64,000 nucleotides of DNA, taken from NCBI RefSeq assembly GCF_003590835.1, contig NZ_QYUQ01000002.1, positions 4,154,001 to 4,218,000 of the forward strand, read 5' to 3'. The notes under the pieces are model-generated. The model saw only the letters and a program-made list of their open reading frames with translations, did not search any database and was not told the DNA's origin. Of the stretch, positions 1 through 64,000 are shown piece after piece. Position numbers and translations under genes: made by a program. The stretch comes from Noviherbaspirillum sedimenti. Its GTDB lineage: Bacteria > Pseudomonadota > Gammaproteobacteria > Burkholderiales > Burkholderiaceae_D. Every line of letters begins with the position of its first letter. Positions within the stretch are counted from its first letter, which is position 1.

Positions 1-336
1 CAAGCCACCTTCGCTTCGAAAGTCTTGATCGAAGGCGACCGCGCCCTGGTGACCCGCGAAGTCGATGGCGGCCTGGAAACTGTCTCGCTGGCGCTGCCGG
101 CCATCGTCACCACCGACTTGCGCCTGAACGAACCGCGCTACGTAACCCTGCCCAACATCATGAAAGCCAAGAAAAAGCCGCTGGAGGTGGTCAAGCCGGC
201 CGATCTCAACGTCGATGTGGCGCCAAGGTTGAAGACCCTGAAAGTGGTCGAGCCGGCCAAGCGTAGCGCCGGCATCATCGTGCCGGATGTGGCGACCCTC
301 GTGGCCAAGCTGAAGAACGAAGCCAAAGTCATTTAG
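1..336 (+). CDS. etfB: Electron transfer flavoprotein subunit beta, C-terminal part
   Basis: The frame is open at base 1, so the start lies upstream and about 111 C-terminal residues are visible. The segments [13 protein letters not shown] and [20 protein letters not shown] are characteristic of the EtfB/FixA family. EtfB binds AMP and, with the FAD-bearing EtfA, carries electrons from acyl-CoA dehydrogenases to ETF:ubiquinone oxidoreductase in the cytoplasm. The partner gene etfA lies 1.7 kb downstream instead of directly adjacent, because an insertion sequence has entered between them. Identification is by recognition of family wording and by the etfA neighbour. Confidence 0.95.
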
Positions 337-366
337 CCCTCTCCGAACAGCACAGGAACCATTGTC

Positions 367-528
367 ATGGAAAACATTCACCAGCCCACCAAAGAGCAAA
401 TCAGGGAATGGCTTGCCAACCGGAGGAAAAGCCCGGCCCCGTTGCCCGATGCCAAGCAGATCCGGCGCCAATTGGACTGGAAGCAGGTCGACCATGCTGA
501 TGACTACCCCATTCAACAAGCAGCCTGA
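367..528 (+). CDS. Small conserved-looking hypothetical protein (53 aa)
   Basis: ATG at 367 follows an AGGAA ribosome-binding site (352-356) and the frame ends with TGA at 526-528. The product is hydrophilic, begins MENIHQPTKEQIREWL and has a charged helix-like centre with DAKQIRRQLDW. It has no signal peptide, membrane segment or cysteine. It sits 30 bases after etfB on the same strand and probably shares its transcript. The good start context and natural-looking composition support a real gene. I do not recognise the family and suggest no function. Confidence 0.6.
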   Translation: MENIHQPTKEQIREWLANRRKSPAPLPDAKQIRRQLDWKQVDHADDYPIQQAA

Positions 529-576
529 GCGATCACGCCATCTCCGCTCAGGTTAATCATTTTGTCAGGAAATGGA

Positions 577-589
577 ATGGACGCCTCCC
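577..589 (+). repeat. Left subterminal inverted repeat of the IS1111-group element
   Basis: The sequence ATGGACGCCTCCC is the exact reverse complement of 1998-2010. It begins three bases inside the predicted left end, as expected for subterminal repeats of the IS1111 group. Confidence 0.85.
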
Positions 590-714
590 CCCGCAAGGGT
601 ACCGATGAAGTGAGTCGGAGGGATAAGTAGAGAAGAGGGGTTCTCACAGCCCAACGGCATCAAATGTGCCAAAGTGGAAGTTCTGAACAAACCACTTGAG
701 GGAGGAGAACCCAA

Positions 715-1737
715 ATGAAGCATAGCGTATATGGCGTTGATGTGGCAAAGCGCGTGTTCCAAGTGCATTGCGTGGATATGGAGACGGGCGAAATCACCAG
801 CAAGCAGATCAAGCGTGCTGGATTTTTGGAGCATTTCGTCAACCGTGCGCCGTGCCTGATTGGCATGGAAGCCTGCGGCGGTGCCCAGCATTGGGCAAGG
901 CGGCTGATGGAGATGGGGCACCAGGTGAAGCTAATGCCAGGCAAAGCGGTCAAGGCATTCGTACACGGCAACAAGAACGACGTGGCTGATGCAAGGGCGA
1001 TCTGGATGGCGGTGCAGCAGCCTGGCGTCAAGGCAGTTGCGGTCAAGACGGAGGCGCAACAGGCGGTACTGGCGCTGCATCGAATGCGGCAGCAACTGGT
1101 GAAGTTCCGCACGATGCAAAGCAACGGGTTGCGCGGCTTGCTGACGGAATACGGCGAAGTGATGGCGGTTGGCCGAGCTGCTTTGGACCGGGCCATGAGC
1201 GATGTACTGGCAAGATTGAGTGATCGATTGCCGGCGGTGTTGATCGACACATTGCGCGAGCAATGGGAAATGCTAGGCAAGCTCGACCAGCAGATCGCCG
1301 CGATCGAGCAGCGGCTGCTGGCGTGGCTGAAGCAAGACAAGGCATGCAAGACGATTGCCGAGATTCCCGGTGTCGGCTTGCTGACGGCAACGGCGGCGGT
1401 GGCGACGATGGGCGATGCCAAAGCATTCAAGTCGGGACGCGAGTTCGCTGCCTGGCTCGGGCTGGCACCAGGCCAAACGGGTACGGGCGGCCGGGTGCGG
1501 CTTCTGGGGATCAGCAAGCGTGGCGACACGTACTTGCGCACGCTGCTGATTCACGGTGCCCGAACGGTGCTCACGCATGCGAAGGAGCCAAGCGCGTGGG
1601 TGCAAGAGATCAGCAAGCGCCGGCCGCCGAATGTGGTGACGGTGGCGCTGGCCAACAAGATGGCACGGACGATCTGGGCGTTGTTGGCGCATGATCGGCA
1701 GTATGGAAGAAGTTATGTGAGCGTCAAGCCGGTATGA
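715..1737 (+). CDS. IS110-family transposase (DEDD recombinase)
   Basis: This 340-residue protein is of normal length for the family. The N-terminal RuvC-like DEDD domain shows Asp9 (GVDVAKRVF), Glu52 (GMEACGG) and Asp89/Asp92 (KNDVADARA). The C-terminal Transposase_20 region shows IPGVGLLTATAAVATMGD and LLGISKRGDTYLRTLLIHGA. A GGAGGAG ribosome-binding site precedes the ATG. IS110 enzymes work as RNA-guided recombinases that assemble on a bridge RNA, and in this group that RNA comes from the downstream end. One oddity is that the usual HSTGG or HSSGG motif of the Tnp domain reads TGTGG here, so the normally conserved serine position appears to be glycine. Full length and without frameshift. 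Confidence 0.95.
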   Translation: MKHSVYGVDVAKRVFQVHCVDMETGEITSKQIKRAGFLEHFVNRAPCLIGMEACGGAQHWARRLMEMGHQVKLMPGKAVKAFVHGNKNDVADARAIWMAVQQPGVKAVAVKTEAQQAVLALHRMRQQLVKFRTMQSNGLRGLLTEYGEVMAVGRAALDRAMSDVLARLSDRLPAVLIDTLREQWEMLGKLDQQIAAIEQRLLAWLKQDKACKTIAEIPGVGLLTATAAVATMGDAKAFKSGREFAAWLGLAPGQTGTGGRVRLLGISKRGDTYLRTLLIHGARTVLTHAKEPSAWVQEISKRRPPNVVTVALANKMARTIWALLAHDRQYGRSYVSVKPV

Positions 1738-1779
1738 ACCGGCTGACATTGAAATCAACCAGTTTGTAACAAAGGATGG

Positions 1780-1960
1780 GCACGTCGAAAGGTTGCGCAA
1801 GGTACAAAGTGTGATGGCAAACAGGTCAGACCGGGACTCACGAAGCCTGAATGATTTTCTGGGCTAACAGCCCGTCAAGGAAATGAGGCGTGGGTCAGCG
1901 GATTCCATTAAGGCCAGCAGGTTCGACCTGCAACAAGGCCGGATATAAAACTGCAGCCTA
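1780..1960 (+). ncRNA. Predicted bridge RNA of the IS110/IS1111 element
   Basis: Two stem-internal-loop-hairpin units can be drawn. In the first, stem 1845-1848/1886-1889 and hairpin 1861-1865/1869-1873 enclose a loop. Its 5' side ATGATTT (1851-1857) is complementary to the right target half at 2015-2021, and its 3' side AGGAAAT (1878-1884) equals the left target half at 567-573. In the second, stem 1912-1915/1937-1940 plus hairpin 1917-1922/1926-1931 cap a loop. Its 5' side ATTCCATT (1902-1909) is complementary to the element's left end at 571-578, and its 3' side ATATAAAA (1943-1950) equals the right end at 2009-2016. This matches the target-binding and donor-binding loops of bridge RNAs. 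The transcript ends are guesses. Confidence 0.75.
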
Positions 1961-1997
1961 GCCTGTCCAACAGCACACGATGAATTCCTTGGCAAAC

Positions 1998-2010
1998 GGG
2001 AGGCGTCCAT
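1998..2010 (-). repeat. Right subterminal inverted repeat of the IS1111-group element
   Basis: GGGAGGCGTCCAT is the exact reverse complement of 577-589. Its GGGAGG (1998-2003) is also the only Shine-Dalgarno-like sequence now upstream of etfA, at a long spacing of 16 bases. Confidence 0.85.
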
Positions 2011-2019
2011 ATAAAAATC

Positions 2020-2949
<930 letters not shown>

Positions 2950-3032
2950 ATAAGCTTTTGATCAAAAATATTAATCCAGGAAATTTGATGGGTTTGTTAT
3001 TGGCAGCCGCTAAAGATTATTTAATCAATTAA

Positions 3033-3728
<696 letters not shown>

Positions 3729-3795
3729 AACGTTATTTGAACACGACATTTCACTGAATTTACTTATAACGCTTCAAATTCAAAGGACGTACACC

Positions 3796-4998
3796 ATGAT
3801 CGACGCTTACATCTGCGATGCCATCCGCACTCCGTTCGGCCGTTACGGCGGTGCACTCTCGGGTGTACGCGCCGACGACCTGGCAGCGATTCCCATCAAG
3901 GCCCTGATGGAACGCAATCCGAATGTCGACTGGATGGCGCTGACCGATGTACTTTACGGCTGCGCCAATCAGGCCGGCGAAGATAACCGCAATGTTGCGC
4001 ACATGGCCAGCCTCCTGGCGGGATTGCCAGTCGAGGTGCCGGGGGGCACGATCAACCGCCTGTGCGGATCCGGCCTCGACGCCGTCGGCACGGCCGCGCG
4101 CGCCATCAAGAGCGGCGAGGCGCAGATGATGATTGCCGGCGGCGTGGAAAGCATGAGCCGCGCACCGTTCGTCATGCCCAAGGCGGAGAGTGCCTTCAGC
4201 CGCAGCAATGCCATCCATGACACCACCATCGGCTGGCGCTTCGTCAACCGGTTGATGAAGGAGAAATATGGCGTGGATGCGATGCCTGAGACGGCCGAGA
4301 ATGTCGCGATCGAGTACAAGATCGAGCGCGAAGCGCAGGACCGCATGGCTCTTGCCAGCCAGCGCAATGCCACTGCCGCGCAAAAGGCCAGTCATCTGGC
4401 GCGCGAGATCGTGCCTGTGGTCATACCCCAGAAAAAAGGCGAAGCCGTGGTCGTGGCACAGGACGAGCATCCGCGCGAGACCAGTCTGGAAGCGCTGGCC
4501 AGACTCAAGGGCGTGGTGCGGCCGGACGGCTCGGTCACTGCCGGCAATTCGAGTGGCGTGAATGACGGTGCGTGCGCACTGCTGCTGGCAAATGCGGATA
4601 CCGCCAAGCGCAATGGCCTGATCCCCAGGGCACGGATCGTCGGTATGGCTACTGCTGGCGTGCCGCCACGCATCATGGGCATCGGGCCAGCACCTGCCAC
4701 GCAGAAGGTGCTGGCGCTCACGGGACTCACGCTTGAGCAGATCGACGTGATCGAACTCAACGAGGCGTTTGCCGCGCAAGGGCTGGCCGTGTTACGCCTG
4801 CTGGGTCTGCAGGACGACGACGAGCGCGTCAATGCCTGGGGCGGCGCGATTGCGCTGGGTCACCCGCTAGGCGCCAGCGGCGCGCGCCTCGTCACCACGG
4901 CAGTGAATCGTTTGCATGAAACGGGCGGACGTTACGCCCTGTGCACCATGTGTATCGGGGTGGGGCAGGGCATCGCGGTCGTTCTGGAACGGGTGTAA
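3796..4998 (+). CDS. pcaF: 3-oxoadipyl-CoA thiolase (acetyl-CoA acyltransferase)
   Basis: This 400-residue thiolase begins MIDAYICDAIRTPFGRYGG, a typical PcaF/PaaJ opening. The nucleophilic cysteine is in NRLCGSGLDAV (about residue 91), the NEAFAAQ and GHPLGASGAR histidine motifs follow, and the final acid/base cysteine is in CTMCIGVGQG. The enzyme cleaves 3-oxoadipyl-CoA to succinyl-CoA and acetyl-CoA at the end of the beta-ketoadipate or phenylacetate pathways. The ATG at 3796 is chosen because the protein aligns from there; the same frame is open back to 3715, which overlaps adk. A related general beta-ketothiolase role cannot be excluded. Confidence 0.9.
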   Translation: MIDAYICDAIRTPFGRYGGALSGVRADDLAAIPIKALMERNPNVDWMALTDVLYGCANQAGEDNRNVAHMASLLAGLPVEVPGGTINRLCGSGLDAVGTAARAIKSGEAQMMIAGGVESMSRAPFVMPKAESAFSRSNAIHDTTIGWRFVNRLMKEKYGVDAMPETAENVAIEYKIEREAQDRMALASQRNATAAQKASHLAREIVPVVIPQKKGEAVVVAQDEHPRETSLEALARLKGVVRPDGSVTAGNSSGVNDGACALLLANADTAKRNGLIPRARIVGMATAGVPPRIMGIGPAPATQKVLALTGLTLEQIDVIELNEAFAAQGLAVLRLLGLQDDDERVNAWGGAIALGHPLGASGARLVTTAVNRLHETGGRYALCTMCIGVGQGIAVVLERV

Positions 4999-5178
4999 CT
5001 GCCATGACAATGAAGAAGTCTTCGCGCAATACGGTCCGCGCGAAGCAATGGAATACGATGCCGGAAATGCCAACTGTAAAAAATCTTTTGGCAAAAAGTT
5101 AAGCCTGTCGAATTTCACATGAATTGAGGGGGCTTGTAATATGGCCTCGGGATAGCCGATACTTCGTGAAACAACTCG

Positions 5179-5808
5179 ATGAAAAAAAATAATCCAGATT
5201 TAGATTTTTCTCTTGAAAGCATCTGGGGGAAGCTCGACGCTAACGATCAGGAAGCTGATGACTACCCGGCAATGATTGAATCGCTACGTCAATTCTTGAA
5301 TCATGTGGCAGGATCAAAACCGGAACAAGAGACTCTTCGACGCCTCTCGCACACGTTGCAATCCTGGTCGGAGGAGTTGTCATCTCATTCGGTGGACGAC
5401 AGCGAGCAGCTATTCGGACGCATGATGCACATTGCAGGGCGAGCTCAACCAATGATTCCCCAGTTTGTCGCATCAGAAGGTGATAAAAGCTATGTTCGAG
5501 GGAGTGTAGTGTTCGGGCGTTGCTTTCTCGGAGCAAATGGGGCTGCTCATGGTGGTGCAGTTTCTCTGCTGTTTGATGAAGTCATGGGGCGACTGCAGTA
5601 TGCGGCGTCGCGTCCAAGGGTTCGAACTGCTTACTTGCACGTTGACTATCGCTCCATAACTCCGATAGACAAGTCTCTCGAAGTGGTTGCCAGGATTGTT
5701 AGGGAAGAGGGAAGAAAAATTCTAATGATGGCAAAAATAATGGATGCAGAAACTGTTTGCGCTGAAGCTGAGGGTTTATTTGTAATATTGCGCCCTGGCC
5801 AACCCTGA
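5179..5808 (+). CDS. PaaI/hotdog-fold thioesterase-like protein
   Basis: This 209-residue protein has a charged N-terminal helical region and a C-terminal hotdog domain from about residue 95. The motif NGAAHGGAVSLLFDEVMG corresponds to the HGG active-site region of PaaI-type acyl-CoA thioesterases, and RTAYLHVDYRSITPID corresponds to the central strand. Such enzymes hydrolyse acyl- or aryl-CoA esters in the cytoplasm. The N-terminal 90 residues are longer than in minimal PaaI proteins. Codon use looks more AT-rich than in the neighbours, hinting at a different history. The substrate is unknown. The ribosome-binding site is weak. Confidence 0.8.
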   Translation: MKKNNPDLDFSLESIWGKLDANDQEADDYPAMIESLRQFLNHVAGSKPEQETLRRLSHTLQSWSEELSSHSVDDSEQLFGRMMHIAGRAQPMIPQFVASEGDKSYVRGSVVFGRCFLGANGAAHGGAVSLLFDEVMGRLQYAASRPRVRTAYLHVDYRSITPIDKSLEVVARIVREEGRKILMMAKIMDAETVCAEAEGLFVILRPGQP

Positions 5809-5946
5809 TCCGACAAAAAGGATAATGCCTTTTACTCAGGGAGATCCAGACGAAGCGCTTTGTTCAAAGAGTAGATCGTACCCAAAGTATTCTCTTATCC
5901 GCGCAACTGGATGGTTACGTTGCTGCAGCGGCAAAAGCTGTTTGTG

Positions 5947-5979
5947 AAAAGGGCCAGGTGCAAAACCTGGCCCTTTTTA
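5947..5979. terminator. Strong rho-independent terminator
   Basis: A perfect 9-bp stem GGGCCAGGT (5951-5959) / ACCTGGCCC (5965-5973) with a 5-base loop is flanked by AAAA on the left and TTTTT on the right, so it can act on both strands. It lies 24 bases beyond the stop of the leftward luxC-like gene and serves that operon, and it could also stop transcription from the thioesterase gene. Confidence 0.9.
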
Positions 5980-6002
5980 TTCAAACCGGCCGCTTCAGCC
6001 GC

Positions 6003-7421
6003 TTATGACACTTCCCCGCCTTCGTCATTTACCCAGCGCACGAAGCGCTGGAGCGGATAAAAGCCGTCATGCGGTAGGCCGCGCTCAACACCGCCCGCGT
6101 TGCCGATGTCGACCACGCGCTGGACGCCGGCGCACGCGAGTGCATTGCGCAGTTCGGCCTTGCGCGCAGGCGGGTAGACGCCGACCGTTTGTGTTGCCAG
6201 GGTCACGTATTGCAGCGCATCGGCGAGGTTGGGCACCGCTACCACGTTCACCACGCGGCCATCGGGATGGAATCCGACCGGGTCTTCGGAACGAATGACG
6301 ACGCCGGAGCCGTTGTAGTCGCCCCAGACGCGGTAGAAATCATCCATGCCGCGCAAGCCTTCGACTTCCTCGCGCATGTCGGTGGGCAGGGGACGACCCT
6401 CGGGCGTGCAAAAAGGCCGCTCGACCCCCATTTTTTCGATCAGCTTGGCGCAATAGCGGTCGACTTCCTCGGTGCTTCCCTCGACGAACTGATACCGGCT
6501 GGACGCACAGGCCTGCTGCTCGATCAGTGTCGCATCGGTGGCGGCCAGGTCGGCAACCTTTGTGAGTACTGCGTCGGATTCGAATGCTTCCCTGCCGATC
6601 ATCGAGATCGATGTCTTGGGATCGAAGGCAACCAATTCAAAGCCCGGCCCAATATAGTTTTTCGCGTTCCTGAGTGTCGTGTCGCCGCCCCAGGCCGCAA
6701 TCTTGTCAAAATATTGCGGACGGAACAGCGCGCTTTCCACCTTGGTGTCGCCGCCTCGCCAGTAAGCCGTCGAGAACGATTGCGCTAGCGGGTGTCCCGG
6801 TGCCACCGACGCAATTGCACGGATCAGCATGGTTGCGGTGAACAGGTCGTTCGAGGGCAGCTTGAGCAAATGCACGCCCTTGGTGAGCGCCGCCCAGACG
6901 ATCGTCAGCGCCGCCGCCAGCGGCGCATTGCCGGCGATGATATGCACGATGCGTGGCGGATAGGCCCGCACGCGGTGATTCCTGCCAGAAGGTGGCGTGG
7001 GCATCTGCCGCCAGCCGTCAAGAATGTCGGCGCCACCGAATTCCCGCTCAACCTGGTATTCCAGCTGGGCGCGGTCGAACTGGGCTGGTAACAATGCAAA
7101 GGACCGTTTCAGCACCGCATACGGCAACGGGCTGGTGCGCGCAGCTTTCTCCAGCGACTCGGCGACCAGACCATCCGGATCTTTTGCAAGCCACTTGCCA
7201 GTTTCGGCCAGTACGTCCATGATCTCGGCAAGCGGTGTTTCGAACGCTGGTCCGGGTTCGGATCGCTTCCACACGAGGTCGTTGAGCACCAGCTCCGACG
7301 TCGCGAACTGCGCGTGCGGAGGGCCGTAGACCTCGGCGCCGCCTTCGATATATCGGCCCTTGATAATGTTCCCGACCGATAAGGGCGTGCTGGCGAGTCC
7401 AGGTGTCGTTACGCTATTCAT
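6003..7421 (-). CDS. LuxC-like acyl-CoA/acyl-protein reductase
   Basis: This 472-residue protein of the LuxC acyl-CoA reductase family is a member of the aldehyde dehydrogenase superfamily. Family features include PPRIVHIIAGNAPLAAALT, LKLPSNDLFTAT and the catalytic cysteine in EQQACASSRYQF (about Cys305), followed by VVAVPNLADALQYVTL. It reduces an activated acyl group to an aldehyde with NADPH. The start at 7421 (MNSVTTPGL) overlaps the stop of the upstream LuxE-like gene by ATGA, showing translational coupling. Upstream codons in the same frame would encode a cysteine- and arginine-rich extension inside that gene and are rejected. No luciferase genes are present, so a catabolic acid-to-aldehyde step is the likely role. 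Confidence 0.85.
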   Translation of the reverse strand: MNSVTTPGLASTPLSVGNIIKGRYIEGGAEVYGPPHAQFATSELVLNDLVWKRSEPGPAFETPLAEIMDVLAETGKWLAKDPDGLVAESLEKAARTSPLPYAVLKRSFALLPAQFDRAQLEYQVEREFGGADILDGWRQMPTPPSGRNHRVRAYPPRIVHIIAGNAPLAAALTIVWAALTKGVHLLKLPSNDLFTATMLIRAIASVAPGHPLAQSFSTAYWRGGDTKVESALFRPQYFDKIAAWGGDTTLRNAKNYIGPGFELVAFDPKTSISMIGREAFESDAVLTKVADLAATDATLIEQQACASSRYQFVEGSTEEVDRYCAKLIEKMGVERPFCTPEGRPLPTDMREEVEGLRGMDDFYRVWGDYNGSGVVIRSEDPVGFHPDGRVVNVVAVPNLADALQYVTLATQTVGVYPPARKAELRNALACAGVQRVVDIGNAGGVERGLPHDGFYPLQRFVRWVNDEGGEVS

Positions 7422-8830
7422 GCTGGCAGTCCTCCACGTACATAGGCATCGATAGTGCCGGCGCAGCCGATATGGTCTTCCTCGCCGGTTTGCGCGAAGC
7501 GCGAAATGGTATCCAGTACAGTTGGTCCCGGCCGGCCGCAAGGGCAGGGTCCGGCGACGTCCATCGTGATCTTGTCGCCCGTGATCAATCCGCCCCAGCG
7601 GCCTTCATACATCAGATCGAGAAAGCCGGCGCGACCTGTGATCTTGCCGTCCACGGCATCCTTCGGGCCAAGCACACGCTGGCCGGTGGCGTCGAGCGCC
7701 ATCAGGATCAGGCCGGGGGGCGCATGGTAGCGCTTTGCTTCGCAACGCGGCATCAGTTGCGCCATCTCGGTCATGCCGTAGACGCCGATCTGGATGACCG
7801 GACCGTAGAACGCCGTGACCTGCTCGCGATAGTCTGCCGGCATGTTCAGACCCTTGATGCCGCCGGCCGGAAATAGCACAGTCTCCAGATGGAAATCGCC
7901 ATCGGGAATGCCGCGTTCGCGGGCGCGGTCGCGGATTGCCAGATGCTGCGCCCACAAGGCGAATACGAACATTGGCTGATGACGCATATCAAGCAGCTTG
8001 TCGATCAGTCGCAGCAGCTCGTCTGCCGAGGCCTCTGCCTTGGCTTTCTGTTTCTGCTCGAATGCATCGATCTCGTCCGGCAAGGCTGTGCCGTCCGCCA
8101 GTTTTTTGCGCATGGCTGCGGTTTCGCTCACTTCCGAAATGAGCAGCGGGCGTTCATCGAGGGCATAGGTGCAGCCAGGACTACCCCAGTTCTCTTCATT
8201 GGAAATGCCCATTTCCACTGCACTGTTGCGTCCTTTCATCGGCCCGAACCAGAACACCGGACGGTCACTGGTCGCCTTGGTAAACGGCCAGCCCATCGTG
8301 TGTTTCAGGTGGCGTGTCTTGCGTGCGCGATCCTGCATGGTGTGGTTGAGAAATGATACTTTGCCGCTGCTGCCGCTGGTTGCCAGCACTGCGTGGCCGG
8401 CTTCCCACAGCCGTTCGATAAAGTCATCCACATCCTTCACGCCTTCGACGTCAACCTTTGACACATCTTTTGCGGAGAGCGTCTGTAGCCACTTCAACAT
8501 CATCTTCCAGCGGCCCTTGTCGATCAGCTCCTGCGGATAGGATTTGTAGATGGTGTGCGCGAACAGCAAAGGCACCAGATCGTCGAACGACTCGATGCGA
8601 TCAATACCGGCTTCCTCGGCGCGCTTGCGCAACGCAGGGATCTGCTCGCGACGGAGCTTGAACAATTCCTGCGCAGCGGCGAGGCGCATCGGCTGCAGAT
8701 CGGAAGCTGGCATGTTGAATGCCGTATCCGGATCATGACTCATTTCAACCAGCCGCTTGCATAGCGGCGTCAGATCCGACGGATCCGATGCGCCGTTGCT
8801 GCTTTCCTTCATTTGTGCCTGTATGGTCAT
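7418..8830 (-). CDS. LuxE-like acyl-protein synthetase / AMP-forming ligase
   Basis: This 470-residue adenylating enzyme is related to LuxE and phenylacetate-CoA ligases. It shows a P-loop-like ATSGSSGKVSFLNHT (about residues 150-164), PAGGIKGLNMPADYREQV, YGPVIQIGVYGMTEMAQLMP and, near the C-terminus, LITGDKITMDVAGPCPCGRP. Enzymes of this group activate a carboxylic acid with ATP and pass the acyl group to a cysteine or to CoA. Together with the coupled LuxC-like gene it would form a carboxylic acid reductase pair. The gene starts a two-gene leftward operon whose promoter overlaps the palindrome at 9036-9050. The substrate is not evident. Confidence 0.82.
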   Translation of the reverse strand: MTIQAQMKESSNGASDPSDLTPLCKRLVEMSHDPDTAFNMPASDLQPMRLAAAQELFKLRREQIPALRKRAEEAGIDRIESFDDLVPLLFAHTIYKSYPQELIDKGRWKMMLKWLQTLSAKDVSKVDVEGVKDVDDFIERLWEAGHAVLATSGSSGKVSFLNHTMQDRARKTRHLKHTMGWPFTKATSDRPVFWFGPMKGRNSAVEMGISNEENWGSPGCTYALDERPLLISEVSETAAMRKKLADGTALPDEIDAFEQKQKAKAEASADELLRLIDKLLDMRHQPMFVFALWAQHLAIRDRARERGIPDGDFHLETVLFPAGGIKGLNMPADYREQVTAFYGPVIQIGVYGMTEMAQLMPRCEAKRYHAPPGLILMALDATGQRVLGPKDAVDGKITGRAGFLDLMYEGRWGGLITGDKITMDVAGPCPCGRPGPTVLDTISRFAQTGEEDHIGCAGTIDAYVRGGLPA

Positions 8831-9035
8831 ACATGTCTCCTCACGACCTTTGGGTCAAGTAAGTATGGCGAGTGATGGATAGATGCGAATTCACCAAATT
8901 GATGAATCTCATCGAGTAACCCGCATCCGATGTAACTTCATAGAACCACTACTCCGGTCCCACTGCGGTCGATAATCTGATTGGGCAGGGATCCCGGGAT
9001 AGCGATGCCTATTTGATACTTTGTATCTTTTTATG

Positions 9036-9075
9036 GCATAACAGTTATGCTATTGAAGTATTTCGAATGTGTCAA
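9036..9075 (-). promoter_or_regulatory. Promoter plus operator A for the luxE-luxC-like operon
   Basis: The perfect 15-bp palindrome GCATAACAGTTATGC lies at 9036-9050. On the minus strand the -35 TTGACA (9070-9075) and -10 TAGCAT (9047-9052) are 17 bp apart, and the palindrome covers the -10. Bound protein would block RNA polymerase, so repression is inferred. Confidence 0.8.
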
Positions 9076-9271
9076 GCGAACAGTGAGAAATATAGCGGGT
9101 ATCAAGCGCGGGCGATATGGGTCTGGTAGACGGGCATATGCATCATGAATTGCTCGACTCGGACTCTTGAAGTGGAAATGCGCATTGACGGCGCATGTGT
9201 CGATGCATGCGAGTCAATAGGCAGCATTGTTTTGCCCCTCCTTGGCAGCGGCCTTGATTTAAGCCAATAAA

Positions 9272-9286
9272 GCATAACTGATATGC
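9272..9286 (+). promoter_or_regulatory. Operator B upstream of the MFS transporter
   Basis: GCATAACTGATATGC differs from the regulon consensus at one position and ends 74 bases before the GTG start of the MFS gene. A weak -10-like AAGCAT (9270-9275) overlaps it, but no good -35 is visible at the spacing used by the other sites. Confidence 0.65.
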
Positions 9287-9360
9287 CGTTAATGTAATTT
9301 TATGCCACAATATAAGGCCAAAGCATTAAAAACATATAAATATCCATAAAGGAGACATTC

Positions 9361-10659
9361 GTGTCGTACAAAAACAAGATGCAACAAACGGTGCCGGCAA
9401 TGCCTGCCAGCGCCGACGCAACGATTCATATAATCAACAAACCATTGGAGAGTAAAAACGAGTTCCGCATTGGTTATTTGCTGATGCTGAGCGTGACGAT
9501 CGGCGCTGCTCTGGGAATCAGCGGATTTCCGGTGCATGCGCTGCCATTCTTTATCGGCCCGCTTACGGAAACCTTTGGCTGGACACGTACGGCGGTAGCT
9601 GGGGGTTCGGCTTGCGTTACGGCGGCTATTTTTTTCTGCGGCCCGATTATCGGACGACTTGCCGATAAATATGGTGCCCGGCGCGTGATCATTCCCTCCA
9701 TCTGCATGTTTACCTTTGCCATGCTGCTGATGACACAGATCGGCAGTTCGGTCTGGATGTTCTACGCCTGTTATCTGTTAATCGGCGTATCAGGATCCGG
9801 TACCACCTATGTCTGCTATTCGCGCGTGCTCAACACCTGGTTTGACAAGCACCGAGGCCTGGCACTGGGCATCATGACGGCCGGCCCTGGCCTGGTGGTT
9901 TCGATTGGCCCGATGTTCATTCCTGACCTGATTGTCGAACATGGCTGGCGCGCTGCCTGGGCTGTGCTGGGCGGCCTGACATTCATTCCGCTGCTGCTCG
10001 TTCTGCCTTTTGTGCGGGAAAAACAGGATACCGTTAAACATAAGGGGGGCAGCACCGAGAAGCAGTCGGCACTCAAAGGGCTGACATTTGCGGAAGCTCG
10101 CCGAACGCGACAATTCTGGCTCCTGATTATCGCCAGTTTCACTCTCGCAGCCGCCACCGTAGGCGTGTACTTGCATTTCATCAGCCTGCTCGGTGACATG
10201 GGGATGACGAAGCTGGAAGGTGCCAGGTATGTCAGTGTCATTGGCATTGCCATCATAATCTCGCGATTCGGTTCCGGCTTCCTGCTAGACCGTATTTTCG
10301 CGCCATTTGTGGGTGCCGTTATCTGTACCGTCCCGGCACTGGGATTCCTCGCCTTTTCCATGCACGGTGTGGATGTCGCACTGCTGGTGGCAATTTCCAT
10401 CGGCATGGCGATTGGCGCGGAAGTCGATTTCCTGGCCTTTGCCTCTTCGCGCTACTTCGGGATGAAATCCTATTCGCAGATTTACGGCTGGATGTTCGGC
10501 CTTATGGCTCTGGCTGGCGCGGTCGGCCCGATCTGGTTTGGCAAAGTGCATGAACTTACCGGTGGCGCGCCAACCGGCCTGGCAATTGCATCTGCGCTGT
10601 GCCTTTGTGCCGGCGCTTGCATTCTGTCGCTGGGTCGTTATCCCAGGTCATTTGAATAA
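9361..10659 (+). CDS. MFS transporter, monocarboxylate/oxalate-formate type
   Basis: This 432-residue inner-membrane protein has about twelve hydrophobic segments. The loop between segments 2 and 3 carries the MFS signature GRLADKYGARRV, and RVLNTWFDKHRGLALGIMTAG resembles the monocarboxylate and oxalate/formate antiporter branch. The start is GTG at 9361 after AAAGGAGA. The N-terminal 35 residues are hydrophilic. The gene stands alone between operator B and a hairpin at 10671-10703. Its place in the palindrome regulon suggests uptake or export of a carboxylate from the pathway. Direction and substrate are not shown by sequence. Confidence 0.85.
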   Translation: MSYKNKMQQTVPAMPASADATIHIINKPLESKNEFRIGYLLMLSVTIGAALGISGFPVHALPFFIGPLTETFGWTRTAVAGGSACVTAAIFFCGPIIGRLADKYGARRVIIPSICMFTFAMLLMTQIGSSVWMFYACYLLIGVSGSGTTYVCYSRVLNTWFDKHRGLALGIMTAGPGLVVSIGPMFIPDLIVEHGWRAAWAVLGGLTFIPLLLVLPFVREKQDTVKHKGGSTEKQSALKGLTFAEARRTRQFWLLIIASFTLAAATVGVYLHFISLLGDMGMTKLEGARYVSVIGIAIIISRFGSGFLLDRIFAPFVGAVICTVPALGFLAFSMHGVDVALLVAISIGMAIGAEVDFLAFASSRYFGMKSYSQIYGWMFGLMALAGAVGPIWFGKVHELTGGAPTGLAIASALCLCAGACILSLGRYPRSFE

Positions 10660-10670
10660 GCAACGGTGCC

Positions 10671-10703
10671 TGTCAAACACCCGGTGGTACATGGTGTTTG
10701 ACA
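10671..10703. terminator. Stem-loop between convergent MFS genes
   Basis: A perfect 11-bp stem TGTCAAACACC (10671-10681) / GGTGTTTGACA (10693-10703) with an 11-base loop lies 12 bases after the MFS stop. There is no U-tract, so it may be an mRNA 3'-end stabiliser or a rho-assisted terminator. Confidence 0.6.
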
Positions 10704-10871
10704 GCGGCACTGTCGACTATAACGGCAAGCGTCGCAACGTTCTCGATGACGTCCTGCAGCGCTTTTGCGGCATCGCCTCCGAATACCGGTTCTGCCAGCC
10801 TCTGGAATTTTTCACTGGCCTCTGCATTGCTCAGCTACACCACAAATAGCCAAGGTGTTTCGTGACAAGCC

Positions 10872-12107
10872 CTAGAGAGTGGCGTCAGCGTCTTTGCCAA
10901 GCAGGATCGGATAGCGGCGGGCATATAATGCCCCGCATACTGCCAATGTGGCAGCCATCGCCAGCGTGGACTTCAGACCCAGCTGGCTGGCCACAGCCCC
11001 CCAGAATGCTCCGCCGAATGCCATTGCGCCATTAAACACCAGCAGATAGATCGAAACCACCCGTGCGCGCACCGAGGACGGCAGCGTGGTTTGAACCGCA
11101 GCAGTAGTGATCGAGTTGATTACTACCCAGGCGCCGCCTGCGGCAACCAGTCCGGCACAGACAATGAAAGTACTGGACGACAGCGCTGATATGAAAATCG
11201 CGGCTGCAAAGACCAGCCCTGACGCAGTTGCCAGCGTATCAAGAGAGAAATTGCGCCGCAACGGCTCAAGTACGACGCCGAGTATGACAGCACCGGCACC
11301 CATGCAGCCCAGTAGCAAAGCGTAGCCGCTTGCGTTAAATTTCATCAAGCCATGTGCTATTACTGGCAGTAGTGCCCACAGGCTGCTGGCAAAGGCAACG
11401 AACAGAATGACGCGCATGAAGTAAGTATGCAGCAGCGGCGTTTGCCGTACGTAACGCATGCCGCTAAGCATCGCGTTAATTGCCGACTCGCCGGGCGCCG
11501 CTCCCTGCGCCGGCGGCGTGAAGAAGCGTAGCTGGATTACGACGACGACGCCAAACATGCAGGCAGCGGCCAAAAAAACTGCGGTGGGCCCCAACCAGGC
11601 CAACAGAATGCCGGCCAGAGCGGGACCCACGGCGCGCGCGCTGTTATAGGCAATACTGTTTAATGCAAGCGCTTGCACCAGGGCTGAGCGCGGCACGACG
11701 TCAGAAATACTGACTAGTCTCGCCGTAATCGCCAGTGCAGCGCAGCATCCCACAATGAAGGTCAGGAAAAGCAAAGCCCACGGTCCGAGCATGCCGAGAT
11801 GCGATACGAGTGCCAATGCACCGGATGCCAGAAACATGCTGGCATGCGTCCAAAGCAACAACTGCTGGCGGTCAAGCAGATCGGACATGACGCCGGCCGG
11901 AAGGCCGAGCAGAAATACGGGCAAGGTGATGGCGGATTGAACAAGTGCCACCATAAATGGGGAAGGCGTTAACGAAACCATCACCCATTCCGCACCAACA
12001 TTCTGCATCCACATCGCAACGTTAGCAAATATGGTGGCTATCCAGAGTGCAAAAAACAGTTTGCTTTGAAATGCTCCAGAAGCCTGTTGATTTTTATCTA
12101 TGGTCAT
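10872..12107 (-). CDS. MFS transporter, EntS-like (MFS_3 type)
   Basis: This 411-residue integral membrane protein begins after a short hydrophilic start with KLFFALWIATIFANVAMWMQ and continues VGAEWVMVSLTPSPFMVALVQ, wording typical of the EntS/MFS_3 exporter group. The motif GVMSDLLDRQQLLLW is the loop 2-3 signature, and NSIAYNSARAVGPALAG follows. It probably exports a small molecule across the inner membrane. It is the last gene of the leftward run from 16455, separated from the DUF35 gene by 248 bases with no recognisable gene, so it may have its own promoter. It is not closely similar to the MFS gene at 9361. Confidence 0.82.
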   Translation of the reverse strand: MTIDKNQQASGAFQSKLFFALWIATIFANVAMWMQNVGAEWVMVSLTPSPFMVALVQSAITLPVFLLGLPAGVMSDLLDRQQLLLWTHASMFLASGALALVSHLGMLGPWALLFLTFIVGCCAALAITARLVSISDVVPRSALVQALALNSIAYNSARAVGPALAGILLAWLGPTAVFLAAACMFGVVVVIQLRFFTPPAQGAAPGESAINAMLSGMRYVRQTPLLHTYFMRVILFVAFASSLWALLPVIAHGLMKFNASGYALLLGCMGAGAVILGVVLEPLRRNFSLDTLATASGLVFAAAIFISALSSSTFIVCAGLVAAGGAWVVINSITTAAVQTTLPSSVRARVVSIYLLVFNGAMAFGGAFWGAVASQLGLKSTLAMAATLAVCGALYARRYPILLGKDADATL

Positions 12108-12355
12108 TTAAGCGGCTTACCCTCGCTGCTGACGTGCGCATTCATTCACAGGCATATCGTGTTCATTTCGCGTTGAAAAACACGCTCTTGCCATTGCTTC
12201 TGGAGATGGCTGATATGGCAAACCTCGCCAAGGTCAAGGAAAGTACAGAGCGAGGTTCATCCAGTGGTGCTAACGAACCGCGCCTGCTTTTGCAGCAGGG
12301 TGGCGAACCGGGCGGGGCTATGCGAAAGGACAGTACGCCGGGTTCACCCTTGGTC

Positions 12356-12790
12356 TCAAGCCTTGATTTTTTCCATGGGACGAAACCGTGGAAGAAACAT
12401 GTCTTCGCCAATATCATCCCACCATAAATCGACTTGCATGCCGATCCTGACCTCAGATGGATCCACATGGGTAATGTTGCTTACCAGTCGCACGCCGGGA
12501 AGTGCTGGAAATTCGAGCAATGCTACGACGTAAGGCAGCGACGCCTTGACCGCAGGATGGCTGGCGTGATGGACGACCGTAAAAGAATAAACTTTCGCTG
12601 TCGTCGGTGCCTCGACCCATTTCTCTGCCGTGGAATGGCAGTGGCTGCAAATGGGCATGGGCGGATGCCGGAGCATACCGCATGCCGCACAAGCCTGAAA
12701 ACGCAGATGGCGTTCCGCGCATCCGCGCAGGAATTCAGTATCATTCATTGCCGGTACCGGGCGCGGCATCTCTTTGGGGAAATAGGACAT
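12356..12790 (-). CDS. DUF35 zinc-ribbon/OB-fold protein, partner of thiolase-like protein
   Basis: This 144-residue DUF35 protein has an N-terminal rubredoxin-like zinc ribbon (CAAC, then CSHC) and a C-terminal OB-fold from about residue 60 with KVYSFTVVHHASHP and GVRLVSNITHVDPSEVRIGM. DUF35 proteins bind CoA and act as subunits of thiolase-like enzymes, such as ChsH2-Ltp2 in steroid side-chain removal. The ATG at 12790 overlaps the stop of the thiolase-like gene and has GGAGG upstream, so the two are translationally coupled. A complex with that product is strongly suggested. Confidence 0.88.
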   Translation of the reverse strand: MSYFPKEMPRPVPAMNDTEFLRGCAERHLRFQACAACGMLRHPPMPICSHCHSTAEKWVEAPTTAKVYSFTVVHHASHPAVKASLPYVVALLEFPALPGVRLVSNITHVDPSEVRIGMQVDLWWDDIGEDMFLPRFRPMEKIKA

Positions 12791-13962
12791 CAATGCCTCC
12801 GCAATATAGTGCCGCTAGTCGGCGAAACACCCAGACCACCTGTCACCAGGCAGGTGCGCGCATCCTTGACCTGTGAGGTCGATTCACCTCTGAGTTGACG
12901 AACGCCTTCAAGCAACAGATTCACGCCATGGACATAGGCTTCGGAAAGCTGCCCTCCAGATGTATTGATGGGAAGCTTGCCATTCGGCCAGCGAATGGAA
13001 CCCTCGGCGACAAATGCGCCGCTTTCTCCCTTGTCGCAGAATCCATACTCTTCCAAGGCCATCAACACCAGCCCGGAGAAATGGTCGTAAATCTGGGCTA
13101 CATCAATATCTGCTGGGGTCATGCCTGCACGCGCAAACAATTCCGGCGCCAGGCGGCGGCTGTTGGTGGAGGCATAATCTTCGTCTGGCATGTTATGGCT
13201 GCCCAGCGGCCCGGTTCCCCAGCCGGGCCCACTGCCGTGAATGGCGGATGCAACCTCGATTAACGGCGCTTTCAAGTCCCTGGCCCGTTCTTTCGTGGTG
13301 ACGACCACGGCGCATGCACCATCGGTTTCCAGGCAACAGTCATACAGGCGGAACGGTTCGGCGATCCAGCGCCCGTTGAAGTAATCTTCCCGGGTCAACG
13401 GTTTTTCATACATGACCGCGCGGGGATTGCGGTTTGCATTGGCACGAGCATTCAAGGCCACTTCCGCCAGATGATCGTGCGTGATCGGATAAAGGTGCAT
13501 GTAGCGCTGCATCATGAGCGCCAGCATTTGCGGCGGCGCGAACAGGCCATACGGCAAAATGTAATTGCCATGTACGCGCTTCTTGCCGGCTTGCCCGAAA
13601 CGCTGCCCCTGCCCTTGGCACAGCCCGCGATACATCACCACAGTATGCGCCTGGCCCGATTCGACGGCGGCGCATGCCTGGGACAGCGCAGCAATCGATC
13701 CGCCGCCGCCGCCGCCCCATACCATGGACGACCAGCGCAGGACCGGCACGCCCAGCGCCACCTGCATTAGCGTTGCTTCATTCTCGTCGTCCGAGAAAGA
13801 AGCAAAGCCATCGACGTCATTCACCGTCAGGCCAGCATCTGCAATGGCTGCAGAAATCGCCTCGGCTGTGATTTGAAACTGGCTGCGGTCATGTATGCCG
13901 CCCCAGCGGGTGAACTCGCTTTGGCCTATGCCTACGATACATGCCTTGTTATTTTCGGCCAT
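12790..13962 (-). CDS. Thiolase-like protein, probable Ltp2-type aldolase subunit
   Basis: This 390-residue thiolase-superfamily protein begins NKACIVGIGQSEFTRWGG. The position where thiolases carry the nucleophilic cysteine reads GGGGGGSIAALSQA, so the usual catalytic cysteine is missing. Tyr292 (AQIYDHFSG) and Tyr343 (GQLSEAYVHG) lie where Ltp2-type retro-aldolases are reported to need tyrosines. Ltp2 with a DUF35 partner cleaves a beta-hydroxyacyl-CoA to a ketone and a short acyl-CoA. The next gene is exactly such a DUF35 protein. An aldolase role on a side-chain CoA thioester is therefore inferred; a plain thiolase is unlikely. AGGAGA precedes the ATG. Confidence 0.85.
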   Translation of the reverse strand: MAENNKACIVGIGQSEFTRWGGIHDRSQFQITAEAISAAIADAGLTVNDVDGFASFSDDENEATLMQVALGVPVLRWSSMVWGGGGGGSIAALSQACAAVESGQAHTVVMYRGLCQGQGQRFGQAGKKRVHGNYILPYGLFAPPQMLALMMQRYMHLYPITHDHLAEVALNARANANRNPRAVMYEKPLTREDYFNGRWIAEPFRLYDCCLETDGACAVVVTTKERARDLKAPLIEVASAIHGSGPGWGTGPLGSHNMPDEDYASTNSRRLAPELFARAGMTPADIDVAQIYDHFSGLVLMALEEYGFCDKGESGAFVAEGSIRWPNGKLPINTSGGQLSEAYVHGVNLLLEGVRQLRGESTSQVKDARTCLVTGGLGVSPTSGTILRRH

Positions 13963-14017
13963 GCTGTACGTCTCCTAATTTTGAGCTTTCAACAGATTCA
14001 TATTGAGAGATATGCGC

Positions 14018-15235
14018 TCATATCGTGCCAGTTTCCTGAAGGTGAGCAATCTCGTCTTTGCTCATGCCCAGCAGTGACGACAGCACTGCGCTGGTATCCG
14101 CCCCCAGTGCCGGCGCAGGCCGGATGGGCGCCGCCTTGCACCCGCTGAAAAGCGGTAGCACATTCGGCATCTTGATCGGACCGATCACCGGGTGCTCAAG
14201 CGTCGCGATGGATTCTCGCGCGGCGTAATGCGGGTCGGCAAGGATATCTTCGGCCGTGTAGATCCTGCTGTGCGGGACTGCATGTTTCTCCAGAGCGTCA
14301 CAGCACTCGCTTGCCGGGCGCGACCGGAACCAATAGGCGACAAGATTATTGATCTCAGTATAATTCTCGACCCTTTTCCGGTGCGTGGCGAAGTCGGGAT
14401 GGCTGGCGAGTTCGTTCCGTCCGATCGCATCGCACAGACGCTTGAAAATGGTATCGGCGGCAACCGTCATGGCGATGAAACTGCCATCCGCGGTTTCATA
14501 GTGGTCGCCCGGAGCGGCGGCGAAATGCGCGTTGCCGGTTCGCTCGCGCTTCAGACCCAGCTTGTCATAGGCAGTGACCATCACGTCAGTGAAACGGAAG
14601 ATCGTTTCATATAGCGAGACGTCGATTTGCTGGCCAGTACCGCCGCGTGCCTCACGCTGGAACAGCGCAATCATCACCGCAAACGCGCCAAACAGCGCTG
14701 CCTGGTAGTCCGCCATCGACGTTCCGGGCCGGACTGGAGGTCGATCCGGATAGCCGGTCATGTTGAGGAAGCCGGCAAAGGCGAGGGCGATACGGTCATA
14801 GGCAGGCCGTGACGCATAGGGGCCGGTCTGGCCGAAGCCCGAAATGCTGAGCATGATCAGCCGGGGATTGATTTCCTTGAGCGCCTCATAGCCGATGTTC
14901 CAGCCGGCCATCGTTCCAGGACGAAAATTTTCAATCAGAACATCGGCATGGCGGACCAGGTCGCGCAGCACTTGCTGTCCTTCGGGGCGCCGCAGGTCGA
15001 GCGTGATCGACTGCTTCGATCGCCCTTCGACATTCCAGTACAGGCTTTCCGATCCGACCATCGGACCCGATTTCCGTATCGGGTCACCCAGGCCGGGCGC
15101 TTCGATCTTGATCACTTCGGCGCCGAAGTCCGCCAGCAGCGTTGCGGCTACCGGGCCGGCGATCATCGTCCCCAGCTCCAGTACACGGATACCGCTCAGC
15201 GGCTGCACCTGAGCGGCCTTGTCATCCGTCCTCAT
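14018..15235 (-). CDS. CaiB/BaiF-type CoA transferase
   Basis: This 405-residue family III CoA transferase has the N-terminal signature GIRVLELGTMIAGPVAATLLADFGAEVIKIE (split here from its flanks), then NPRLIMLSISGFGQTGP and RPAYDRIALAFAGFLNMTG, where the aspartate is the expected catalytic residue. Such enzymes move CoA between carboxylic acids and thereby activate the substrate for beta-oxidation-like steps. The ATG at 15235 overlaps the amidohydrolase stop by ATGA. The longer frame upstream lies inside that gene and is rejected. It probably supplies the CoA thioester used by the DUF35/thiolase pair downstream. Confidence 0.88.
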   Translation of the reverse strand: MRTDDKAAQVQPLSGIRVLELGTMIAGPVAATLLADFGAEVIKIEAPGLGDPIRKSGPMVGSESLYWNVEGRSKQSITLDLRRPEGQQVLRDLVRHADVLIENFRPGTMAGWNIGYEALKEINPRLIMLSISGFGQTGPYASRPAYDRIALAFAGFLNMTGYPDRPPVRPGTSMADYQAALFGAFAVMIALFQREARGGTGQQIDVSLYETIFRFTDVMVTAYDKLGLKRERTGNAHFAAAPGDHYETADGSFIAMTVAADTIFKRLCDAIGRNELASHPDFATHRKRVENYTEINNLVAYWFRSRPASECCDALEKHAVPHSRIYTAEDILADPHYAARESIATLEHPVIGPIKMPNVLPLFSGCKAAPIRPAPALGADTSAVLSSLLGMSKDEIAHLQETGTI

Positions 15236-16455
15236 GCCTGCACCTTGTAACGGTCCGGAACCGGAATGTTGAACAGTTTTGCAGCATTGAGCCCGATAAC
15301 CTTGGCGATTTCCTGCTTCGTGAGGTCCTTGCCCCAGACGTCGATGGACGCTTCGGAATTGGGCCAGCAACCTTCAATATGAGGGTAGTCATTGCCCCAC
15401 ATGAGCGAATCGATCCCCACCAAGTGCCTGAGTTCGACGCCGACCGGGTCGGTTTCAAAGCTGGCATGGCCGTGCATCTTGAAATATTCGCTGGGCTTGT
15501 ATTTGAGCTTCGGTGAAACCCAGAACGCATGACAGTTATAGCCATGGTCCATGGCCCACAAGGCATAGGGAATCCAGCCCGCGCCAGCCTCGATCGTGGT
15601 GAATTTCAGTTTGGGGAAACGGTCGAACACGCCCGAGGCGCACAGTTCGACGGTCGGCTGCAGCACCGTGTTCATCGCATGGACGACGAAGTTGATGATG
15701 GCGCCGCCATTGCCGCTGGCAGTGCGCGGATCCTTGCCGGTGCCGGCGTGGAAGGCGATCGGCAGCCCGGCTTCCGACAGCGCGGCCCACAATGGATCGA
15801 ATTTGGGCATATTGTAGCCGGTGCCTTTTACCAACGGCGGCATCATCACGAATTTGAAGCCCAGACCCGCCACCCGCTCGACTTCCTTTACCGCAGCCGG
15901 AATGTCCGCCGGCGCAATGCAGGCGGCCGGGAAGCTGCGGCTATGGCCGCCGAAGGTCTCATGTGCCCAGTCGGTCCATGCCCGACACATCGCGACATTG
16001 AGTTCGGGATCGGGCGATTGCCAGTTCGTCAGTCCCTTGTTGGGGAATACGATCTCGGCATCGATGCCGTCATAATCCATGTCGCGATAGCGATCCTCAC
16101 CGTAGCCACCTTGCTTCTGGAACATAGCACCTTTACTGCGGTCAAGTTGCTGGCGCGAGCCGGTGGCAGCCGCATTCTCCATGAATGTTTCGATCGGGAT
16201 CGACTCATCCCGGGGCGCCTCGCGCACCCTGGATGGCCTCAATCCTTCTGCCACAAACCACATCCTGCCTTGTTCGTCGACCTTCATCTGCGGCAGCCGG
16301 TCATGGAAGCGTTTGTCTACACGCGCTGACCAGACGTCGATCGGTTCATTTACGTGGCAATCAGCCGAGACCACGAAGTAATCCTTGATCGCTTCTTTGG
16401 CCGAGGCCCGATTCGGCGCCTTCAACGGCACGGTGTTCTTCACAGCTTTATCCAT
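15232..16455 (-). CDS. Amidohydrolase-family protein (amidohydrolase 2, TIM barrel)
   Basis: This 407-residue cytoplasmic protein is of the amidohydrolase 2 type. After a short lead it has FVVSADCHVNEPIDVW, the usual N-terminal metal site in a D-x-H form, then GLPIAFHAGTGKDPR (third histidine), TTIEAGAGWIPYALWAMDH and a terminal MWGNDYPHIEGCWPNS aspartate/histidine segment. Relatives act as decarboxylases or hydrolases on aromatic or ring-cleaved acids, for example gamma-resorcylate or ACMS decarboxylases. The ATG at 16455 is chosen because GGAG lies seven bases upstream; longer frames run through the promoter. It is the first gene of the leftward operon controlled by operator C. Confidence 0.85.
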   Translation of the reverse strand: MDKAVKNTVPLKAPNRASAKEAIKDYFVVSADCHVNEPIDVWSARVDKRFHDRLPQMKVDEQGRMWFVAEGLRPSRVREAPRDESIPIETFMENAAATGSRQQLDRSKGAMFQKQGGYGEDRYRDMDYDGIDAEIVFPNKGLTNWQSPDPELNVAMCRAWTDWAHETFGGHSRSFPAACIAPADIPAAVKEVERVAGLGFKFVMMPPLVKGTGYNMPKFDPLWAALSEAGLPIAFHAGTGKDPRTASGNGGAIINFVVHAMNTVLQPTVELCASGVFDRFPKLKFTTIEAGAGWIPYALWAMDHGYNCHAFWVSPKLKYKPSEYFKMHGHASFETDPVGVELRHLVGIDSLMWGNDYPHIEGCWPNSEASIDVWGKDLTKQEIAKVIGLNAAKLFNIPVPDRYKVQA

Positions 16456-16476
16456 TTTTATCTCCATTCCTATTAG

Positions 16477-16514
16477 ACATACCAGATATGTTAAAAATAT
16501 ATAGAAGCAGTCAA
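16477..16514 (-). promoter_or_regulatory. Promoter plus operator C for the amidohydrolase operon
   Basis: The palindrome-like ACATACCAGATATGT (16477-16491) is the most divergent regulon site. On the minus strand a -35 TTGACT lies at 16509-16514, 23 bases from the operator edge rather than the 25 seen at sites A, D, E and F. A weak -10 ACATAT (16486-16491) is 17 bp from the -35. The site is only 22 bases upstream of the start codon. Confidence 0.6.
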
Positions 16515-16652
16515 GCGAACTTGGGATTGCGTGTTTGTCCTTGTGCAACCAGATATCACGCAGTTTCGGCATAAGTTCACTTGCACAAGGCGACCTGTCC
16601 TGACGAGCGCACGAAGGCCGCGTTGATCCGGGAAAATGAGTACTCCACCGGA

Positions 16653-16692
16653 TTGACTTTGATTATATATCGAATTAAGATAACTGGTATGT
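16653..16692 (+). promoter_or_regulatory. Promoter plus operator D for the flavin reductase gene
   Basis: The -35 TTGACT (16653-16658) and -10 TAAGAT (16676-16681) are 17 bp apart. The operator AGATAACTGGTATGT (16678-16692) begins 25 bases from the first base of the -35, as at sites A, E and F, and covers the end of the -10. Confidence 0.7.
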
Positions 16693-16729
16693 TGTTTTTG
16701 AATATTGTCCGATAAAAGAGGAGATGAAG

Positions 16730-17737
16730 ATGCCGGTACAGCTCGATGAAAAAGCATTTCGAAACGCGCTTGGGACTTTTGCGACAGGCGTAACGATCGT
16801 CACGACGCGAGGCCCCGATGGAGAGGACGTGGGCTTGACGGCCAACAGTTTTAATTCGGTTTCGCTCGATCCGCCGCTGGTTCTCTGGAGCCTGGCCAAG
16901 ACGTCGAAGAGCATTGAGGCATTCACACAGGCAACGCACTTTGCAGTACACATTCTGGCGGCAGATCAGGAGCCGCTCTCGAATCAATTTGCCAAGCGCG
17001 GCATCGACAAGTTTGCCGGCGTCGCTCTGGAACGCGGAGAAGGCGGCATTCCACTCATAAAGGGGTGTGGTGCGCGATTCCAATGCCGTGCCGCATATCA
17101 GTATGAGGGAGGCGATCATGTCATTCTTGTTGGTGAAGTCAGTGCCTTTGAGCACGATCAACGTGATCCGCTGCTTTTTTACAAAGGCCGTTACGCGTTA
17201 GCGACGCAGCGAGGTGAGGAAAATGGTGCGCCGGATAGTGCGGCAATTTGTGACGATGACCTTAGCCATTTGCTGCAGCGAGCCTATTTTTATTTACTGA
17301 CTCCGGTCCGGCAGCAGCGGGAGCGCCACGGCATTTCGCTGCACGAGCATTATTTGATGAGCGTCCTGATGGCCAGCGGCGGGAAAACCGTTGATCAGAT
17401 AAACGACATCATCGGCTACACTGGCGTTATTTCGACGCCGGAAATTGCCGAGGCACTCGTCGCGCGCAGCCTAGTGCAGAAATTGCCTGGGGCCGTTGGC
17501 ATGCCGCGCTTGTGGCTTACACCGATGGGGCAACGCATGATGATCGAAGTAATCGCTGCCGCCAAGGCAATGGAGGCAGATGCCCTGCTCGATTTCGGGG
17601 AAGATGAGAAGCGGCTTCTGAAGCGACTGGTGCAGCGGCTTCTGGCAGGTGCGGAAAGAAGTGTTGACGAACGTGTGGGCAACCACATGGATTTACTGAA
17701 ACAAATTACTAATGTAAGGGCGACAGTAGGCCAATAA
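16730..17737 (+). CDS. Flavin reductase fused to a MarR-like domain (HPAH C1-type)
   Basis: This 335-residue protein has two domains. Residues 1-160 are a flavin reductase domain with FRNALGTFATGVTIVTTRGP, GLTANSFNSVSLDPPLVLWS and a VILVGEVSAFE segment near the end. Residues 175-335 are a MarR-like winged-helix region with LLTPVRQQRERHGISLHEHY. This layout matches the reductase C1 of p-hydroxyphenylacetate hydroxylase of Acinetobacter, whose MarR-like part senses the substrate. It would supply reduced flavin to a separate monooxygenase. No such oxygenase gene lies nearby. The ATG at 16730 is preferred over 16724 because AGAGGAG then has six bases spacing. Operator D controls it. Confidence 0.88.
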   Translation: MPVQLDEKAFRNALGTFATGVTIVTTRGPDGEDVGLTANSFNSVSLDPPLVLWSLAKTSKSIEAFTQATHFAVHILAADQEPLSNQFAKRGIDKFAGVALERGEGGIPLIKGCGARFQCRAAYQYEGGDHVILVGEVSAFEHDQRDPLLFYKGRYALATQRGEENGAPDSAAICDDDLSHLLQRAYFYLLTPVRQQRERHGISLHEHYLMSVLMASGGKTVDQINDIIGYTGVISTPEIAEALVARSLVQKLPGAVGMPRLWLTPMGQRMMIEVIAAAKAMEADALLDFGEDEKRLLKRLVQRLLAGAERSVDERVGNHMDLLKQITNVRATVGQ

Positions 17738-17945
17738 GTGAAACGTCGCAAAATTTGATTATCTCAGTGGAACCTTTAACCTTTGCCACAAAAGGTCAGG
17801 GGGTTCCGCTATTCGATGTCCACTGCATGAAGCCGGCGACTGTCATATGGAGCAATTAGGTTGGCCTTGAAGTTCAGTTTGAATCTGGCCAAGGTATTCG
17901 AATTTGTTGAACGATTCTAGTAAAATGCTGGTTTTTGAGGAATCT

Positions 17946-18920
17946 ATGGCCAAATTAGGTAAAAATCACAAGAATGGCCAATTAAACATCGTGGCAAATG
18001 ATGTGATCGATTCAAGACGGCTGCTATATTTTTATCACGTTGCGAGAACTAAAAGTTTTAGCGTTGCCGCGACGGTGCTGAATGTGGCGCAGTCCGCACT
18101 GAGCAGACAGATCCAGCAGCTTGAAGCCGATCTGGATGCGACTCTGCTAGAGCGTACAGGCAGGGGGGTATCGCTGACGCAATTTGGCCAGATCGTTTAT
18201 GAACAGGCCGCAGCGATTCTCGATGAGATGTCGGCTACGGTAGCGCGTCTTCATTCGGCGCGCAGGCAACCAACGGGTCAAGTCAGTATTGCGGGTTCCT
18301 CCAGCATCATGACGGTACAGATGCCGGAAGTACTGATGCGATTCATGAAGGAATATCCTGATATTGAAATCACTGCGGTCCAGGCGACGACAGGGGATGT
18401 ATATGATTTGCTTGCGATCGGCCAGGTCGATGTGGCAATTTTATCCCTTGGATACGAGTCGCAGAAAATTGTTCAGCATAAGCTGCTGACAGAGCCGATG
18501 CTCCTGGTAGCCGCTCGCGACCATCCCATTGCGAGTCATTCTTACGTTAAGCGAGATGATTTGAGTGAGCTTGATTTAATACTCCCCGCTTCGGAAAATG
18601 GGATGCGCATTACTATTGAACGATATTGCGACGACGCCGGAGTCAAGCTTTCTCCTCATTTGAGGGTGGATAGTGTTCCTCTCATGAAATCTTTGGTTCA
18701 AGAAGGCCGCTTCTGTACCATTCTGCCACGGATGGCTGTAACGGCAGCCGAAGTGGCAAGTGGTGATTTTGCCTTGATTCCGTTCAAGCCAAAATTTACG
18801 CGAACGTTAAGCGTGGCATGCCTGAGCGAACGCGCCGAGTCTCCCATCGTTGCTGCTTTGATGCGGAAGGTGGTGGAGGTATGCCGGGAATATGGAACAG
18901 CCCAATCGCAAATCGAATAG
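17946..18920 (+). CDS. LysR-family transcriptional regulator
   Basis: This 324-residue regulator has an N-terminal helix-turn-helix RRLLYFYHVARTKSFSVAAT with AQSALSRQIQQLEADLDATLLERTG, and a C-terminal periplasmic-binding-protein-like effector domain starting near GQVSIAGSSSIMTVQMP. The ATG at 17946 has GAGG five bases upstream; earlier starts at 17904 or 17925 are possible. The N-terminus before the helix-turn-helix is unusually long at about 24 residues. Codon use is more AT-rich than in neighbouring enzymes. It follows the flavin reductase on the same strand after about 200 bases. It is the only dedicated regulator in the catabolic island, but the shared palindrome is not an obvious LysR box. 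Confidence 0.88.
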   Translation: MAKLGKNHKNGQLNIVANDVIDSRRLLYFYHVARTKSFSVAATVLNVAQSALSRQIQQLEADLDATLLERTGRGVSLTQFGQIVYEQAAAILDEMSATVARLHSARRQPTGQVSIAGSSSIMTVQMPEVLMRFMKEYPDIEITAVQATTGDVYDLLAIGQVDVAILSLGYESQKIVQHKLLTEPMLLVAARDHPIASHSYVKRDDLSELDLILPASENGMRITIERYCDDAGVKLSPHLRVDSVPLMKSLVQEGRFCTILPRMAVTAAEVASGDFALIPFKPKFTRTLSVACLSERAESPIVAALMRKVVEVCREYGTAQSQIE

Positions 18921-19421
18921 GCTTGTAGCATGCACTTGGGACGAGGTGGGTGGCTTTGACCTGCCCCCCCAATTTAGTCCGCAATCGACATATCGCCGCG
19001 AAATCCGGGCTCCCCGGATTTCTGCCAGCCTTTCCACTCCAGCATTCGGTGAAATGCTTTTTCACCCTGCCTCGCAAGAGGCAAACTCTGCATCATTCTC
19101 GTACTAACTGGGGGTGGCAGGTCATCACCCCCTAAAAATCTCTTCAGTAAATAGGGGGATCACACGCGTTAACGACGCTTCGTGAGCCAGGGCTACGCAA
19201 CCTGCGTATTTCTCGATCCTGTTCATCACTACCGCTATTGCGGCCATTTCTATCCGACTTTAATGCTGTTGCCGTGCGGCTGTAAGTTGGTTGCCGATCT
19301 AAATCCCACGTCCGATATTAAAGAGTCATCTGCATTCCAGCAGTGCGCGTGCGTAATTATTCCAACCCGCGATGTACGTACAGCCTGACGCAAATTTCTG
19401 TTCAAAAATAACGTAACTTGC
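18921..19421. other. Non-coding region between lysR and the transport operon
   Basis: I see no credible gene here. The left part contains an inverted-repeat remnant (18957-19124). The rest holds only short frames of unnatural composition. The transport-operon promoter begins at 19422. Confidence 0.6.
18957..19124. repeat. Inverted-repeat pair, possible remnant of an insertion sequence or MITE
   Basis: TGACCTGCCCCCCC (18957-18970) and GGGGGTGGCAGGTCA (19110-19124) are inverted repeats differing by one inserted base, enclosing about 140 bases with no open transposase. TGACCTGCC-type ends are reminiscent of IS3-family elements, but that is from memory. A small stem GGGGGTG/CACCCCC (19110-19116/19126-19132) overlaps the right arm. 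Confidence 0.45.
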
Positions 19422-19461
19422 TTGACTGGCGACGTATAGTTATCTAGTATAACTGTTATGC
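19422..19461 (+). promoter_or_regulatory. Promoter plus operator E for the envelope transport operon
   Basis: The -35 TTGACT (19422-19427) and -10 TAGTAT (19445-19450) are separated by 17 bp. The operator GTATAACTGTTATGC (19447-19461), one mismatch from the consensus, covers the end of the -10 and the expected transcription start. The start codon of the first gene is 106 bases downstream. Confidence 0.82.
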
Positions 19462-19567
19462 CAATAAAGAATAACGAGGGGCGCGCCAATGAATTGGCGG
19501 TTGGCGGGCGCAATGCATCACTCATATCAGGAGCAATAAAGCGCGTAATTAAATCTAGGAGGAAGAC

Positions 19568-21262
19568 GTGAAGTGCAAAAAAAGAAATACACGACAAAAA
19601 CGAAAGATCGCGGCAATCGCTGTTGCCGCATTCGGTATCGCAGGGGCTGCCGAAGCCTTTGAAATCGAAACTGGTAACCCGGATGTCGATATGCGATGGG
19701 ATAACACGGTGCGTTACAACCTGGGGGTGCGCGCCAATTCGATCGGCAATGGTGGTAACAATCCGAATTTTGACGAAGGTGAGTACAAGTTCAAACGTGG
19801 TAGCGTCGTCACCCACCGGGTAGACCTGCTGTCCGAATTCGATTTCATCTATCGCAAGGCCATGGGCTTCCGTGTAAGCGGGGCTGGCTGGTATGACCAT
19901 GCCTACCGTGATGCCGTCGCCAAGCGCAATCCGAATCTGCCCGCGACGATTGCCGGTAGCTATGTCAACGACCAGTACAGCAGCTATACCAAACGCTTCG
20001 CGAGAGGCCCATCCGGCGAAATTCTCGATGCTTTCGTGTTCGGGACAGTTAATCTCGGCGAGATGCCGCTTTCGGTCAAGGCTGGTCAACATACCGTGTA
20101 CTGGGGTGAGTCGCTGCTGCAAGCCGGCGGCCTGCATGGCGTTTCATATTCCCAGATGCCTCTCGATCTGGCGAAGGCATTTGCAACGCCGGGTATCGAG
20201 GCAAAGGAACTGTTCCTGCCACTTACCAATATATCTGCGCAGCTTCTGGCGACCAACGAACTTTCATTCGCGGCGCAGTATTTTCTGGACTGGGCGCCCA
20301 CCCGCATTCCGGAGGGCGGGACGTTTCTCGGACCTGCCGACTTCCTGATGTACGGAGCGGACAGGGTGAGCGCCGCACTGGTGAATGGTGGCGTGAGCCG
20401 GCCGAAGAAGCGGGGCGACTGGGGAGTGAACGCGCGCTGGAGGCCGGCAGCGCTCGATGGCACCGTGGGATTTTATTACCGCAATTTGACCGACAAACTG
20501 CCGTCCGTGTTTTTGACAGGGGGGCAGTACCGGGAGTATTTCGGCGAAGACATCGACCTGTTTGGCGTCAGCCTGTCCAAGCAGATCGGCGGTGCCAGTG
20601 TCGGCATGGAGTTCTCCTACCGGAAGAACATGGCGCTGAACGGCCAGACGCTGGGGGCGGTTGCACCTACCGCAACTCTGATCGGCAATACTTTCCAGGC
20701 CCGTGGTAATACTTTCCATGCCGTCCTGAATGCGATGGGCATCATTCCCCAGAACAGTCTCTTCAATTCGGCGAACTGGAATGCGGAAATGACGTTTGTC
20801 CATCTGGACAAGGTCACGGCTAACCAAGACATGTTCTATGGCCAGGGTTATGGCGTATGTAACGCCGGTAATCGGGCTGCGCTTGGCGCCCGGTACCGGG
20901 ACAAATGGGATGGCTGTTCCAGCAGGAATGCATTTGGCGTCGCGTTTAATTTTTCACCGAACTGGCTGCAAGTATATCCGGGCATCGACATGTCGATGCC
21001 GATGTCAGTTGGTTATGGCATCAAGGGCAACGCGCCTACGGCACTGGGTGGCAACCAGGGTAACGGTAGCTACAGCATCGGTCTCGGATTGGATGTGGAT
21101 GCGCGATATCGCATTGATCTGAGATATGTGGACTACTTCGGGCATTCCAAGGAAGGTCCGGGTCTGGTTCCCGGAACGACACAGGTCACCTCCGCAAACG
21201 GTTTGAGCACGAATCTGAAAGATCGCGGTTGGGTGGCTCTGACCTTGAAAGCCTCATTCTAA
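19568..21262 (+). CDS. DUF1302 outer-membrane protein
   Basis: This 564-residue protein has a basic N-terminus and a signal peptide ending near AAEAFEIE, then a beta-barrel-like pattern of alternating strands and aromatic ends finishing in LKDRGWVALTLKASF with a terminal Phe. DUF1302 proteins are found beside DUF1329, YCF48-like and MMPL genes in clusters for hydrophobic compounds such as steroids. An outer-membrane channel or receptor role is inferred from that context. GTG at 19568 follows AGGAGGAAG. It is the first gene of the operon driven by promoter E. Confidence 0.85.
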   Translation: MKCKKRNTRQKRKIAAIAVAAFGIAGAAEAFEIETGNPDVDMRWDNTVRYNLGVRANSIGNGGNNPNFDEGEYKFKRGSVVTHRVDLLSEFDFIYRKAMGFRVSGAGWYDHAYRDAVAKRNPNLPATIAGSYVNDQYSSYTKRFARGPSGEILDAFVFGTVNLGEMPLSVKAGQHTVYWGESLLQAGGLHGVSYSQMPLDLAKAFATPGIEAKELFLPLTNISAQLLATNELSFAAQYFLDWAPTRIPEGGTFLGPADFLMYGADRVSAALVNGGVSRPKKRGDWGVNARWRPAALDGTVGFYYRNLTDKLPSVFLTGGQYREYFGEDIDLFGVSLSKQIGGASVGMEFSYRKNMALNGQTLGAVAPTATLIGNTFQARGNTFHAVLNAMGIIPQNSLFNSANWNAEMTFVHLDKVTANQDMFYGQGYGVCNAGNRAALGARYRDKWDGCSSRNAFGVAFNFSPNWLQVYPGIDMSMPMSVGYGIKGNAPTALGGNQGNGSYSIGLGLDVDARYRIDLRYVDYFGHSKEGPGLVPGTTQVTSANGLSTNLKDRGWVALTLKASF

Positions 21263-21281
21263 TTTTATGGGAATACAAATC

Positions 21282-22622
21282 ATGAAAATACATAATTTTG
21301 TAATCGCAGCCATGACCCTGACGTATGGCGCCTTGGCGCATGCTGCAGTCACTGCCGAGGAAGCTGCAAAACTCGGCAAGGAATTGACCCCGGTCGGGGC
21401 CGAGCAAGCCGGCAACAAAGAGGGCACGATCCCACCCTATACCGGTGGCCTGACCGAGCTGCCGGCAAGCTTCAAGAAGGGCAGCGGAATTCGGCCTGAT
21501 CCTTTTTCCAATGAAAAGCCACAGTTCTCGATCGATGCAAAGAACATGGACAAATATGCCGACAAGCTTACTGAAGGCACCAAGGCATTGATGAAGATGC
21601 ATCCTTCTTACCGGATCGATGTCTACAAGACCCATCGTACCGCGGCATATCCGAAGTATGTTCTCGATAACACGAAACAGTGCGCGGTCAAGACCAAAAC
21701 CACGAACAACGGTTTGGCGATGGAAGGCTGCCACGCCGGAATTCCGTTCCCGATTCCGAAATCCGGCTATGAGGCCATGTGGAACCATCTGGTGCGGTAC
21801 TGGGGGCGCGCCTATTCCATGGGCTACAAGTCGACTTTTGTTGACATGTCGGGCAAGCCGACCACGACAGCCAGCGGTATCTATTACGCCAATTACCCGT
21901 ATTACGCTCAGGGCGAGACTGGCACGGATCTCTTCTGGCAGGCAAAGTCCGTGTTCAAGTCGCCTGCTCGAAAAGCGGGCGAAGCGCTGATGCTGCACGA
22001 TCCGCTGGATGCGACCATGCGCCGTGCATGGGCATACCTGCCAGGCCAGCGTCGGGTGAAGCTTGCACCTTCGATCGGCCACGATACGCCTAATCCGTCG
22101 ACCGCCGGCATCAATACTTACGACGATCACTATATTTTTATCGGATCAATGGAGCGTTTCAACTTCAAGCTGATCGGGAAAAAGGAGATGTACGTTCCCT
22201 ATAACGCTTACAAGCTTGCCTACCAGGCGAAAGGTGAGGATCTGTTCAAGCCAAATCATCTGAATCCCGATATCGTTCGTTGGGAGCTTCATCGGGTGTG
22301 GGAGGTTGAGGCTACGCTTGCCGATGGCAAGCGTCACATCTATAGCAAGCGGAAGTTTTACCTGGATGAAGATTCCTGGTCGGGATTGGCTAGCGATGAA
22401 TACGATATGCGTGGCGAGCTGTACAAAGCCGGTTTTGCCTATATGGCGCCCAGCTACGACGCGCCTGCGCCGACTGCTGAAACCCATGGCTTTTACGACC
22501 TGATTTCCCGTTCGTATTCGCTGGAAAAATGGAGTGCCGAAGCCGGCGGCTTGAATCTCACCGAGCCGATGCCGGACAGAGACTGGGCTCCCGATGCGCT
22601 GGCAGGGCAGGGTATTCGCTAG
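21282..22622 (+). CDS. DUF1329 periplasmic protein
   Basis: This 446-residue secreted protein has a signal peptide (MKIHNFVIAAMTLTYGALAHA, shown only as its 21-residue extent, positions 1-21) and the DUF1329 pattern, with IPPYTGGLTELPASFKKG near the start and FIGSMERFNFKLIGKKEMYV and SRSYSLEKWSAEAGG later. DUF1329 proteins have a LolA/LolB-like lipid-binding fold by family description and always travel with DUF1302. A periplasmic carrier of a hydrophobic substrate is inferred. The ATG at 21282 is preferred over 21267 because the signal peptide then starts correctly. It lies 19 bases after the DUF1302 stop. Confidence 0.85.
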   Translation: MKIHNFVIAAMTLTYGALAHAAVTAEEAAKLGKELTPVGAEQAGNKEGTIPPYTGGLTELPASFKKGSGIRPDPFSNEKPQFSIDAKNMDKYADKLTEGTKALMKMHPSYRIDVYKTHRTAAYPKYVLDNTKQCAVKTKTTNNGLAMEGCHAGIPFPIPKSGYEAMWNHLVRYWGRAYSMGYKSTFVDMSGKPTTTASGIYYANYPYYAQGETGTDLFWQAKSVFKSPARKAGEALMLHDPLDATMRRAWAYLPGQRRVKLAPSIGHDTPNPSTAGINTYDDHYIFIGSMERFNFKLIGKKEMYVPYNAYKLAYQAKGEDLFKPNHLNPDIVRWELHRVWEVEATLADGKRHIYSKRKFYLDEDSWSGLASDEYDMRGELYKAGFAYMAPSYDAPAPTAETHGFYDLISRSYSLEKWSAEAGGLNLTEPMPDRDWAPDALAGQGIR

Positions 22623-22635
22623 CAATGGGATGAAT

Positions 22636-22667
22636 GGATAGCGGCAGCGCGCGCGCCGCCGCTATCC
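22636..22667 (+). other. Intercistronic stem-loop in the transport operon
   Basis: A perfect 10-bp stem GGATAGCGGC (22636-22645) / GCCGCTATCC (22658-22667) with a GC-rich 12-base loop lies between the DUF1329 and YCF48-like genes. There is no U-tract, so it may stabilise the upstream mRNA or reduce read-through. Confidence 0.6.
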
Positions 22668-22709
22668 GCGCAAGACTGGAGTTTTAACGGTAAGCGAGGC
22701 GACCGGATA

Positions 22710-23786
22710 ATGAACGCAATGAGAAGAATGAGTGTGGGTGCGCGAGCATGGGCATCGGCTGGGACAGTGGCGCTGGCCTTGGCTGCGACATCATGCTGGG
22801 CGTTTCAGGATCCCCTGGATACGCCGGCAATGAAAAGCCCGTTGGCATCGAAAAGCTTGCTGAATGGCGTTGCCCAGGCAGGCAAACGACTGATCGCGGT
22901 AGGAAAACGCGGCCATATTTTATATTCAAGCGATTCCGGAAAAACCTGGCAGCAGGCCAATGTGCCGGTCAGCTCCGATTTGACCGCGGTGCATTTTGCC
23001 TCGCCCTTGAAGGGATGGGCGGTCGGTCATGACGGCGTCGTGCTGAAAACCGAAGATGGCGGTAGCACATGGGTCAAGCAGCTCGACGGCAGGGAGATCG
23101 GCAAGATCATGACCGATTACTATGCCCAGCGCAGCACCGGACCGCATAACAATGCGGCACTGCAGGAACAGGCCAGTCGCTTTGCCGAAGAGGGAGCGGA
23201 CAAGCCATTTCTCGGCGTCTGGTTTGAAAACGACATGGTGGGCTATGTTGTAGGCGCCTTTGGCATGATTTTCCGTACGGAAGATGGGGGCAAACGCTGG
23301 ACGCCATGGTTCGAGCGTACGGAAAATCCGGACTACCGTCATTTCATGGCGATTGCCTCGGTTGGCGATGCTCTTTATCTCGCTGGGGAGCAGGGCATGG
23401 TGCTTCGCCTCGACAAGGTGGCGCAGCGGTTCCGTGCAGTGCCGGTCGATTACAACGGCACGTTTTTTACTATCGCAGGCCGAAACGGAAATGTGCTGGT
23501 ATCGGGATTGCGTGGTGCGCTGTTCCGCAGCGAGAACGGCGGCGTCAGTTGGGAAAAAGTCAAGACGGATGTGGCCGGCGCAATCACCGGTGCATCCTCC
23601 ACTGAAGATGGGCGCATCGCCCTCGTCAGCCAGGCTGGGGATGTATTGCTTTCCGCGGATGACGGCAAGACATTCATCACGCAGCCGGGTTCGCGCGGCG
23701 TTCCCGCCAGTGCAGTAACGTCAGCCGACTTGCGGTCCCTAGTGATGGTGGGTGCGCGCGGCGCCCATATCCATCAGCTTAAATGA
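22710..23786 (+). CDS. YCF48/HCF136-like beta-propeller protein, exported
   Basis: This 358-residue protein has a signal peptide ending near SCWAFQ and repeated BNR-type motifs, including SSDSGKTWQQ, TEDGGSTWVKQ, TEDGGKRWTPW, SENGGVSWEK and SADDGKTF, which form a beta-propeller as in photosystem II assembly factor YCF48. In non-phototrophs this family accompanies DUF1302, DUF1329 and MMPL genes. A periplasmic assembly or coupling part for the MMPL transporter is inferred. The next gene starts 13 bases after its stop. Confidence 0.85.
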   Translation: MNAMRRMSVGARAWASAGTVALALAATSCWAFQDPLDTPAMKSPLASKSLLNGVAQAGKRLIAVGKRGHILYSSDSGKTWQQANVPVSSDLTAVHFASPLKGWAVGHDGVVLKTEDGGSTWVKQLDGREIGKIMTDYYAQRSTGPHNNAALQEQASRFAEEGADKPFLGVWFENDMVGYVVGAFGMIFRTEDGGKRWTPWFERTENPDYRHFMAIASVGDALYLAGEQGMVLRLDKVAQRFRAVPVDYNGTFFTIAGRNGNVLVSGLRGALFRSENGGVSWEKVKTDVAGAITGASSTEDGRIALVSQAGDVLLSADDGKTFITQPGSRGVPASAVTSADLRSLVMVGARGAHIHQLK

Positions 23787-23799
23787 AAGAGAAATAGCC

Positions 23800-26244
23800 A
23801 TGAGCGTTGGAACTGACAACCTGGACATGATGCCGGTCATTGCGAACTTGAAGGATTTCGATTCCAAGTCCGGCAACTGGCTGGAGCGACTGGTTTTTAA
23901 TCATCGGGGATTGACGATCCTGCTCTGCGCGATTGTCACCGTTGTTCTCGGATATTTTCTTGCGACAAAATTCGTGCTCAACGCGAGTTTCGAGAAAATG
24001 ATTCCGCAAGGCCACCCGTACATCAAGAATTATCTCGACAATCGAGAGCAGCTGAGCGGTCTCGGTAATGCGCTTCGTGTGGTAGTCGAGAACACGGATG
24101 GCGATATTTACGACCCCAAGTATCTGGCGACACTCAAGCAGATCAGCGATGACCTGATTCTGACCCCGGGCGTGGACCGGGCGTGGGTCAAGTCGCTCTG
24201 GACACCAAGCGTAAGGTGGCTGGAAGTCACTGAAGAGGGTTGGCAGGGCGGTCCGGTCATGTCGGAAAAATATGATGGGACAGCGAAAGGCGTCGAGCAT
24301 TTGCGCGTCAATATTGCCCGTTCCGGCGTAGCGCAGAATCTGGTGGCGTCCAATCACAAATCGAGCATGATTTTCGTTCCTTTGCTCGAAAAGGATCCCA
24401 AAACCTCGGCACCGCTGGATTACCGGGCCCTGTCGCATGCCCTGGAAAAGGACATTCGCGCCAAATACGAAAAAGACAGCGTCAAGATCCACATCATCGG
24501 GTTCGCCAAGCTCGTGGGCGACCTGATGGACGGGCTGATGCAGATGATCACGTACTTTGGTGCCGCAGCGCTGATTGCGATAGGCATTATCTTTCTATAT
24601 ACACGCTGCGTGCGCAGCACTTTGCTGGTGGTAAGCTGCTCCATTGTCGCCGTCCTCTGGCAACTGGGTCTGGTATCGGTGCTCGGCTACGAAATCGATC
24701 CGTTTTCCGTACTGGTGCCTTTCCTTGTATTCGCAATCGGCGTGTCGCATGGCGCCCAGAAAATGAACGGCATCATGCAGGACGTGGGCCGTGGAACGCA
24801 TAGATTGGTCGCAGCCCGCTACACTTTCCGGCGTCTGTTTCTTGCCGGGCTGACTGCATTGCTTGCGGATGCCGTGGGTTTTGCTGTGCTGATGGTGATC
24901 GACATTCCCGTCATCCAGGACCTTGCCATTTCCGCCAGCATCGGCGTGGCAGTTCTCATTTTTACCAATTTGTTGTTGCTGCCGGTATTGCTGTCCTACG
25001 TGGGGGTAAGCCCGAAGGCGGCGGAGCGCAGCATGCGCGTCGAGAATGAAGAATTCCAGGGTAAGGGATTCAGCCGGATGTGGTCTTTCCTCGACCGCTT
25101 CACGGAGCGGCGCTGGGCGCTGCCAGCCGTGGTGCTGGCGTTCGCGGTAGGGGGCATCGGTTTTGCGGAAAGCCTCAAGATCAAGGTAGGTGACCTTGAT
25201 CCGGGCGCGCCCGAGCTGCGGGCCGATTCCCGCTATAACCGTGACAATGCGTTCATTACCGAGAACTACGCCTTGTCCAGCGATCAATTCGCGGTGATCG
25301 TGAAGACCCCGCGCGACGCCTGCCTCAGTTATGAAACGCTGGTCGAGGCAGATCGCCTTGGCTGGCACCTGCGCCAGGTGCCGGGCGTGCAAACCACCGT
25401 TTCTCTGGCAGACACCGTCGGCCTGGCGATTTCCGGCACCTATGATGGCAGCTCCAAGTGGAATACCATCAGCCGCAACCAGCAGACGATCAACTTTGCC
25501 GGCGATCGCACCCTGACCGACAATCCAGATCTCGCGAACAGGGATTGTTCGGTCATGCCGGTCATTGCCTACCTGACTGACCACAAGGCCGAAACCCTGG
25601 AACGGGTCGTCAAGGCTGCGGAGACCTTCGCCTCGACGCACAACACGAAAGACCGTCAGTTCCTGCTGGCTGCGGGAAGTTCCGGCATCGAGGCTGCGAC
25701 CAATGTCGTCGTCAAGGATGCCAGCCGGACGATGCTGTTCTATGTGTATGCCGCGGTGATTGCACTCTGTTTTGTCACATTCCGCAGCTGGCGGGCGGTA
25801 CTGGTCGCCGTCATTCCGCTGGTCATGACCTCCATCCTTTGTGAAGTGCTGATGATCCATCTTGGCATGGGCATCAAGGTCGCCACGTTGCCGGTCATCG
25901 CGCTGGGCGTGGGCATTGGCGTGGATTACGCGCTGTACTTGCTGTCGGTGCAGCTGGCTTACCAGCGCAAAGGCATGAGTCTGACCGATGCTTACCGGAA
26001 ATCAGTACAGTTCACCGGTAGAATCGTCGGCCTGGTTGGTTTGACACTGGGTGCGGGGGTTGTGACCTGGGCTTGGTCGCCCATCAAGTTCCAGGCTGAC
26101 ATGGGCATTCTGCTGACATTCATGTTTGTCCTGAACATGCTGGGTGCGCTGATACTGATTCCAGCCCTGTCCTATTTCTTGCTCAATCCAAAACCAGCCA
26201 TCAAACCTGTTCTGGCAAAAAATCCGGCAAGGAGCTTCGCATGA
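23800..26244 (+). CDS. MMPL/RND-superfamily transporter
   Basis: This 814-residue inner-membrane transporter begins its first membrane segment at GLTILLCAIVTVVLGYFLAT (about residues 42-61). It has two groups of about five later membrane segments, each preceded by a large periplasmic loop, and typical segments FGAAALIAIGIIFLYTRCVR and ALGVGIGVDYALYLLSVQLA. This is the hydrophobe/lipid transporter (MMPL, PF03176-like) layout. It probably moves the hydrophobic substrate or product together with the three upstream envelope proteins. The ATG at 23800 is chosen because the longer frame overlaps the YCF48 gene. Its stop overlaps the epoxide hydrolase start by ATGA. Confidence 0.88.
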   Translation: MSVGTDNLDMMPVIANLKDFDSKSGNWLERLVFNHRGLTILLCAIVTVVLGYFLATKFVLNASFEKMIPQGHPYIKNYLDNREQLSGLGNALRVVVENTDGDIYDPKYLATLKQISDDLILTPGVDRAWVKSLWTPSVRWLEVTEEGWQGGPVMSEKYDGTAKGVEHLRVNIARSGVAQNLVASNHKSSMIFVPLLEKDPKTSAPLDYRALSHALEKDIRAKYEKDSVKIHIIGFAKLVGDLMDGLMQMITYFGAAALIAIGIIFLYTRCVRSTLLVVSCSIVAVLWQLGLVSVLGYEIDPFSVLVPFLVFAIGVSHGAQKMNGIMQDVGRGTHRLVAARYTFRRLFLAGLTALLADAVGFAVLMVIDIPVIQDLAISASIGVAVLIFTNLLLLPVLLSYVGVSPKAAERSMRVENEEFQGKGFSRMWSFLDRFTERRWALPAVVLAFAVGGIGFAESLKIKVGDLDPGAPELRADSRYNRDNAFITENYALSSDQFAVIVKTPRDACLSYETLVEADRLGWHLRQVPGVQTTVSLADTVGLAISGTYDGSSKWNTISRNQQTINFAGDRTLTDNPDLANRDCSVMPVIAYLTDHKAETLERVVKAAETFASTHNTKDRQFLLAAGSSGIEAATNVVVKDASRTMLFYVYAAVIALCFVTFRSWRAVLVAVIPLVMTSILCEVLMIHLGMGIKVATLPVIALGVGIGVDYALYLLSVQLAYQRKGMSLTDAYRKSVQFTGRIVGLVGLTLGAGVVTWAWSPIKFQADMGILLTFMFVLNMLGALILIPALSYFLLNPKPAIKPVLAKNPARSFA

Positions 26245-27404
26245 GCCTGATCGAACCATTTTCCGTCAATGTCCCGGACGCGGTCCTCGCCGACCTGAAG
26301 GAGCGACTGGCGCGCACGCGCTTTCCCGATGATCCCGGCAATGATGGCTGGCGCTATGGCACCAATGGCGCCTATCTGAAGCAGCTGCGCGATTACTGGC
26401 TGAACGACTACGACTGGCGCGCCAGGGAGCGCGAAATCAACGAGTTTGCCCATTTCAAAACGACGATCGACGGCAATCCGCTGCATTTCATTCATGAACG
26501 GGGCAAAGGTCCGAATCCGACACCGATCATCCTCAATCACGGCTGGCCATGGACATTCTGGGACATGCGCAAGCTGATCAAGCCGCTGACCGATCCGGTC
26601 GCTTTCGGCGGCAAACCCGAGGACTCGTTCGATGTGATCGTGCCCTCGCTTCCGGGGTTCGGATTCTCGACGCCGCTCGCGAATACCGGCATCAATTTTT
26701 GGCGAACCGCGGACCTGTGGGCCAAGTTGATGACTCGGCTCGGTTACGATCGTTTCGCATCCTTTGGCAGCGACTGGGGCGCTTTTGTCACAACCCAGCT
26801 CGGCCATAAATATGCTGACAGGATGATCGGTATTCATCTCACGCTTGCGTTGCCCCTGAACGTATTCATGGCGCCGCTGCCTGGCCCGGAGCTTTACGGG
26901 CCAGGCGAGGAGGACTGGCACGCGCGCACTGCACGCTTCTTTCAGGCGCAAAGCGGCTATTCTGCGATCCAGGCGACGCAGCCGCAGACCCTGGCATACG
27001 GACTGAACGATTCGCCCATGGCCCAGTGCGCCTGGATCCTCGAGAAGCGGCGAGCCTGGAGTGACTGCGAAGGTAACGTGGAAAACGTTTTCAGCCGCGA
27101 CGATCTGCTGACGACGATGATGATCTACTGGGTTACCCAGAGCGGCGGCAGTTCCGCCCGCTTTTATTACGAACACGTTCACCATCCCTGGCAGCCGTCT
27201 CATGTTCGGGAACGAGTTGTCGATGCGCCGACAAGCATTTCGATCTTCGATCGGGATATTACGCTGCTGCCGCGTAAGTGGGCGGAGAGTTACTACAACC
27301 TCAAGCGGTGGACAACCCATCCCAGGGGCGGACATTTTGCGGCGGCCGAGCAACCGGCAATCGTGATTGATGAGCTGCGCAGCGCATTCCGCAAGGCGGC
27401 ATGA
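26241..27404 (+). CDS. Epoxide hydrolase, microsomal type (EHN domain)
   Basis: This 387-residue alpha/beta hydrolase has the N-terminal EHN domain (VPDAVLADLKERLARTRFPD), the oxyanion motif HGWPWTFWDM, the nucleophile aspartate in SFGSDWGAF (about residue 177) and the late histidine in PRGGHFAAAEQP. It adds water to an epoxide to give a diol. It is translationally coupled to the MMPL gene, so it belongs to the same operon. Whether the natural substrate is an epoxide or another ester-like compound is not shown; family members without proven epoxide activity exist. All catalytic residues that I can locate are present. Confidence 0.88.
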   Translation: MSLIEPFSVNVPDAVLADLKERLARTRFPDDPGNDGWRYGTNGAYLKQLRDYWLNDYDWRAREREINEFAHFKTTIDGNPLHFIHERGKGPNPTPIILNHGWPWTFWDMRKLIKPLTDPVAFGGKPEDSFDVIVPSLPGFGFSTPLANTGINFWRTADLWAKLMTRLGYDRFASFGSDWGAFVTTQLGHKYADRMIGIHLTLALPLNVFMAPLPGPELYGPGEEDWHARTARFFQAQSGYSAIQATQPQTLAYGLNDSPMAQCAWILEKRRAWSDCEGNVENVFSRDDLLTTMMIYWVTQSGGSSARFYYEHVHHPWQPSHVRERVVDAPTSISIFDRDITLLPRKWAESYYNLKRWTTHPRGGHFAAAEQPAIVIDELRSAFRKAA

Positions 27405-27468
27405 CGATCATCGATCAGGCAGGTTCATGAATGCGTGCCTGAATTAATTAATCCTTAGAGGAATGCTG

Positions 27469-28473
27469 ATGCATACACGACGCAGATTTATCAGGCAAAT
27501 GGCAACATCCGCAGTCGGCATTGCGGCGACCATGAAAGGGATCGATGCATTCGCCGGAGCCAGCAATGCCGTTGACCAGGACGGCGAATACCTGTCTCCG
27601 AATTATCAATTGCGCGACCGCGAAGTGGTCGATTACCAATTCTTCGAGATGCAGGGAATTTCGCATATCCAGTTTCGCGGACCGGCATTCGACCCCGACA
27701 AAACCGGCAACTTCTTTACCTGCATCGGCGCCGCCCAGACGATGGGAGTGTATGTGGAGAAGCCGTTTCCCACGCTGTTGTCCGAGAAATTCGGCATGCC
27801 CGCGTGGAATGCCGGCGTGGGCGGGGCAAACCCGAATTTCTTCCTCGCCCACGACAAGATCATCGAGATCGCCAATAAAGGCCGGTTCGTCGTGTTGCAG
27901 ATGATGACCGCACGGTCGGAACCCAATGCGCGTATAGCCACGACCAAGGGAGTTGAAATGGTCCGCGATCTAAAGCAGGGTGACATTGTCAGGACGCCGA
28001 CATTGTGGGGGCGCATTGCCAAGGAAGAGCCGGCAATGATGAACAAATATATCGAGCAGAGCCGGGCATCCTGGGTGGCGGATTACCTTACGCTGCTCGG
28101 CAAGATCAAGGTGCCGGTCATCCTGTTCTGGTTTTCCCCGAAGCACATGGAAGACCGCCTGGACATCAAGTCGTCAGGGGGCGCTGGCCTACTGGACCGT
28201 TATCCGCAGTTCGTGGATGGCAAGCTTGTTGAGGCCATTCGCCCCTTGGGCAAGGCGTTCGTCACATGTTACAGCTCGCGCAATCTCGGGCATCCGCTGG
28301 TAAGCCGGTTTACCGGAAAGCAGGTTGAAGTGGATTACGCAGATCTTGGCCCGATCGCCACACCATTAAAGGAATCGCATAATCCCTATTATCCTTCACC
28401 GGAAATGCATCAGGATGCCGCGGCCGTGCTGGGCCCGGTCATCGCGAAGCTGGGATTCGCGATGAAGGCCTGA
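27469..28473 (+). CDS. Tat-exported DUF6473-like (possible SGNH hydrolase-like) protein
   Basis: This 334-residue protein has a twin-arginine signal (TRRRFIRQMATSAVG, residues 3-17). The core segment FTCIGAAQTMGVYVEKPFPTLL followed by WNAGVGGANPNFFL recalls DUF6473, in which a G-x-S/T-type loop and an NAG motif resemble SGNH-hydrolase blocks. The usual catalytic triad cannot be confirmed by eye. The ATG at 27469 has GAGGA six bases upstream, while an ATG at 27463 is too close. It lies within the catabolic operon between the epoxide hydrolase and the GMC oxidoreductase, so a periplasmic role on the pathway substrate is plausible but unproven. Confidence 0.65.
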   Translation: MHTRRRFIRQMATSAVGIAATMKGIDAFAGASNAVDQDGEYLSPNYQLRDREVVDYQFFEMQGISHIQFRGPAFDPDKTGNFFTCIGAAQTMGVYVEKPFPTLLSEKFGMPAWNAGVGGANPNFFLAHDKIIEIANKGRFVVLQMMTARSEPNARIATTKGVEMVRDLKQGDIVRTPTLWGRIAKEEPAMMNKYIEQSRASWVADYLTLLGKIKVPVILFWFSPKHMEDRLDIKSSGGAGLLDRYPQFVDGKLVEAIRPLGKAFVTCYSSRNLGHPLVSRFTGKQVEVDYADLGPIATPLKESHNPYYPSPEMHQDAAAVLGPVIAKLGFAMKA

Positions 28474-28511
28474 CGTCGATCTGTATTGATAAAAATTAAA
28501 GGAGACAAGCA

Positions 28512-30134
28512 GTGAAAGAAGAGTTTGATTACATCATCGTGGGAGCCGGCTCCGCTGGCTGCGTGCTGGCCGACAAATTATCGGCCGATCCCCGTAACCG
28601 GGTGCTGCTGGTGGAAGCCGGCCCCACTGACAAGAATCCCATGGTGCGCCTGCCGAAAGGGTTCGCCAAACTCGCGGCATCACCGGCCCACTGCTATACC
28701 TACGGCGCCAATCCGGGGCCGGCGGGAAAAACCGGGGCTGAAACCTGGATACGCGGGAGAATGCTGGGCGGATCGAGCTCGATCAACGGGCTGCAGTACC
28801 AGCGCGGACATGCAGAGGATTACAATCATTGGGAACGTGATCTCGGCCTCAAGGGATGGGGCTGGCAGGAAATAGGCCGTATCTTCAGGCAGATGGAAAA
28901 CCACGAGCTGGGAGCGAATGAATTCCGCGGCGCCGGCGGCCCCGTCCATGTGACCGTCACGCGCAACCGATCCCTGCTGATGGACAAACTGATCGATGCA
29001 GCCGGACAATTGGGCGTTCGCCATTTCGAGGATCCGAACGAGCCCGACCATGAAGGCATCGGTTACATGTTCGCGACCGTCTGGAAAGGGCAGCGCTGGA
29101 GTGCGGCCAATGCCTTTCTGGAACCGGCCCGCAAGCGGTCGAACTTGCGGATCGTGACCGACACGGCTGTCACCCGCATCATTTTCGATGGATTGAAGGC
29201 GAATGGCATCGAATGCCGCGAAAAAGACAAGCTGACAAAGTATCGCGCTGCAAAGGAAATCATTCTGGCAGCGGGCGCCCTCGAATCGCCCAAGCTCCTG
29301 CAATTGTCCGGCGTGGGTGCTGCCGACCATTTGCGCAAGCTGGGAATGCAGGTGGTGCATGACAGTCCGGGCGTCGGGCGGAACATGCGGGAGCATCTGT
29401 GTTTCACCGTCCAGTACCGGCTTGCCGGCGATTATAGCCAGAACAAGGAATACAGCGGCTGGCGGCTGGCACTCAACGGTATACGATACATGACATCTCG
29501 TACCGGCTTGTTGTCGACTTCTCCTTATGACGTAACGGGATTCCTGCGTACACGTCCTGGGCTGGATCGCCCGGATGCGCAGATCGTCGCTGCGCCGATG
29601 TCGATGGACGTGAAAGCCTTTGAAGGGTTCGACAAGGGAATCAAGCTGGAAGATGAGCCGGGTGCACAGATTCTCGGTTACGGATTGCGCCCGCAAAGCC
29701 AAGGTACCGCGCTGCTACGCTCGGCCGACCCGGCCGAGCAGCTTGAGCTGGTCCACAATCACCTCACCCATGAAGAAGACCGTGCAGTGGCGATCTCGAC
29801 GGTGCGTTATATGCGTTTGCTGTTCGACCAGCCGGCGATCAAACCCTTCATCGCTCAGGAAACACTGCCGGGCGCCCACCTGCAAAGCGACGACGAGATC
29901 CTGGACCTGTACAACCAGATGAGCGGTCCGGGATACCATGTGACCGGAACCTGCAGCATGGGACAAGGCGCAGAGAGCGTGGTGGATGAACGGCTACGCG
30001 TGCGCGGTGTGACTGGACTGCGGGTTGCCGATATCTCGGTCTTTCCTACCCTGGTATCCGGTAATACCAACGGTCCTGCCATGGCAGCGGCCTGGCGCGC
30101 TTCTGAAATGATCTTGGAAGACAATCCGAACTAG
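28512..30134 (+). CDS. GMC-family FAD-dependent oxidoreductase
   Basis: This 540-residue flavoenzyme has the N-terminal dinucleotide fold YIIVGAGSAGCVLADKL, the GMC signature GGSSSINGLQYQRGH, a second signature GALESPKLLQLSGVG (about residues 257-271) and the C-terminal active-site segment GYHVTGTCSMG with TNGPAMAAAWRA. Members oxidise alcohols such as choline, long-chain or polyethylene alcohols, or terpenoid alcohols with FAD. GTG at 28512 follows AAAGGAGA. It is the last gene of the promoter E operon and is followed by a strong hairpin. It probably oxidises an alcohol made by the preceding steps. Confidence 0.92.
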   Translation: MKEEFDYIIVGAGSAGCVLADKLSADPRNRVLLVEAGPTDKNPMVRLPKGFAKLAASPAHCYTYGANPGPAGKTGAETWIRGRMLGGSSSINGLQYQRGHAEDYNHWERDLGLKGWGWQEIGRIFRQMENHELGANEFRGAGGPVHVTVTRNRSLLMDKLIDAAGQLGVRHFEDPNEPDHEGIGYMFATVWKGQRWSAANAFLEPARKRSNLRIVTDTAVTRIIFDGLKANGIECREKDKLTKYRAAKEIILAAGALESPKLLQLSGVGAADHLRKLGMQVVHDSPGVGRNMREHLCFTVQYRLAGDYSQNKEYSGWRLALNGIRYMTSRTGLLSTSPYDVTGFLRTRPGLDRPDAQIVAAPMSMDVKAFEGFDKGIKLEDEPGAQILGYGLRPQSQGTALLRSADPAEQLELVHNHLTHEEDRAVAISTVRYMRLLFDQPAIKPFIAQETLPGAHLQSDDEILDLYNQMSGPGYHVTGTCSMGQGAESVVDERLRVRGVTGLRVADISVFPTLVSGNTNGPAMAAAWRASEMILEDNPN

Positions 30135-30147
30135 GCTGCCGGAGATG

Positions 30148-30183
30148 TTCGCGGGGGGCGTATCACAATATGCCCCTCGCGAA
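30148..30183. terminator. Hairpin terminator between convergent GMC and cupin genes
   Basis: A 12-bp stem with one mismatch (30148-30159 / 30172-30183, TTCGCGGGGGGC against GCCCCTCGCGAA) encloses a 12-base loop. Only a poor U-run follows on either strand. Its place between two convergent stops supports a two-way terminator. Confidence 0.7.
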
Positions 30184-30203
30184 CCCTGCTTTAATTTCCC
30201 TGC

Positions 30204-30731
30204 TTACTTTGCTGCGCTGATGGTTGCATTACGTTCCTGCATGGGCGGCGGTGGCAGATGGCCGGCGGCGCCATTGGCCAGAGCGGCACGATACATCCAT
30301 TCGCAGTCAACGATATCGCCTGCCGGCTTGCCGTCTTCACCGACGCCGCTGATGCCGCCGAAAAAGGCGACGTACAGCAGGCAGCCATTCTCGCCAATGG
30401 TCGGCTCATGGTTGATGCCGCCCGCCTCAACGATATAGTCGCCCTTGTAAATGGTGCCGTATTCGTAGGCAAAATCGCCTTCCAGCACGAAGGCGTGCGC
30501 TTCGCCGAAATGGTGATGGTCGGGTGTCTGCGTATTCGGATCGATCTGAAGCAAAACTGTATAAATGCCGACCGAACGGTTGATCGAAAGCAGCTTGAAT
30601 CGGGTTCCCTCCATGGCCCAGGGAGTCCACGGCAAAGTACCGGCGCGTACCAGAAGCGAGCCGTCTGGGAACCGCTTCGACTCGGTCCTGCTTGCCACTG
30701 CGAAATTACTGTTTTCTATGGGTGCGTTCAT
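30204..30731 (-). CDS. Cupin protein, 2,4'-dihydroxyacetophenone dioxygenase-like
   Basis: This 175-residue single-domain cupin has the first metal motif TPDHHHFGEAHAFVLEGDF and a second motif region GGINHEPTIGENGCLLY. Its length and layout resemble the 2,4'-dihydroxyacetophenone dioxygenase group and ChrR-like cupins. Those enzymes use one iron to cleave a C-C bond next to a carbonyl. Whether this protein is an enzyme or a sensor is open. It is a one-gene unit reading leftward from promoter F, which carries the regulon palindrome. The start ATG follows an AGGAGA site. Confidence 0.78.
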   Translation of the reverse strand: MNAPIENSNFAVASRTESKRFPDGSLLVRAGTLPWTPWAMEGTRFKLLSINRSVGIYTVLLQIDPNTQTPDHHHFGEAHAFVLEGDFAYEYGTIYKGDYIVEAGGINHEPTIGENGCLLYVAFFGGISGVGEDGKPAGDIVDCEWMYRAALANGAAGHLPPPPMQERNATISAAK

Positions 30732-30824
30732 TATGTCTCCTCTTTGGTTAACGTCGAACCAGTTGCAATAAATGGTTCGGAATTGAAAATCTCTTACTAT
30801 TAATTGTAGTGCTATGCCTTTATG

Positions 30825-30864
30825 GCATAACTGTTATATTAATTGTCGATTTACGTGAAGTCAA
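30825..30864 (-). promoter_or_regulatory. Promoter plus operator F for the cupin gene
   Basis: On the minus strand the -35 TTGACT (30859-30864) and -10 TAATAT (30836-30841) are 17 bp apart. The operator GCATAACTGTTATAT (30825-30839), two mismatches from the consensus, overlaps the -10 exactly as at sites A and E. Confidence 0.8.
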
Positions 30865-31110
30865 GCATTCAAAATGATTAAATTATTTGCATTAAGATTA
30901 ATCAATATAATCAATTATTTGGCTGGGTAAATATTGATATTTATAAAGAAAAATATATATTTTATTTAGAGCATCTAAAAAAAATCGAATAAATGGTTTC
31001 AAAGCGTCTTTCCCAAAGTTTTCCTGGAGAGACGCCATAGCACGCGAACTGGTTGATGATGCGTTATGGTAAATAGTCCAGCCGCTGCTTTCTCCACCGC
31101 CACCACGCAA
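30865..31110. other. AT-rich non-coding stretch
   Basis: No gene, repeat or RNA is recognisable here. The first 130 bases are strikingly AT-rich compared with the rest of the window, which suggests foreign or decayed DNA at the edge of the catabolic island. Confidence 0.5.
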
Positions 31111-31248
31111 GTCGCGCCGATGGCCTATCCCAAGCCCGATGGCAAGCTGACCTTCGACCGCCTGTCCTCGGTCTTCATGTAGGACCCGACCCAGAATATC
31201 GCCTGGGTGACGCAGGAAGGCGGCGGGCCGAATTATCCGAACATGTAA
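31111..31248 (+). pseudogene. Internally deleted remnant of ETF:ubiquinone oxidoreductase
   Basis: In one frame the DNA reads VAPMAYPKPDGKLTFDRLSS and then VFM, a stop (TAG 31180-31182), then DPTQNIAWVTQEGGGPNYPN and M, and a stop at 31246-31248. Both blocks are C-terminal hallmarks of ETF-QO, which accepts electrons from EtfAB. In intact proteins they are separated by roughly a hundred residues, including the 4Fe-4S cysteines. Those are absent here, as is the whole N-terminal part. The remnant cannot be functional. Confidence 0.8.
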
Positions 31249-31329
31249 AAGCAGCCTGAACTGGATATGGCTACTGAGGAGCTTGTGAGAAAGAGTGCGC
31301 GACGAAGCGTTACGGTGTGGCACTCATGA

Positions 31330-31372
31330 GAATTCAGTGGAGTGTATAGTAAGCTTTGACGACACTGAATTC
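31330..31372. repeat. Perfect 10-bp inverted repeat upstream of the FAH-family gene
   Basis: GAATTCAGTG (31330-31339) and CACTGAATTC (31363-31372) are perfect arms with a 23-base spacer. The pair lies between the ETF-QO remnant and the FAH-family gene and could be an operator or the scar of a rearrangement. Confidence 0.5.
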
Positions 31373-31418
31373 AGCCTTGGTTGCACAACGGCAGCCTCAC
31401 TCACATGGGGAGCAAGGG

Positions 31419-32432
31419 ATGAAACTGGCAAGCCTGAAAGAGGGCGGGCGTGACGGCACTCTGGTGGTGGTCAGCCGCGACCTCGCCTGGTGCCGGGATG
31501 CGGACGGCATCGCCCCGACCTTGCAGGCAGCGCTCGACGACTGGGAGCGCACTGCACCGCGGCTGCGGAATATCTATGAGAGCCTGAACGCCGGCGAGCG
31601 CAGTGAGACCCGCCCCTTCGATGTGCTGCGCTGCCATTCGCCATTGCCACGCGCCTACCAGTGGCTGGATGGCTCCGGCTACATTAACCACATCGAACTG
31701 GTGCGCAAGGCGCGCGGCGCCGACATGCCGCCCTCTGCGTATGCCGACCCGATCGTCTACCAGGGCGGCTCCGACAGCTTCCTCGGCCCGCGCGGCGTCA
31801 TCCGGGGCGACGAGTCCTGGGGCATTGATTTCGAGGCGGAAGTCGCCGTCATCATGGGCGATGTGCGCCAGGGCGCAAGCCGCGAGGAAGCCGCGCGCGA
31901 GATTCGCCTGCTGATGCTGGTCAATGACGTTTCGCTGCGCAATTTGATTCCGCCCGAGCTGGCCAAGGGCTTCGGCTTTGTCATCAGCAAGCCGGCGTCG
32001 GCCTTCAGTCCGGTGGCGATCACTCCGGACGAGCTGGGCGACGCCTGGCGCGACAACAAGATCCATCTGCCGCTGCTGGTGCATGTGAATGGCAAGCTTT
32101 TCGGCAAGCCGAACGCCGGCGTCGACGTCACCTTCGATTTCAGCCACATCGTCGCCCATGTCGCCAGCACGCGCGAGCTGGAGGCCGGCAGCATCGTCGG
32201 TTCCGGCACGGTATCGAACAAGCAGGGCGGCCTGTGGGGCTCGGCGATCGACAATGGTGGCGTCGGCTATTGCTGCATCGCCGAATTGCGCATGCTTGAA
32301 ACCCTGGAGGGCGGCCAGGCGCTCACGTCCTACTTGCGCCACGGCGACGTGGTGCGCATCGAAATGCTCGACGGCGCGGGGCGCAGCCTGTTCGGCGCAA
32401 TCGAGCAGCGCGTGCGGGCGCTGGAGATTTGA
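31419..32432 (+). CDS. Fumarylacetoacetate hydrolase-family protein
   Basis: This 337-residue enzyme has an N-terminal domain beginning MKLASLKEGGRDGTLVVVSR and a C-terminal FAH fold with the metal site in GIDFEAEVAVIMGD (two acidic ligands) and MLVNDVSLRNLIP, then SKPASAFSPVAITPDELGD and GSGTVSNKQGG. Family members cleave C-C bonds in fumarylpyruvate- or fumarylacetoacetate-type diketo acids late in aromatic catabolism. ATG at 31419 follows GGGAGCAAGGG; the frame is open to 31356 but lacks a good site there. No palindrome of the regulon precedes it, so it may not belong to the same regulon. It closes the catabolic region. Confidence 0.88.
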   Translation: MKLASLKEGGRDGTLVVVSRDLAWCRDADGIAPTLQAALDDWERTAPRLRNIYESLNAGERSETRPFDVLRCHSPLPRAYQWLDGSGYINHIELVRKARGADMPPSAYADPIVYQGGSDSFLGPRGVIRGDESWGIDFEAEVAVIMGDVRQGASREEAAREIRLLMLVNDVSLRNLIPPELAKGFGFVISKPASAFSPVAITPDELGDAWRDNKIHLPLLVHVNGKLFGKPNAGVDVTFDFSHIVAHVASTRELEAGSIVGSGTVSNKQGGLWGSAIDNGGVGYCCIAELRMLETLEGGQALTSYLRHGDVVRIEMLDGAGRSLFGAIEQRVRALEI

Positions 32433-32451
32433 GCATGATGACCTGGCCGCA

Positions 32452-32487
32452 GCAAATTTGCCAAGGCCCCTGCAAATGACTTTGCAG
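32452..32487. promoter_or_regulatory. Two palindromes upstream of the cus operon
   Basis: GCAAATTTGC (32452-32461) and CTGCAAA-TGAC-TTTGCAG (32470-32487) share the half-site GCAAA and are 8 bases apart. They lie about 75 bases before the first gene of the copper efflux operon and could bind a copper-responsive regulator that is not in this window. Confidence 0.45.
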
Positions 32488-32559
32488 CGCCCAGGCACCG
32501 ACTGGGAAGTCGTGAAAAATATATGGGTATCCCCGCATTGTTTCTAGTAAGATTAACGT

Positions 32560-32940
32560 ATGCGCCGCTTCTTTTCTTCATTCTGCCGGTTGATAGCGCA
32601 CTGCCTCGCCATGACGGTTTTGACGTCAGGAATCACCATGGCTGCGTACGCGTGTCCGAAAATCGTGCAGGCGCCGATGCAAGAGATGGCAATGGGTGAC
32701 GTACCCTGTGCAGAAATGGACAAGGAAAGGCCGGTTCACTGTGCCGAATACCAGTCCGGCGCCCAACTGGCGCTCGAGCATCTGGCGGCAGCACCATCGC
32801 TTGCGCCGACCACAGTTTCCTTCATCATGCCGGCGTCTTTACCGGTTATTCCTCCCGCCCTCACTTCTGTCGAGGCTGCGGTGCCTTTGAATTCCGGCGC
32901 CGACCCGCCTTACCTCCGAACGCGCAGACTGCGTATCTGA
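32560..32940 (+). CDS. Small exported protein at the head of the cus operon
   Basis: This 126-residue protein has a basic N-terminus and hydrophobic segment ending near SGITMAAYACPK, so it is probably exported. The mature part has two further cysteines (DVPCAEMD, VHCAEYQSG), a methionine-rich stretch MQEMAMGD and the C-terminal PPYLRTRRLRI, wording I associate with small proteins leading copper-resistance operons in Burkholderiales. It may bind copper in the periplasm. Function is not established, and I do not assign a named family. It precedes cusC by 71 bases on the same strand. Confidence 0.65.
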   Translation: MRRFFSSFCRLIAHCLAMTVLTSGITMAAYACPKIVQAPMQEMAMGDVPCAEMDKERPVHCAEYQSGAQLALEHLAAAPSLAPTTVSFIMPASLPVIPPALTSVEAAVPLNSGADPPYLRTRRLRI

Positions 32941-33011
32941 CCTGATCCACCGTTGTCGTGCTGGCCGGCCTGTTGCCGTCGCCGGCGTTCGTCGTTTTCA
33001 ACGGGGGTTTT

Positions 33012-34328
33012 ATGTCTTTGCGTATCAAAACGCCACTGATTTCCCATAATCAGTCGCGTCACTTATGCCAGTTCAGCGTTCTGTTCGCGCTGGCGTGCGG
33101 CGCGACTCTTGCTCATGCCCAGTCCAGCCGGCTCACCTTAAACGAGGCGTTACGGCTTTCGCTGCAGCGCGCGCCCTTGGCCAAAGCAGCCGAGGCATCG
33201 GTGCAGGCCAGCCGCGCAGCGGCGGCAAAAGCAGACCAATTGCCTGACCCGATGTTTAAGGCTGGCATTGAAAATGTGCCGGTGAATGGGCCGGACCGCT
33301 TCAGCACGACGCGCGATTTCATGACCATGCGCCGGCTTGGCATCGAGCAGCAATGGGTCTCTTCCGACAAGCGTGCGGCACGGGCAGAGCGCGCTCAACG
33401 GGCGGTGGAGATGGAGGAAGGCAATTACCTGGAGAATGTGGCCAAAGTTCGGGAAGAGACGGCCAAAGCCTGGCTCAATGTTCTTTACGGCCAGCGCACG
33501 CTAATGCTTTTCAAGGCAATGGAAACGGCGACAGGCGAGGACCTGGCGGCGATGAAAGCAGCGCATCGAGGCGCCAAATCGACCGCTTCCGATGTGGTGC
33601 AGGCACAATTGGCACTCGTGCAAGCGCATGATGCGACGCGCAAGGCCGAACAAGACCTGGCGAACGCCCGGATTGTGCTGGCACGGTGGACCGTTGTCCC
33701 GGTCGAAGCCGTTGCTGACGAGTCGCCATCGCTGGTTTCCCATATCGCCAACCTTTCCGTGGAAGAATTGGAAAAGGTTTACCCGATGGCCGTGGGCGCA
33801 CGCCGGGCAATAAATCTTGCCGACGCCGATACTGCCGTAGCAACCCGCGAACGCCGTCCGGACTGGACAGTTGAAGCGGGTTTCAGCCAGCGCGGCAGCC
33901 AGTATTCCAACATGGTGTCGATTGGCGTAAGCATTCCGCTTCCAGTCAATCGCGCCCAGAGGCAGGACCGCGACATTGCCGAAAAATCGGCACTGGGCAC
34001 CAGGGCCCGATTGCAGTACGAGGAGGCCGTGCGCGAAATGCAAACCGAAATCCATAGTCTGTCGGCTACCCTGGCCAGCCTCAAGGACAGGCTGGGGCAA
34101 CTCAACACGCGCTTATTGCCACCCGCGTCTTCCCAGGTCGACCTGGCAACTGCCGCCTACCGCGCAGGCACCGGCAGCCTCTCCGCCGTCTTCAACGCCA
34201 GGAGGATGCTGCTGGAAAAGCAGCTGCAGGTAACCGAGCTGGAAAGGGAGGCTGCGTTGACCTGGTCCAGGCTTGAGCATCACGTGGTTCCGCATGACTT
34301 GGTAGCGGCAGGGGGCGCAGCGCAATGA
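33012..34328 (+). CDS. cusC: Outer-membrane efflux protein of the copper/silver RND system (TolC/CusC type)
   Basis: This 438-residue protein has a signal peptide ending near LAHAQSS and two TolC-like repeats rich in long coiled-coil helices (for example LTLNEALRLSLQRAPLAKAA and AYRAGTGSLSAVFNARRMLL). It would form the outer-membrane channel for the adjacent CusB-CusA pump. No lipobox is seen, unlike the TolC protein at 47850. The ATG at 33012 is preferred because GGGGG lies upstream and the signal peptide then begins properly. It overlaps cusB by ATGA, so the three pump genes are coupled. Confidence 0.88.
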   Translation: MSLRIKTPLISHNQSRHLCQFSVLFALACGATLAHAQSSRLTLNEALRLSLQRAPLAKAAEASVQASRAAAAKADQLPDPMFKAGIENVPVNGPDRFSTTRDFMTMRRLGIEQQWVSSDKRAARAERAQRAVEMEEGNYLENVAKVREETAKAWLNVLYGQRTLMLFKAMETATGEDLAAMKAAHRGAKSTASDVVQAQLALVQAHDATRKAEQDLANARIVLARWTVVPVEAVADESPSLVSHIANLSVEELEKVYPMAVGARRAINLADADTAVATRERRPDWTVEAGFSQRGSQYSNMVSIGVSIPLPVNRAQRQDRDIAEKSALGTRARLQYEEAVREMQTEIHSLSATLASLKDRLGQLNTRLLPPASSQVDLATAAYRAGTGSLSAVFNARRMLLEKQLQVTELEREAALTWSRLEHHVVPHDLVAAGGAAQ

Positions 34329-35938
34329 TTTCAACAATGAAACCAAAATTCGTACTCAAAGCCGGTGTTTTGGCACTCGCCGGTGCTGGACTGGCATTCG
34401 GCGGCTACTGGACGGGAGCCCACAGAAACGATGGGGAAGCGCCGGCAGCCACCGCAACCCAGATAGTCGGCGGCGACAAAATTGACCCGAAAACTGGCCG
34501 GAAGATCTTGTATTGGCACGACCCGATGGTGCCCGGCCAGAAGTTCGACAAACCGGGCAAATCGCCTTTCATGGACATGCAATTAGAGCCCGTCTATGCG
34601 GACGATGCCGGCGATGCAGGTACGGTCGCCATCAGCCCGCGCGTGCAGCAAAACCTGGGCATCCGCACTGCCGAAGTCACCAAGGGCAAGCTTGCCGCTG
34701 CAGTCGAAGCGGTAGGCAGTGTCGTTTATAACGAGCGCGACGTCGCGCTGGTGCAAGCGCGCAGCAATGGCTTTGTCGAGCGGCTGTACGTACGGGCGCC
34801 GCTTGACCCGGTCCGCAAGGGGCAGGCATTGGTCCAGCTGTATGTACCGGACTGGGTGGCGGCCCAGGAAGAATATCTCGCCGTCAAACGCATGCAGGGA
34901 CCGGGGGCGGCGGGCTTGCTCGATGCAGCCCGCCAGCGTATGCGCTTGGCAGGCATGACCGAGGACCTGATCCGGCGGGTCGAGTCCAGCGCGAAAGTGC
35001 AATCACGTATGACGATTACGGCGCCGATTAGCGGTGTGGTGGCCGAGCTCGCGGTGCGCGAAGGGATGACGGTCATGGCCGGCGCACCACTTTTCAGGAT
35101 CAATGGCTTGAGCACCATCTGGGTCCATGCCGACGTTCCCGAAAACCTGTCTTCTCAGGTGCGCCCCGGCAATCTGGTCGAAGCGCGTACCCCGTCGCTT
35201 CCGGGCACGGTTTTCAAAGGCAAGCTCAGCGCCATCCTGCCTGAAGTCAATCCCGCCACGCGGACCCTCAAAGCCCGCATCGAACTGGCCAATCCCGGTT
35301 CTCGCCTGGTGCCCGGCATGTTCGCGACCATCAATTTCACCGCCGCCGCCCGCGACGAGGTATTGACGGTGCCGACCGAAGCCGTGATCCAGACCGGCAA
35401 ACGTAGTGTCGTGATGGCAGCGCTTGGCGACGGCAAGTTCGTGCCGGTCGACGTCGAAATCGGCACCGAAGCCAACGGCCAGACCGAGATCCGCAAGGGC
35501 CTCGAAGCCGGGCAAAAGGTGGTCGTCTCCGGCCAGTTCCTGATCGATTCCGAGGCCAGCCTGAGAGGCGCCACGACGCGCATGAGCGAAATGCCGGCAC
35601 CCGACGGGGCGAAAGCGGCAGGGACGACGCATCGCGGCGAGGGCAAGGTGGAGAGCATCGGCAAGGATGAAATCACGTTCTCGCACGGTCCGATCCCAAG
35701 CATGCAATGGCCGGCGATGACGATGGGATTCAAGGTCCCTGCAAGCGGCCTGCCAAAGAAACTGGCGGTCGGCGATACGGTGACCTTCGAGTTCCAGCAG
35801 ACCAAGGATGGTGCATTCGAGATCACCAACATCTCGCCGACTGGCGCGCCAATGCAAGGCATGAAGGATAAGGAGAGCGACGCTGCGAAACAAGGCGGGA
35901 TGAACGCACCTGCCAATCAGAGAGAAGCCAAAAAATGA
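34325..35938 (+). CDS. cusB: CusB-type membrane fusion protein with added metal-binding domains
   Basis: This 537-residue periplasmic adaptor has three parts. After the membrane anchor, residues 61-91 form a heavy-metal-binding domain ([20 protein letters not shown] and MDMQLEPVY). The middle is a usual CusB body with the lipoyl half [20 protein letters not shown] and beta-barrel segments. From about residue 435 it carries a complete CusF-like domain with [16 protein letters not shown]. CusF normally is a separate chaperone that delivers Cu(I)/Ag(I) to CusB, so this fusion ties both together. It is coupled by ATGA to cusC and to cusA. Confidence 0.92.
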
Positions 35939-38900
35939 TCGCCAAACTGATTCGCTGGTCGATCATCAACCGCTTCCTGGTGTTGCTGGCAACGGTGATG
36001 GTCACCGCGTGGGGCATCTATTCGCTGCAGCGCACGCCGCTCGATGCCCTCCCCGACCTGTCGGACGTGCAAGTCATCATCCGTACGACGTATCCGGGCC
36101 AGGCACCGCAGATTGTTGAAAACCAGGTCACATATCCGCTCACGACCACCATGCTGTCGGTGCCGGGTGCGAAAACGGTGCGCGGCTACTCCTTCTTCGG
36201 CGATTCCTTCGTCTATATCCTGTTTGAGGATGGCACCGATCCGTACTGGGCACGCTCGCGCGTGCTGGAATACCTGAACCAGGTGCAATCACGTCTGCCG
36301 CCGCAAGCGAAAACCGCGCTTGGCCCGGATGCGAGCGGGGTTGGCTGGGTGTACGAATATGCGCTGGTGGACCGTAGCGGCAAGATGGACCTGTCGCAAC
36401 TGCGCGCGCTGCAGGACTGGTTCCTGAAGTACGAGCTGAAGACGGTGGCGAACGTGTCCGAAGTCGCGAGCCTGGGTGGCATGGTGCGCCAATACCAGAT
36501 CGTGCTCGACCCCGACAAGCTGCGCGCCTATAACATTCCGCACGGAATGGTAGTCGAAGCGGTGCAAAAGGCCAATCAGGAAACCGGCGGCTCGGTGCTG
36601 GAGCTGGGCGAAGCCGAATACATGGTGCGCGCCAGCGGTTACCTGCAATCGCTCGATGACTTCCGCAAGATCCCCTTGATGACCACGGAGGCCGGCGTTT
36701 CCGTGCGGCTGGGCGACGTCGCGCGCATCCAGGTCGGACCGGAAATGCGGCGCGGTATCGCGGAACTCAATGGCGAAGGCGAAGTTGCCGGCGGCGTGAT
36801 CGTGATGCGTTCCGGGAAAAACGCGCTGGAAACCATTGAAGCTGTCAAAGCCAAGCTGGAATCACTCAAGCCCAGCCTGCCGCCCGACGTCGAGATCGTT
36901 CCGACCTATGACCGCTCGAGCCTGATCGAGCGCGCAGTGGATAACCTCCAAGAAAAGCTGCTCGAGGAATTCATCGTGGTGGCGATCGTCTGCGCGATCT
37001 TCCTGTTCCATTTGCGCTCTGCACTGGTTGCCATTGTTACGTTGCCGATTGGTATCCTGATCTCGTTCATCGTCATGCATTACCAGGGGGTCAATGCCAA
37101 TATCATGTCGCTTGGCGGCATCGCGATCGCGGTGGGTGCGATGGTCGATGCGGCGGTGGTGATGATCGAGAACGCGCACAAGCATATCGAGGCCTGGAAC
37201 CACGCTCATCCTGACAAAAAACTGCAAGGCGAGGAGCACTGGCGCGTGATCGGCGACGCCGCCGCGGAGGTCGGCCCGGCACTGTTCTTCTCGCTGTTGA
37301 TCATCGTGCTGTCGTTTATTCCGGTGTTCACCCTGGAGGCGCAGGAAGGGCGGCTGTTCTCGCCGCTGGCGTTTACCAAGACCTATGCGATGGCTGCGGC
37401 GGCGGGTCTGGCGGTCACCTTGATTCCGGTACTGATGGGTTACCTGATCCGCGGGCGCATTCCCGATGAACAGAAAAATCCGCTCAATCGCTTTTTGATC
37501 GCGCTATACCGTCCATTGCTGGAAGGGGTCCTGCGATTTCCGAAGACGACGCTGGTGGCAGCCGGCTTGATCGCCGCCATCACCCTATGGCCGATGACCC
37601 GCCTCGGCGGTGAATTCATGCCGCCGCTGGACGAAGGTGACCTGCTGTACATGCCGTCGGCGCTACCGGGACTATCGGCTGGCAAGGTGTCGGAACTGCT
37701 GCAACAGACTGACCGCTTGATCAAAACGGTGCCCGAAGTGCACAGCGTATTCGGCAAGGCCGGCCGCGCCGAGACGGCGACGGACCCGGCGCCGCTGGAG
37801 ATGTTTGAAACAACGATCCAGTTCAAGCCGCGCGATCAATGGCGCCCCGGCATGACCACCGATAAGCTGGTCGAGGAATTGGACCGCGTCGTCAAGGTGC
37901 CGGGATTATCCAACATCTGGGTGTCACCGATTCGCAACCGCATCGACATGCTGGCCACCGGTATCAAGAGCCCGGTCGGTGTCAAGGTCGCCGGTACCAA
38001 CCTGCAGGAGATCGACCGCATCGCCGGCGAGATCGAGCGGATTGTCAAGCCGGTGCCAGGCGTGTCATCGGCACTCGCGGAACGGCTCAGCGGTGGCCGC
38101 TATATCGACGTCAATATCAACCGCGATATGGCGGCGCGCTACGGCTTGAACATCGCCGACGTGCAAAGCGTCGTGTCGGCGGCGATCGGCGGCGACAACA
38201 TCGGTGAAACCATCGAAGGCTTGCAGCGTTTCCCGATCAATGTGCGCTATCCGCGTGAATTCCGCGACTCGGTCGAGAAACTGCGGCAGTTGCCGGTGCT
38301 GACCGCGCGCGGCGCGCAAATCCGCTTGGGCGACGTGGCGACGCTTCGCATCAACGATGGCCCACCGATGCTCAGGAGTGAAAATGCACGCTTGTCGGGC
38401 TGGATCTACGTCGACATCCGCGGACGCGACATGAGTTCCGTGGTGCGCGACATGCAGCAGGCGGTCGCCAAGGAAGTGAAGCTGCCGGCCGGCTACTCGG
38501 TCTCGTGGTCCGGGCAGTTCGAGTACATGGAGCGGGCCAGCGCCAAGCTCAAGGTAGTCGTGCCGGCAACGTTGCTGATTATCTTCGTGTTGTTGTACCT
38601 GACGTTTACGCGCCTCGACGAGGCAGTTCTCATTATGGCCACGCTGCCCTTCGCACTGGCTGGCGGCATCTGGCTGTTATGGATGCTTGGGCACCACCTG
38701 TCGGTCGCCAGCGCGGTCGGCTTCATTGCGCTCGCCGGCGTAGCGGCCGAGTTCGGCGTGATCATGCTGCTCTACCTGAAGCATGCGTGGGAAGCCCGCC
38801 TGGCCGAAGAAAAAGCCACCGAAGCGGATTTGCTCGATGCGATCCGCGAGGGCGCGGTACTGCGCGTGCGGCCGAAGGCGATGACTGTCGCGGTGATCAT

Positions 38901-39090
38901 CGCCGGCCTCGTGCCGATCATGATTGCCTCCGGCACCGGCTCGGAAATCATGCAGCGCATCGCCGCACCAATGGTAGGCGGAATGATCACGGCGCCCTTG
39001 TTATCGATGTTTGTCGTGCCGGTCGTGTATCTGCTGCTGCGGCGGCGCCATCTCAATCCGGAATCGGGAAAGGAGGTAAGTCAAATGTGA
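35935..39090 (+). CDS. cusA: CusA-type RND copper/silver efflux pump
   Basis: This 1051-residue inner-membrane RND pump of the heavy-metal group has the usual layout of twelve membrane segments and two large periplasmic loops. The motif [20 protein letters not shown] (near residue 400) is the form found in Cu(I)/Ag(I) pumps rather than the DFG-type of zinc/cobalt pumps. [20 protein letters not shown] is typical of CusA. It exports monovalent copper or silver from the periplasm through CusB and CusC, powered by protons. It overlaps cusB by ATGA. Full length. Confidence 0.95.
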
Positions 39091-39145
39091 ACGATCAACT
39101 CATACAAGCCAATGCAATTCACTGAATTACAGAAGGAGAATGATC

Positions 39146-39421
39146 ATGCGTAAGTTGCTCATACCAATGCTGCTGGCTTTTTCGCTATCCGCTTTCGCCG
39201 CCGAAGAGCGGGTGACGGCACAAACCATTGAGCTCAAGGATGGCGGCAGACTCATCGTAGAGAAGAAAGGAACGATGGTGCACATTGACGCTGCCGGCAA
39301 TCGCGTCAAGATGCGGGACGGCGTGACGATGGAAGGCAAGGATGGGGCCAAGTACGTGATGAAGAATAATGCTGTCTGGAAAACCATCACCGAAAAAGGC
39401 ACTCTGAATCCGAAGTTCTAG
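39146..39421 (+). CDS. copK: CopK-family periplasmic copper-binding protein
   Basis: This 91-residue protein has a signal peptide (MRKLLIPMLLAFSLSAFA) and a mature part with repeated short strands: TIELKDGGRLIVEKKGTMVH, then KMRDGVTMEGKDGAKYVMKN. This follows the CopK pattern of Cupriavidus metallidurans, in which methionines bind Cu(I) and cooperatively Cu(II). Mature methionines MVH, KMRDG, TMEGK and VMKNN are in similar places. The ATG at 39146 has AAGGAGA six bases upstream, whereas the ATG at 39140 overlaps that site. It follows cusA by 55 bases. Confidence 0.8.
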   Translation: MRKLLIPMLLAFSLSAFAAEERVTAQTIELKDGGRLIVEKKGTMVHIDAAGNRVKMRDGVTMEGKDGAKYVMKNNAVWKTITEKGTLNPKF

Positions 39422-39641
39422 TAGACAATCCGGGCTGGTTCAAACGGCCCCGAAATAAGCACCATGTGAAGATGAAGGAATGTACTGAAATGATGCGCAA
39501 ATAATCGTGCTTTATTTGTGCACCAAAGACACCAGCATTGGATTGGAGGTGGGTACGGAACAGGCTGTACCCATCTGTTGCTTGTGGCGCGTTACGAAAT
39601 TTTTATTGATTTTTACCCCCAAGCTTTGAAAGGAAAGTCCG

Positions 39642-40082
39642 ATGAAACGTACCGTAACGCTCTCCCTGGTTCTTGCTTTGTCCAGTTCCAGCCTTGTCTT
39701 TGCCCAGTCTGGCGACATGAAGGGCATGGATATGAAAGGTATGGATATGCAAAAGTGCCAGGATATGATGAAAGGCAGTGACATGAAAGGCATGGACATG
39801 CAGAAGTGTCATGACATGATGAATGGAATGGGAAACAAACAGCAAAGCAAGAGCGACAAGGCGATGACCCATACGGCGACCGCTGTCGTGAAAGATATCG
39901 ATGCCGCCAATGGCAAGGTCACGCTTGCCCACGGTCCGGTCAAAAGCCTGAACTGGCCAGCCATGACGATGGGGTTTGCCGTCAAAGACAAAGCACTGCT
40001 GGACAAACTCGCCGTCGGCAAGAAGGTCAAAGTTGAATTTGCGAAGGAAGGCACCGACTATATCGTGACGTCTGTGAAGTAA
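39642..40082 (+). CDS. CusF-like copper chaperone with Met-rich repeats
   Basis: This 146-residue protein has a signal peptide ending near SLVFAQSG. Residues 24-65 hold methionine-rich repeats built from MKGMDM and MQKCQDMM/MQKCHDMM units, including two cysteines. The C-terminal part from about residue 75 is a CusF domain with [16 protein letters not shown], which carries the Trp and Met ligands of CusF. It would bind periplasmic Cu(I)/Ag(I) and pass it to the pump. Its CusF domain resembles the one fused to CusB. GAAAGGAAAG precedes the ATG. Confidence 0.88.
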   Translation: MKRTVTLSLVLALSSSSLVFAQSGDMKGMDMKGMDMQKCQDMMKGSDMKGMDMQKCHDMMNGMGNKQQSKSDKAMTHTATAVVKDIDAANGKVTLAHGPVKSLNWPAMTMGFAVKDKALLDKLAVGKKVKVEFAKEGTDYIVTSVK

Positions 40083-40096
40083 AGAATAAGGAAGTC

Positions 40097-40136
40097 GGGC
40101 GCGATATGTTGCATCGCAGCACACGATGTCGCGCCC
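40097..40136 (+). terminator. Stem-loop after the CusF-like gene
   Basis: GGGCGCGA (40097-40104) and TCGCGCCC (40129-40136) form a perfect 8-bp GC-rich stem with a 24-base loop that can pair further. There is no U-tract. It may stabilise or end the cus mRNA. Confidence 0.5.
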
Positions 40137-40199
40137 ACCACTTCATACCCGTTAATGCGGTTCCGATCTTGGCCCCGGAATGCTGATGGAGTAACGATC

Positions 40200-40262
40200 A
40201 TGTGCAGCATGAAAGTCCTGACCAAGATTGCGCTGTGGCTGGCTTGGCATGGTTCGGTTTGA
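40200..40262 (+). CDS. Possible 20-residue leader peptide
   Basis: ATG at 40200 follows GGAG and reads MCSMKVLTKIALWLAWHGSV before TGA. It has a hydrophobic centre. It lies just before the Rieske gene and could be a leader peptide or the truncated start of a lost gene. Only the start context supports it. Confidence 0.3.
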   Translation: MCSMKVLTKIALWLAWHGSV

Positions 40263-40294
40263 AAAGGGGATCATTCGTTGAGTGGAGTAGCATC

Positions 40295-40888
40295 ATGGAC
40301 AAACATGACACAAATGTGCACCGCAGAAAGTTTCTGACTGTAGCGGCTACTGGGGTGGGTGGTATAGGGCTTGCCGCGACCGCGATACCGTTCATCAAAA
40401 GCATGTCGCCCAGCGAGGCAGCCAAGGCAGCCGGCGCGCCGGTCGAGGTAGATATGAGCCGCGTGGAGCCTGGCATGCTGGTGACGGTCGAATGGCGCGG
40501 CAAGCCGGTATGGGTCCTGCATCGTACCGAGCAAATGCTGGATGTGCTTGGCAAACACGACGACCAACTGGTCGATCCGCAATCGATCGAGCCACAACAA
40601 CCAGCCTATGCAAAGAATGCCACCCGTTCGATCAAACCGCAGTATCTGGTCGCGGTCGGTATCTGTACCCATTTGGGCTGCATACCGCTTTACCGTCCCG
40701 AGGTCGCACCAGCCGACTTGGGGCAGGATTGGCCGGGCGGCTTCTACTGCCCGTGTCACGGTTCGAAGTTCGATTTGGCGGGGCGCGTCGCCAGGAATGT
40801 CCCGGCGCCACACAATCTGGAAATTCCGCCGCATGAATATGTGAGCGATACGCGCTTGTTGATTGGGAAGGACAGTCAATCAAGCTGA
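40295..40888 (+). CDS. petA: Ubiquinol-cytochrome c reductase iron-sulfur (Rieske) subunit, solitary copy
   Basis: This 197-residue Rieske protein has a twin-arginine-type N-terminus (VHRRKFLTVAATG), one membrane anchor, and the 2Fe-2S motifs CTHLGC (about residue 125) and CPCHGSKFD. It matches PetA of the bacterial bc1 complex in length and wording. No cytochrome b or c1 gene accompanies it; instead it sits at the end of the copper efflux operon. A duplicate subunit that replaces copper-damaged Rieske protein is one explanation, offered as inference. The ATG at 40295 is preferred because the Tat signal then lies at the N-terminus. Confidence 0.9.
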   Translation: MDKHDTNVHRRKFLTVAATGVGGIGLAATAIPFIKSMSPSEAAKAAGAPVEVDMSRVEPGMLVTVEWRGKPVWVLHRTEQMLDVLGKHDDQLVDPQSIEPQQPAYAKNATRSIKPQYLVAVGICTHLGCIPLYRPEVAPADLGQDWPGGFYCPCHGSKFDLAGRVARNVPAPHNLEIPPHEYVSDTRLLIGKDSQSS

Positions 40889-40962
40889 GCCCGTAATAGA
40901 CGTAAAGACGGGTTGAGATTCTGGCATTCCCTTTCGGTGCTCCGATGATCCAGGAGGACATC

Positions 40963-41060
40963 GTGAATTTGAAATATGTGATCGCCATCATCCGGGCTGC
41001 GGCGATAGCGCAAGCCGCGCCTGTAGAACGCATGTTGACGCCGGTTGAATATACAATCCT
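40963..41060 (+). pseudogene. Possible truncated start of a P-II-like gene
   Basis: GTG at 40963 has a perfect AGGAGG five bases upstream and begins VNLKYVIAIIRA, which recalls the first strand of P-II-family signalling proteins sometimes linked to metal clusters. After that the similarity disappears and the frame runs antisense into the ATP-grasp gene. It looks like a decayed 5' end. The identification is weak. Confidence 0.3.
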
Positions 41061-41061
41061 T

Positions 41062-42456
41062 CTATGTGCAATCGCTTCCGCAACACGTCATTGCACTTCC
41101 AGCTGCCTTCGAAATTGCGTCAATTTCACAAGTAAAATCCACATCTGGCAGACTGTACACCGGTGCAAATCCTCCGCCGGGAGTGCGGAAGTTCGTGGTC
41201 TGTCCCTGATACATGCGCGCTGCCGTCCACTGCACATTACCTCCGTATGTGTAGCAGCGAATGTCGAACTTGAGCGACTCCGGACTCTCCCGGGGGCCAA
41301 TGACCCTTTCCCCGGGCGACATGAGGGCCTGTGCCACGTATTCGCCTGCCAGAATATCCTGCCAGACGCGCCTGGTAAGCTTGTCGCCTCGATAGGCGGC
41401 CCGGCTGCCATAGCCTGCAGCGGGCTTGAAAAAGAGATGGCGGCGCTCGTTCCATAAGCGGTCGGCATGCACCGCGTCGACGACTTCCGTAGGCAGGATG
41501 CTGGCCAGCAGGACATCCTGAACATCCTGCGGCACGCCAAGCGCTTGCAACTGTCCGGCGTCGCAGAGCAGCGCCAGATTGCGCTTGTCGGCATAGAGAG
41601 CATGCGCTTGCGGGTGCGGTGTCAACACCACGGCCTGCTCAAGATAGGCTGCACGTAACGCGGCGCTTTCCGGTGACTCAAGCATGAAATCCGTCAGCCG
41701 ATTGTAAGCCAGGTCGATGGCCATGTCGCCATACCACAAAACACCTTCATGCAGCTTCAGTTCCGAAGGGTCTGCGATGACCGCGTGCAGGCCATGGCGC
41801 TCGAACAGCTTCTGAAACAACAGGAACTCGGGATACAGGTATTGCTGTTGCGGCGCCGTGTCAACAATAGCGATGGTTTGCAGCGGACGGTCACGGCTTG
41901 AGAGTCGCCATTCGGCCAGGAACATGTCAACAATGTTTTTCTCAAGTGCAGCCGCAGAGGCTGCTGCCGAAGCCAGCTGTTTCTTGTCCATGCAACAGAC
42001 TTGGTGCGCCCGTGCCATGACGGCGTTCAGCATGGCACCACCGGCATTGGTATTGATTTCGATGAGGCCGATGCCGCCTTCACGCAGGTGGAAGTCATAG
42101 CCGAAAAAGACGCCTTTGGCGCCACCGGGGTCATGCCTGGCAATAGCGGGCGCATGGGCAAGTATGTGCTCGCGATACGCTGGCAGCGCAACTGCCGATT
42201 CAACGGCGCGCACCACCTCCGCCAGGCGTTTTGTCTGACTGTCAGAAATGAACACTGGCTGCGCGGCAAAGAGGTAGGGACACCGCTTCTCGACCTGTGC
42301 CACCAAGTCGGAAGACCCCAGCTCCGATTCCAGTGCCTGCCGCAGGGCGTCGTTATCCAGGCTGATGCAGAAACATTTGCTATTAAGTCTCTCGCTCATC
42401 TGCACCACACGTTTTCCCGTGCCAGATGCGGGCGTGGCAAGTGTTGATTCAGACAT
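41062..42456 (-). CDS. ATP-grasp-like ligase of unknown function, last gene of the copper operon
   Basis: This 464-residue cytoplasmic protein shows ATP-grasp features in unusual order. The Mg-binding type motif GLIEINTNAGGA is at residues 130-141, before the glycine-rich ATP loop FFKPAAGYGSRAAYRGDK at 342-359. Later segments are SLKFDIRCYTYGG and YQGQTTNFRTPGGGFAPVY. The order suggests a permuted or two-part ATP-grasp, as in glutathionylspermidine-synthase-like enzymes. The C-terminus ends in a cysteine cluster TCCGSDC. ATP-grasp enzymes join a carboxylate to an amine or thiol. It follows copA by 30 bases, so a peptide, thiol or metallophore involved in copper handling is a fair guess, not a result. 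Confidence 0.7.
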   Translation of the reverse strand: MSESTLATPASGTGKRVVQMSERLNSKCFCISLDNDALRQALESELGSSDLVAQVEKRCPYLFAAQPVFISDSQTKRLAEVVRAVESAVALPAYREHILAHAPAIARHDPGGAKGVFFGYDFHLREGGIGLIEINTNAGGAMLNAVMARAHQVCCMDKKQLASAAASAAALEKNIVDMFLAEWRLSSRDRPLQTIAIVDTAPQQQYLYPEFLLFQKLFERHGLHAVIADPSELKLHEGVLWYGDMAIDLAYNRLTDFMLESPESAALRAAYLEQAVVLTPHPQAHALYADKRNLALLCDAGQLQALGVPQDVQDVLLASILPTEVVDAVHADRLWNERRHLFFKPAAGYGSRAAYRGDKLTRRVWQDILAGEYVAQALMSPGERVIGPRESPESLKFDIRCYTYGGNVQWTAARMYQGQTTNFRTPGGGFAPVYSLPDVDFTCEIDAISKAAGSAMTCCGSDCT

Positions 42457-42486
42457 ATTTGCATTCCTGGTTTGGCGAACGCTTAA

Positions 42487-44850
42487 TCACTTCGCCGTTC
42501 CGCGCAGTCGCAGTGCGTTCGTAATGACCGAAACGGAGCTGAGGCTCATTGCCAGCGCGGCGATGATTGGCGATAGCAGCTGCCCCGTGAACGGATAAAG
42601 CAGGCCGGCCGCCAGCGGAATGCCGAGCGAGTTGTAAACGAAGGCAAAGGCCAGGTTCTGGCGCATGTTGCGTACGGTGGCGAGCGAAATTTCCCGTGCA
42701 CGGGAAATTCCGCGCAAGTCTCCCTTAACCAGCGTCACATGGGCACTGTTCATTGCCACGTCTGTGCCGGTGCCCATGGCGATGCCGACATTGGCCTTTG
42801 CCAGTGCCGGGGCATCGTTGATGCCATCGCCTGCCATGGCGACAATCTTGCCTTCCGATTGAAAGCGTTCTACGAGCTTGAGTTTGTCCTGTGGCTTGAC
42901 CTCGCCATAGACTTCGGCAATGCCGAGCTTTGCCGCCACCGATTTTGCGGTGGTGACGCCATCGCCGGTCGCCATGATGACCGCGACACCCGTATGCTTT
43001 AGCAACTCCAGGGCTTCCTGCGTAGTTGCCTTAATTGGGTCGGAAACTGCCACCAAACCCACCAGCTGACCGTCGGCCGCCAGGTACATGACGGAAGCGC
43101 CTTCGCCCCGCAAGTCTTCGGCCTCGCTGGATAGAGAGTGCCAGTCGACTTTTTCATCTTCCATCAGTTTGGTATTGCCCAGCGCAAGGCGATGTCCTGC
43201 GACCACGCCACGCACGCCGATGCCGCTGGACGACTCGAAGGACTCCGGCTTGTGCAGTTCGAGACCGCGCTTGCGCGCTTCGGCGACAATAGCATGTGCC
43301 AACGGATGCTCGCTGCCCTGGTCGATGCTGGCTGCGGCCAGCAGAACGTCTTCCTCGCTGAATCCGGAAGCGGGAATGATGCGGTCGAAAGCTGGCTTGC
43401 CTTCGGTCAGAGTACCGGTCTTATCGACAATCAAGGTATCGACCTTCTTGAACCCTTCAATGGCGGCTGCATCCCGGAACAACACCCCTTGGGTAGCCGC
43501 ACGTCCTGTTGCCGCCATGATGGACATCGGTGTTGCCAATCCCAATGCGCAGGGACAGGCGATGATGAGAACCGCCACGGCATTGACGAAGCCAAATACC
43601 CAGCTGGGTTCCGGACCGAAGAGCCCCCAAACAACAAAGGTGAGAAGTGCAATAATGCCGACGACGACCACAAAATAACCGGCGACCACGTCCGCAAGAC
43701 GTTGCATGGGCGCGCGCGTGCGCTGCGCCTGTGCCACCATTTGCACGATTTGCGACAGCATTGTTTGCGAGCCGACCACTTCCGCGCGCATCACCAGACT
43801 GCCGCTGGTGTTCATCGTGGCGCCAATGACTTTGTCGCCCGATCGCTTGGTAATAGGCATCGGTTCGCCTGTCAGCATCGATTCATCCACGGCGCTTTCG
43901 CCCTCCAGGACAATGCCGTCCACCGGTACTTTCTCGCCTGGGCGGATGCGCAGCATATCGCTGATATGGACATGCGTCAGCGGAATATCCTCTTCTGTCC
44001 CATCCGGGCTGATGCGGCGGGCTGTTTTTGGCGCCAGTCCAAGCAGGGATTTGATCGCTGCGGATGTCTGGGAGCGCGCCTTCAATTCCAGGATTTGCCC
44101 GAGCAATGTCAACGAGACAATGACTGCAGCTGCTTCGAAATAGACGCCGACACGGCCATCTTCCATGAAGGTTGCTGGAAACAGTTCCGGTGCAATCGTC
44201 GCGACAACGCTGTAGGCATATGCTGCCAGCACGCCCAGCCCAATCAGGGTCCACATGTTCGGGCTGCGATTGACGATGGATTGCGCCCCTCTGGAAAGGA
44301 AAGGCCATCCTGCCCAAAGCACCACCGGGGTGCTCAATGCCAATTCAATCCAGTTCTGATAGGGGATTCCTCCATGGAAGAATCGGTGCGCACCCATCGC
44401 CAGCGTCGTCACAATGACCGTCAACGGCATGGTCCACCAGAAGCGCCGGCGGAAGTCTTTGAGCTCAGGGTTTTCCTCTTCCTCCAGTTCCGGTATCAGA
44501 GGCTCCAGCGTCATGCCACACTTTGGGCAATTGCCGGGCATCAGCTGGCGGATTTCCGGATGCATGGGGCAGGTGTAAATCATCCCCGGCGCCGCTTCCT
44601 GAGCTGGCTGCTGCTCAGCAGCTGGGTTCACATACTGTTGCGGATTGGCTCGGAACTTATCCATGCAGCGGGTGCTGCAAAAATGGTAGTCCTTGCCCGC
44701 ATAGTCGATTTTCTTTTCCGGGTTTGCCGCAACCTTCATGCCGCAGACCGGGTCAGTAAATGGCTTTTCCGGGCTCTCGACCATCTTTGCATCATGGCCA
44801 TGCTCATGGTGGTGAGCATGGTCATGATGGTGGCGGATGTCATTTTTCAT
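42487..44850 (-). CDS. copA: Copper-exporting P-type ATPase (P1B-1)
   Basis: This 787-residue ATPase has a histidine-rich N-terminus (residues 7-19), a YHS domain ([11 protein letters not shown] to [11 protein letters not shown]), a heavy-metal-binding domain ([20 protein letters not shown]), then eight membrane segments. Key residues are the CPC metal site in [13 protein letters not shown], the phosphorylated aspartate in [13 protein letters not shown] in SEHPLAHAI and [10 protein letters not shown]. It pumps Cu(I) or Ag(I) out of the cytoplasm. The YHS plus heavy-metal-binding front replaces the usual CxxC domains. It lies between cusF and the ATP-grasp gene in the leftward copper operon. 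Confidence 0.96.
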
Positions 44851-44942
44851 TTTCCAATCCTTGATATTTCATACGCTCGGCCAGAATGCTTCCTGGAAAG
44901 CAGCCAGGAATCGGGGCTGGAGTAACTGCGCACTGAGCTTGT

Positions 44943-44978
44943 GCTTATCCTGTCGGTGGTTAGAACGATGGGATAAGC
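44943..44978. other. Inverted repeat between cusF and copA
   Basis: GCTTATCC (44943-44950) and GGATAAGC (44971-44978) are perfect 8-bp arms with a 20-base spacer in the 209-base gap between cusF and copA. A smaller stem TTCCTGG/CCAGGAA lies at about 44890-44913. They may tune copA relative to the upstream genes. No separate promoter could be recognised. Confidence 0.45.
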
Positions 44979-45059
44979 GAGTTGCAGTATTGGTTCGTGT
45001 TTGTGGCATCACATCACCCCCATTCTTTGGACGCTCGATGTCCTGAACCGCTTTGCGGG

Positions 45060-45422
45060 CTATTGCCGGATTTCCAACTTTGTTACTGTGAACTGACCTT
45101 CTACCTTGTCAGCGACAAAATTAATCTTGTCGCCGGCCTTGACCTGGTCCAGCATGGCCGGGTCCTTTGCGCGGAAAACCATCGTCATCGGCGGCATGCC
45201 GAGATTTTTCAATTCTCCATGCTTGATGGTCAGTTTGCCGGTGTCCTTGTTGACTTTCTTGACTTCGCCCTCGGTCAACGCGGTTTCAGTTGATTGCGCT
45301 GGAACTGATGCCGCTGAAGTTGCTGCTGCGCTGGCGGCATGGTGCGCGTTGTTCGCCTGGGCCAGCGGCGCCACGAAAATCGCCAGTGCGGCGGCCAGGG
45401 AAAATGTATTTAGAATGTTCAT
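45060..45422 (-). CDS. cusF: CusF-like periplasmic copper-binding protein, Trp-less variant
   Basis: This 120-residue protein has a signal peptide ending near LAQANNA, an Ala/Ser-rich linker and a CusF domain from about residue 45 (TEGEVKKVNKDTGKLTIKHG). The metal motif reads GMPPMTMVF, so the tryptophan that makes the cation-pi contact in canonical CusF (NWPAMTM) is replaced. His and two Met ligands remain. It probably delivers or buffers periplasmic Cu(I). It is a member of the leftward copper operon between DUF411 and copA. Confidence 0.88.
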   Translation of the reverse strand: MNILNTFSLAAALAIFVAPLAQANNAHHAASAAATSAASVPAQSTETALTEGEVKKVNKDTGKLTIKHGELKNLGMPPMTMVFRAKDPAMLDQVKAGDKINFVADKVEGQFTVTKLEIRQ

Positions 45423-45443
45423 GTCCGTTTCCTTCTCAATGGA

Positions 45444-45893
45444 TTATTTGCCGTCGTAATGCTTGTAAACTGATTTTTGATCTTTGGCCTGCACCAGGAA
45501 AACATCATAGGGGTCCTTGCGCGGTCCCTCCATGCCGGGCGAGCCCATTGGCATCGAAGGCACTGCCAGACCGACGGCCTTCGGTTTTTCGGCCAACAGG
45601 CGCTTGATGTCGGCAGCAGGCACATGGCCCTCGATAGCGTAGCCTTGCACCTTCGCGCTATGGCAGGAACCAAGTTCCTGCGGTATGCCGAACTTCTCGC
45701 GATAGTCGGACGGACTTTCGACGTTCTTGACCTTCACGTCGAAGCCGTTGGCTTTCATGTGGTCGACCCAGCCGGTGCAGCAGCCGCAGTAGGCGCTTTT
45801 GTACACCTCGACGACTGGTCCTGCAGCGCTTGCCAGCAAGGGAATAGCGAGCGAACCTGCCAGGATTACTCGTGAAAAAATGCGATGTTTCAT
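45444..45893 (-). CDS. DUF411 exported metal-binding protein
   Basis: This 149-residue protein has a signal peptide ending near LASAAGP and the DUF411 pattern: VYKSAYCGCCTGWVDHMKAN, then ELGSCHSAKVQGYAIEGHVP and PKAVGLAVPSMPMGSPGME. The CGCC motif, a later CH pair and methionines are candidate copper ligands. The thioredoxin-like fold is known for the family. It is often linked to copper resistance and acts in the periplasm. It lies 3 bases from the cupredoxin gene and 21 bases from cusF. Confidence 0.88.
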   Translation of the reverse strand: MKHRIFSRVILAGSLAIPLLASAAGPVVEVYKSAYCGCCTGWVDHMKANGFDVKVKNVESPSDYREKFGIPQELGSCHSAKVQGYAIEGHVPAADIKRLLAEKPKAVGLAVPSMPMGSPGMEGPRKDPYDVFLVQAKDQKSVYKHYDGK

Positions 45894-45896
45894 CTC

Positions 45897-46418
45897 TTAT
45901 CCTTTCGTGACTGTGATTTTCCCGACCATTCCAGCTTCAAAATGGCCCGGTATCAGACAGGCGTAATAGAATTCGCCCGCCTTCGAGAATTGCCAGACCA
46001 TCTCGCCTTTCTTGCCTGGGCCAACATGGGTCATATAGGCTTCGTCATGCTCCATGCCAGGATGTTGTCGCATCATCTCCTGATGCGATTTCAATTCCGC
46101 CATGGTGCCAATGACCATTTCGTGCAGTAGCTTGCCCTGGTTCCTGACAACGAAGCGGATCGTCTCGCCTTGGCGGACCTTGATGTCACCAGGGATGAAT
46201 CGCATGCGGTCATTCATGTCGATAGTAATCGTGCGCGTGACATTTTTTGGGTCACCCTGTTTGCCAAAAGAGAATTCCTCGGCAGATATCGGTGCATCCG
46301 CTTTGTGTTTTACGTCTGGTGCATCGCTGTGGGCAAATGCCGCGGGCGTTGTTATCACAAGCGAGAGTGAAAGCAGCATCGTACGCAGCGTCATTTGAAG
46401 GGTTGAAGTTGTTTTCAT
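45897..46418 (-). CDS. Exported cupredoxin (plastocyanin/azurin-like)
   Basis: This 173-residue protein has a signal peptide ending near AAFAHSDA and a cupredoxin domain. Type 1 copper ligands are visible: His in KLLHEMVIG, then Cys, His and Met in YYACLIPGHFEAGM. An insertion between strands (MAELKSHQEMMRQHPGMEHD) is rich in Met and His and may bind extra copper. It resembles CopI-type cupredoxins of copper-resistance operons, in which the blue copper protein protects the periplasm. It is in the leftward operon next to the multicopper oxidase. Confidence 0.88.
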   Translation of the reverse strand: MKTTSTLQMTLRTMLLSLSLVITTPAAFAHSDAPDVKHKADAPISAEEFSFGKQGDPKNVTRTITIDMNDRMRFIPGDIKVRQGETIRFVVRNQGKLLHEMVIGTMAELKSHQEMMRQHPGMEHDEAYMTHVGPGKKGEMVWQFSKAGEFYYACLIPGHFEAGMVGKITVTKG

Positions 46419-46439
46419 TTGTGTTCCCGGGATAGGTTG

Positions 46440-47837
46440 TTAGTGGTGACTGTCGTGTCCAGACGGATTGCGCACATTCAATTCCACATTTGCCGGCTTT
46501 TTTGTCGGTTCCATCAGTTTTCCTCCTGGCGACCTGTTGCGCGCTGGCGCCGGTGTCGCGCCTTTCCACTCATAGGCGACCGTGCCGGCCGGGTGTTTGT
46601 ACCAGCCTGGGTCCGCGTAGTCGCCCCGCTTCTGATCCTTGCGCACCTTCAGGACGGTGAACATGCCACCCATCTCGACACTGCCAAACGGACCTTGTCC
46701 ACCCATCATCGGCAGGGTATTGTCGGGAATCGGCATTTCCATCTGGACCATGTCGCCCATGCCGCGCTCGCCCATGACCATATAATCCGGTACCAGCTTG
46801 TTGATTTTTTCGACTACGCCGCGATGGTCCACGCCAATCATGGTCGGCACGCCGTGGCCCATCGCATTCATGGTGTGATGCGACTTGTGGCAGTGGAAGG
46901 CCCAGTCGCCCAGGTCGGTGGCGTCAAACTCCACCGCGCGCATCTGCCCGACCGCCACATCGGTGGTGACTTCGGGCCAGCGCGAGGCGGGATTGGTCCA
47001 GCCACCATCCGTGCCGGTGACCTGGAATTCGTGTCCATGCAAGTGGATCGGGTGGTTGGTCATCGTCAGGTTGCCGATGCGGATGCGCACGCGGTCGTTC
47101 TGACGCACCACCATCGGGTCGATGCCCGGGAAGACGCGGCTGTTGAAGCCGAACAGATTAAATTCGAGCATGGTCGCAATCTTCGGCGTATAACTCCCCG
47201 GCTCGATGTCGAAATTATTCAGCAGGAAGACGAAATCGCGGTCCACTTTCATGAAACCCGGGTCTTTCGGATGCGTGACCCAGAATCCCATCATGCCCAT
47301 CGCCATCTGGACCATCTCGTCGCCATGCGGGTGGTACATGAAGGTGCCCGGGCGTTTCGCCACGAATTCATACACGAAGGTTTTGCCGGACGGGATGAAG
47401 GGCTGGGTCAGCCCGGTCACGCCATCCATGCCATTGGGCAGGCGCTGGCCATGCCAGTGCACGCTGGTGTGTTCCGGCAGCTTGTTGGTGACGAAGATGC
47501 GCACCCGGTCGCCTTCGACCACCTCGATGGTCGGCCCCGGCGACTGGCCGTTGTAGCCCCACAGGTTGGCTTTCATGCCGGGCGCGATTTCGCGCACCAC
47601 GGGTTCCGCCACCAGGTGAAATTCCTTGACGCCGTTGTTCATGCGCCAGGGAAGCGACCAGCCATTCAGCGTCACCACCGGATTGTACGGCCGGCCGTTG
47701 GGCGGTGCGAGCGGCGGCTGCGTGGCGGCCTTGTCCATCATTGGCGCTTCCGGCAGCGAGGCGGCGCCGACCCGGCTGACGAGGCCGGCGCCGACCATTG
47801 CCGCTGCGCCCGTAAAAAAATCTCTGCGTGAAACCAT
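46440..47837 (-). CDS. Multicopper oxidase, Tat-exported
   Basis: This 465-residue oxidase has a twin-arginine signal (VSRRDFFTGAAAMVG) and all four copper motifs: HWHG (127-130), HPHG (169-172), HPIHLHGH (262-269) and HCHKSHHTM (315-323). The last contains the type 1 Cys and His. It probably oxidises Cu(I) to less toxic Cu(II) in the periplasm. The C-terminal part has several Met-rich patches (MGERGMGDMVQMEM, MMGGQGPFGSVEMGGM). It is shorter than PcoA/CopA-type oxidases of about 600 residues. The TolC-like gene lies 12 bases upstream. Confidence 0.93.
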   Translation of the reverse strand: MVSRRDFFTGAAAMVGAGLVSRVGAASLPEAPMMDKAATQPPLAPPNGRPYNPVVTLNGWSLPWRMNNGVKEFHLVAEPVVREIAPGMKANLWGYNGQSPGPTIEVVEGDRVRIFVTNKLPEHTSVHWHGQRLPNGMDGVTGLTQPFIPSGKTFVYEFVAKRPGTFMYHPHGDEMVQMAMGMMGFWVTHPKDPGFMKVDRDFVFLLNNFDIEPGSYTPKIATMLEFNLFGFNSRVFPGIDPMVVRQNDRVRIRIGNLTMTNHPIHLHGHEFQVTGTDGGWTNPASRWPEVTTDVAVGQMRAVEFDATDLGDWAFHCHKSHHTMNAMGHGVPTMIGVDHRGVVEKINKLVPDYMVMGERGMGDMVQMEMPIPDNTLPMMGGQGPFGSVEMGGMFTVLKVRKDQKRGDYADPGWYKHPAGTVAYEWKGATPAPARNRSPGGKLMEPTKKPANVELNVRNPSGHDSHH

Positions 47838-47849
47838 AACTATTCCCTT

Positions 47850-49274
47850 TTAGTGTTCTTGCGCGGCTTCGCCGGAAGCCGGCGTGCGCATTTGGGTGGA
47901 GCTGCTGCCACCACTGCCGCTGCCATTGATGGCCGCCTGCAAATCGGTTTCGGCCAGCCAGTAGTCGCGCTGCGTCTCGATGGCGGCATTGACGCTGCCG
48001 ATCTGTGTCCGGGCATCCGCCAGCAACTCGAAGACGCTGGCCAGCATGCCGTTGTAACGCAGGAGCATTTCGTCGGAAATTTTCTTGCGCAAGGGCACTA
48101 CCTCGTCGCGGTAGTGCCGGGCAAGATCGTAAGCCGTCCGGTAGGCGGACCAGGATTCCCGCACTTCCGAACGGGCGCGAATGGCAATGTCCGCCGTGCG
48201 ATGGACGGATTGCATGTAGATGGCTTCCGCCTTCGCGACTTTCGCGCCGCTCCAGTCGAAAATCGGCAGTTCCAGTGCGATTTCATAACCGTTGCCGCGC
48301 GGCGCGCCGGTTTCGCTCTTGCTGGCATAACCGACATCCAGCACATTGATGAACCGGCTCGCTTTCGACAAGCCCAGCGCCTGCGCCGTTGATTCGGCGC
48401 CGCGCCTGGCCATCTGGATATCGAGCCGCTGCTGCATCGCTTGCGACTCGGCGTCGTTGATTGTGTCAGGCGCCTTGGGCAGGTCGGGCAGGCGGTCGGG
48501 CAGCTGAAATGCGGTCTTGTCACCCCACACGCCCATCAGCCGTGAGAGCTGTTCGCGCGCCGCCGTGGCGTTATGCCTGGCGCGCGCAATCTGTGCCGTC
48601 GCATCGGCGTAAAACGCCTGTTCGCGCGCCTGGTCCAGCTTGCTGAAGTTGCCGACCTGCGCCATGCGCCTTGCCAACTCGGCGCTGGCTTCGGCGGCCG
48701 TGCCGACTTGCCCCATGTATTGCACGGTTTGCTGCGCCGCGACCGCATTGAAGTACGCCTTGCGGGTATCTGCCGCCAGGCGGACCGCCTGCGACGCCGC
48801 CTGCAGCTTGGCCTGTTCGAAGCGGCGCTGTTCGATGCCGCTGCGGATGGGGATGGTCAGCAAGCCAAGCAGGTCGAACATAATGCTGCGGTCGATTTCG
48901 ACATCGTTACCGGTGCGCATCCTGCCGAAGGAAAAGCCCGGATTGCGCATCCACCCGGCGGCGACCAGGTCGGCTTCCACGATGCCCAGTTCCGCGAAAG
49001 AAGCCTGCAAGCCTTTGTTGTTCAATAATGCAATCTGCACTGCAGTGTCCGGCGTCAGCGGCTTGCCGAGCAGCTGGTGGACGTTCTTCTCTGCAAGCTC
49101 GGTGTCGTGGCCCGGCTTGGCAAGCTGTATGGATTGGCCGGTACGTTCTGTGGTGAGCGCCGAGACCGTATTCATCCCGCCATCCTCGGAAAAGGTCGCG
49201 CAGCCCGCCAATGCGAGCGCGGCGATTCCGAGGACAACGGGCCTGAAGCCTGGCATGTATTCTTGAAAACCCAT
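47850..49274 (-). CDS. TolC-family outer-membrane lipoprotein
   Basis: This 474-residue protein has a lipobox (LALAGC) after a short signal peptide and two outer-membrane efflux repeats with long helices, such as NKGLQASFAELGIVEADLVA and NAAIETQRDYWLAETDLQAA. It would form an outer-membrane channel but has no RND partner in this operon. In copper operons such proteins stand beside the multicopper oxidase and cupredoxin, in the CopB-like position. The start is ATG 49274 or GTG 49277; AGGA lies upstream of both. Confidence 0.85.
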   Translation of the reverse strand: MGFQEYMPGFRPVVLGIAALALAGCATFSEDGGMNTVSALTTERTGQSIQLAKPGHDTELAEKNVHQLLGKPLTPDTAVQIALLNNKGLQASFAELGIVEADLVAAGWMRNPGFSFGRMRTGNDVEIDRSIMFDLLGLLTIPIRSGIEQRRFEQAKLQAASQAVRLAADTRKAYFNAVAAQQTVQYMGQVGTAAEASAELARRMAQVGNFSKLDQAREQAFYADATAQIARARHNATAAREQLSRLMGVWGDKTAFQLPDRLPDLPKAPDTINDAESQAMQQRLDIQMARRGAESTAQALGLSKASRFINVLDVGYASKSETGAPRGNGYEIALELPIFDWSGAKVAKAEAIYMQSVHRTADIAIRARSEVRESWSAYRTAYDLARHYRDEVVPLRKKISDEMLLRYNGMLASVFELLADARTQIGSVNAAIETQRDYWLAETDLQAAINGSGSGGSSSTQMRTPASGEAAQEH

Positions 49275-49291
49275 CACGCTATTCCTTTGCT

Positions 49292-49570
49292 CTAGTGATG
49301 TTTGCCATGGTCCGCCGGCGCATCACTCTTGATATGGCCGGCATGGCCGCCAAGCTTCGCGACTTCGTCGTTGGCGGCACGCCATGCTTTGTCTGGTGTT
49401 GCCTGTTCGTCGGCCGCAGCCTGGTAATTCTTGAACGCCGAGACATAGGTGGATGCGGGAACAGGCGCGTTCGCAGCCAGAGGATCTGGCTTCTGCGGGG
49501 TCTGCTGCGCAATCGCGGCAAACGGCAGCGACGCCAGCACGCCAACGGCCAAGCATTGTTCTAGTGTCAT
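49292..49570 (-). CDS. Small exported protein of the copper operon
   Basis: This 92-residue protein has a signal peptide ending near FAAIAQQ and a mature part with an aromatic segment YVSAFKNYQAAADEQATPDK and a histidine-rich end (GGHAGHIKSDAPADHGKHH). The terminal histidines could bind metal. It lies 17 bases before the TolC-like gene. I associate such proteins with copper-resistance operons by position only and give no family name. Confidence 0.75.
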   Translation of the reverse strand: MTLEQCLAVGVLASLPFAAIAQQTPQKPDPLAANAPVPASTYVSAFKNYQAAADEQATPDKAWRAANDEVAKLGGHAGHIKSDAPADHGKHH

Positions 49571-49675
49571 ATTTTTTCTCGAAATCGATGAAACGGACGT
49601 GCGAAGGCACGCTACTAATGCGAGAAGAGCAGGGGGCGAGCAAGCGACGACCGTCGCGCCTGGCTTCCGCGTCGA

Positions 49676-50110
49676 TTAAGCGAGGATGTGTTTGGGAGGG
49701 CGTTCGAGGCCGCTCGGGGTATCCCCGATGGCGAGCGAGGCGGGAGAGACGGTCACCATCTCTGAATCGTTAAAGGCCGGCGTTGAAGTGAATAACGCTG
49801 ATGGTGGCGCGGCAGCGCCGATGCAAGTGGCCGTGCAGGCATTGCAGTTGGCGTGATGATGCGTTTCGGAGGATGCATTGCCTGCATCGCCGGAATCCGC
49901 GGCCGCGCTCGTCATCCTGGCAGCGTCATGATGGTGGCCATGCGGCGTATCGCTGTCATCGTGATGGTGATGCGCATCGCCCATCAAGGCAACTTGCATT
50001 GCCTGCTGGTGGATCGGCCCACAAGACATGCTCATGGCACCGGCTGCCGCATGAAGCGGTAGCACGGCTACTAATAGCCAAAGCAAAAATGTCTTGTAGA
50101 AATGACTCAT
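49676..50110 (-). CDS. DUF2946/CopL-like exported protein, first gene of the copper operon
   Basis: This 144-residue protein has a signal peptide ending near LHAAAGAM. The mature part has a His-rich stretch (DAHHHHDDSDTPHGHHHDA) and a cysteine cluster (HHHANCNACTATCIGAA), both probable metal sites. The layout resembles DUF2946/CopL-type leader proteins of copper operons. It starts 56 bases downstream of the CueR-type promoter at 50166-50196, so it is the first gene expressed on copper stress. Confidence 0.75.
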   Translation of the reverse strand: MSHFYKTFLLWLLVAVLPLHAAAGAMSMSCGPIHQQAMQVALMGDAHHHHDDSDTPHGHHHDAARMTSAAADSGDAGNASSETHHHANCNACTATCIGAAAPPSALFTSTPAFNDSEMVTVSPASLAIGDTPSGLERPPKHILA

Positions 50111-50165
50111 TGAATAATCAGTATAGCATTCGATTCAGCACCACTAAAATTGGCATCTAGGTGAC

Positions 50166-50196
50166 AATATAAAGCTTCCCATAGGGGGAAGGTCAA
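50166..50196 (-). promoter_or_regulatory. CueR-type (MerR family) copper-responsive promoter
   Basis: On the minus strand the -35 TTGACC (50191-50196) and -10 TATATT (50166-50171) are separated by 19 bp, the long spacing typical of MerR-activated promoters. The dyad ACCTTCCC-CCTAT-GGGAAGCT (50173-50193) closely resembles known CueR boxes. No CueR gene lies in this window, so the regulator is elsewhere. Confidence 0.88.
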
Positions 50197-50222
50197 GTAG
50201 CGCTTGTTTCGTGATTCCTCCG

Positions 50223-51401
50223 TCAAGCTTTTAGCAGCGGATATAAAACCAGACCAACGCCCGCTGCGGCTGCGATGATGAGGGGTTCCTGCAGTTTTTT
50301 GAATTTCCAAAGCAAGGCGACCGTGACCAGTGCAATCAGCGCCGTCGGAATGTCGATAATGGAGCGCTTGGCAATCACGATGACGGACCCGGTAATTGCC
50401 CCAATCGCTGCAGCCGTAATGCCATCGACGAAGGCAACGACCCCAGGCAACTTGCCGTATTTCTTGAAGTATGGCGCCGGGATAATCGTAAACAGGTAGC
50501 AAGGCAGAAATGTGGCGAGCGCCGCGACTGTGGCGCCCGGTAGTCCGGCAATCAGGTAGCCGATGAAGCCGACGGTAATGACGACCGGACCCGGCGTAAT
50601 CATGGCGACGGCAACTGCATCGACAAACTGCTTCTCGGTGAGCCATTGATGCTCGGTGACCGTGCCGCCATAGAGAAACGGCACGATGGCAAGCCCCGAG
50701 CCAAACACGAACGCACCAGCCTTGGCAAAGAACAGGCCAATCTGGGTCAGGAGCGACACATCCATCGTGCCGAAAAGGCTGCCGACCACCGGCAGTTGCG
50801 TCAGGGCGACACCATTCATGCTACCTTTACCGAGCCACTTTGGCGGCGCCCGCAACAGCCACACCAGAACGCCGGCGGCAATGAACAGCCAGGCGATTTC
50901 GGACTCTGTAATCACCGTGACAACCGCCAGCAGAAGGTAAATTGCCCACAGCAGCTTGTCCTTGCCGACGCTCTTTTCAGTCAGCTTTTTTGCGCTCATC
51001 GCGATAATGCCAATGACCGCAGCGCCGACACCATAGAACACCGCCTGCATCCAGGAGATGCCGCCGAAGCGGACATAAGCCCATCCCAGCGCCACGACCA
51101 TAAAAAACGACGGCATGACGAACGCCAGGCCGGCTAGCGTCGCGCCCAGTATCCGGTAATGTACATAGCCGAGATAAATTCCAAGCTGCGCGGCAAGAGG
51201 GCCGGGGGCGAGCTGGGACAGTGCCAGACCTTCCTTGTAATCGGCGTCAGTAATCCACTTGCGGCGCTCAACAAGGTCCCGATGCATGTAACCGACTAAT
51301 GCGACGGGGCCCCCGAATCCAAAGGTGCCGAGCCGCAGCATGTACAGCACCATTTGCCACAGGGTGTACCTGGGCGTTTCTGCCTCTGCAGGGTTACTCA
51401 T
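50223..51401 (-). CDS. chrA: Chromate transporter ChrA
   Basis: This 392-residue inner-membrane protein of the CHR family is made of two homologous halves, each opening with a typical block: LRLGTFGFGGPVALVGYMHR and FFAKAGAFVFGSGLAIVPFL. The first half also has GLALSQLAPGPLAAQLGIYL and the second DAVAVAMITPGPVVITVGFI. It exports chromate from the cytoplasm. Its ATG overlaps the chrB stop by ATGA, so the two are coupled. It ends 26 bases before the CueR-type promoter. Confidence 0.95.
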   Translation of the reverse strand: MSNPAEAETPRYTLWQMVLYMLRLGTFGFGGPVALVGYMHRDLVERRKWITDADYKEGLALSQLAPGPLAAQLGIYLGYVHYRILGATLAGLAFVMPSFFMVVALGWAYVRFGGISWMQAVFYGVGAAVIGIIAMSAKKLTEKSVGKDKLLWAIYLLLAVVTVITESEIAWLFIAAGVLVWLLRAPPKWLGKGSMNGVALTQLPVVGSLFGTMDVSLLTQIGLFFAKAGAFVFGSGLAIVPFLYGGTVTEHQWLTEKQFVDAVAVAMITPGPVVITVGFIGYLIAGLPGATVAALATFLPCYLFTIIPAPYFKKYGKLPGVVAFVDGITAAAIGAITGSVIVIAKRSIIDIPTALIALVTVALLWKFKKLQEPLIIAAAAGVGLVLYPLLKA

Positions 51402-52360
51402 GGCGTACGCTCTTTGTTGAAGTGGGTATAAAGGGAGTCCAGTACCGTGCCAATCTCGGCAAGCAGTGCATCGTCGTCATGGAGCCGGGCACGAGCGCCC
51501 GCCAGAATGGCTTCGAATCCGCTTGCCTCCGGCGGTACGGCGCCGCCAACGTCCAGCGCATGCACCAGGGCGGCAAGCTTTTCCAGGCCGGGAGTGACTT
51601 CAAGCTTGAAGCTGGCAATCAATACCTCGAAGGTGACCTTGTCAGCGATATGCGTAAATGCCGCTTCGTCAAAGTCAAAGCCCAAGGCATGCTTCGGGCA
51701 TTGCGCTGGACTGTCCAGCCATAGAAACCTGGCATCCCGGTCAATAAAGCGCTGAATCAGCCATGCGCTGGCGACCCGGTCTACCCAAAGATTGCGACGC
51801 GTCGCCCATGTGCGGCCTTGATAGTCCCGAATATTCAACTGGGGTATCGCCCGTTCTTCTGCATGCGGTTCATTCGGGGACAAGAGTGCGTTTGCCGCAT
51901 CCGTAAAGTCTGCCCACGCGGCGGCGGCGCTTAGCGATGCTTCGTTTGGGAAAAAGTCGATACGCTCGATGCTTTCCCGCTCCTTGCCTAAACGCTTGAG
52001 AGTTTTTGCGATTTCTGCCGGATTCTGAGAAGCCAATGCTTTCCTGGCTTGCGTAATGGCATCGACCAGTTCCGCATGCTCGTTTGACCGGTCAAATAGG
52101 GTTTGAAAAGCGGTTTCGTCTTCGGCCGAACGAGGAACCACCCCGACCAGCCATGCCTCGCCACCTTCGGTATTTGTTTGTTGGGCTAGTTCTGCCAGCG
52201 AAGCGGCATGGTTATTTCGGTCTGGCAAGAGATAGGCGCCATCGCGCAGGGAAACGCAACCCAGCGCCTTAATGGCGCGCCAAAGCCGCATCCTTGGCGT
52301 TGCGCCGGTCGTTGGAAGGCTGACAATGAGGAGGTGCCATGATGGCATTTGAATTTTCAT
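51398..52360 (-). CDS. chrB: Chromate-resistance regulator ChrB
   Basis: This 320-residue protein has an N-terminal part with PSWHLLIVSLPTTGATPRMR and RAIKALGCVSLRDGAYLLPD, the usual ChrB start, and a C-terminal chromate-resistance exported-like domain with TWATRRNLWVDRVASAWLIQ, RFIDRDARFLWL and the FDFDEAAFTH block. ChrB senses chromate and controls chrBA. The frame extends upstream to 52438, but ATG 52360 matches the family start. No Shine-Dalgarno site precedes it, and a predicted promoter places the transcription start at or next to the ATG. Confidence 0.92.
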   Translation of the reverse strand: MKIQMPSWHLLIVSLPTTGATPRMRLWRAIKALGCVSLRDGAYLLPDRNNHAASLAELAQQTNTEGGEAWLVGVVPRSAEDETAFQTLFDRSNEHAELVDAITQARKALASQNPAEIAKTLKRLGKERESIERIDFFPNEASLSAAAAWADFTDAANALLSPNEPHAEERAIPQLNIRDYQGRTWATRRNLWVDRVASAWLIQRFIDRDARFLWLDSPAQCPKHALGFDFDEAAFTHIADKVTFEVLIASFKLEVTPGLEKLAALVHALDVGGAVPPEASGFEAILAGARARLHDDDALLAEIGTVLDSLYTHFNKERTP

Positions 52361-52395
52361 GTAGATTATTCTACATATTGTAATTAACTTTACAA
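52359..52395 (-). promoter_or_regulatory. chrB promoter with overlapping palindrome, possibly leaderless
   Basis: The palindrome ATGTAGA-TTAT-TCTACAT (52359-52376) covers the -10 and touches the start codon. On the minus strand the -35 TTGTAA (52390-52395) and -10 TAGAAT (52368-52373) are 16 bp apart. The expected transcription start falls on the A of the ATG. The palindrome is a likely autoregulatory ChrB operator. Confidence 0.65.
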
Positions 52396-52674
52396 GTTGA
52401 ATTTTTAATTGCAAAAGAAGGTTGGCGGTTCGTAACACTCAAACGCAAAGGCGCAGATTCTACCCAGGCGCCAAAATTGAAGAGAGGCGTAGACTATCTG
52501 CCTCATCAGTAAGGAAAGTGACCCATGCCCATCCTCATTTTCCGGATATTCATCACCAGCATAAGCACTGAGGCCAAGTGCATGCAGTAGTAAAAAATGT
52601 TAGCAAATGGTTTGGTGGTGGCCGCCAAATTGAAATTGGTATAATCTTGCCCCGATTCCTCTATCGGATTAACC
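52396..52674. other. Divergent intergenic region between chrB and czcI
   Basis: No gene is seen. A perfect -10 TATAAT (52640-52645) lies 29 bases before the czcI start, but I cannot find a matching -35 at 17 bp; TTGGTG (52612-52617) is 22 bp away, which would be very long even for a MerR-type promoter. Confidence 0.5.
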
Positions 52675-53028
52675 GTGCGCCGTCTCGTTTGCATTTTCCT
52701 GATGTTGCTTCTGCCCTTGCATAGTTTTGCCATGCAAGGCGGATGGTCGCCTCTGGAAAATGTTTTCGACATTGCGCATGAGCTTGAGCATCTGGAAGGC
52801 ACCAGCCATCATCACGGCGATGACGGTACGGTCCATTATGACGATTCCGGCGAATCCGCCCAGCATCACGCTGAACACACGGCTTCCGGCCATGCGCTAG
52901 CCTTGCCCTCAACTGCCATGCCAGGGCTTGGTCTTGTCGCACTGCCCTTTGTCCGGGGAGAGTTGCGGCAGTACATTCCCGAGCGCATACCAGAACAACC
53001 CCAGCGCCCCCCGCAAGCTCTCGGCTGA
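52675..53028 (+). CDS. czcI: CzcI-like exported leader protein of the first czc-type system
   Basis: This 117-residue protein begins at GTG with MRRLVCIFLMLLLPLHSFA, a signal peptide typical of CzcI proteins. It continues with a His/Asp-rich stretch (LEGTSHHHGDDGTVHYDD and SAQHHAEHTASGHA) and ends in a basic/proline tail. CzcI precedes czcCBA in Cupriavidus, and a regulatory role in cation efflux has been proposed. Here too it stands directly before a CzcC-like gene. A second CzcI lies at 61146. Confidence 0.8.
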   Translation: MRRLVCIFLMLLLPLHSFAMQGGWSPLENVFDIAHELEHLEGTSHHHGDDGTVHYDDSGESAQHHAEHTASGHALALPSTAMPGLGLVALPFVRGELRQYIPERIPEQPQRPPQALG

Positions 53029-53143
53029 ATTGCCGAGGGCACTCTTGCACTTTTGACCATCACCTGATTGTTTTGCGTGGCTTCATGCCGCGTTCCGTGC
53101 ATCTGCCTTCGGCCAGTCTTTCTGGATACCGAATGGAGATTGC

Positions 53144-54361
53144 ATGCGTGCTCATTATTTGATTCACCGTATTTGTTTTTTAACGGCGTTGGCGTTTGCT
53201 ACGCCTAGCGCTTTTTCGCAAGCCGTCGCCCCCGATTTAAAGACCGCCGTTAATGCTGCCTGGCAGAGGTCGCCCCAGGCGCGGACGCTTGAAGCGCGAC
53301 GCGACGAGATGCTTGCTGGGCGTGAAGCTGCGCAAACCTGGATTGCCGGTTCGCCCTCGATTGGGCTTTCACAACGCAGCGACCGTTGGACCGACCAGAA
53401 CGGCGTGCGCGAAACGGAAGTTTCCCTCTCCGCCCCGATATGGTTGCCCGGCCAGAAGTCGGCCCGCCAGGCACTGGCGCAAACCGGTTCCGAGGACTTG
53501 GAAGCGCAAATTGCCAATGCAAGATTGGCATTGGCCGGCGAGGTAAGGGAGCGCCTGTGGGCGGTCGCGGCTGCCCGCGAAAATCTAACTGAAGTGCAAA
53601 ATCAGCAACGATATCTGGAAGCCATCGCAGGCGACGTAATGCGCCGCGTCAAAGCGGGCGACCTGGCGAGGACGGATGGCATGCTTGCCCGGCAAGAGGT
53701 TCTTGCCGCAAAGGCGGCAGCGTTATCTGCACAGGCGAAAGTGCAGGAGGAACTGGCGCGTTATCGGACGCTCACGGGGCAGTCGGAGATTCCAACGCCC
53801 CAGCCTGAACCGGTTGGCAAAGCGTCACAGGAATCGCATTCCCGGATATTGGCAACGCGCGCTGCGCTAGAGAGCGCCCAGGCTTCCCTGGATGTCGTCA
53901 ACCGCACGCGCAGCGACCCGCCGACCATCGGCGTATCCATGCGGCGCGAGCGGGACAGGCCTGCCAACCCAGCGAGTCACAGTGTCAGCATTGGTGTGCA
54001 AATTCCCATTGGTACCGCTGCGCGCAATCGCCCATTGGAAACGGCGGCACGGACAAAAATCGAGACCGCGACTGCCGAGGTGGCCCAGGCCGAAGCGACG
54101 GTACGTGCCGATGTCGAGCTTGCACGACAGCACCTGGCTGCGGCAGAACAAGCGCTGGACGCAGCTTCAATGCGTGCCGCCCTGACACGCGAACACACCC
54201 AACTCATCGAAAAAGCTTTCCGTCTTGGCGAGCGCGGACTGGCTGAATTGCTGCGCTCGCAGGCGCTGTCGCATGAAGCGGAAGTCGGCGAACGCCAGCA
54301 ACGCGTCGCAGTTGGCCTAGCCCATGCCCGATTGAATCAAGCCCTAGGAATCATGCCATGA
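53144..54361 (+). CDS. CzcC-like outer-membrane efflux protein
   Basis: This 405-residue protein has a signal peptide ending near AFSQAVAP and two TolC-type helical repeats (TAVNAAWQRSPQARTLEARR; FRLGERGLAELLRSQALSHE). It would be the outer-membrane channel for the RND pump at 56086. GGAG precedes the ATG, and its stop overlaps the next gene by ATGA. Similarity to cusC is only at family level. Confidence 0.85.
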   Translation: MRAHYLIHRICFLTALAFATPSAFSQAVAPDLKTAVNAAWQRSPQARTLEARRDEMLAGREAAQTWIAGSPSIGLSQRSDRWTDQNGVRETEVSLSAPIWLPGQKSARQALAQTGSEDLEAQIANARLALAGEVRERLWAVAAARENLTEVQNQQRYLEAIAGDVMRRVKAGDLARTDGMLARQEVLAAKAAALSAQAKVQEELARYRTLTGQSEIPTPQPEPVGKASQESHSRILATRAALESAQASLDVVNRTRSDPPTIGVSMRRERDRPANPASHSVSIGVQIPIGTAARNRPLETAARTKIETATAEVAQAEATVRADVELARQHLAAAEQALDAASMRAALTREHTQLIEKAFRLGERGLAELLRSQALSHEAEVGERQQRVAVGLAHARLNQALGIMP

Positions 54362-54951
54362 ATCTCTTCAAAGCCTTTCTCTTCTATCTCATGACGATGT
54401 CTGCTGCAGTCGCAGCACCGGGCGCGCATGGCCCCGGCGGCGAGCATCTGGACGCCCCCGACGGCGGATATGTCCACTCGGATGCCGGACCACGCATTGA
54501 GACATTTACAGAGTCTTTCGAGCTTGTCGGCCATTTGCGAGGCGGCGAACTGTCGATACTCATCGATCGCTATGAAACCAACGAGCCGGTTTTGAACGGC
54601 AAGCTGGAAGTCGAATTCAATGGGCTGAAAGCGCCCGCCAGGTTTCATGCCGACCTGGGAGACTATGCGGTCGACGATGCCAATTTTCTCAAGGCGCTCG
54701 CCAAGCAAGGGAAGCACTCCCTCATCTTCACCCTGACCGCGGGAGATGAGAGCGACCTTCTCGAAGGCACGCTGGAAGTCAAGGCCGGTGATGAGGACGC
54801 ACATGGCCATACTCACGACGATTCCCATGACGATGCGCACGGCCACGAATCTTCGCTCAGGAACTGGGCGATCGGCGGCGCGCTGCTTGCCATTCTGTTG
54901 GTGGCGTTGGTCATGCCAATGCTCCGCCGCAAAACAAATTCAGGAAAATGA
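54358..54951 (+). CDS. Exported, membrane-anchored accessory protein of the RND operon
   Basis: This 197-residue protein has a signal peptide, then [15 protein letters not shown] (residues 20-34), a beta-rich domain (TFTESFELVGHLRGGELSIL), a His/Asp-rich linker (DAHGHTHDDSHDDAHGHE) and a C-terminal membrane segment (NWAIGGALLAILLVALVMPM) with a basic tail. The His-rich part can bind divalent cations. The motif near the N-terminus is repeated in the next protein. It probably works in the periplasm with the pump. I do not know a named family. Confidence 0.75.
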   Translation: MNLFKAFLFYLMTMSAAVAAPGAHGPGGEHLDAPDGGYVHSDAGPRIETFTESFELVGHLRGGELSILIDRYETNEPVLNGKLEVEFNGLKAPARFHADLGDYAVDDANFLKALAKQGKHSLIFTLTAGDESDLLEGTLEVKAGDEDAHGHTHDDSHDDAHGHESSLRNWAIGGALLAILLVALVMPMLRRKTNSGK

Positions 54952-54953
54952 TC

Positions 54954-56075
54954 ATGCTGACCAAAGTAGCGAGTTCCCTCATCCTCTTGATCGCCGCAGG
55001 CCTGGTGTCTTCGGCGGCGATAGCCGCCCCCGGCGCCCACGGTCCCGGCGGCGAGCATCTGGACGCGCCGGCCTCCAGTAACGCTTCCGGCTTGGCGCGC
55101 CTGCCCGACGGTAGCGTCAACGTGCCCAAGCAGGCGCAGCGCCGCATGGCGATTCGCACCGTGATGGCGCACGAGGCGGAACACCCGCTGACTGTTGAAT
55201 TGAATGGCCGCATCGGCATCGACCCGAATGCCGGTGGCCGCGTGCAGGCACCTTATGCCGGGCGCATCGAGCCCGGTCCCAAGGGCTTGCCCGTGGCAGG
55301 CCAGCGCGTTGAAAAAGGCCAGCTGCTGGTGCGGGTGCGCCCAGTGGGGGAAGCCATCGAACGCGGCAACCAGCAGGCGCAACTGGCGGAAATACGCGCC
55401 AATCGCACCTTGGCGGCGCAACGGGTACAGCGCCTGGAATCGCTCGAAGGCACGGTGCCGCAAAAGGAAATCGAGGCGGCGCGTGCTGAACTGACGAGCC
55501 TCATCGGCCGCGAGCGGGCGGTGGGCGCCAGCATCGGCGGCAGTGAAGCCATCACGGCGTCGGCGTCGGGTATTGTCGCCTCGGCGAATGTCCTGAGCGG
55601 GCAGATCGTCGACGCGCGCGAAGTGCTGTTTGAAATCGTCGACCCGAACCGCATGGTCGTCGAGGCGACGACCACCGACGTCACGCTTGCCGGGCGGATC
55701 GCCGCGGCGACATTGACCGGCATCCCGGGTGTCGAACTGACGCTCTTGGGTGGCGGACGCAGTTTGCGGGACGGTGCGTTGCCGGTCAATTTCCGCGCCA
55801 GTGCAAAGGATGCTTCGCTTGCCATCGGCCAGCCGGTCACGGTCGTGGCCAAGCTTACCGACAAGGTCAAGGGCATTGCCTTGCCCGCCGAAGCCCTGGT
55901 GCGCAACCCCTCCAATGAACCGGTGGTCTGGATCAAGTCCGGCGCAGAACGCTTCATTGCGCAGCCGGTCGAGTCCAGGCCGCTCGATGCCAAGACTATT
56001 GTGGTGACAAAAGGTCTGGCTGCGGAAAACCGCGTGGTCGTGTCCGGCGCCTCCTTGATTAACCAGATCAGGTAG
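54954..56075 (+). CDS. Membrane fusion protein of a heavy-metal RND system (CzcB-like)
   Basis: This 373-residue adaptor has a signal peptide, the repeat [15 protein letters not shown] (about residues 24-38), a lipoyl half ([20 protein letters not shown]), a short coiled-coil hairpin rich in Arg/Gln/Glu ([20 protein letters not shown]) and beta-barrel/membrane-proximal parts ([20 protein letters not shown]). It links the pump to the CzcC-like channel. The ATG at 54954 has AGGA eight bases upstream, while the ATG at 54948 overlaps the previous stop. No added heavy-metal-binding domain is seen, unlike in CusB. Confidence 0.85.
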
Positions 56076-56085
56076 GGGCGAACAT

Positions 56086-59000
56086 ATGTTTAACTGGATC
56101 GTTCGTTTCAGCCTCACCAATCGCCTCTTTGTGTTGGCGGCTGCCGCGCTATTGGTGGTGTGGGGCTCGCTGATGGCAATGCGCACCCCGGTCGACGTTT
56201 TCCCGGACCTGAACAAGCCCCTGGTCACCGTCCTGACGGAAGCCGGCGGCATGGCGCCAGAAGAGGTCGAACAGCTGGTTTCCTTCCCCGTCGAGACATC
56301 CCTGAACGGCATGCCTGGCGTCACCCGCGTACGTTCCGTTTCGGGCGTCGGCTTGTCGATCGTTTATGCCGAGTTTGACTGGGGCACGGACATTTACCGC
56401 AACCGCCAGCTCGTTTCGGAACGGCTTGCGCTCGTCAAGGAACAGCTGCCCGGCGACATCGCCCCTGTCATGGGGCCGGTGTCGTCGATCATGGGCGAAG
56501 TGATGCTGATTGCGCTGCCCATCGACGTCTCGAATGCCGATCCGATGCAGGCACGCGAGTACGCGGACTTCGTCTTGCGGCCCAGGCTGTTGTCGATTCC
56601 CGGCGTTTCCCAGGTCATTCCGATCGGCGGCGACGTCAGGCAGTTGCGCGTCGAGCCCGACACGGCGCGCATGGCGCAGTTCAACGTGACGCTCGACCAG
56701 GTGAAGTCATCGCTGCAGGGCTTCGCGGCCAATACCAGCGGTGGATTCATCGACCTGAACAGCCGTGAATACCTGATTCGCAATCTTGGCCGGACCAACC
56801 GGCTGGAGGATGTGCAGGGCTTGCCGGTCGCTTACCGTGATGGCACGCCGATATTGCTGGAACAAGTGGCTACAGTCAGGTACGCACCGGCCTTCAAGCG
56901 GGGTGACGCCGGCATGAATGGCAAGCCGGCCGTCATCGTCAGCGTGCAAAAGCAGCCTGCGGCCGACACCGTGAAGCTGACGGAGGAAATCGAAACGGCA
57001 TTGTCCGAGCTGAAACAGGGGCTGCCAGCCGGGCTTGCGGCGCCTGAAGTGCTGTTCCGCCAGGCGAATTTCATCGAGGCGTCCATCAACAATGTCGTGG
57101 AAGCGTTGCGTGACGGCGCCATCCTGGTTGCCATCATCCTGTTCGCATTTCTGCTCAACTTCCGCACCACCGCCATTTCGCTGATTGCCATCCCGCTGTC
57201 GCTGGCCGTCACCATGGTCGTCTTCCATTTGCTGGGGCAGTCGATTAACGTAATGACACTGGGCGGCCTGGCGATTGCGATTGGCGAGCTGGTCGATGAT
57301 GCGGTCGTCGATGTGGAAAACATCTTGCGGCGCCTGAAGCAGCGGCGCACCGATGCCAATCCGCTGTCGGTGCTGGAAACCATCTGGCGGGCGTCCGTCG
57401 AGGTGCGGTCCGGCATCGTCTATGCCACGATCATCGTGGTGCTGGTGTTCGTGCCGCTGTTCGCCCTTCCGGGCATCGAAGGCCGCCTGTTTGCGCCGCT
57501 GGGCATCGCCTACATCGTCTCCATTCTGGCGTCGATGCTGGTGTCGATGACCGTCACCCCGGTCTTGGCGTACTACCTGTTGCCGGAGATGAAGCAACTG
57601 GCGCACGGCGACAGTCCGCTGGTCCGACGCATCAAGGCTTGGGATGCGCGTATTCTGGCGTGGTCGTTCCCGCGCACAAAAACCATCCTCGCGGTGGCCG
57701 CCGTCGCAGTCATTGTGGCTGCCGCATCGGTGCCGTTCTTTCCGCGTGCCTTCCTGCCGCCGTTTAATGAGGGCTCGCTGGTGATGGGGATGACGTTCAC
57801 GCCCGGGACCTCGCTGGCCGAAGCCAACCGCATGGGGGCACTGGCGGAAACGCTGGTCAAGGAAGTCCCCGAGGTCATCAAGGTGGGGCGGCGCACCGGA
57901 CGCGCCGAACTCGATGAGCATGCGGAAGGCGTGCACTCGGCGGAAATCGACGTCGACCTGAAACGCTCCGAACGAGACCGGGAAGCGGTGATGGCGGATA
58001 TCCGGGCGCGCCTTGCCGTCATTCCGGCATCCATCGCCATCAGCCAGCCGATTTCGCACCGGCTGGACCACCTGCTTTCCGGGGTGCGGGCGCAAATCGC
58101 CTTGAAAATCTATGGCGATGACCTCGATACCTTGCGCGGGCTTGCCGAAGGCTTGCGCGGCAAGTTGGCCAGTGTGCCGGGACTGGTCGATTTGTCAGTC
58201 GAGCGGCAAGTGCTCATTCCGCAAATCAAGGTGCGGGTCGATTATCGGAAAGCAGCGCAATACGGCTTGTCGCCTGGGCAGATACTGACGGCATTGCAAT
58301 CGCTCTCGGAAGGGGAACGCATCACCCAGGTCGTCGATGGCCCGCGCCGCTTCGACTTGATGGTCCGCTTGCCGGACGATAGCCGCTCGCCGCAGGATTT
58401 GGCGCGTGTCATGCTTGACAGCCCGGCGGGCCGGATTCCCTTGTCCTCGGTTGCGACTGTAGAGGAAGGGGACGGGCCGAACCAGATCGGCCGGGAAAAC
58501 GGCCGGCGCCGCATCGTGGTGTATGCCAATACCGACGGCTCGGACATGTCACGTGTCATTGCGGATGTGCGCAAGGCGATTGCCGCAACGCCGCTCCCCG
58601 GAAGCTACTTCGTCAGTATCGAAGGGCAGTTCCAGGCGCAGGAGCAGGCAATGCAGCTGATTGTGGGCTTGTCGCTGGCATCGCTTGCCATGATTTTCCT
58701 GGTGCTGTACTCGCGCTACAAATCCGGCGTGCTGGCCCTGGTCATCATGGGGAATATTCCCTTTGCACTGATTGGCAGTGTCATTGCGATGTGGATTGCC
58801 GGGGTGTCGCTCTCAGTGGCGTCGATGGTGGGCTTCATCACGCTGGCGGGCATTGCGACGCGTAATGGCATTCTGAAGGTCAGCCACTACATCAACTTGT
58901 GCAAGTTCGAAGGCGAGACCTTCGGCATGCCGATGATTGTGCGCGGCTCGCTGGAACGGCTGACGCCGGTGCTGATGACGGCGCTGGTAGCGGCCTTTGC

Positions 59001-59190
59001 GCTGGTGCCCTTGCTCCTGGCGGCGGATGCTCCCGGCAAGGAAATCCTGCATCCGGTTGCGGTGGTGATTTTTGGCGGCCTCGTCAGCTCGACGATCCTG
59101 GATTCGCTGCTGACCCCGCTGATTTTCTGGCTGGTCGGCCGCAAGCCGCTGGAAGCGCTTGTTGCAGGTGAAGCGAAGGAAGCGTATTAA
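56086..59190 (+). CDS. Heavy-metal RND efflux pump (CzcA family)
   Basis: This 1034-residue inner-membrane pump of the heavy-metal RND group begins [20 protein letters not shown]. The segment-4 motif is [20 protein letters not shown] (near residue 392), which differs both from the DFG-type of Zn/Co/Cd pumps and from the [12 protein letters not shown] form of CusA. Two aspartates in the centre may relay protons. The metal specificity is therefore uncertain. The gene follows its adaptor by 10 bases. Full length, no frameshift. Confidence 0.9.
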
Positions 59191-59246
59191 AAATGGGTTA
59201 TTGCAGCGGCGCCCATCACAGAGCCGCTGCATTCAAGGAGAAGGCA

Positions 59247-59621
59247 ATGAAAAAACTGATGGCATTTGTGGCAATGGCGGCGGCAGTAGCCGTTTCGGGC
59301 AACGTTTGGGCACACGGCGACAAGCCCAAGCACGGCGGCATCGTTCAGTCCGCCAGTGACCTGGGCTTCGAACTGGTCAACAAGGATGGCAAGGCGACAA
59401 TTTATGTCGAAGACCATGGCAAGCCCTTGTCCACATCCGGCGCCACCGGCAAGCTGACGGTACTGAACGGCGCTGAAAAGACTGAAATCGCACTCGAGCC
59501 AAGCGGCGAGAATGCCCTGGTTACCAAGGGCGAGGCAAAGCTGGCGAAAGGAACGAAAGCGATTGCGGCTGTGACGTTCGCGGACAAGAAGACTGTGAAC
59601 GTGCGGTTTCCGGTGAAATAA
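59247..59621 (+). CDS. Small exported protein after the RND pump
   Basis: This 124-residue protein has a signal peptide ending near GNVWAHGD, a short mature start with HGDKPKHGG (possible metal binding) and a beta-rich, Lys-rich body (GELVNKDG-type strands; KLTVLNGAEKTEIALEPSGE). ATG at 59247 follows AAGGAGAAGG. It is likely a periplasmic accessory of the pump by position. I do not recognise a named family. Confidence 0.75.
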   Translation: MKKLMAFVAMAAAVAVSGNVWAHGDKPKHGGIVQSASDLGFELVNKDGKATIYVEDHGKPLSTSGATGKLTVLNGAEKTEIALEPSGENALVTKGEAKLAKGTKAIAAVTFADKKTVNVRFPVK

Positions 59622-59704
59622 AGCCTCGACGGGTGTCAGCGTAGCTGCCGGTTAAGCTGTGCTGGCATCTGCGGCCAGCGGAAAATCCGGTTCGGCGTAT
59701 CGCT

Positions 59705-59917
59705 TTAGCCGCAGCATCCGCGCTGCTCTTGAATGGGTGGACATTTCACCGAGCCATAGGAGCAATAGACGCAGCAGTCTCCGGCCTTCGGGCGCAGGAC
59801 TTTCTTGCAGTTCTCGCATTCATAATAAAACTGGCAGGCATCTGTCGGCATCGTTTCCTGCTTGGCGAATCCGCAGTACGGACAGGTAAGAACGGAATTG
59901 AGAGTAACGGTTGTCAT
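59705..59917 (-). CDS. GDCCVxC-domain small cysteine-rich protein
   Basis: This 70-residue protein has nine or more cysteines: LTCPYCGFAKQE, YYECENCKKVL, then GDCCVYCSYGSVKCPPIQ and a terminal CC. The GDCCVxC motif defines a family whose members are sometimes selenoproteins and often lie in mercury or metal clusters. The pairs look like zinc-ribbon or metal-binding sites. It lies 46 bases after the MerR-type gene on the same strand, so it is co-transcribed. The ATG at 59917 is chosen over the longer frame, which overlaps that regulator. Confidence 0.85.
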   Translation of the reverse strand: MTTVTLNSVLTCPYCGFAKQETMPTDACQFYYECENCKKVLRPKAGDCCVYCSYGSVKCPPIQEQRGCCG

Positions 59918-59963
59918 TTCGGTTAAGGATCCAGTCGGTCCGTCATTGATCTGATGCTGAATG

Positions 59964-60386
59964 TTAAGTATGACACGCACATTCGTGATTTCCTGCAGAC
60001 TCGGATAAATTCTGGATGATGGCGCATTCCTGAACAGAGTGCGGTTCGCCACATTGGTCACGCAAGCTTGTCAGCTGCGTCTCCAGGGTGCGTAACGTAT
60101 CCATTTGCGCCCGGATGCGTTCAATGTGATGGTCCAGCAGTTCGTTCACGCCCTGGCACCCTGTCGTTGGATTGCCCTTGAGTTCAAGCAGGACGCGAAT
60201 GTCGGCAAGCGACATTTGCAGCGACCGGCAATGGCGGATGAATTGCAAACGCTCCTGATGTTCTTCCCTGTATTCACGATAACCCGCAGCATTCCTCGCC
60301 GGCTCAGCCAGCAAGCCCGATTTCTCGTAATACCGGACGGTTTCGATCTCGGTGCCGGTACGTTTTGCCAATTCACCAATTCGCAT
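59964..60386 (-). CDS. MerR-family Cd(II)/Pb(II)-responsive regulator (CadR/PbrR type)
   Basis: This 140-residue regulator has the N-terminal MerR helix-turn-helix (MRIGELAKRTGTEIETVRYY) and a dimer helix. Candidate metal ligands are Cys77 (TTGCQGV), Cys112 (RDQCGEPHSVQE) and Cys121, the layout of PbrR/CadR proteins, plus a terminal HECACHT. It should activate the divergent promoter at 60407-60437 when bound to cadmium, lead or zinc. It is transcribed with the GDCCVxC gene. Confidence 0.9.
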   Translation of the reverse strand: MRIGELAKRTGTEIETVRYYEKSGLLAEPARNAAGYREYREEHQERLQFIRHCRSLQMSLADIRVLLELKGNPTTGCQGVNELLDHHIERIRAQMDTLRTLETQLTSLRDQCGEPHSVQECAIIQNLSESAGNHECACHT

Positions 60387-60406
60387 GGAAATCTCCCAAA
60401 TAGTGC

Positions 60407-60437
60407 TTGACCCTGTAGCGACTACGGGGTTTTAAAT
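60407..60437 (+). promoter_or_regulatory. MerR-type promoter for the CDF transporter
   Basis: The -35 TTGACC (60407-60412) and -10 TTAAAT (60432-60437) are separated by 19 bp. The dyad ACCCTGTAG-CGA-CTACGGGGT (60410-60430) has 9-bp arms with one mismatch, the usual CadR/PbrR/ZntR operator form. It lies between the divergent regulator and the transporter. Confidence 0.9.
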
Positions 60438-60462
60438 GCCACTATACCTAAAGGAGAATCCA

Positions 60463-61122
60463 ATGTCTGCATGTTGCTCGGGAGGCTGCTCCTCCACAAA
60501 ACCGCCCGTAGACCCGACGTATCGCAGAATCCTGTGGATTGCCCTGTTCGTCAATGCCGGCATGTTCGGCGTTGAGCTGCTCAGCGGGTGGGCTGCTGGT
60601 TCAGTCTCCCTGTTGGCCGATGCCGTTGATTTTTTCGGCGATGCGGCGAATTATGCCGTCTCCTTATTTGTTCTTGGGCTGGCGCCAATCTGGCGTTCCC
60701 GCACTGCCCTGGTCAAGGGCGTGACCATGGGTGGTTATGGATTTTTCGTACTTGCCATGTCAGCGTGGAATCTCAACGCGGGAACCGTTCCTGAAGCGTC
60801 AACCATGGGCAAAATTGGTTTTCTGGCTTTGGCCGCCAACGTCTTCGTCGCCATCCTGTTATTTGTCTATCGTAATGGCGATTCGAACATGCGGTCGGTC
60901 TGGCTTTGCTCGCGAAACGACGCCATTGGCAATGTGGCCGTATTGCTGGCAGCCTGGGGGGTGTTCGGCACTGGCGCAGGCTGGCCCGATTTGCTGGTCG
61001 CTACCGTTATGGGTGTTCTTGGCTTAAGCGCGGCACGTTCCGTGATTGCGCAGGCACGACGCGAGTTGACATCAGAAGCCGCTCTTGTGGCATTGCGACC
61101 CGACACCACCACCACCGAGTAG
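60463..61122 (+). CDS. CDF-family cation transporter with Cys-rich N-terminus
   Basis: This 219-residue inner-membrane protein has five or six membrane segments and begins MSACCSGGCSSTKPP with a cysteine cluster that may collect metal. The transport-site residues are unusual: DAVDFFGD (Asp53, Asp56, Asp60) in the second segment and RNDAIGN (Asp153, Asn157) in the fifth, instead of the His-Asp pairs of zinc transporters. It probably exports a divalent cation such as Cd, Pb or Zn from the cytoplasm. ATG at 60463 has AAAGGAGA upstream. The regulator at 59964 controls it. Confidence 0.85.
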   Translation: MSACCSGGCSSTKPPVDPTYRRILWIALFVNAGMFGVELLSGWAAGSVSLLADAVDFFGDAANYAVSLFVLGLAPIWRSRTALVKGVTMGGYGFFVLAMSAWNLNAGTVPEASTMGKIGFLALAANVFVAILLFVYRNGDSNMRSVWLCSRNDAIGNVAVLLAAWGVFGTGAGWPDLLVATVMGVLGLSAARSVIAQARRELTSEAALVALRPDTTTTE

Positions 61123-61145
61123 TCATCAATGTTATTATTTCACCC

Positions 61146-61496
61146 GTGAAAAAACTGCTCATGATTTTGTTGTTGACGATTTTGCCGCTCCAGTATTCCT
61201 GGGCAGCGGCAGCCGTCTATTGCGAGCATGAGCAAGGGCATGTTGCGCATTTTGGCCACCATGGTCATCAGCATCAGGCGCACGCCGATAAATCGGATGC
61301 GGAAGACCAGGGCACTTCCAAGCAATTCCATAGCGATTGCGAGTATTGCCAATTTGCTGGCCAGACACCGTTTATCGCAGTGGCGCCGACGATCGGGCAA
61401 CCGGAACCCACAAGTCATCCGGGACTTTTACTCCTATCCTTCACCTCCCACATCGAAGACGGCCCCAGTCGGCCTGACAGGATGCTCGTCGCGTAA
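61146..61496 (+). CDS. czcI: CzcI-like exported leader protein of the second czc system
   Basis: This 116-residue protein begins at GTG (KKLLMILLLTILPLQYSWAA signal peptide). The mature part starts AVYCEHEQGHVAHFGHHGHQ and has a second CEYCQFAG cysteine pair. This is typical CzcI wording. It is 23 bases after the CDF gene and precedes czcC and czcB, as in the czcICBA order. No ribosome-binding site is obvious; an ATG at 61161 is a possible alternative start. Confidence 0.85.
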   Translation: MKKLLMILLLTILPLQYSWAAAAVYCEHEQGHVAHFGHHGHQHQAHADKSDAEDQGTSKQFHSDCEYCQFAGQTPFIAVAPTIGQPEPTSHPGLLLLSFTSHIEDGPSRPDRMLVA

Positions 61497-61576
61497 CGCG
61501 GCGAGACAGTCAAGCATTTCTTCTCTACGTAGTATCTGACGTCTCGTCGAATTCCTTCCCTTATTTGGAGAATTCG

Positions 61577-62866
61577 ATGTACCGGTATTTATTGCCATTC
61601 ACGCTCGTGGCGCTTGGTTTGCCTGTCTTTGCGCAAACCGAGCTCCCAGGAGCCAGCCGTATTGAATCAGCCCCAGCCACCGCAAACCGCGTTGTCGAAG
61701 CGGCCGGCCCATTGACGCTGCAGGCAGCGATGAGCATGGCGCTGGGCGCCAATCCTGAATTATCGGCGGCACGGTATGAGCTGCAGGCAGTGGAGGGCGC
61801 GGTCTTGCAGGCCGGCATCCTGCCGAATCCATCTCTGGAACTCGGCGTGGAAGATACGCGCCGGGAAACCCGTGAAACCACCGTGCAATTGAGCCAGCCT
61901 ATCGAGCTGGGCGGCAAGCGAGGCGCGCGGGTGCAAGCAGCGGAGCGGGGCCGCGATGCCGCGCAAGCCGAGCTCAACGCCCGGCACGCCGACATACGCG
62001 CTGCCGTCATCACGACATTCTTCGAGGTGCTGGCAGCACAGGAACGGCTCAGCCTGGCCGAAAATTCCGCGGAGCTGGCAAAACGCGCAACAAATGCCGC
62101 GTCCAGGCGTGTTGCTGCCGGCAAGGTTTCGCCCGTTGAAGAAACCAAAGCCCGGGTGGCTGAATCAGGTATTCGGTTTGAACTGGTCCAGGCCAGGAGC
62201 GAACTGGCAACTGCCCGCAAGCACCTGGCTGCCCTGTGGGGCAATCCATCCCCGCGCTTTGTACGCGCCGAAGGACAACTGGATGCCTTGCCGGTTTTGC
62301 CTGAGAAGACGGCGTTGTCAGTGCGTCTGGCTACTGCGCCGGCCCTGGTCCGTGCGCGTGTCGAAGTCGACCGGCGGCAGGCAATGGCGCAAGTCGAACG
62401 CAGCCGGCGCATTCCCGACGTGACGCTGAACCTGGGAGTCAAGCGATCGCAAGAGTTGGGGCGCAACCAGGCCATTGTCGGCGTGTCGATTCCATTGCCG
62501 CTGTTTGACAGAAACCAGGGCAATATCCTGGAGGCCTTGCGTCGTACCGACAAGGCGCGCGATGAACTCGCCTTCGCGGAAACCCGCCTGCACAACGAGC
62601 TTGCCCAGGCCTTTGAAAAACTGGATGTCGCTCGACAGGAAACCGACGCATTGCGGCAAGAGGTCTTGCCGGGTGCGCAGAGCGCTTATGACGCCGCGAC
62701 CAAGGGATTCGAAGCCGGCAAATTCGCTTTCCTGGATGTCCTCGATGCGCAGCGCACGCTGTTGCAAGCCAAATCCCAATATCTGCGTGCACTGACTGAA
62801 GCGCACCGCGCAGCGGCCGAAATCGAGCGGATTCTTGGCGAACCCGTGCAGGCAAACAAGCAGTAA
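61577..62866 (+). CDS. czcC: CzcC-type outer-membrane efflux protein
   Basis: This 429-residue protein has a signal peptide ending near PVFAQTEL and two TolC-type repeats: LTLQAAMSMALGANPELSAA with LGVEDTRRETRETTVQLSQP, and later VSIPLPLFDRNQGNILEALR. The latter block is characteristic of CzcC. It would form the outer-membrane part of a Co/Zn/Cd efflux system with the following czcB. GGAG lies upstream of the ATG at 61577. Confidence 0.9.
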   Translation: MYRYLLPFTLVALGLPVFAQTELPGASRIESAPATANRVVEAAGPLTLQAAMSMALGANPELSAARYELQAVEGAVLQAGILPNPSLELGVEDTRRETRETTVQLSQPIELGGKRGARVQAAERGRDAAQAELNARHADIRAAVITTFFEVLAAQERLSLAENSAELAKRATNAASRRVAAGKVSPVEETKARVAESGIRFELVQARSELATARKHLAALWGNPSPRFVRAEGQLDALPVLPEKTALSVRLATAPALVRARVEVDRRQAMAQVERSRRIPDVTLNLGVKRSQELGRNQAIVGVSIPLPLFDRNQGNILEALRRTDKARDELAFAETRLHNELAQAFEKLDVARQETDALRQEVLPGAQSAYDAATKGFEAGKFAFLDVLDAQRTLLQAKSQYLRALTEAHRAAAEIERILGEPVQANKQ

Positions 62867-62875
62867 GAGTCCGAT

Positions 62876-64000
62876 ATGAAAATCAATCTCACGAAAAAAC
62901 AATCCCTTTCCATTCTTGCCATCGTTGCTGTCGGCATCCTGCTGGGTGCTCTCATCCTGATGACGGGTGGCACCAAGCCTGAATCAGGCGAGGATGCGCA
63001 CGGCCACGGCCCGGCCCGGGCCGGCCAGCATGCCGACGCCAAAGGCAGGGACAAACATGCCGACGACGAGCATGGCCATGGCGAAGGCCGCGAAGCGGAG
63101 CACGGAAAAGACCCGCATGCGGGGGAAGAAGCTGCAGAGGGGAAGGTAGAGCTGGATGATGCCCGCATCAAGGCTGCCGGCATCACGGTGGCCAAAGCCG
63201 GGCCGGCGAAGATAGGGAGCGTCATCACGCTGCCGGGTGAAATCCGCTTCAACGAAGACAGGACGGCCCATGTCGTCCCCCGGCTCGCCGGCGTCGTGGA
63301 AAGCGTTCGCGTGAATCTTGGCGAGCAAGTCAAAAAAGGCCAGGTGCTTGCTGTGATCGCCAGCAGCGATCTGGCTGAACAGCGCGCGACGCTGCTTTCC
63401 GCACAAAAGCGCCTGGCACTGGCAAAGACAACCCATGCACGCGAGAAGGCGCTTTGGCAGGAAAAAATCTCGGCGGAACAGGATTACCTGCAGGCACAGC
63501 AAGCCATGAGCGAAGCCGAAATTGCCGTGCGAAATGCACAGGAAAAACTGAGCGCCATCGGTGCAACCGGGAAGTTTTCCAGCGACCTCAATCGTTACGA
63601 GATACGCGCGCCATTCGATGGCATGGTGATGGAAAAGCATCTCTCGCTGGGCGAGGCAGTCAAGGAAGATGCCAGCATCTTCACGATTTCCGACCTGTCC
63701 ACCGTCTGGGCCGAAATTGCCGTACCGGCATCCAACCTGAATGCCGTACGGGTCGGCGGCAATGTGACCATCCGGGCGACGGCATTTGATGCCAGGGCAA
63801 CCGGCAAGATTGCCTATGTCGGCGCTTTGCTGGGCGAGCAGACACGCGTCGCCAAGGCGCGTGTCGTCCTGGCCAACCCGGACCTGGCCTGGCGTCCCGG
63901 CTTGTTCGTGAATGTCGACATCGTTTCCAGTCAGGCCGATGCCGCTGTGACGGTGGCATCGGATGCGGTCCAGACCCACGAGGACAAGCCGGTCATCTTC
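62876..64000 (+). CDS. czcB: CzcB-type membrane fusion protein, cut by the window end
   Basis: ATG at 62876 begins MKINLTKKQSLSILAIVAVG (membrane anchor), and the frame stays open to base 64000, giving 375 residues without a stop. A long His/Asp-rich region follows (DAHGHGPARAGQHADAKGR, DDEHGHGEGREAEHGKDPH), then the CzcB body with VELDDARIKAAGITVAKAG, RLAGVVESVRVNLGEQVKKG and YEIRAPFDGMVMEKHLSLGE. It is the periplasmic adaptor of the czc pump; czcA should follow outside the window. Confidence 0.93.
   Translation, partial: MKINLTKKQSLSILAIVAVGILLGALILMTGGTKPESGEDAHGHGPARAGQHADAKGRDKHADDEHGHGEGREAEHGKDPHAGEEAAEGKVELDDARIKAAGITVAKAGPAKIGSVITLPGEIRFNEDRTAHVVPRLAGVVESVRVNLGEQVKKGQVLAVIASSDLAEQRATLLSAQKRLALAKTTHAREKALWQEKISAEQDYLQAQQAMSEAEIAVRNAQEKLSAIGATGKFSSDLNRYEIRAPFDGMVMEKHLSLGEAVKEDASIFTISDLSTVWAEIAVPASNLNAVRVGGNVTIRATAFDARATGKIAYVGALLGEQTRVAKARVVLANPDLAWRPGLFVNVDIVSSQADAAVTVASDAVQTHEDKPVIF

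Follow-up and report, generated by a model that had tools for sequence, protein, structure and literature searches.

Bridge RNAs, whose target is short and contiguous, are under development as programmable recombinases. The IS1111-attC elements combine an IS1111 transposase with a short recognised site, which is the integron attC and not a gene start. For the IS1111 group, the main text of PMC11187229 describes DEDD transposases of 330-350 aa with a C-terminal PF02371 domain and the motif GL-P----S(t)G, and an RNA in which the 5' arm is complementary to the top strand and the 3' arm matches, an order that is reversed in IS110. In the main text of PMC11208160 the subterminal inverted repeats of IS1111 elements are given as 7-17 bp, and IS621 is described with a guide order that is the reverse of that of IS1111 and with the core taking part in all four pairings.

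In the present work, we examine an element located in front of an etfA gene, at the start of a window of 64,000 nucleotides (the whole stretch of DNA that was analysed). Comparison with relatives upholds the original prediction that the element belongs to the IS1111 group and has a bridge RNA with two target and two donor guides, and that these guides explain the choice of the etfA Shine-Dalgarno (SD) sequence plus start codon as the insertion site. What goes beyond that prediction is the siting of about half of the relatives at an SD sequence and start codon, and an elastic spacing of the half-sites.

The element and its site in front of etfA

The first 2 kb of the window comprise the end of an etfB-like gene, a small ORF, the IS1111-group element and etfA (Table 1). 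The transposase scores 341.5 bits against NF033542 ('IS110 family RNA-guided transposase'; cutoff 140), and its sequence GLAPGQTGTG at residue 249 is the IS1111 motif. Its 340 aa lie within the range for this group, the C-terminal domain is PF02371, and profiles and motif point to the DEDD type. The nearest solved structures by sequence are the transposases of ISCro4 (E 7e-7) and IS621 (E 1e-5). The longer non-coding region (1738-1997) lies 3' of the transposase gene, as in IS1111 elements, with about 140 nt upstream, and the exact 13-bp subterminal repeats fall within the IS1111 range. Target and element share a core base X, which corresponds to A570 at the left end and A2014 at the right, and the exact border of the element is ambiguous within an A run.

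Table 1. Positions in the window of the element, its predicted RNA and the etfA insertion site.
Feature	Position	Strand	Basis or remark
IS1111-group element	571..2013	+	second genomic copy; empty etfA paralog site
Left subterminal inverted repeat ATGGACGCCTCCC	577..589	+	exact 13-bp inverted repeat
Right subterminal inverted repeat GGGAGGCGTCCAT	1998..2010	+	exact 13-bp inverted repeat
IS110/IS1111-family DEDD transposase, 340 aa, intact	715..1737	+	NF033542, PF01548, PF02371, motif positions
Target-binding unit: outer stem, lower stem, internal loop, capped hairpin	1835..1896	+	covariation, 59 homologs
Right target guide (RTG) ATGATTTT	1851..1858	+	pairs with 2014-2021
Left target guide (LTG) AGGA + core A	1878..1882	+	equals 567-571
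Donor-binding unit: short stem, internal loop, capped hairpin	1898..1954	+	covariation, 59 homologs; outer two pairs invariant
Left donor guide (LDG) ATTCCATT	1902..1909	+	complementary to element left end 571-578
Right donor guide (RDG) ATATAAAA	1943..1950	+	equals element right end 2009-2016
Left target half, Shine-Dalgarno AGGA of etfA	567..570	+	empty paralog site L195
Right target half, AAAATC + etfA ATG	2014..2022	+	empty paralog site L195
etfA, target gene	2020..2949	+	PF01012, PF00766

The empty site (TCAGGAAAATCATG) is seen in the closest etfA paralog, L195, which lacks the element. It reads TTTTGTCAGGAAAATCATGACTGC, where the window reads TTTTGTCAGGA, the element and then AAAATCATGACCGC; the insertion is thus clean, between Shine-Dalgarno and start codon. 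A second copy of the element on the same chromosome is identical at 1442 of 1456 bases (99%), with the match confined to 567-2022. It is inserted between AAAGGA and ATAATCATG of another gene, the product of which has a weak PEP-CTERM match.

Since about 1.4 kb now separates the SD sequence from the etfA start, translation of the interrupted copy is probably reduced, which nine further etfA genes may make tolerable. Ten etfA genes are found in the genome (L189, L195, L198, L200 and L202-L207), with proteins 90-100% identical to that of the window. This is an unusual multiplication of ETF genes, and at several of the loci the upstream DNA resembles that of the window's copy, including the end of the same small ORF.

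Two candidate roles for the right end in expression of the captured gene were rejected. For a promoter, TTGGCA and TATAAA are found 15 bp apart, and boxes with at least 4/6 matches at that spacing occur in 46 of the 121 clade sites introduced below. The GGGAGG of the inverted repeat, considered as a replacement SD, lies about 16 nt from the ATG, with GGGACGCGTTCAT there in 36 of 121 sites. Read by eye, the displaced SD AGGA (567-570) is now 6 nt 5' of a left-end ATG (577) that opens a 17-codon ORF, possibly a captured leader peptide.

Fold and guides of the predicted bridge RNA

The guide matches of the original prediction are exact for both donor guides, the left one being the reverse complement of the element's left end and the right one identical to its right end (Table 1). 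The same holds for ATGATTT (1851-1857), complementary to 2015-2021, where the pairing extends to 1858/2014, that is, over 8 nt. AGGAAAT (1878-1884) is identical to 567-573 as had been stated, but the target DNA within it is confined to 567-570 (AGGA), the remainder being the element end. The arrangement had also been likened to that of IS110 bridge RNAs. This is correct for the positions of the guides, but with the top-strand complement (RTG, 1851-1858) 5' of the bottom-strand match (LTG, 1878-1882), their order is that of IS1111 and the reverse of that in IS110 and IS621.

The proposed two-unit structure, which consists of six helices and 27 pairs, is well borne out by the 59 homologs examined, in which 97.0% of 1593 cells are paired. 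Both sides are changed in 118 cells; shuffling gives 40 such cells, and sliding the partner 4-12. Eleven pairs are changed on both sides, while the shuffled mean is 7.3 and a value as high is reached in 2 of 500 shuffles. A lack of covariation in the two outer stems had been named as evidence against the prediction, and this is not what the homologs show: six of the seven outer-stem pairs of the target unit are changed on both sides. The outer stem of the donor unit (helix 4) has two invariant GC pairs, with no variation among the 59 homologs, and is uninformative. Helix 2, the lower stem, lacks its lowest pair in 21 of the 59.

It is important to point out that the predicted RNA structure rests on covariation, the single-sequence fold being weak. 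When the single sequence is folded by minimum energy, the result is unremarkable (z -1.42) and does not have an open target loop, and some folds pair both target arms together; minimum-energy folding was therefore discarded as proof of structure. An Rfam search gave no meaningful match, with one at E 0.069 lying far under the gathering score.

The relatives were taken from the best 80 of 316 loci in named genomes, 6 virus contigs, two plasmid records (from 598 with a match) and further genomes. In a first set, 72 of 90 loci had a recognisable repeat, with 70 left after removal of duplicates and 67 having full flanks. A larger set, containing the first, was obtained from 224 profile hits, of which 200 were near full length, 141 distinct, 133 with a repeat and 127 usable. 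Leaving out the more distant L014, L149, L180, L247, L256 and L259 gives 121 clade sites, representing 90 distinct guide pairs.

The right ends align well among the homologs, and the RNA outside the target arms is mostly conserved or covarying, while the arms themselves vary from element to element, tracking the flanks. The original prediction had named the same loop bases at unrelated sites as evidence against it; the homologs do not keep the loop bases, and the loops change with the insertion sites. Over 52 distinct guide pairs, agreement with the own flank is 5.08 of 6 for the LTG, versus 2.03 with permuted flanks (z 17), and 6.87 of 9 for the RTG, versus 3.89 (z 18.5); in these scores twelve left ends are one base longer and out of register, being in register in the 94-site profile below. 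With all 67 sites, the observed guide sums were reached by 0 of 20,000 permutations. When the spacing is left free, the RTG scores 5.71 of 7 in 95 guide pairs, compared to 3.62 for permuted flanks (highest permutation 3.95).

Outward from X, the LTG matches in 98, 96, 90, 96, 76 and 53% of 94 sites; the stretch that it reads is X plus the preceding four to five bases. Nine of the 94 sites with both flanks miss an LTG match of at least 4/6 or an RTG match of at least 5/7. On the donor side, the RDG agrees with its own end at 6.62 of 7 positions versus 5.76 permuted (permuted maximum 5.97; 121 sites). For the LDG the values are 6.31 versus 5.97 (permuted maximum 6.22), above all 20,000 permutations but less sharp than for the RDG. 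Where right ends depart from ATATA (ATAGA, ATGTA, ATACA, ATATT), the guide has the same departure in 18 of 19 sites; at L211 and L104 the donor guide departs though the element end does not. Taken together, these alignments show guides that follow their sites and a predicted structure that covaries.

Gene starts as targets and the spacing of the right guide

At 58 of the 127 sites, X is followed 4-10 nt later by the ATG of an ORF (60 codons, or 40 running to the end of the available DNA), compared to 4.2% of 25,400 random flank positions. When an SD-like sequence on the left is also demanded, the count is 46 of the 99 sites with a left flank versus 0.49% of random positions. The other 69 of the 127 sites fail the start-codon test. 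From the first set, 34 such ORFs were listed and 30 were run against Pfam, where 22 matched a family at E 0.001, 19 of them above the Pfam cutoff; the families are thiolase, ExbD, GST, PmbA/TldD, ABC transporters, several integrases, transposases and phage proteins. Plasmid-borne relatives of the genes at L055 and L056 have the same ATG behind an SD-like sequence, without the element.

On a transposase tree of 66 rows (L127 left out), with 'start' scored as an ATG-ORF or as CATG with an SD (35 of 66), start targeting needs 12 changes, at least 9 of them forced, compared to a shuffled mean of 21.9. It is thus clustered on the tree, yet gained or lost repeatedly; other guides aim elsewhere, so the clade has undergone repeated redirection. 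A genome-wide count was also considered as proof of start specificity, but was dropped as weak. In the element's own genome there are 138 occurrences of AGGA-N(0-5)-ATCATG and 6 of its reverse, but a control pattern with ATGATC is likewise more frequent than its reverse (80 vs 8), and of the first 30 occurrences of each pattern 18 and 17 open a 60-codon ORF, versus 369 of 900 random ATGs.

The preference for gene starts could in principle be a matter of survivorship, with insertions being widespread and those between SD and ATG persisting since the reading frame is spared. The non-start relatives L111, L116 and L118, which sit at hairpin-like and likewise harmless-looking sequences, would fit this. 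However, the address is written in the RNA, as the guide stretch facing the start codon contains AT at 56 of the 58 start sites versus 32 of the 69 others. Although selection may still have chosen AT-bearing guides, we consider survivorship unlikely and targeting of gene starts by the guides the better reading.

Some of the other sites have recognisable features. L111, L116 and L118 adjoin inverted repeats (e.g. AAGGCCAAAAGGCCT at L116), possibly transcription terminators as targets. At L225, L229 and L284 (L223 is similar), a GTAGAC...GTCTAC inverted repeat is found at the right junction; its first three letters are the element's own end, and the target is possibly the end of another mobile element. 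Further IS1111-type elements with 42% identity, L009 and L010 (G000:C2:155211-156221 and 2546604-2547614), have GTTAGG or GTTAAA on the right and TTGA on the left, flanks that may be attC-like sites.

We now turn to the spacing of the right guide. The RTG starts at one RNA position, 1851 in the window, with 10% complementarity one base outside and 99% at the first base. From this anchored end to the core, the complementarity is 99, 98, 97, 96, 92 and 85%, then 77, 65 and 37%, in the 115 of 121 sites with at least 5/7 matches, a selection that inflates the inner values. The paired block lies 2, 3, 4 and 5 nt from X in 40, 44, 24 and 6 of these sites, respectively, and 0 nt in one. Opposite X, the RTG has a complementary base in 53% of 114 sites, while X is matched by the LTG in 98% of 94 and is identical in RDG and element end in 119 of 121; the core is thus not part of all four pairings clade-wide, as it is in IS621. 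For the copy in the window, the pairing of the RTG does extend to X.

With the spacing free, the RTG block is matched at 5-6 of 6 positions in 112 of 121 sites, versus 8.5% for unrelated flanks given the same freedom. An RTG of fixed register was rejected: no single spacing scores above 3.1 of 7 (127 sites), compared to 5.7 with free spacing (95 guide pairs) and 3.6 for permuted flanks with free spacing. Nineteen guide pairs are found at two or more sites (50 sites), and seven of these groups hold well-matched sites at different spacings. Thirteen sites are off-mode, and their score is 5.15 of 6 when their own spacing is used and 0.77 with the usual one of their group, while unrelated flanks at the best of six spacings reach 3.28. 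Since the same RNA arms are used at different spacings, this is elasticity and not variation in guide length. As an example, four Aromatoleum anaerobium copies precede AAACGTCATG, ACTGTCATG, AGCACGTCATG and AATGTCATG.

Another option considered was that the RNA needs a fixed register and that later small indels or imprecise joining cause the variation. At the Burkholderia site L275, the one wide-spacing site with a usable element-free counterpart, a 90%-identical relative reads AAAAGGAGTGCGACATG, with one G fewer between SD and start, which would agree with this option but leaves that site ambiguous by one base. Empty counterparts were moreover found for few sites; for the wide Aromatoleum site L091, the best relative is 73% identical and has another leader. 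On the other hand, the insertion is clean, with the joining exact and unaltered and the target not duplicated, when judged from the empty sequences at L195 and at L366, a 94%-identical element-free relative of the second Aromatoleum copy (thiolase site L090) that reads AACAAAGGACTGTCATG. In addition, pairing is near-perfect at each of the differing spacings in the seven same-RNA groups, and at start sites the spacing tracks the position of the start codon. We therefore regard later indels or imprecise joining as quite improbable, and favor an elastic right guide.

These comparisons show that the right-guide spacing varies among sites, and they indicate that the register of the RTG to the crossover is not fixed, a property invisible from one copy. 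The elasticity would then act during recombination, which suggests an address looser than that described for RNA-guided DNA recombinases.

Proposed mechanism and comparison with known systems

In the mechanism that we propose, the right end of the IS1111 element would encode a bridge RNA (seekRNA). Within the target loop, the 3' arm would read from the Shine-Dalgarno side through the crossover base, and the 5' arm the bases just before and within the start codon, while the donor loop would read both element ends as abutting in a circular intermediate. The transposase would join both DNAs at the shared core (X, usually A or G, with A next in the donor), resulting in landing between SD and ATG, in the orientation of the gene and without target duplication. 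Across the clade, the RTG would be anchored on the RNA and its distance to the crossover would vary by a few nucleotides, such that one guide pair could serve several translation starts. Transcription of the RNA, its binding by the transposase, the circular donor and the catalysis are steps that we infer from the sequences.

We consider this bridge-RNA explanation as a whole, including the elastic right guide, to be very probable. An alternative in which the right end serves the transposase as a terminator or cis-regulatory RNA, with the guide matches as by-products of shared end sequence, can be given almost no weight: the shortness and conservation of donor guides and element ends and the weak single-sequence fold would fit it, but in 95 distinct guide pairs the target guides agree with host DNA beyond the element, far above permuted flanks, and a terminator scan of 540-2060 found no plus-strand site.

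With less confidence, we think it somewhat probable that this IS1111 branch uses the translation start as a landing pad, by means of a two-part SD/start-codon address with an elastic gap, where the left and donor guides set the register and the right guide slides a few bases, so that one RNA serves many genes in many bacteria. The gap suits the natural variation in SD-to-start distance, and the comparison suggests that such an address is useful because hosts offer many of these sites and the gap suits their spread. Guides for SD and ATG would explain how a site is found in each new host and why the element lands in the orientation of the gene. Should a variable gap be tolerated by IS1111 RNAs, the IS1111 and IS110 groups would follow different target rules, and specificity estimates for IS1111 tools would need extra freedom; the 121 clade sites with their 90 guide pairs are a ready test set.

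Neither start-codon targets nor a variable gap was found in a search of open-licence full texts, preprints being outside this search, or in passages of PMC11208160, PMC11187229 and PMC9208149. In the main texts, 'start codon' is absent from PMC11208160 and occurs once in PMC11187229, in the methods, and 'spacing' is absent from both; as this covers main texts, Extended Data Fig. 10 of PMC11208160 or the supplement of PMC11187229 could already show gaps.

Like the bridge RNA of IS110/IS621 (Durrant et al. 2024, main text of PMC11208160), the RNA described here has target and donor loops with left and right guides, and RNA-DNA covariation. IS621 differs, according to the same text, in its reversed guide order, in the location of the RNA in the left end and in its 11-bp target; discontiguous pairing is described there on the donor side, and no description of variable spacing was found in that text. 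The group, the RNA, its location and the guide order have already been described for IS1111 in the main text on the seekRNAs of ISEc11, ISPa11 and ISKpn4 (Siddiquee et al. 2024, PMC11187229). In ISEc11 the target matches overlap, according to that text, whereas here the strongest pairing of the RTG is 2-5 nt off the crossover, with a gap that varies. The present element shares with these seekRNA systems the downstream non-coding region, the subterminal inverted repeats, the top-strand complement located 5' of the bottom-strand match, and the natural redirection between relatives.
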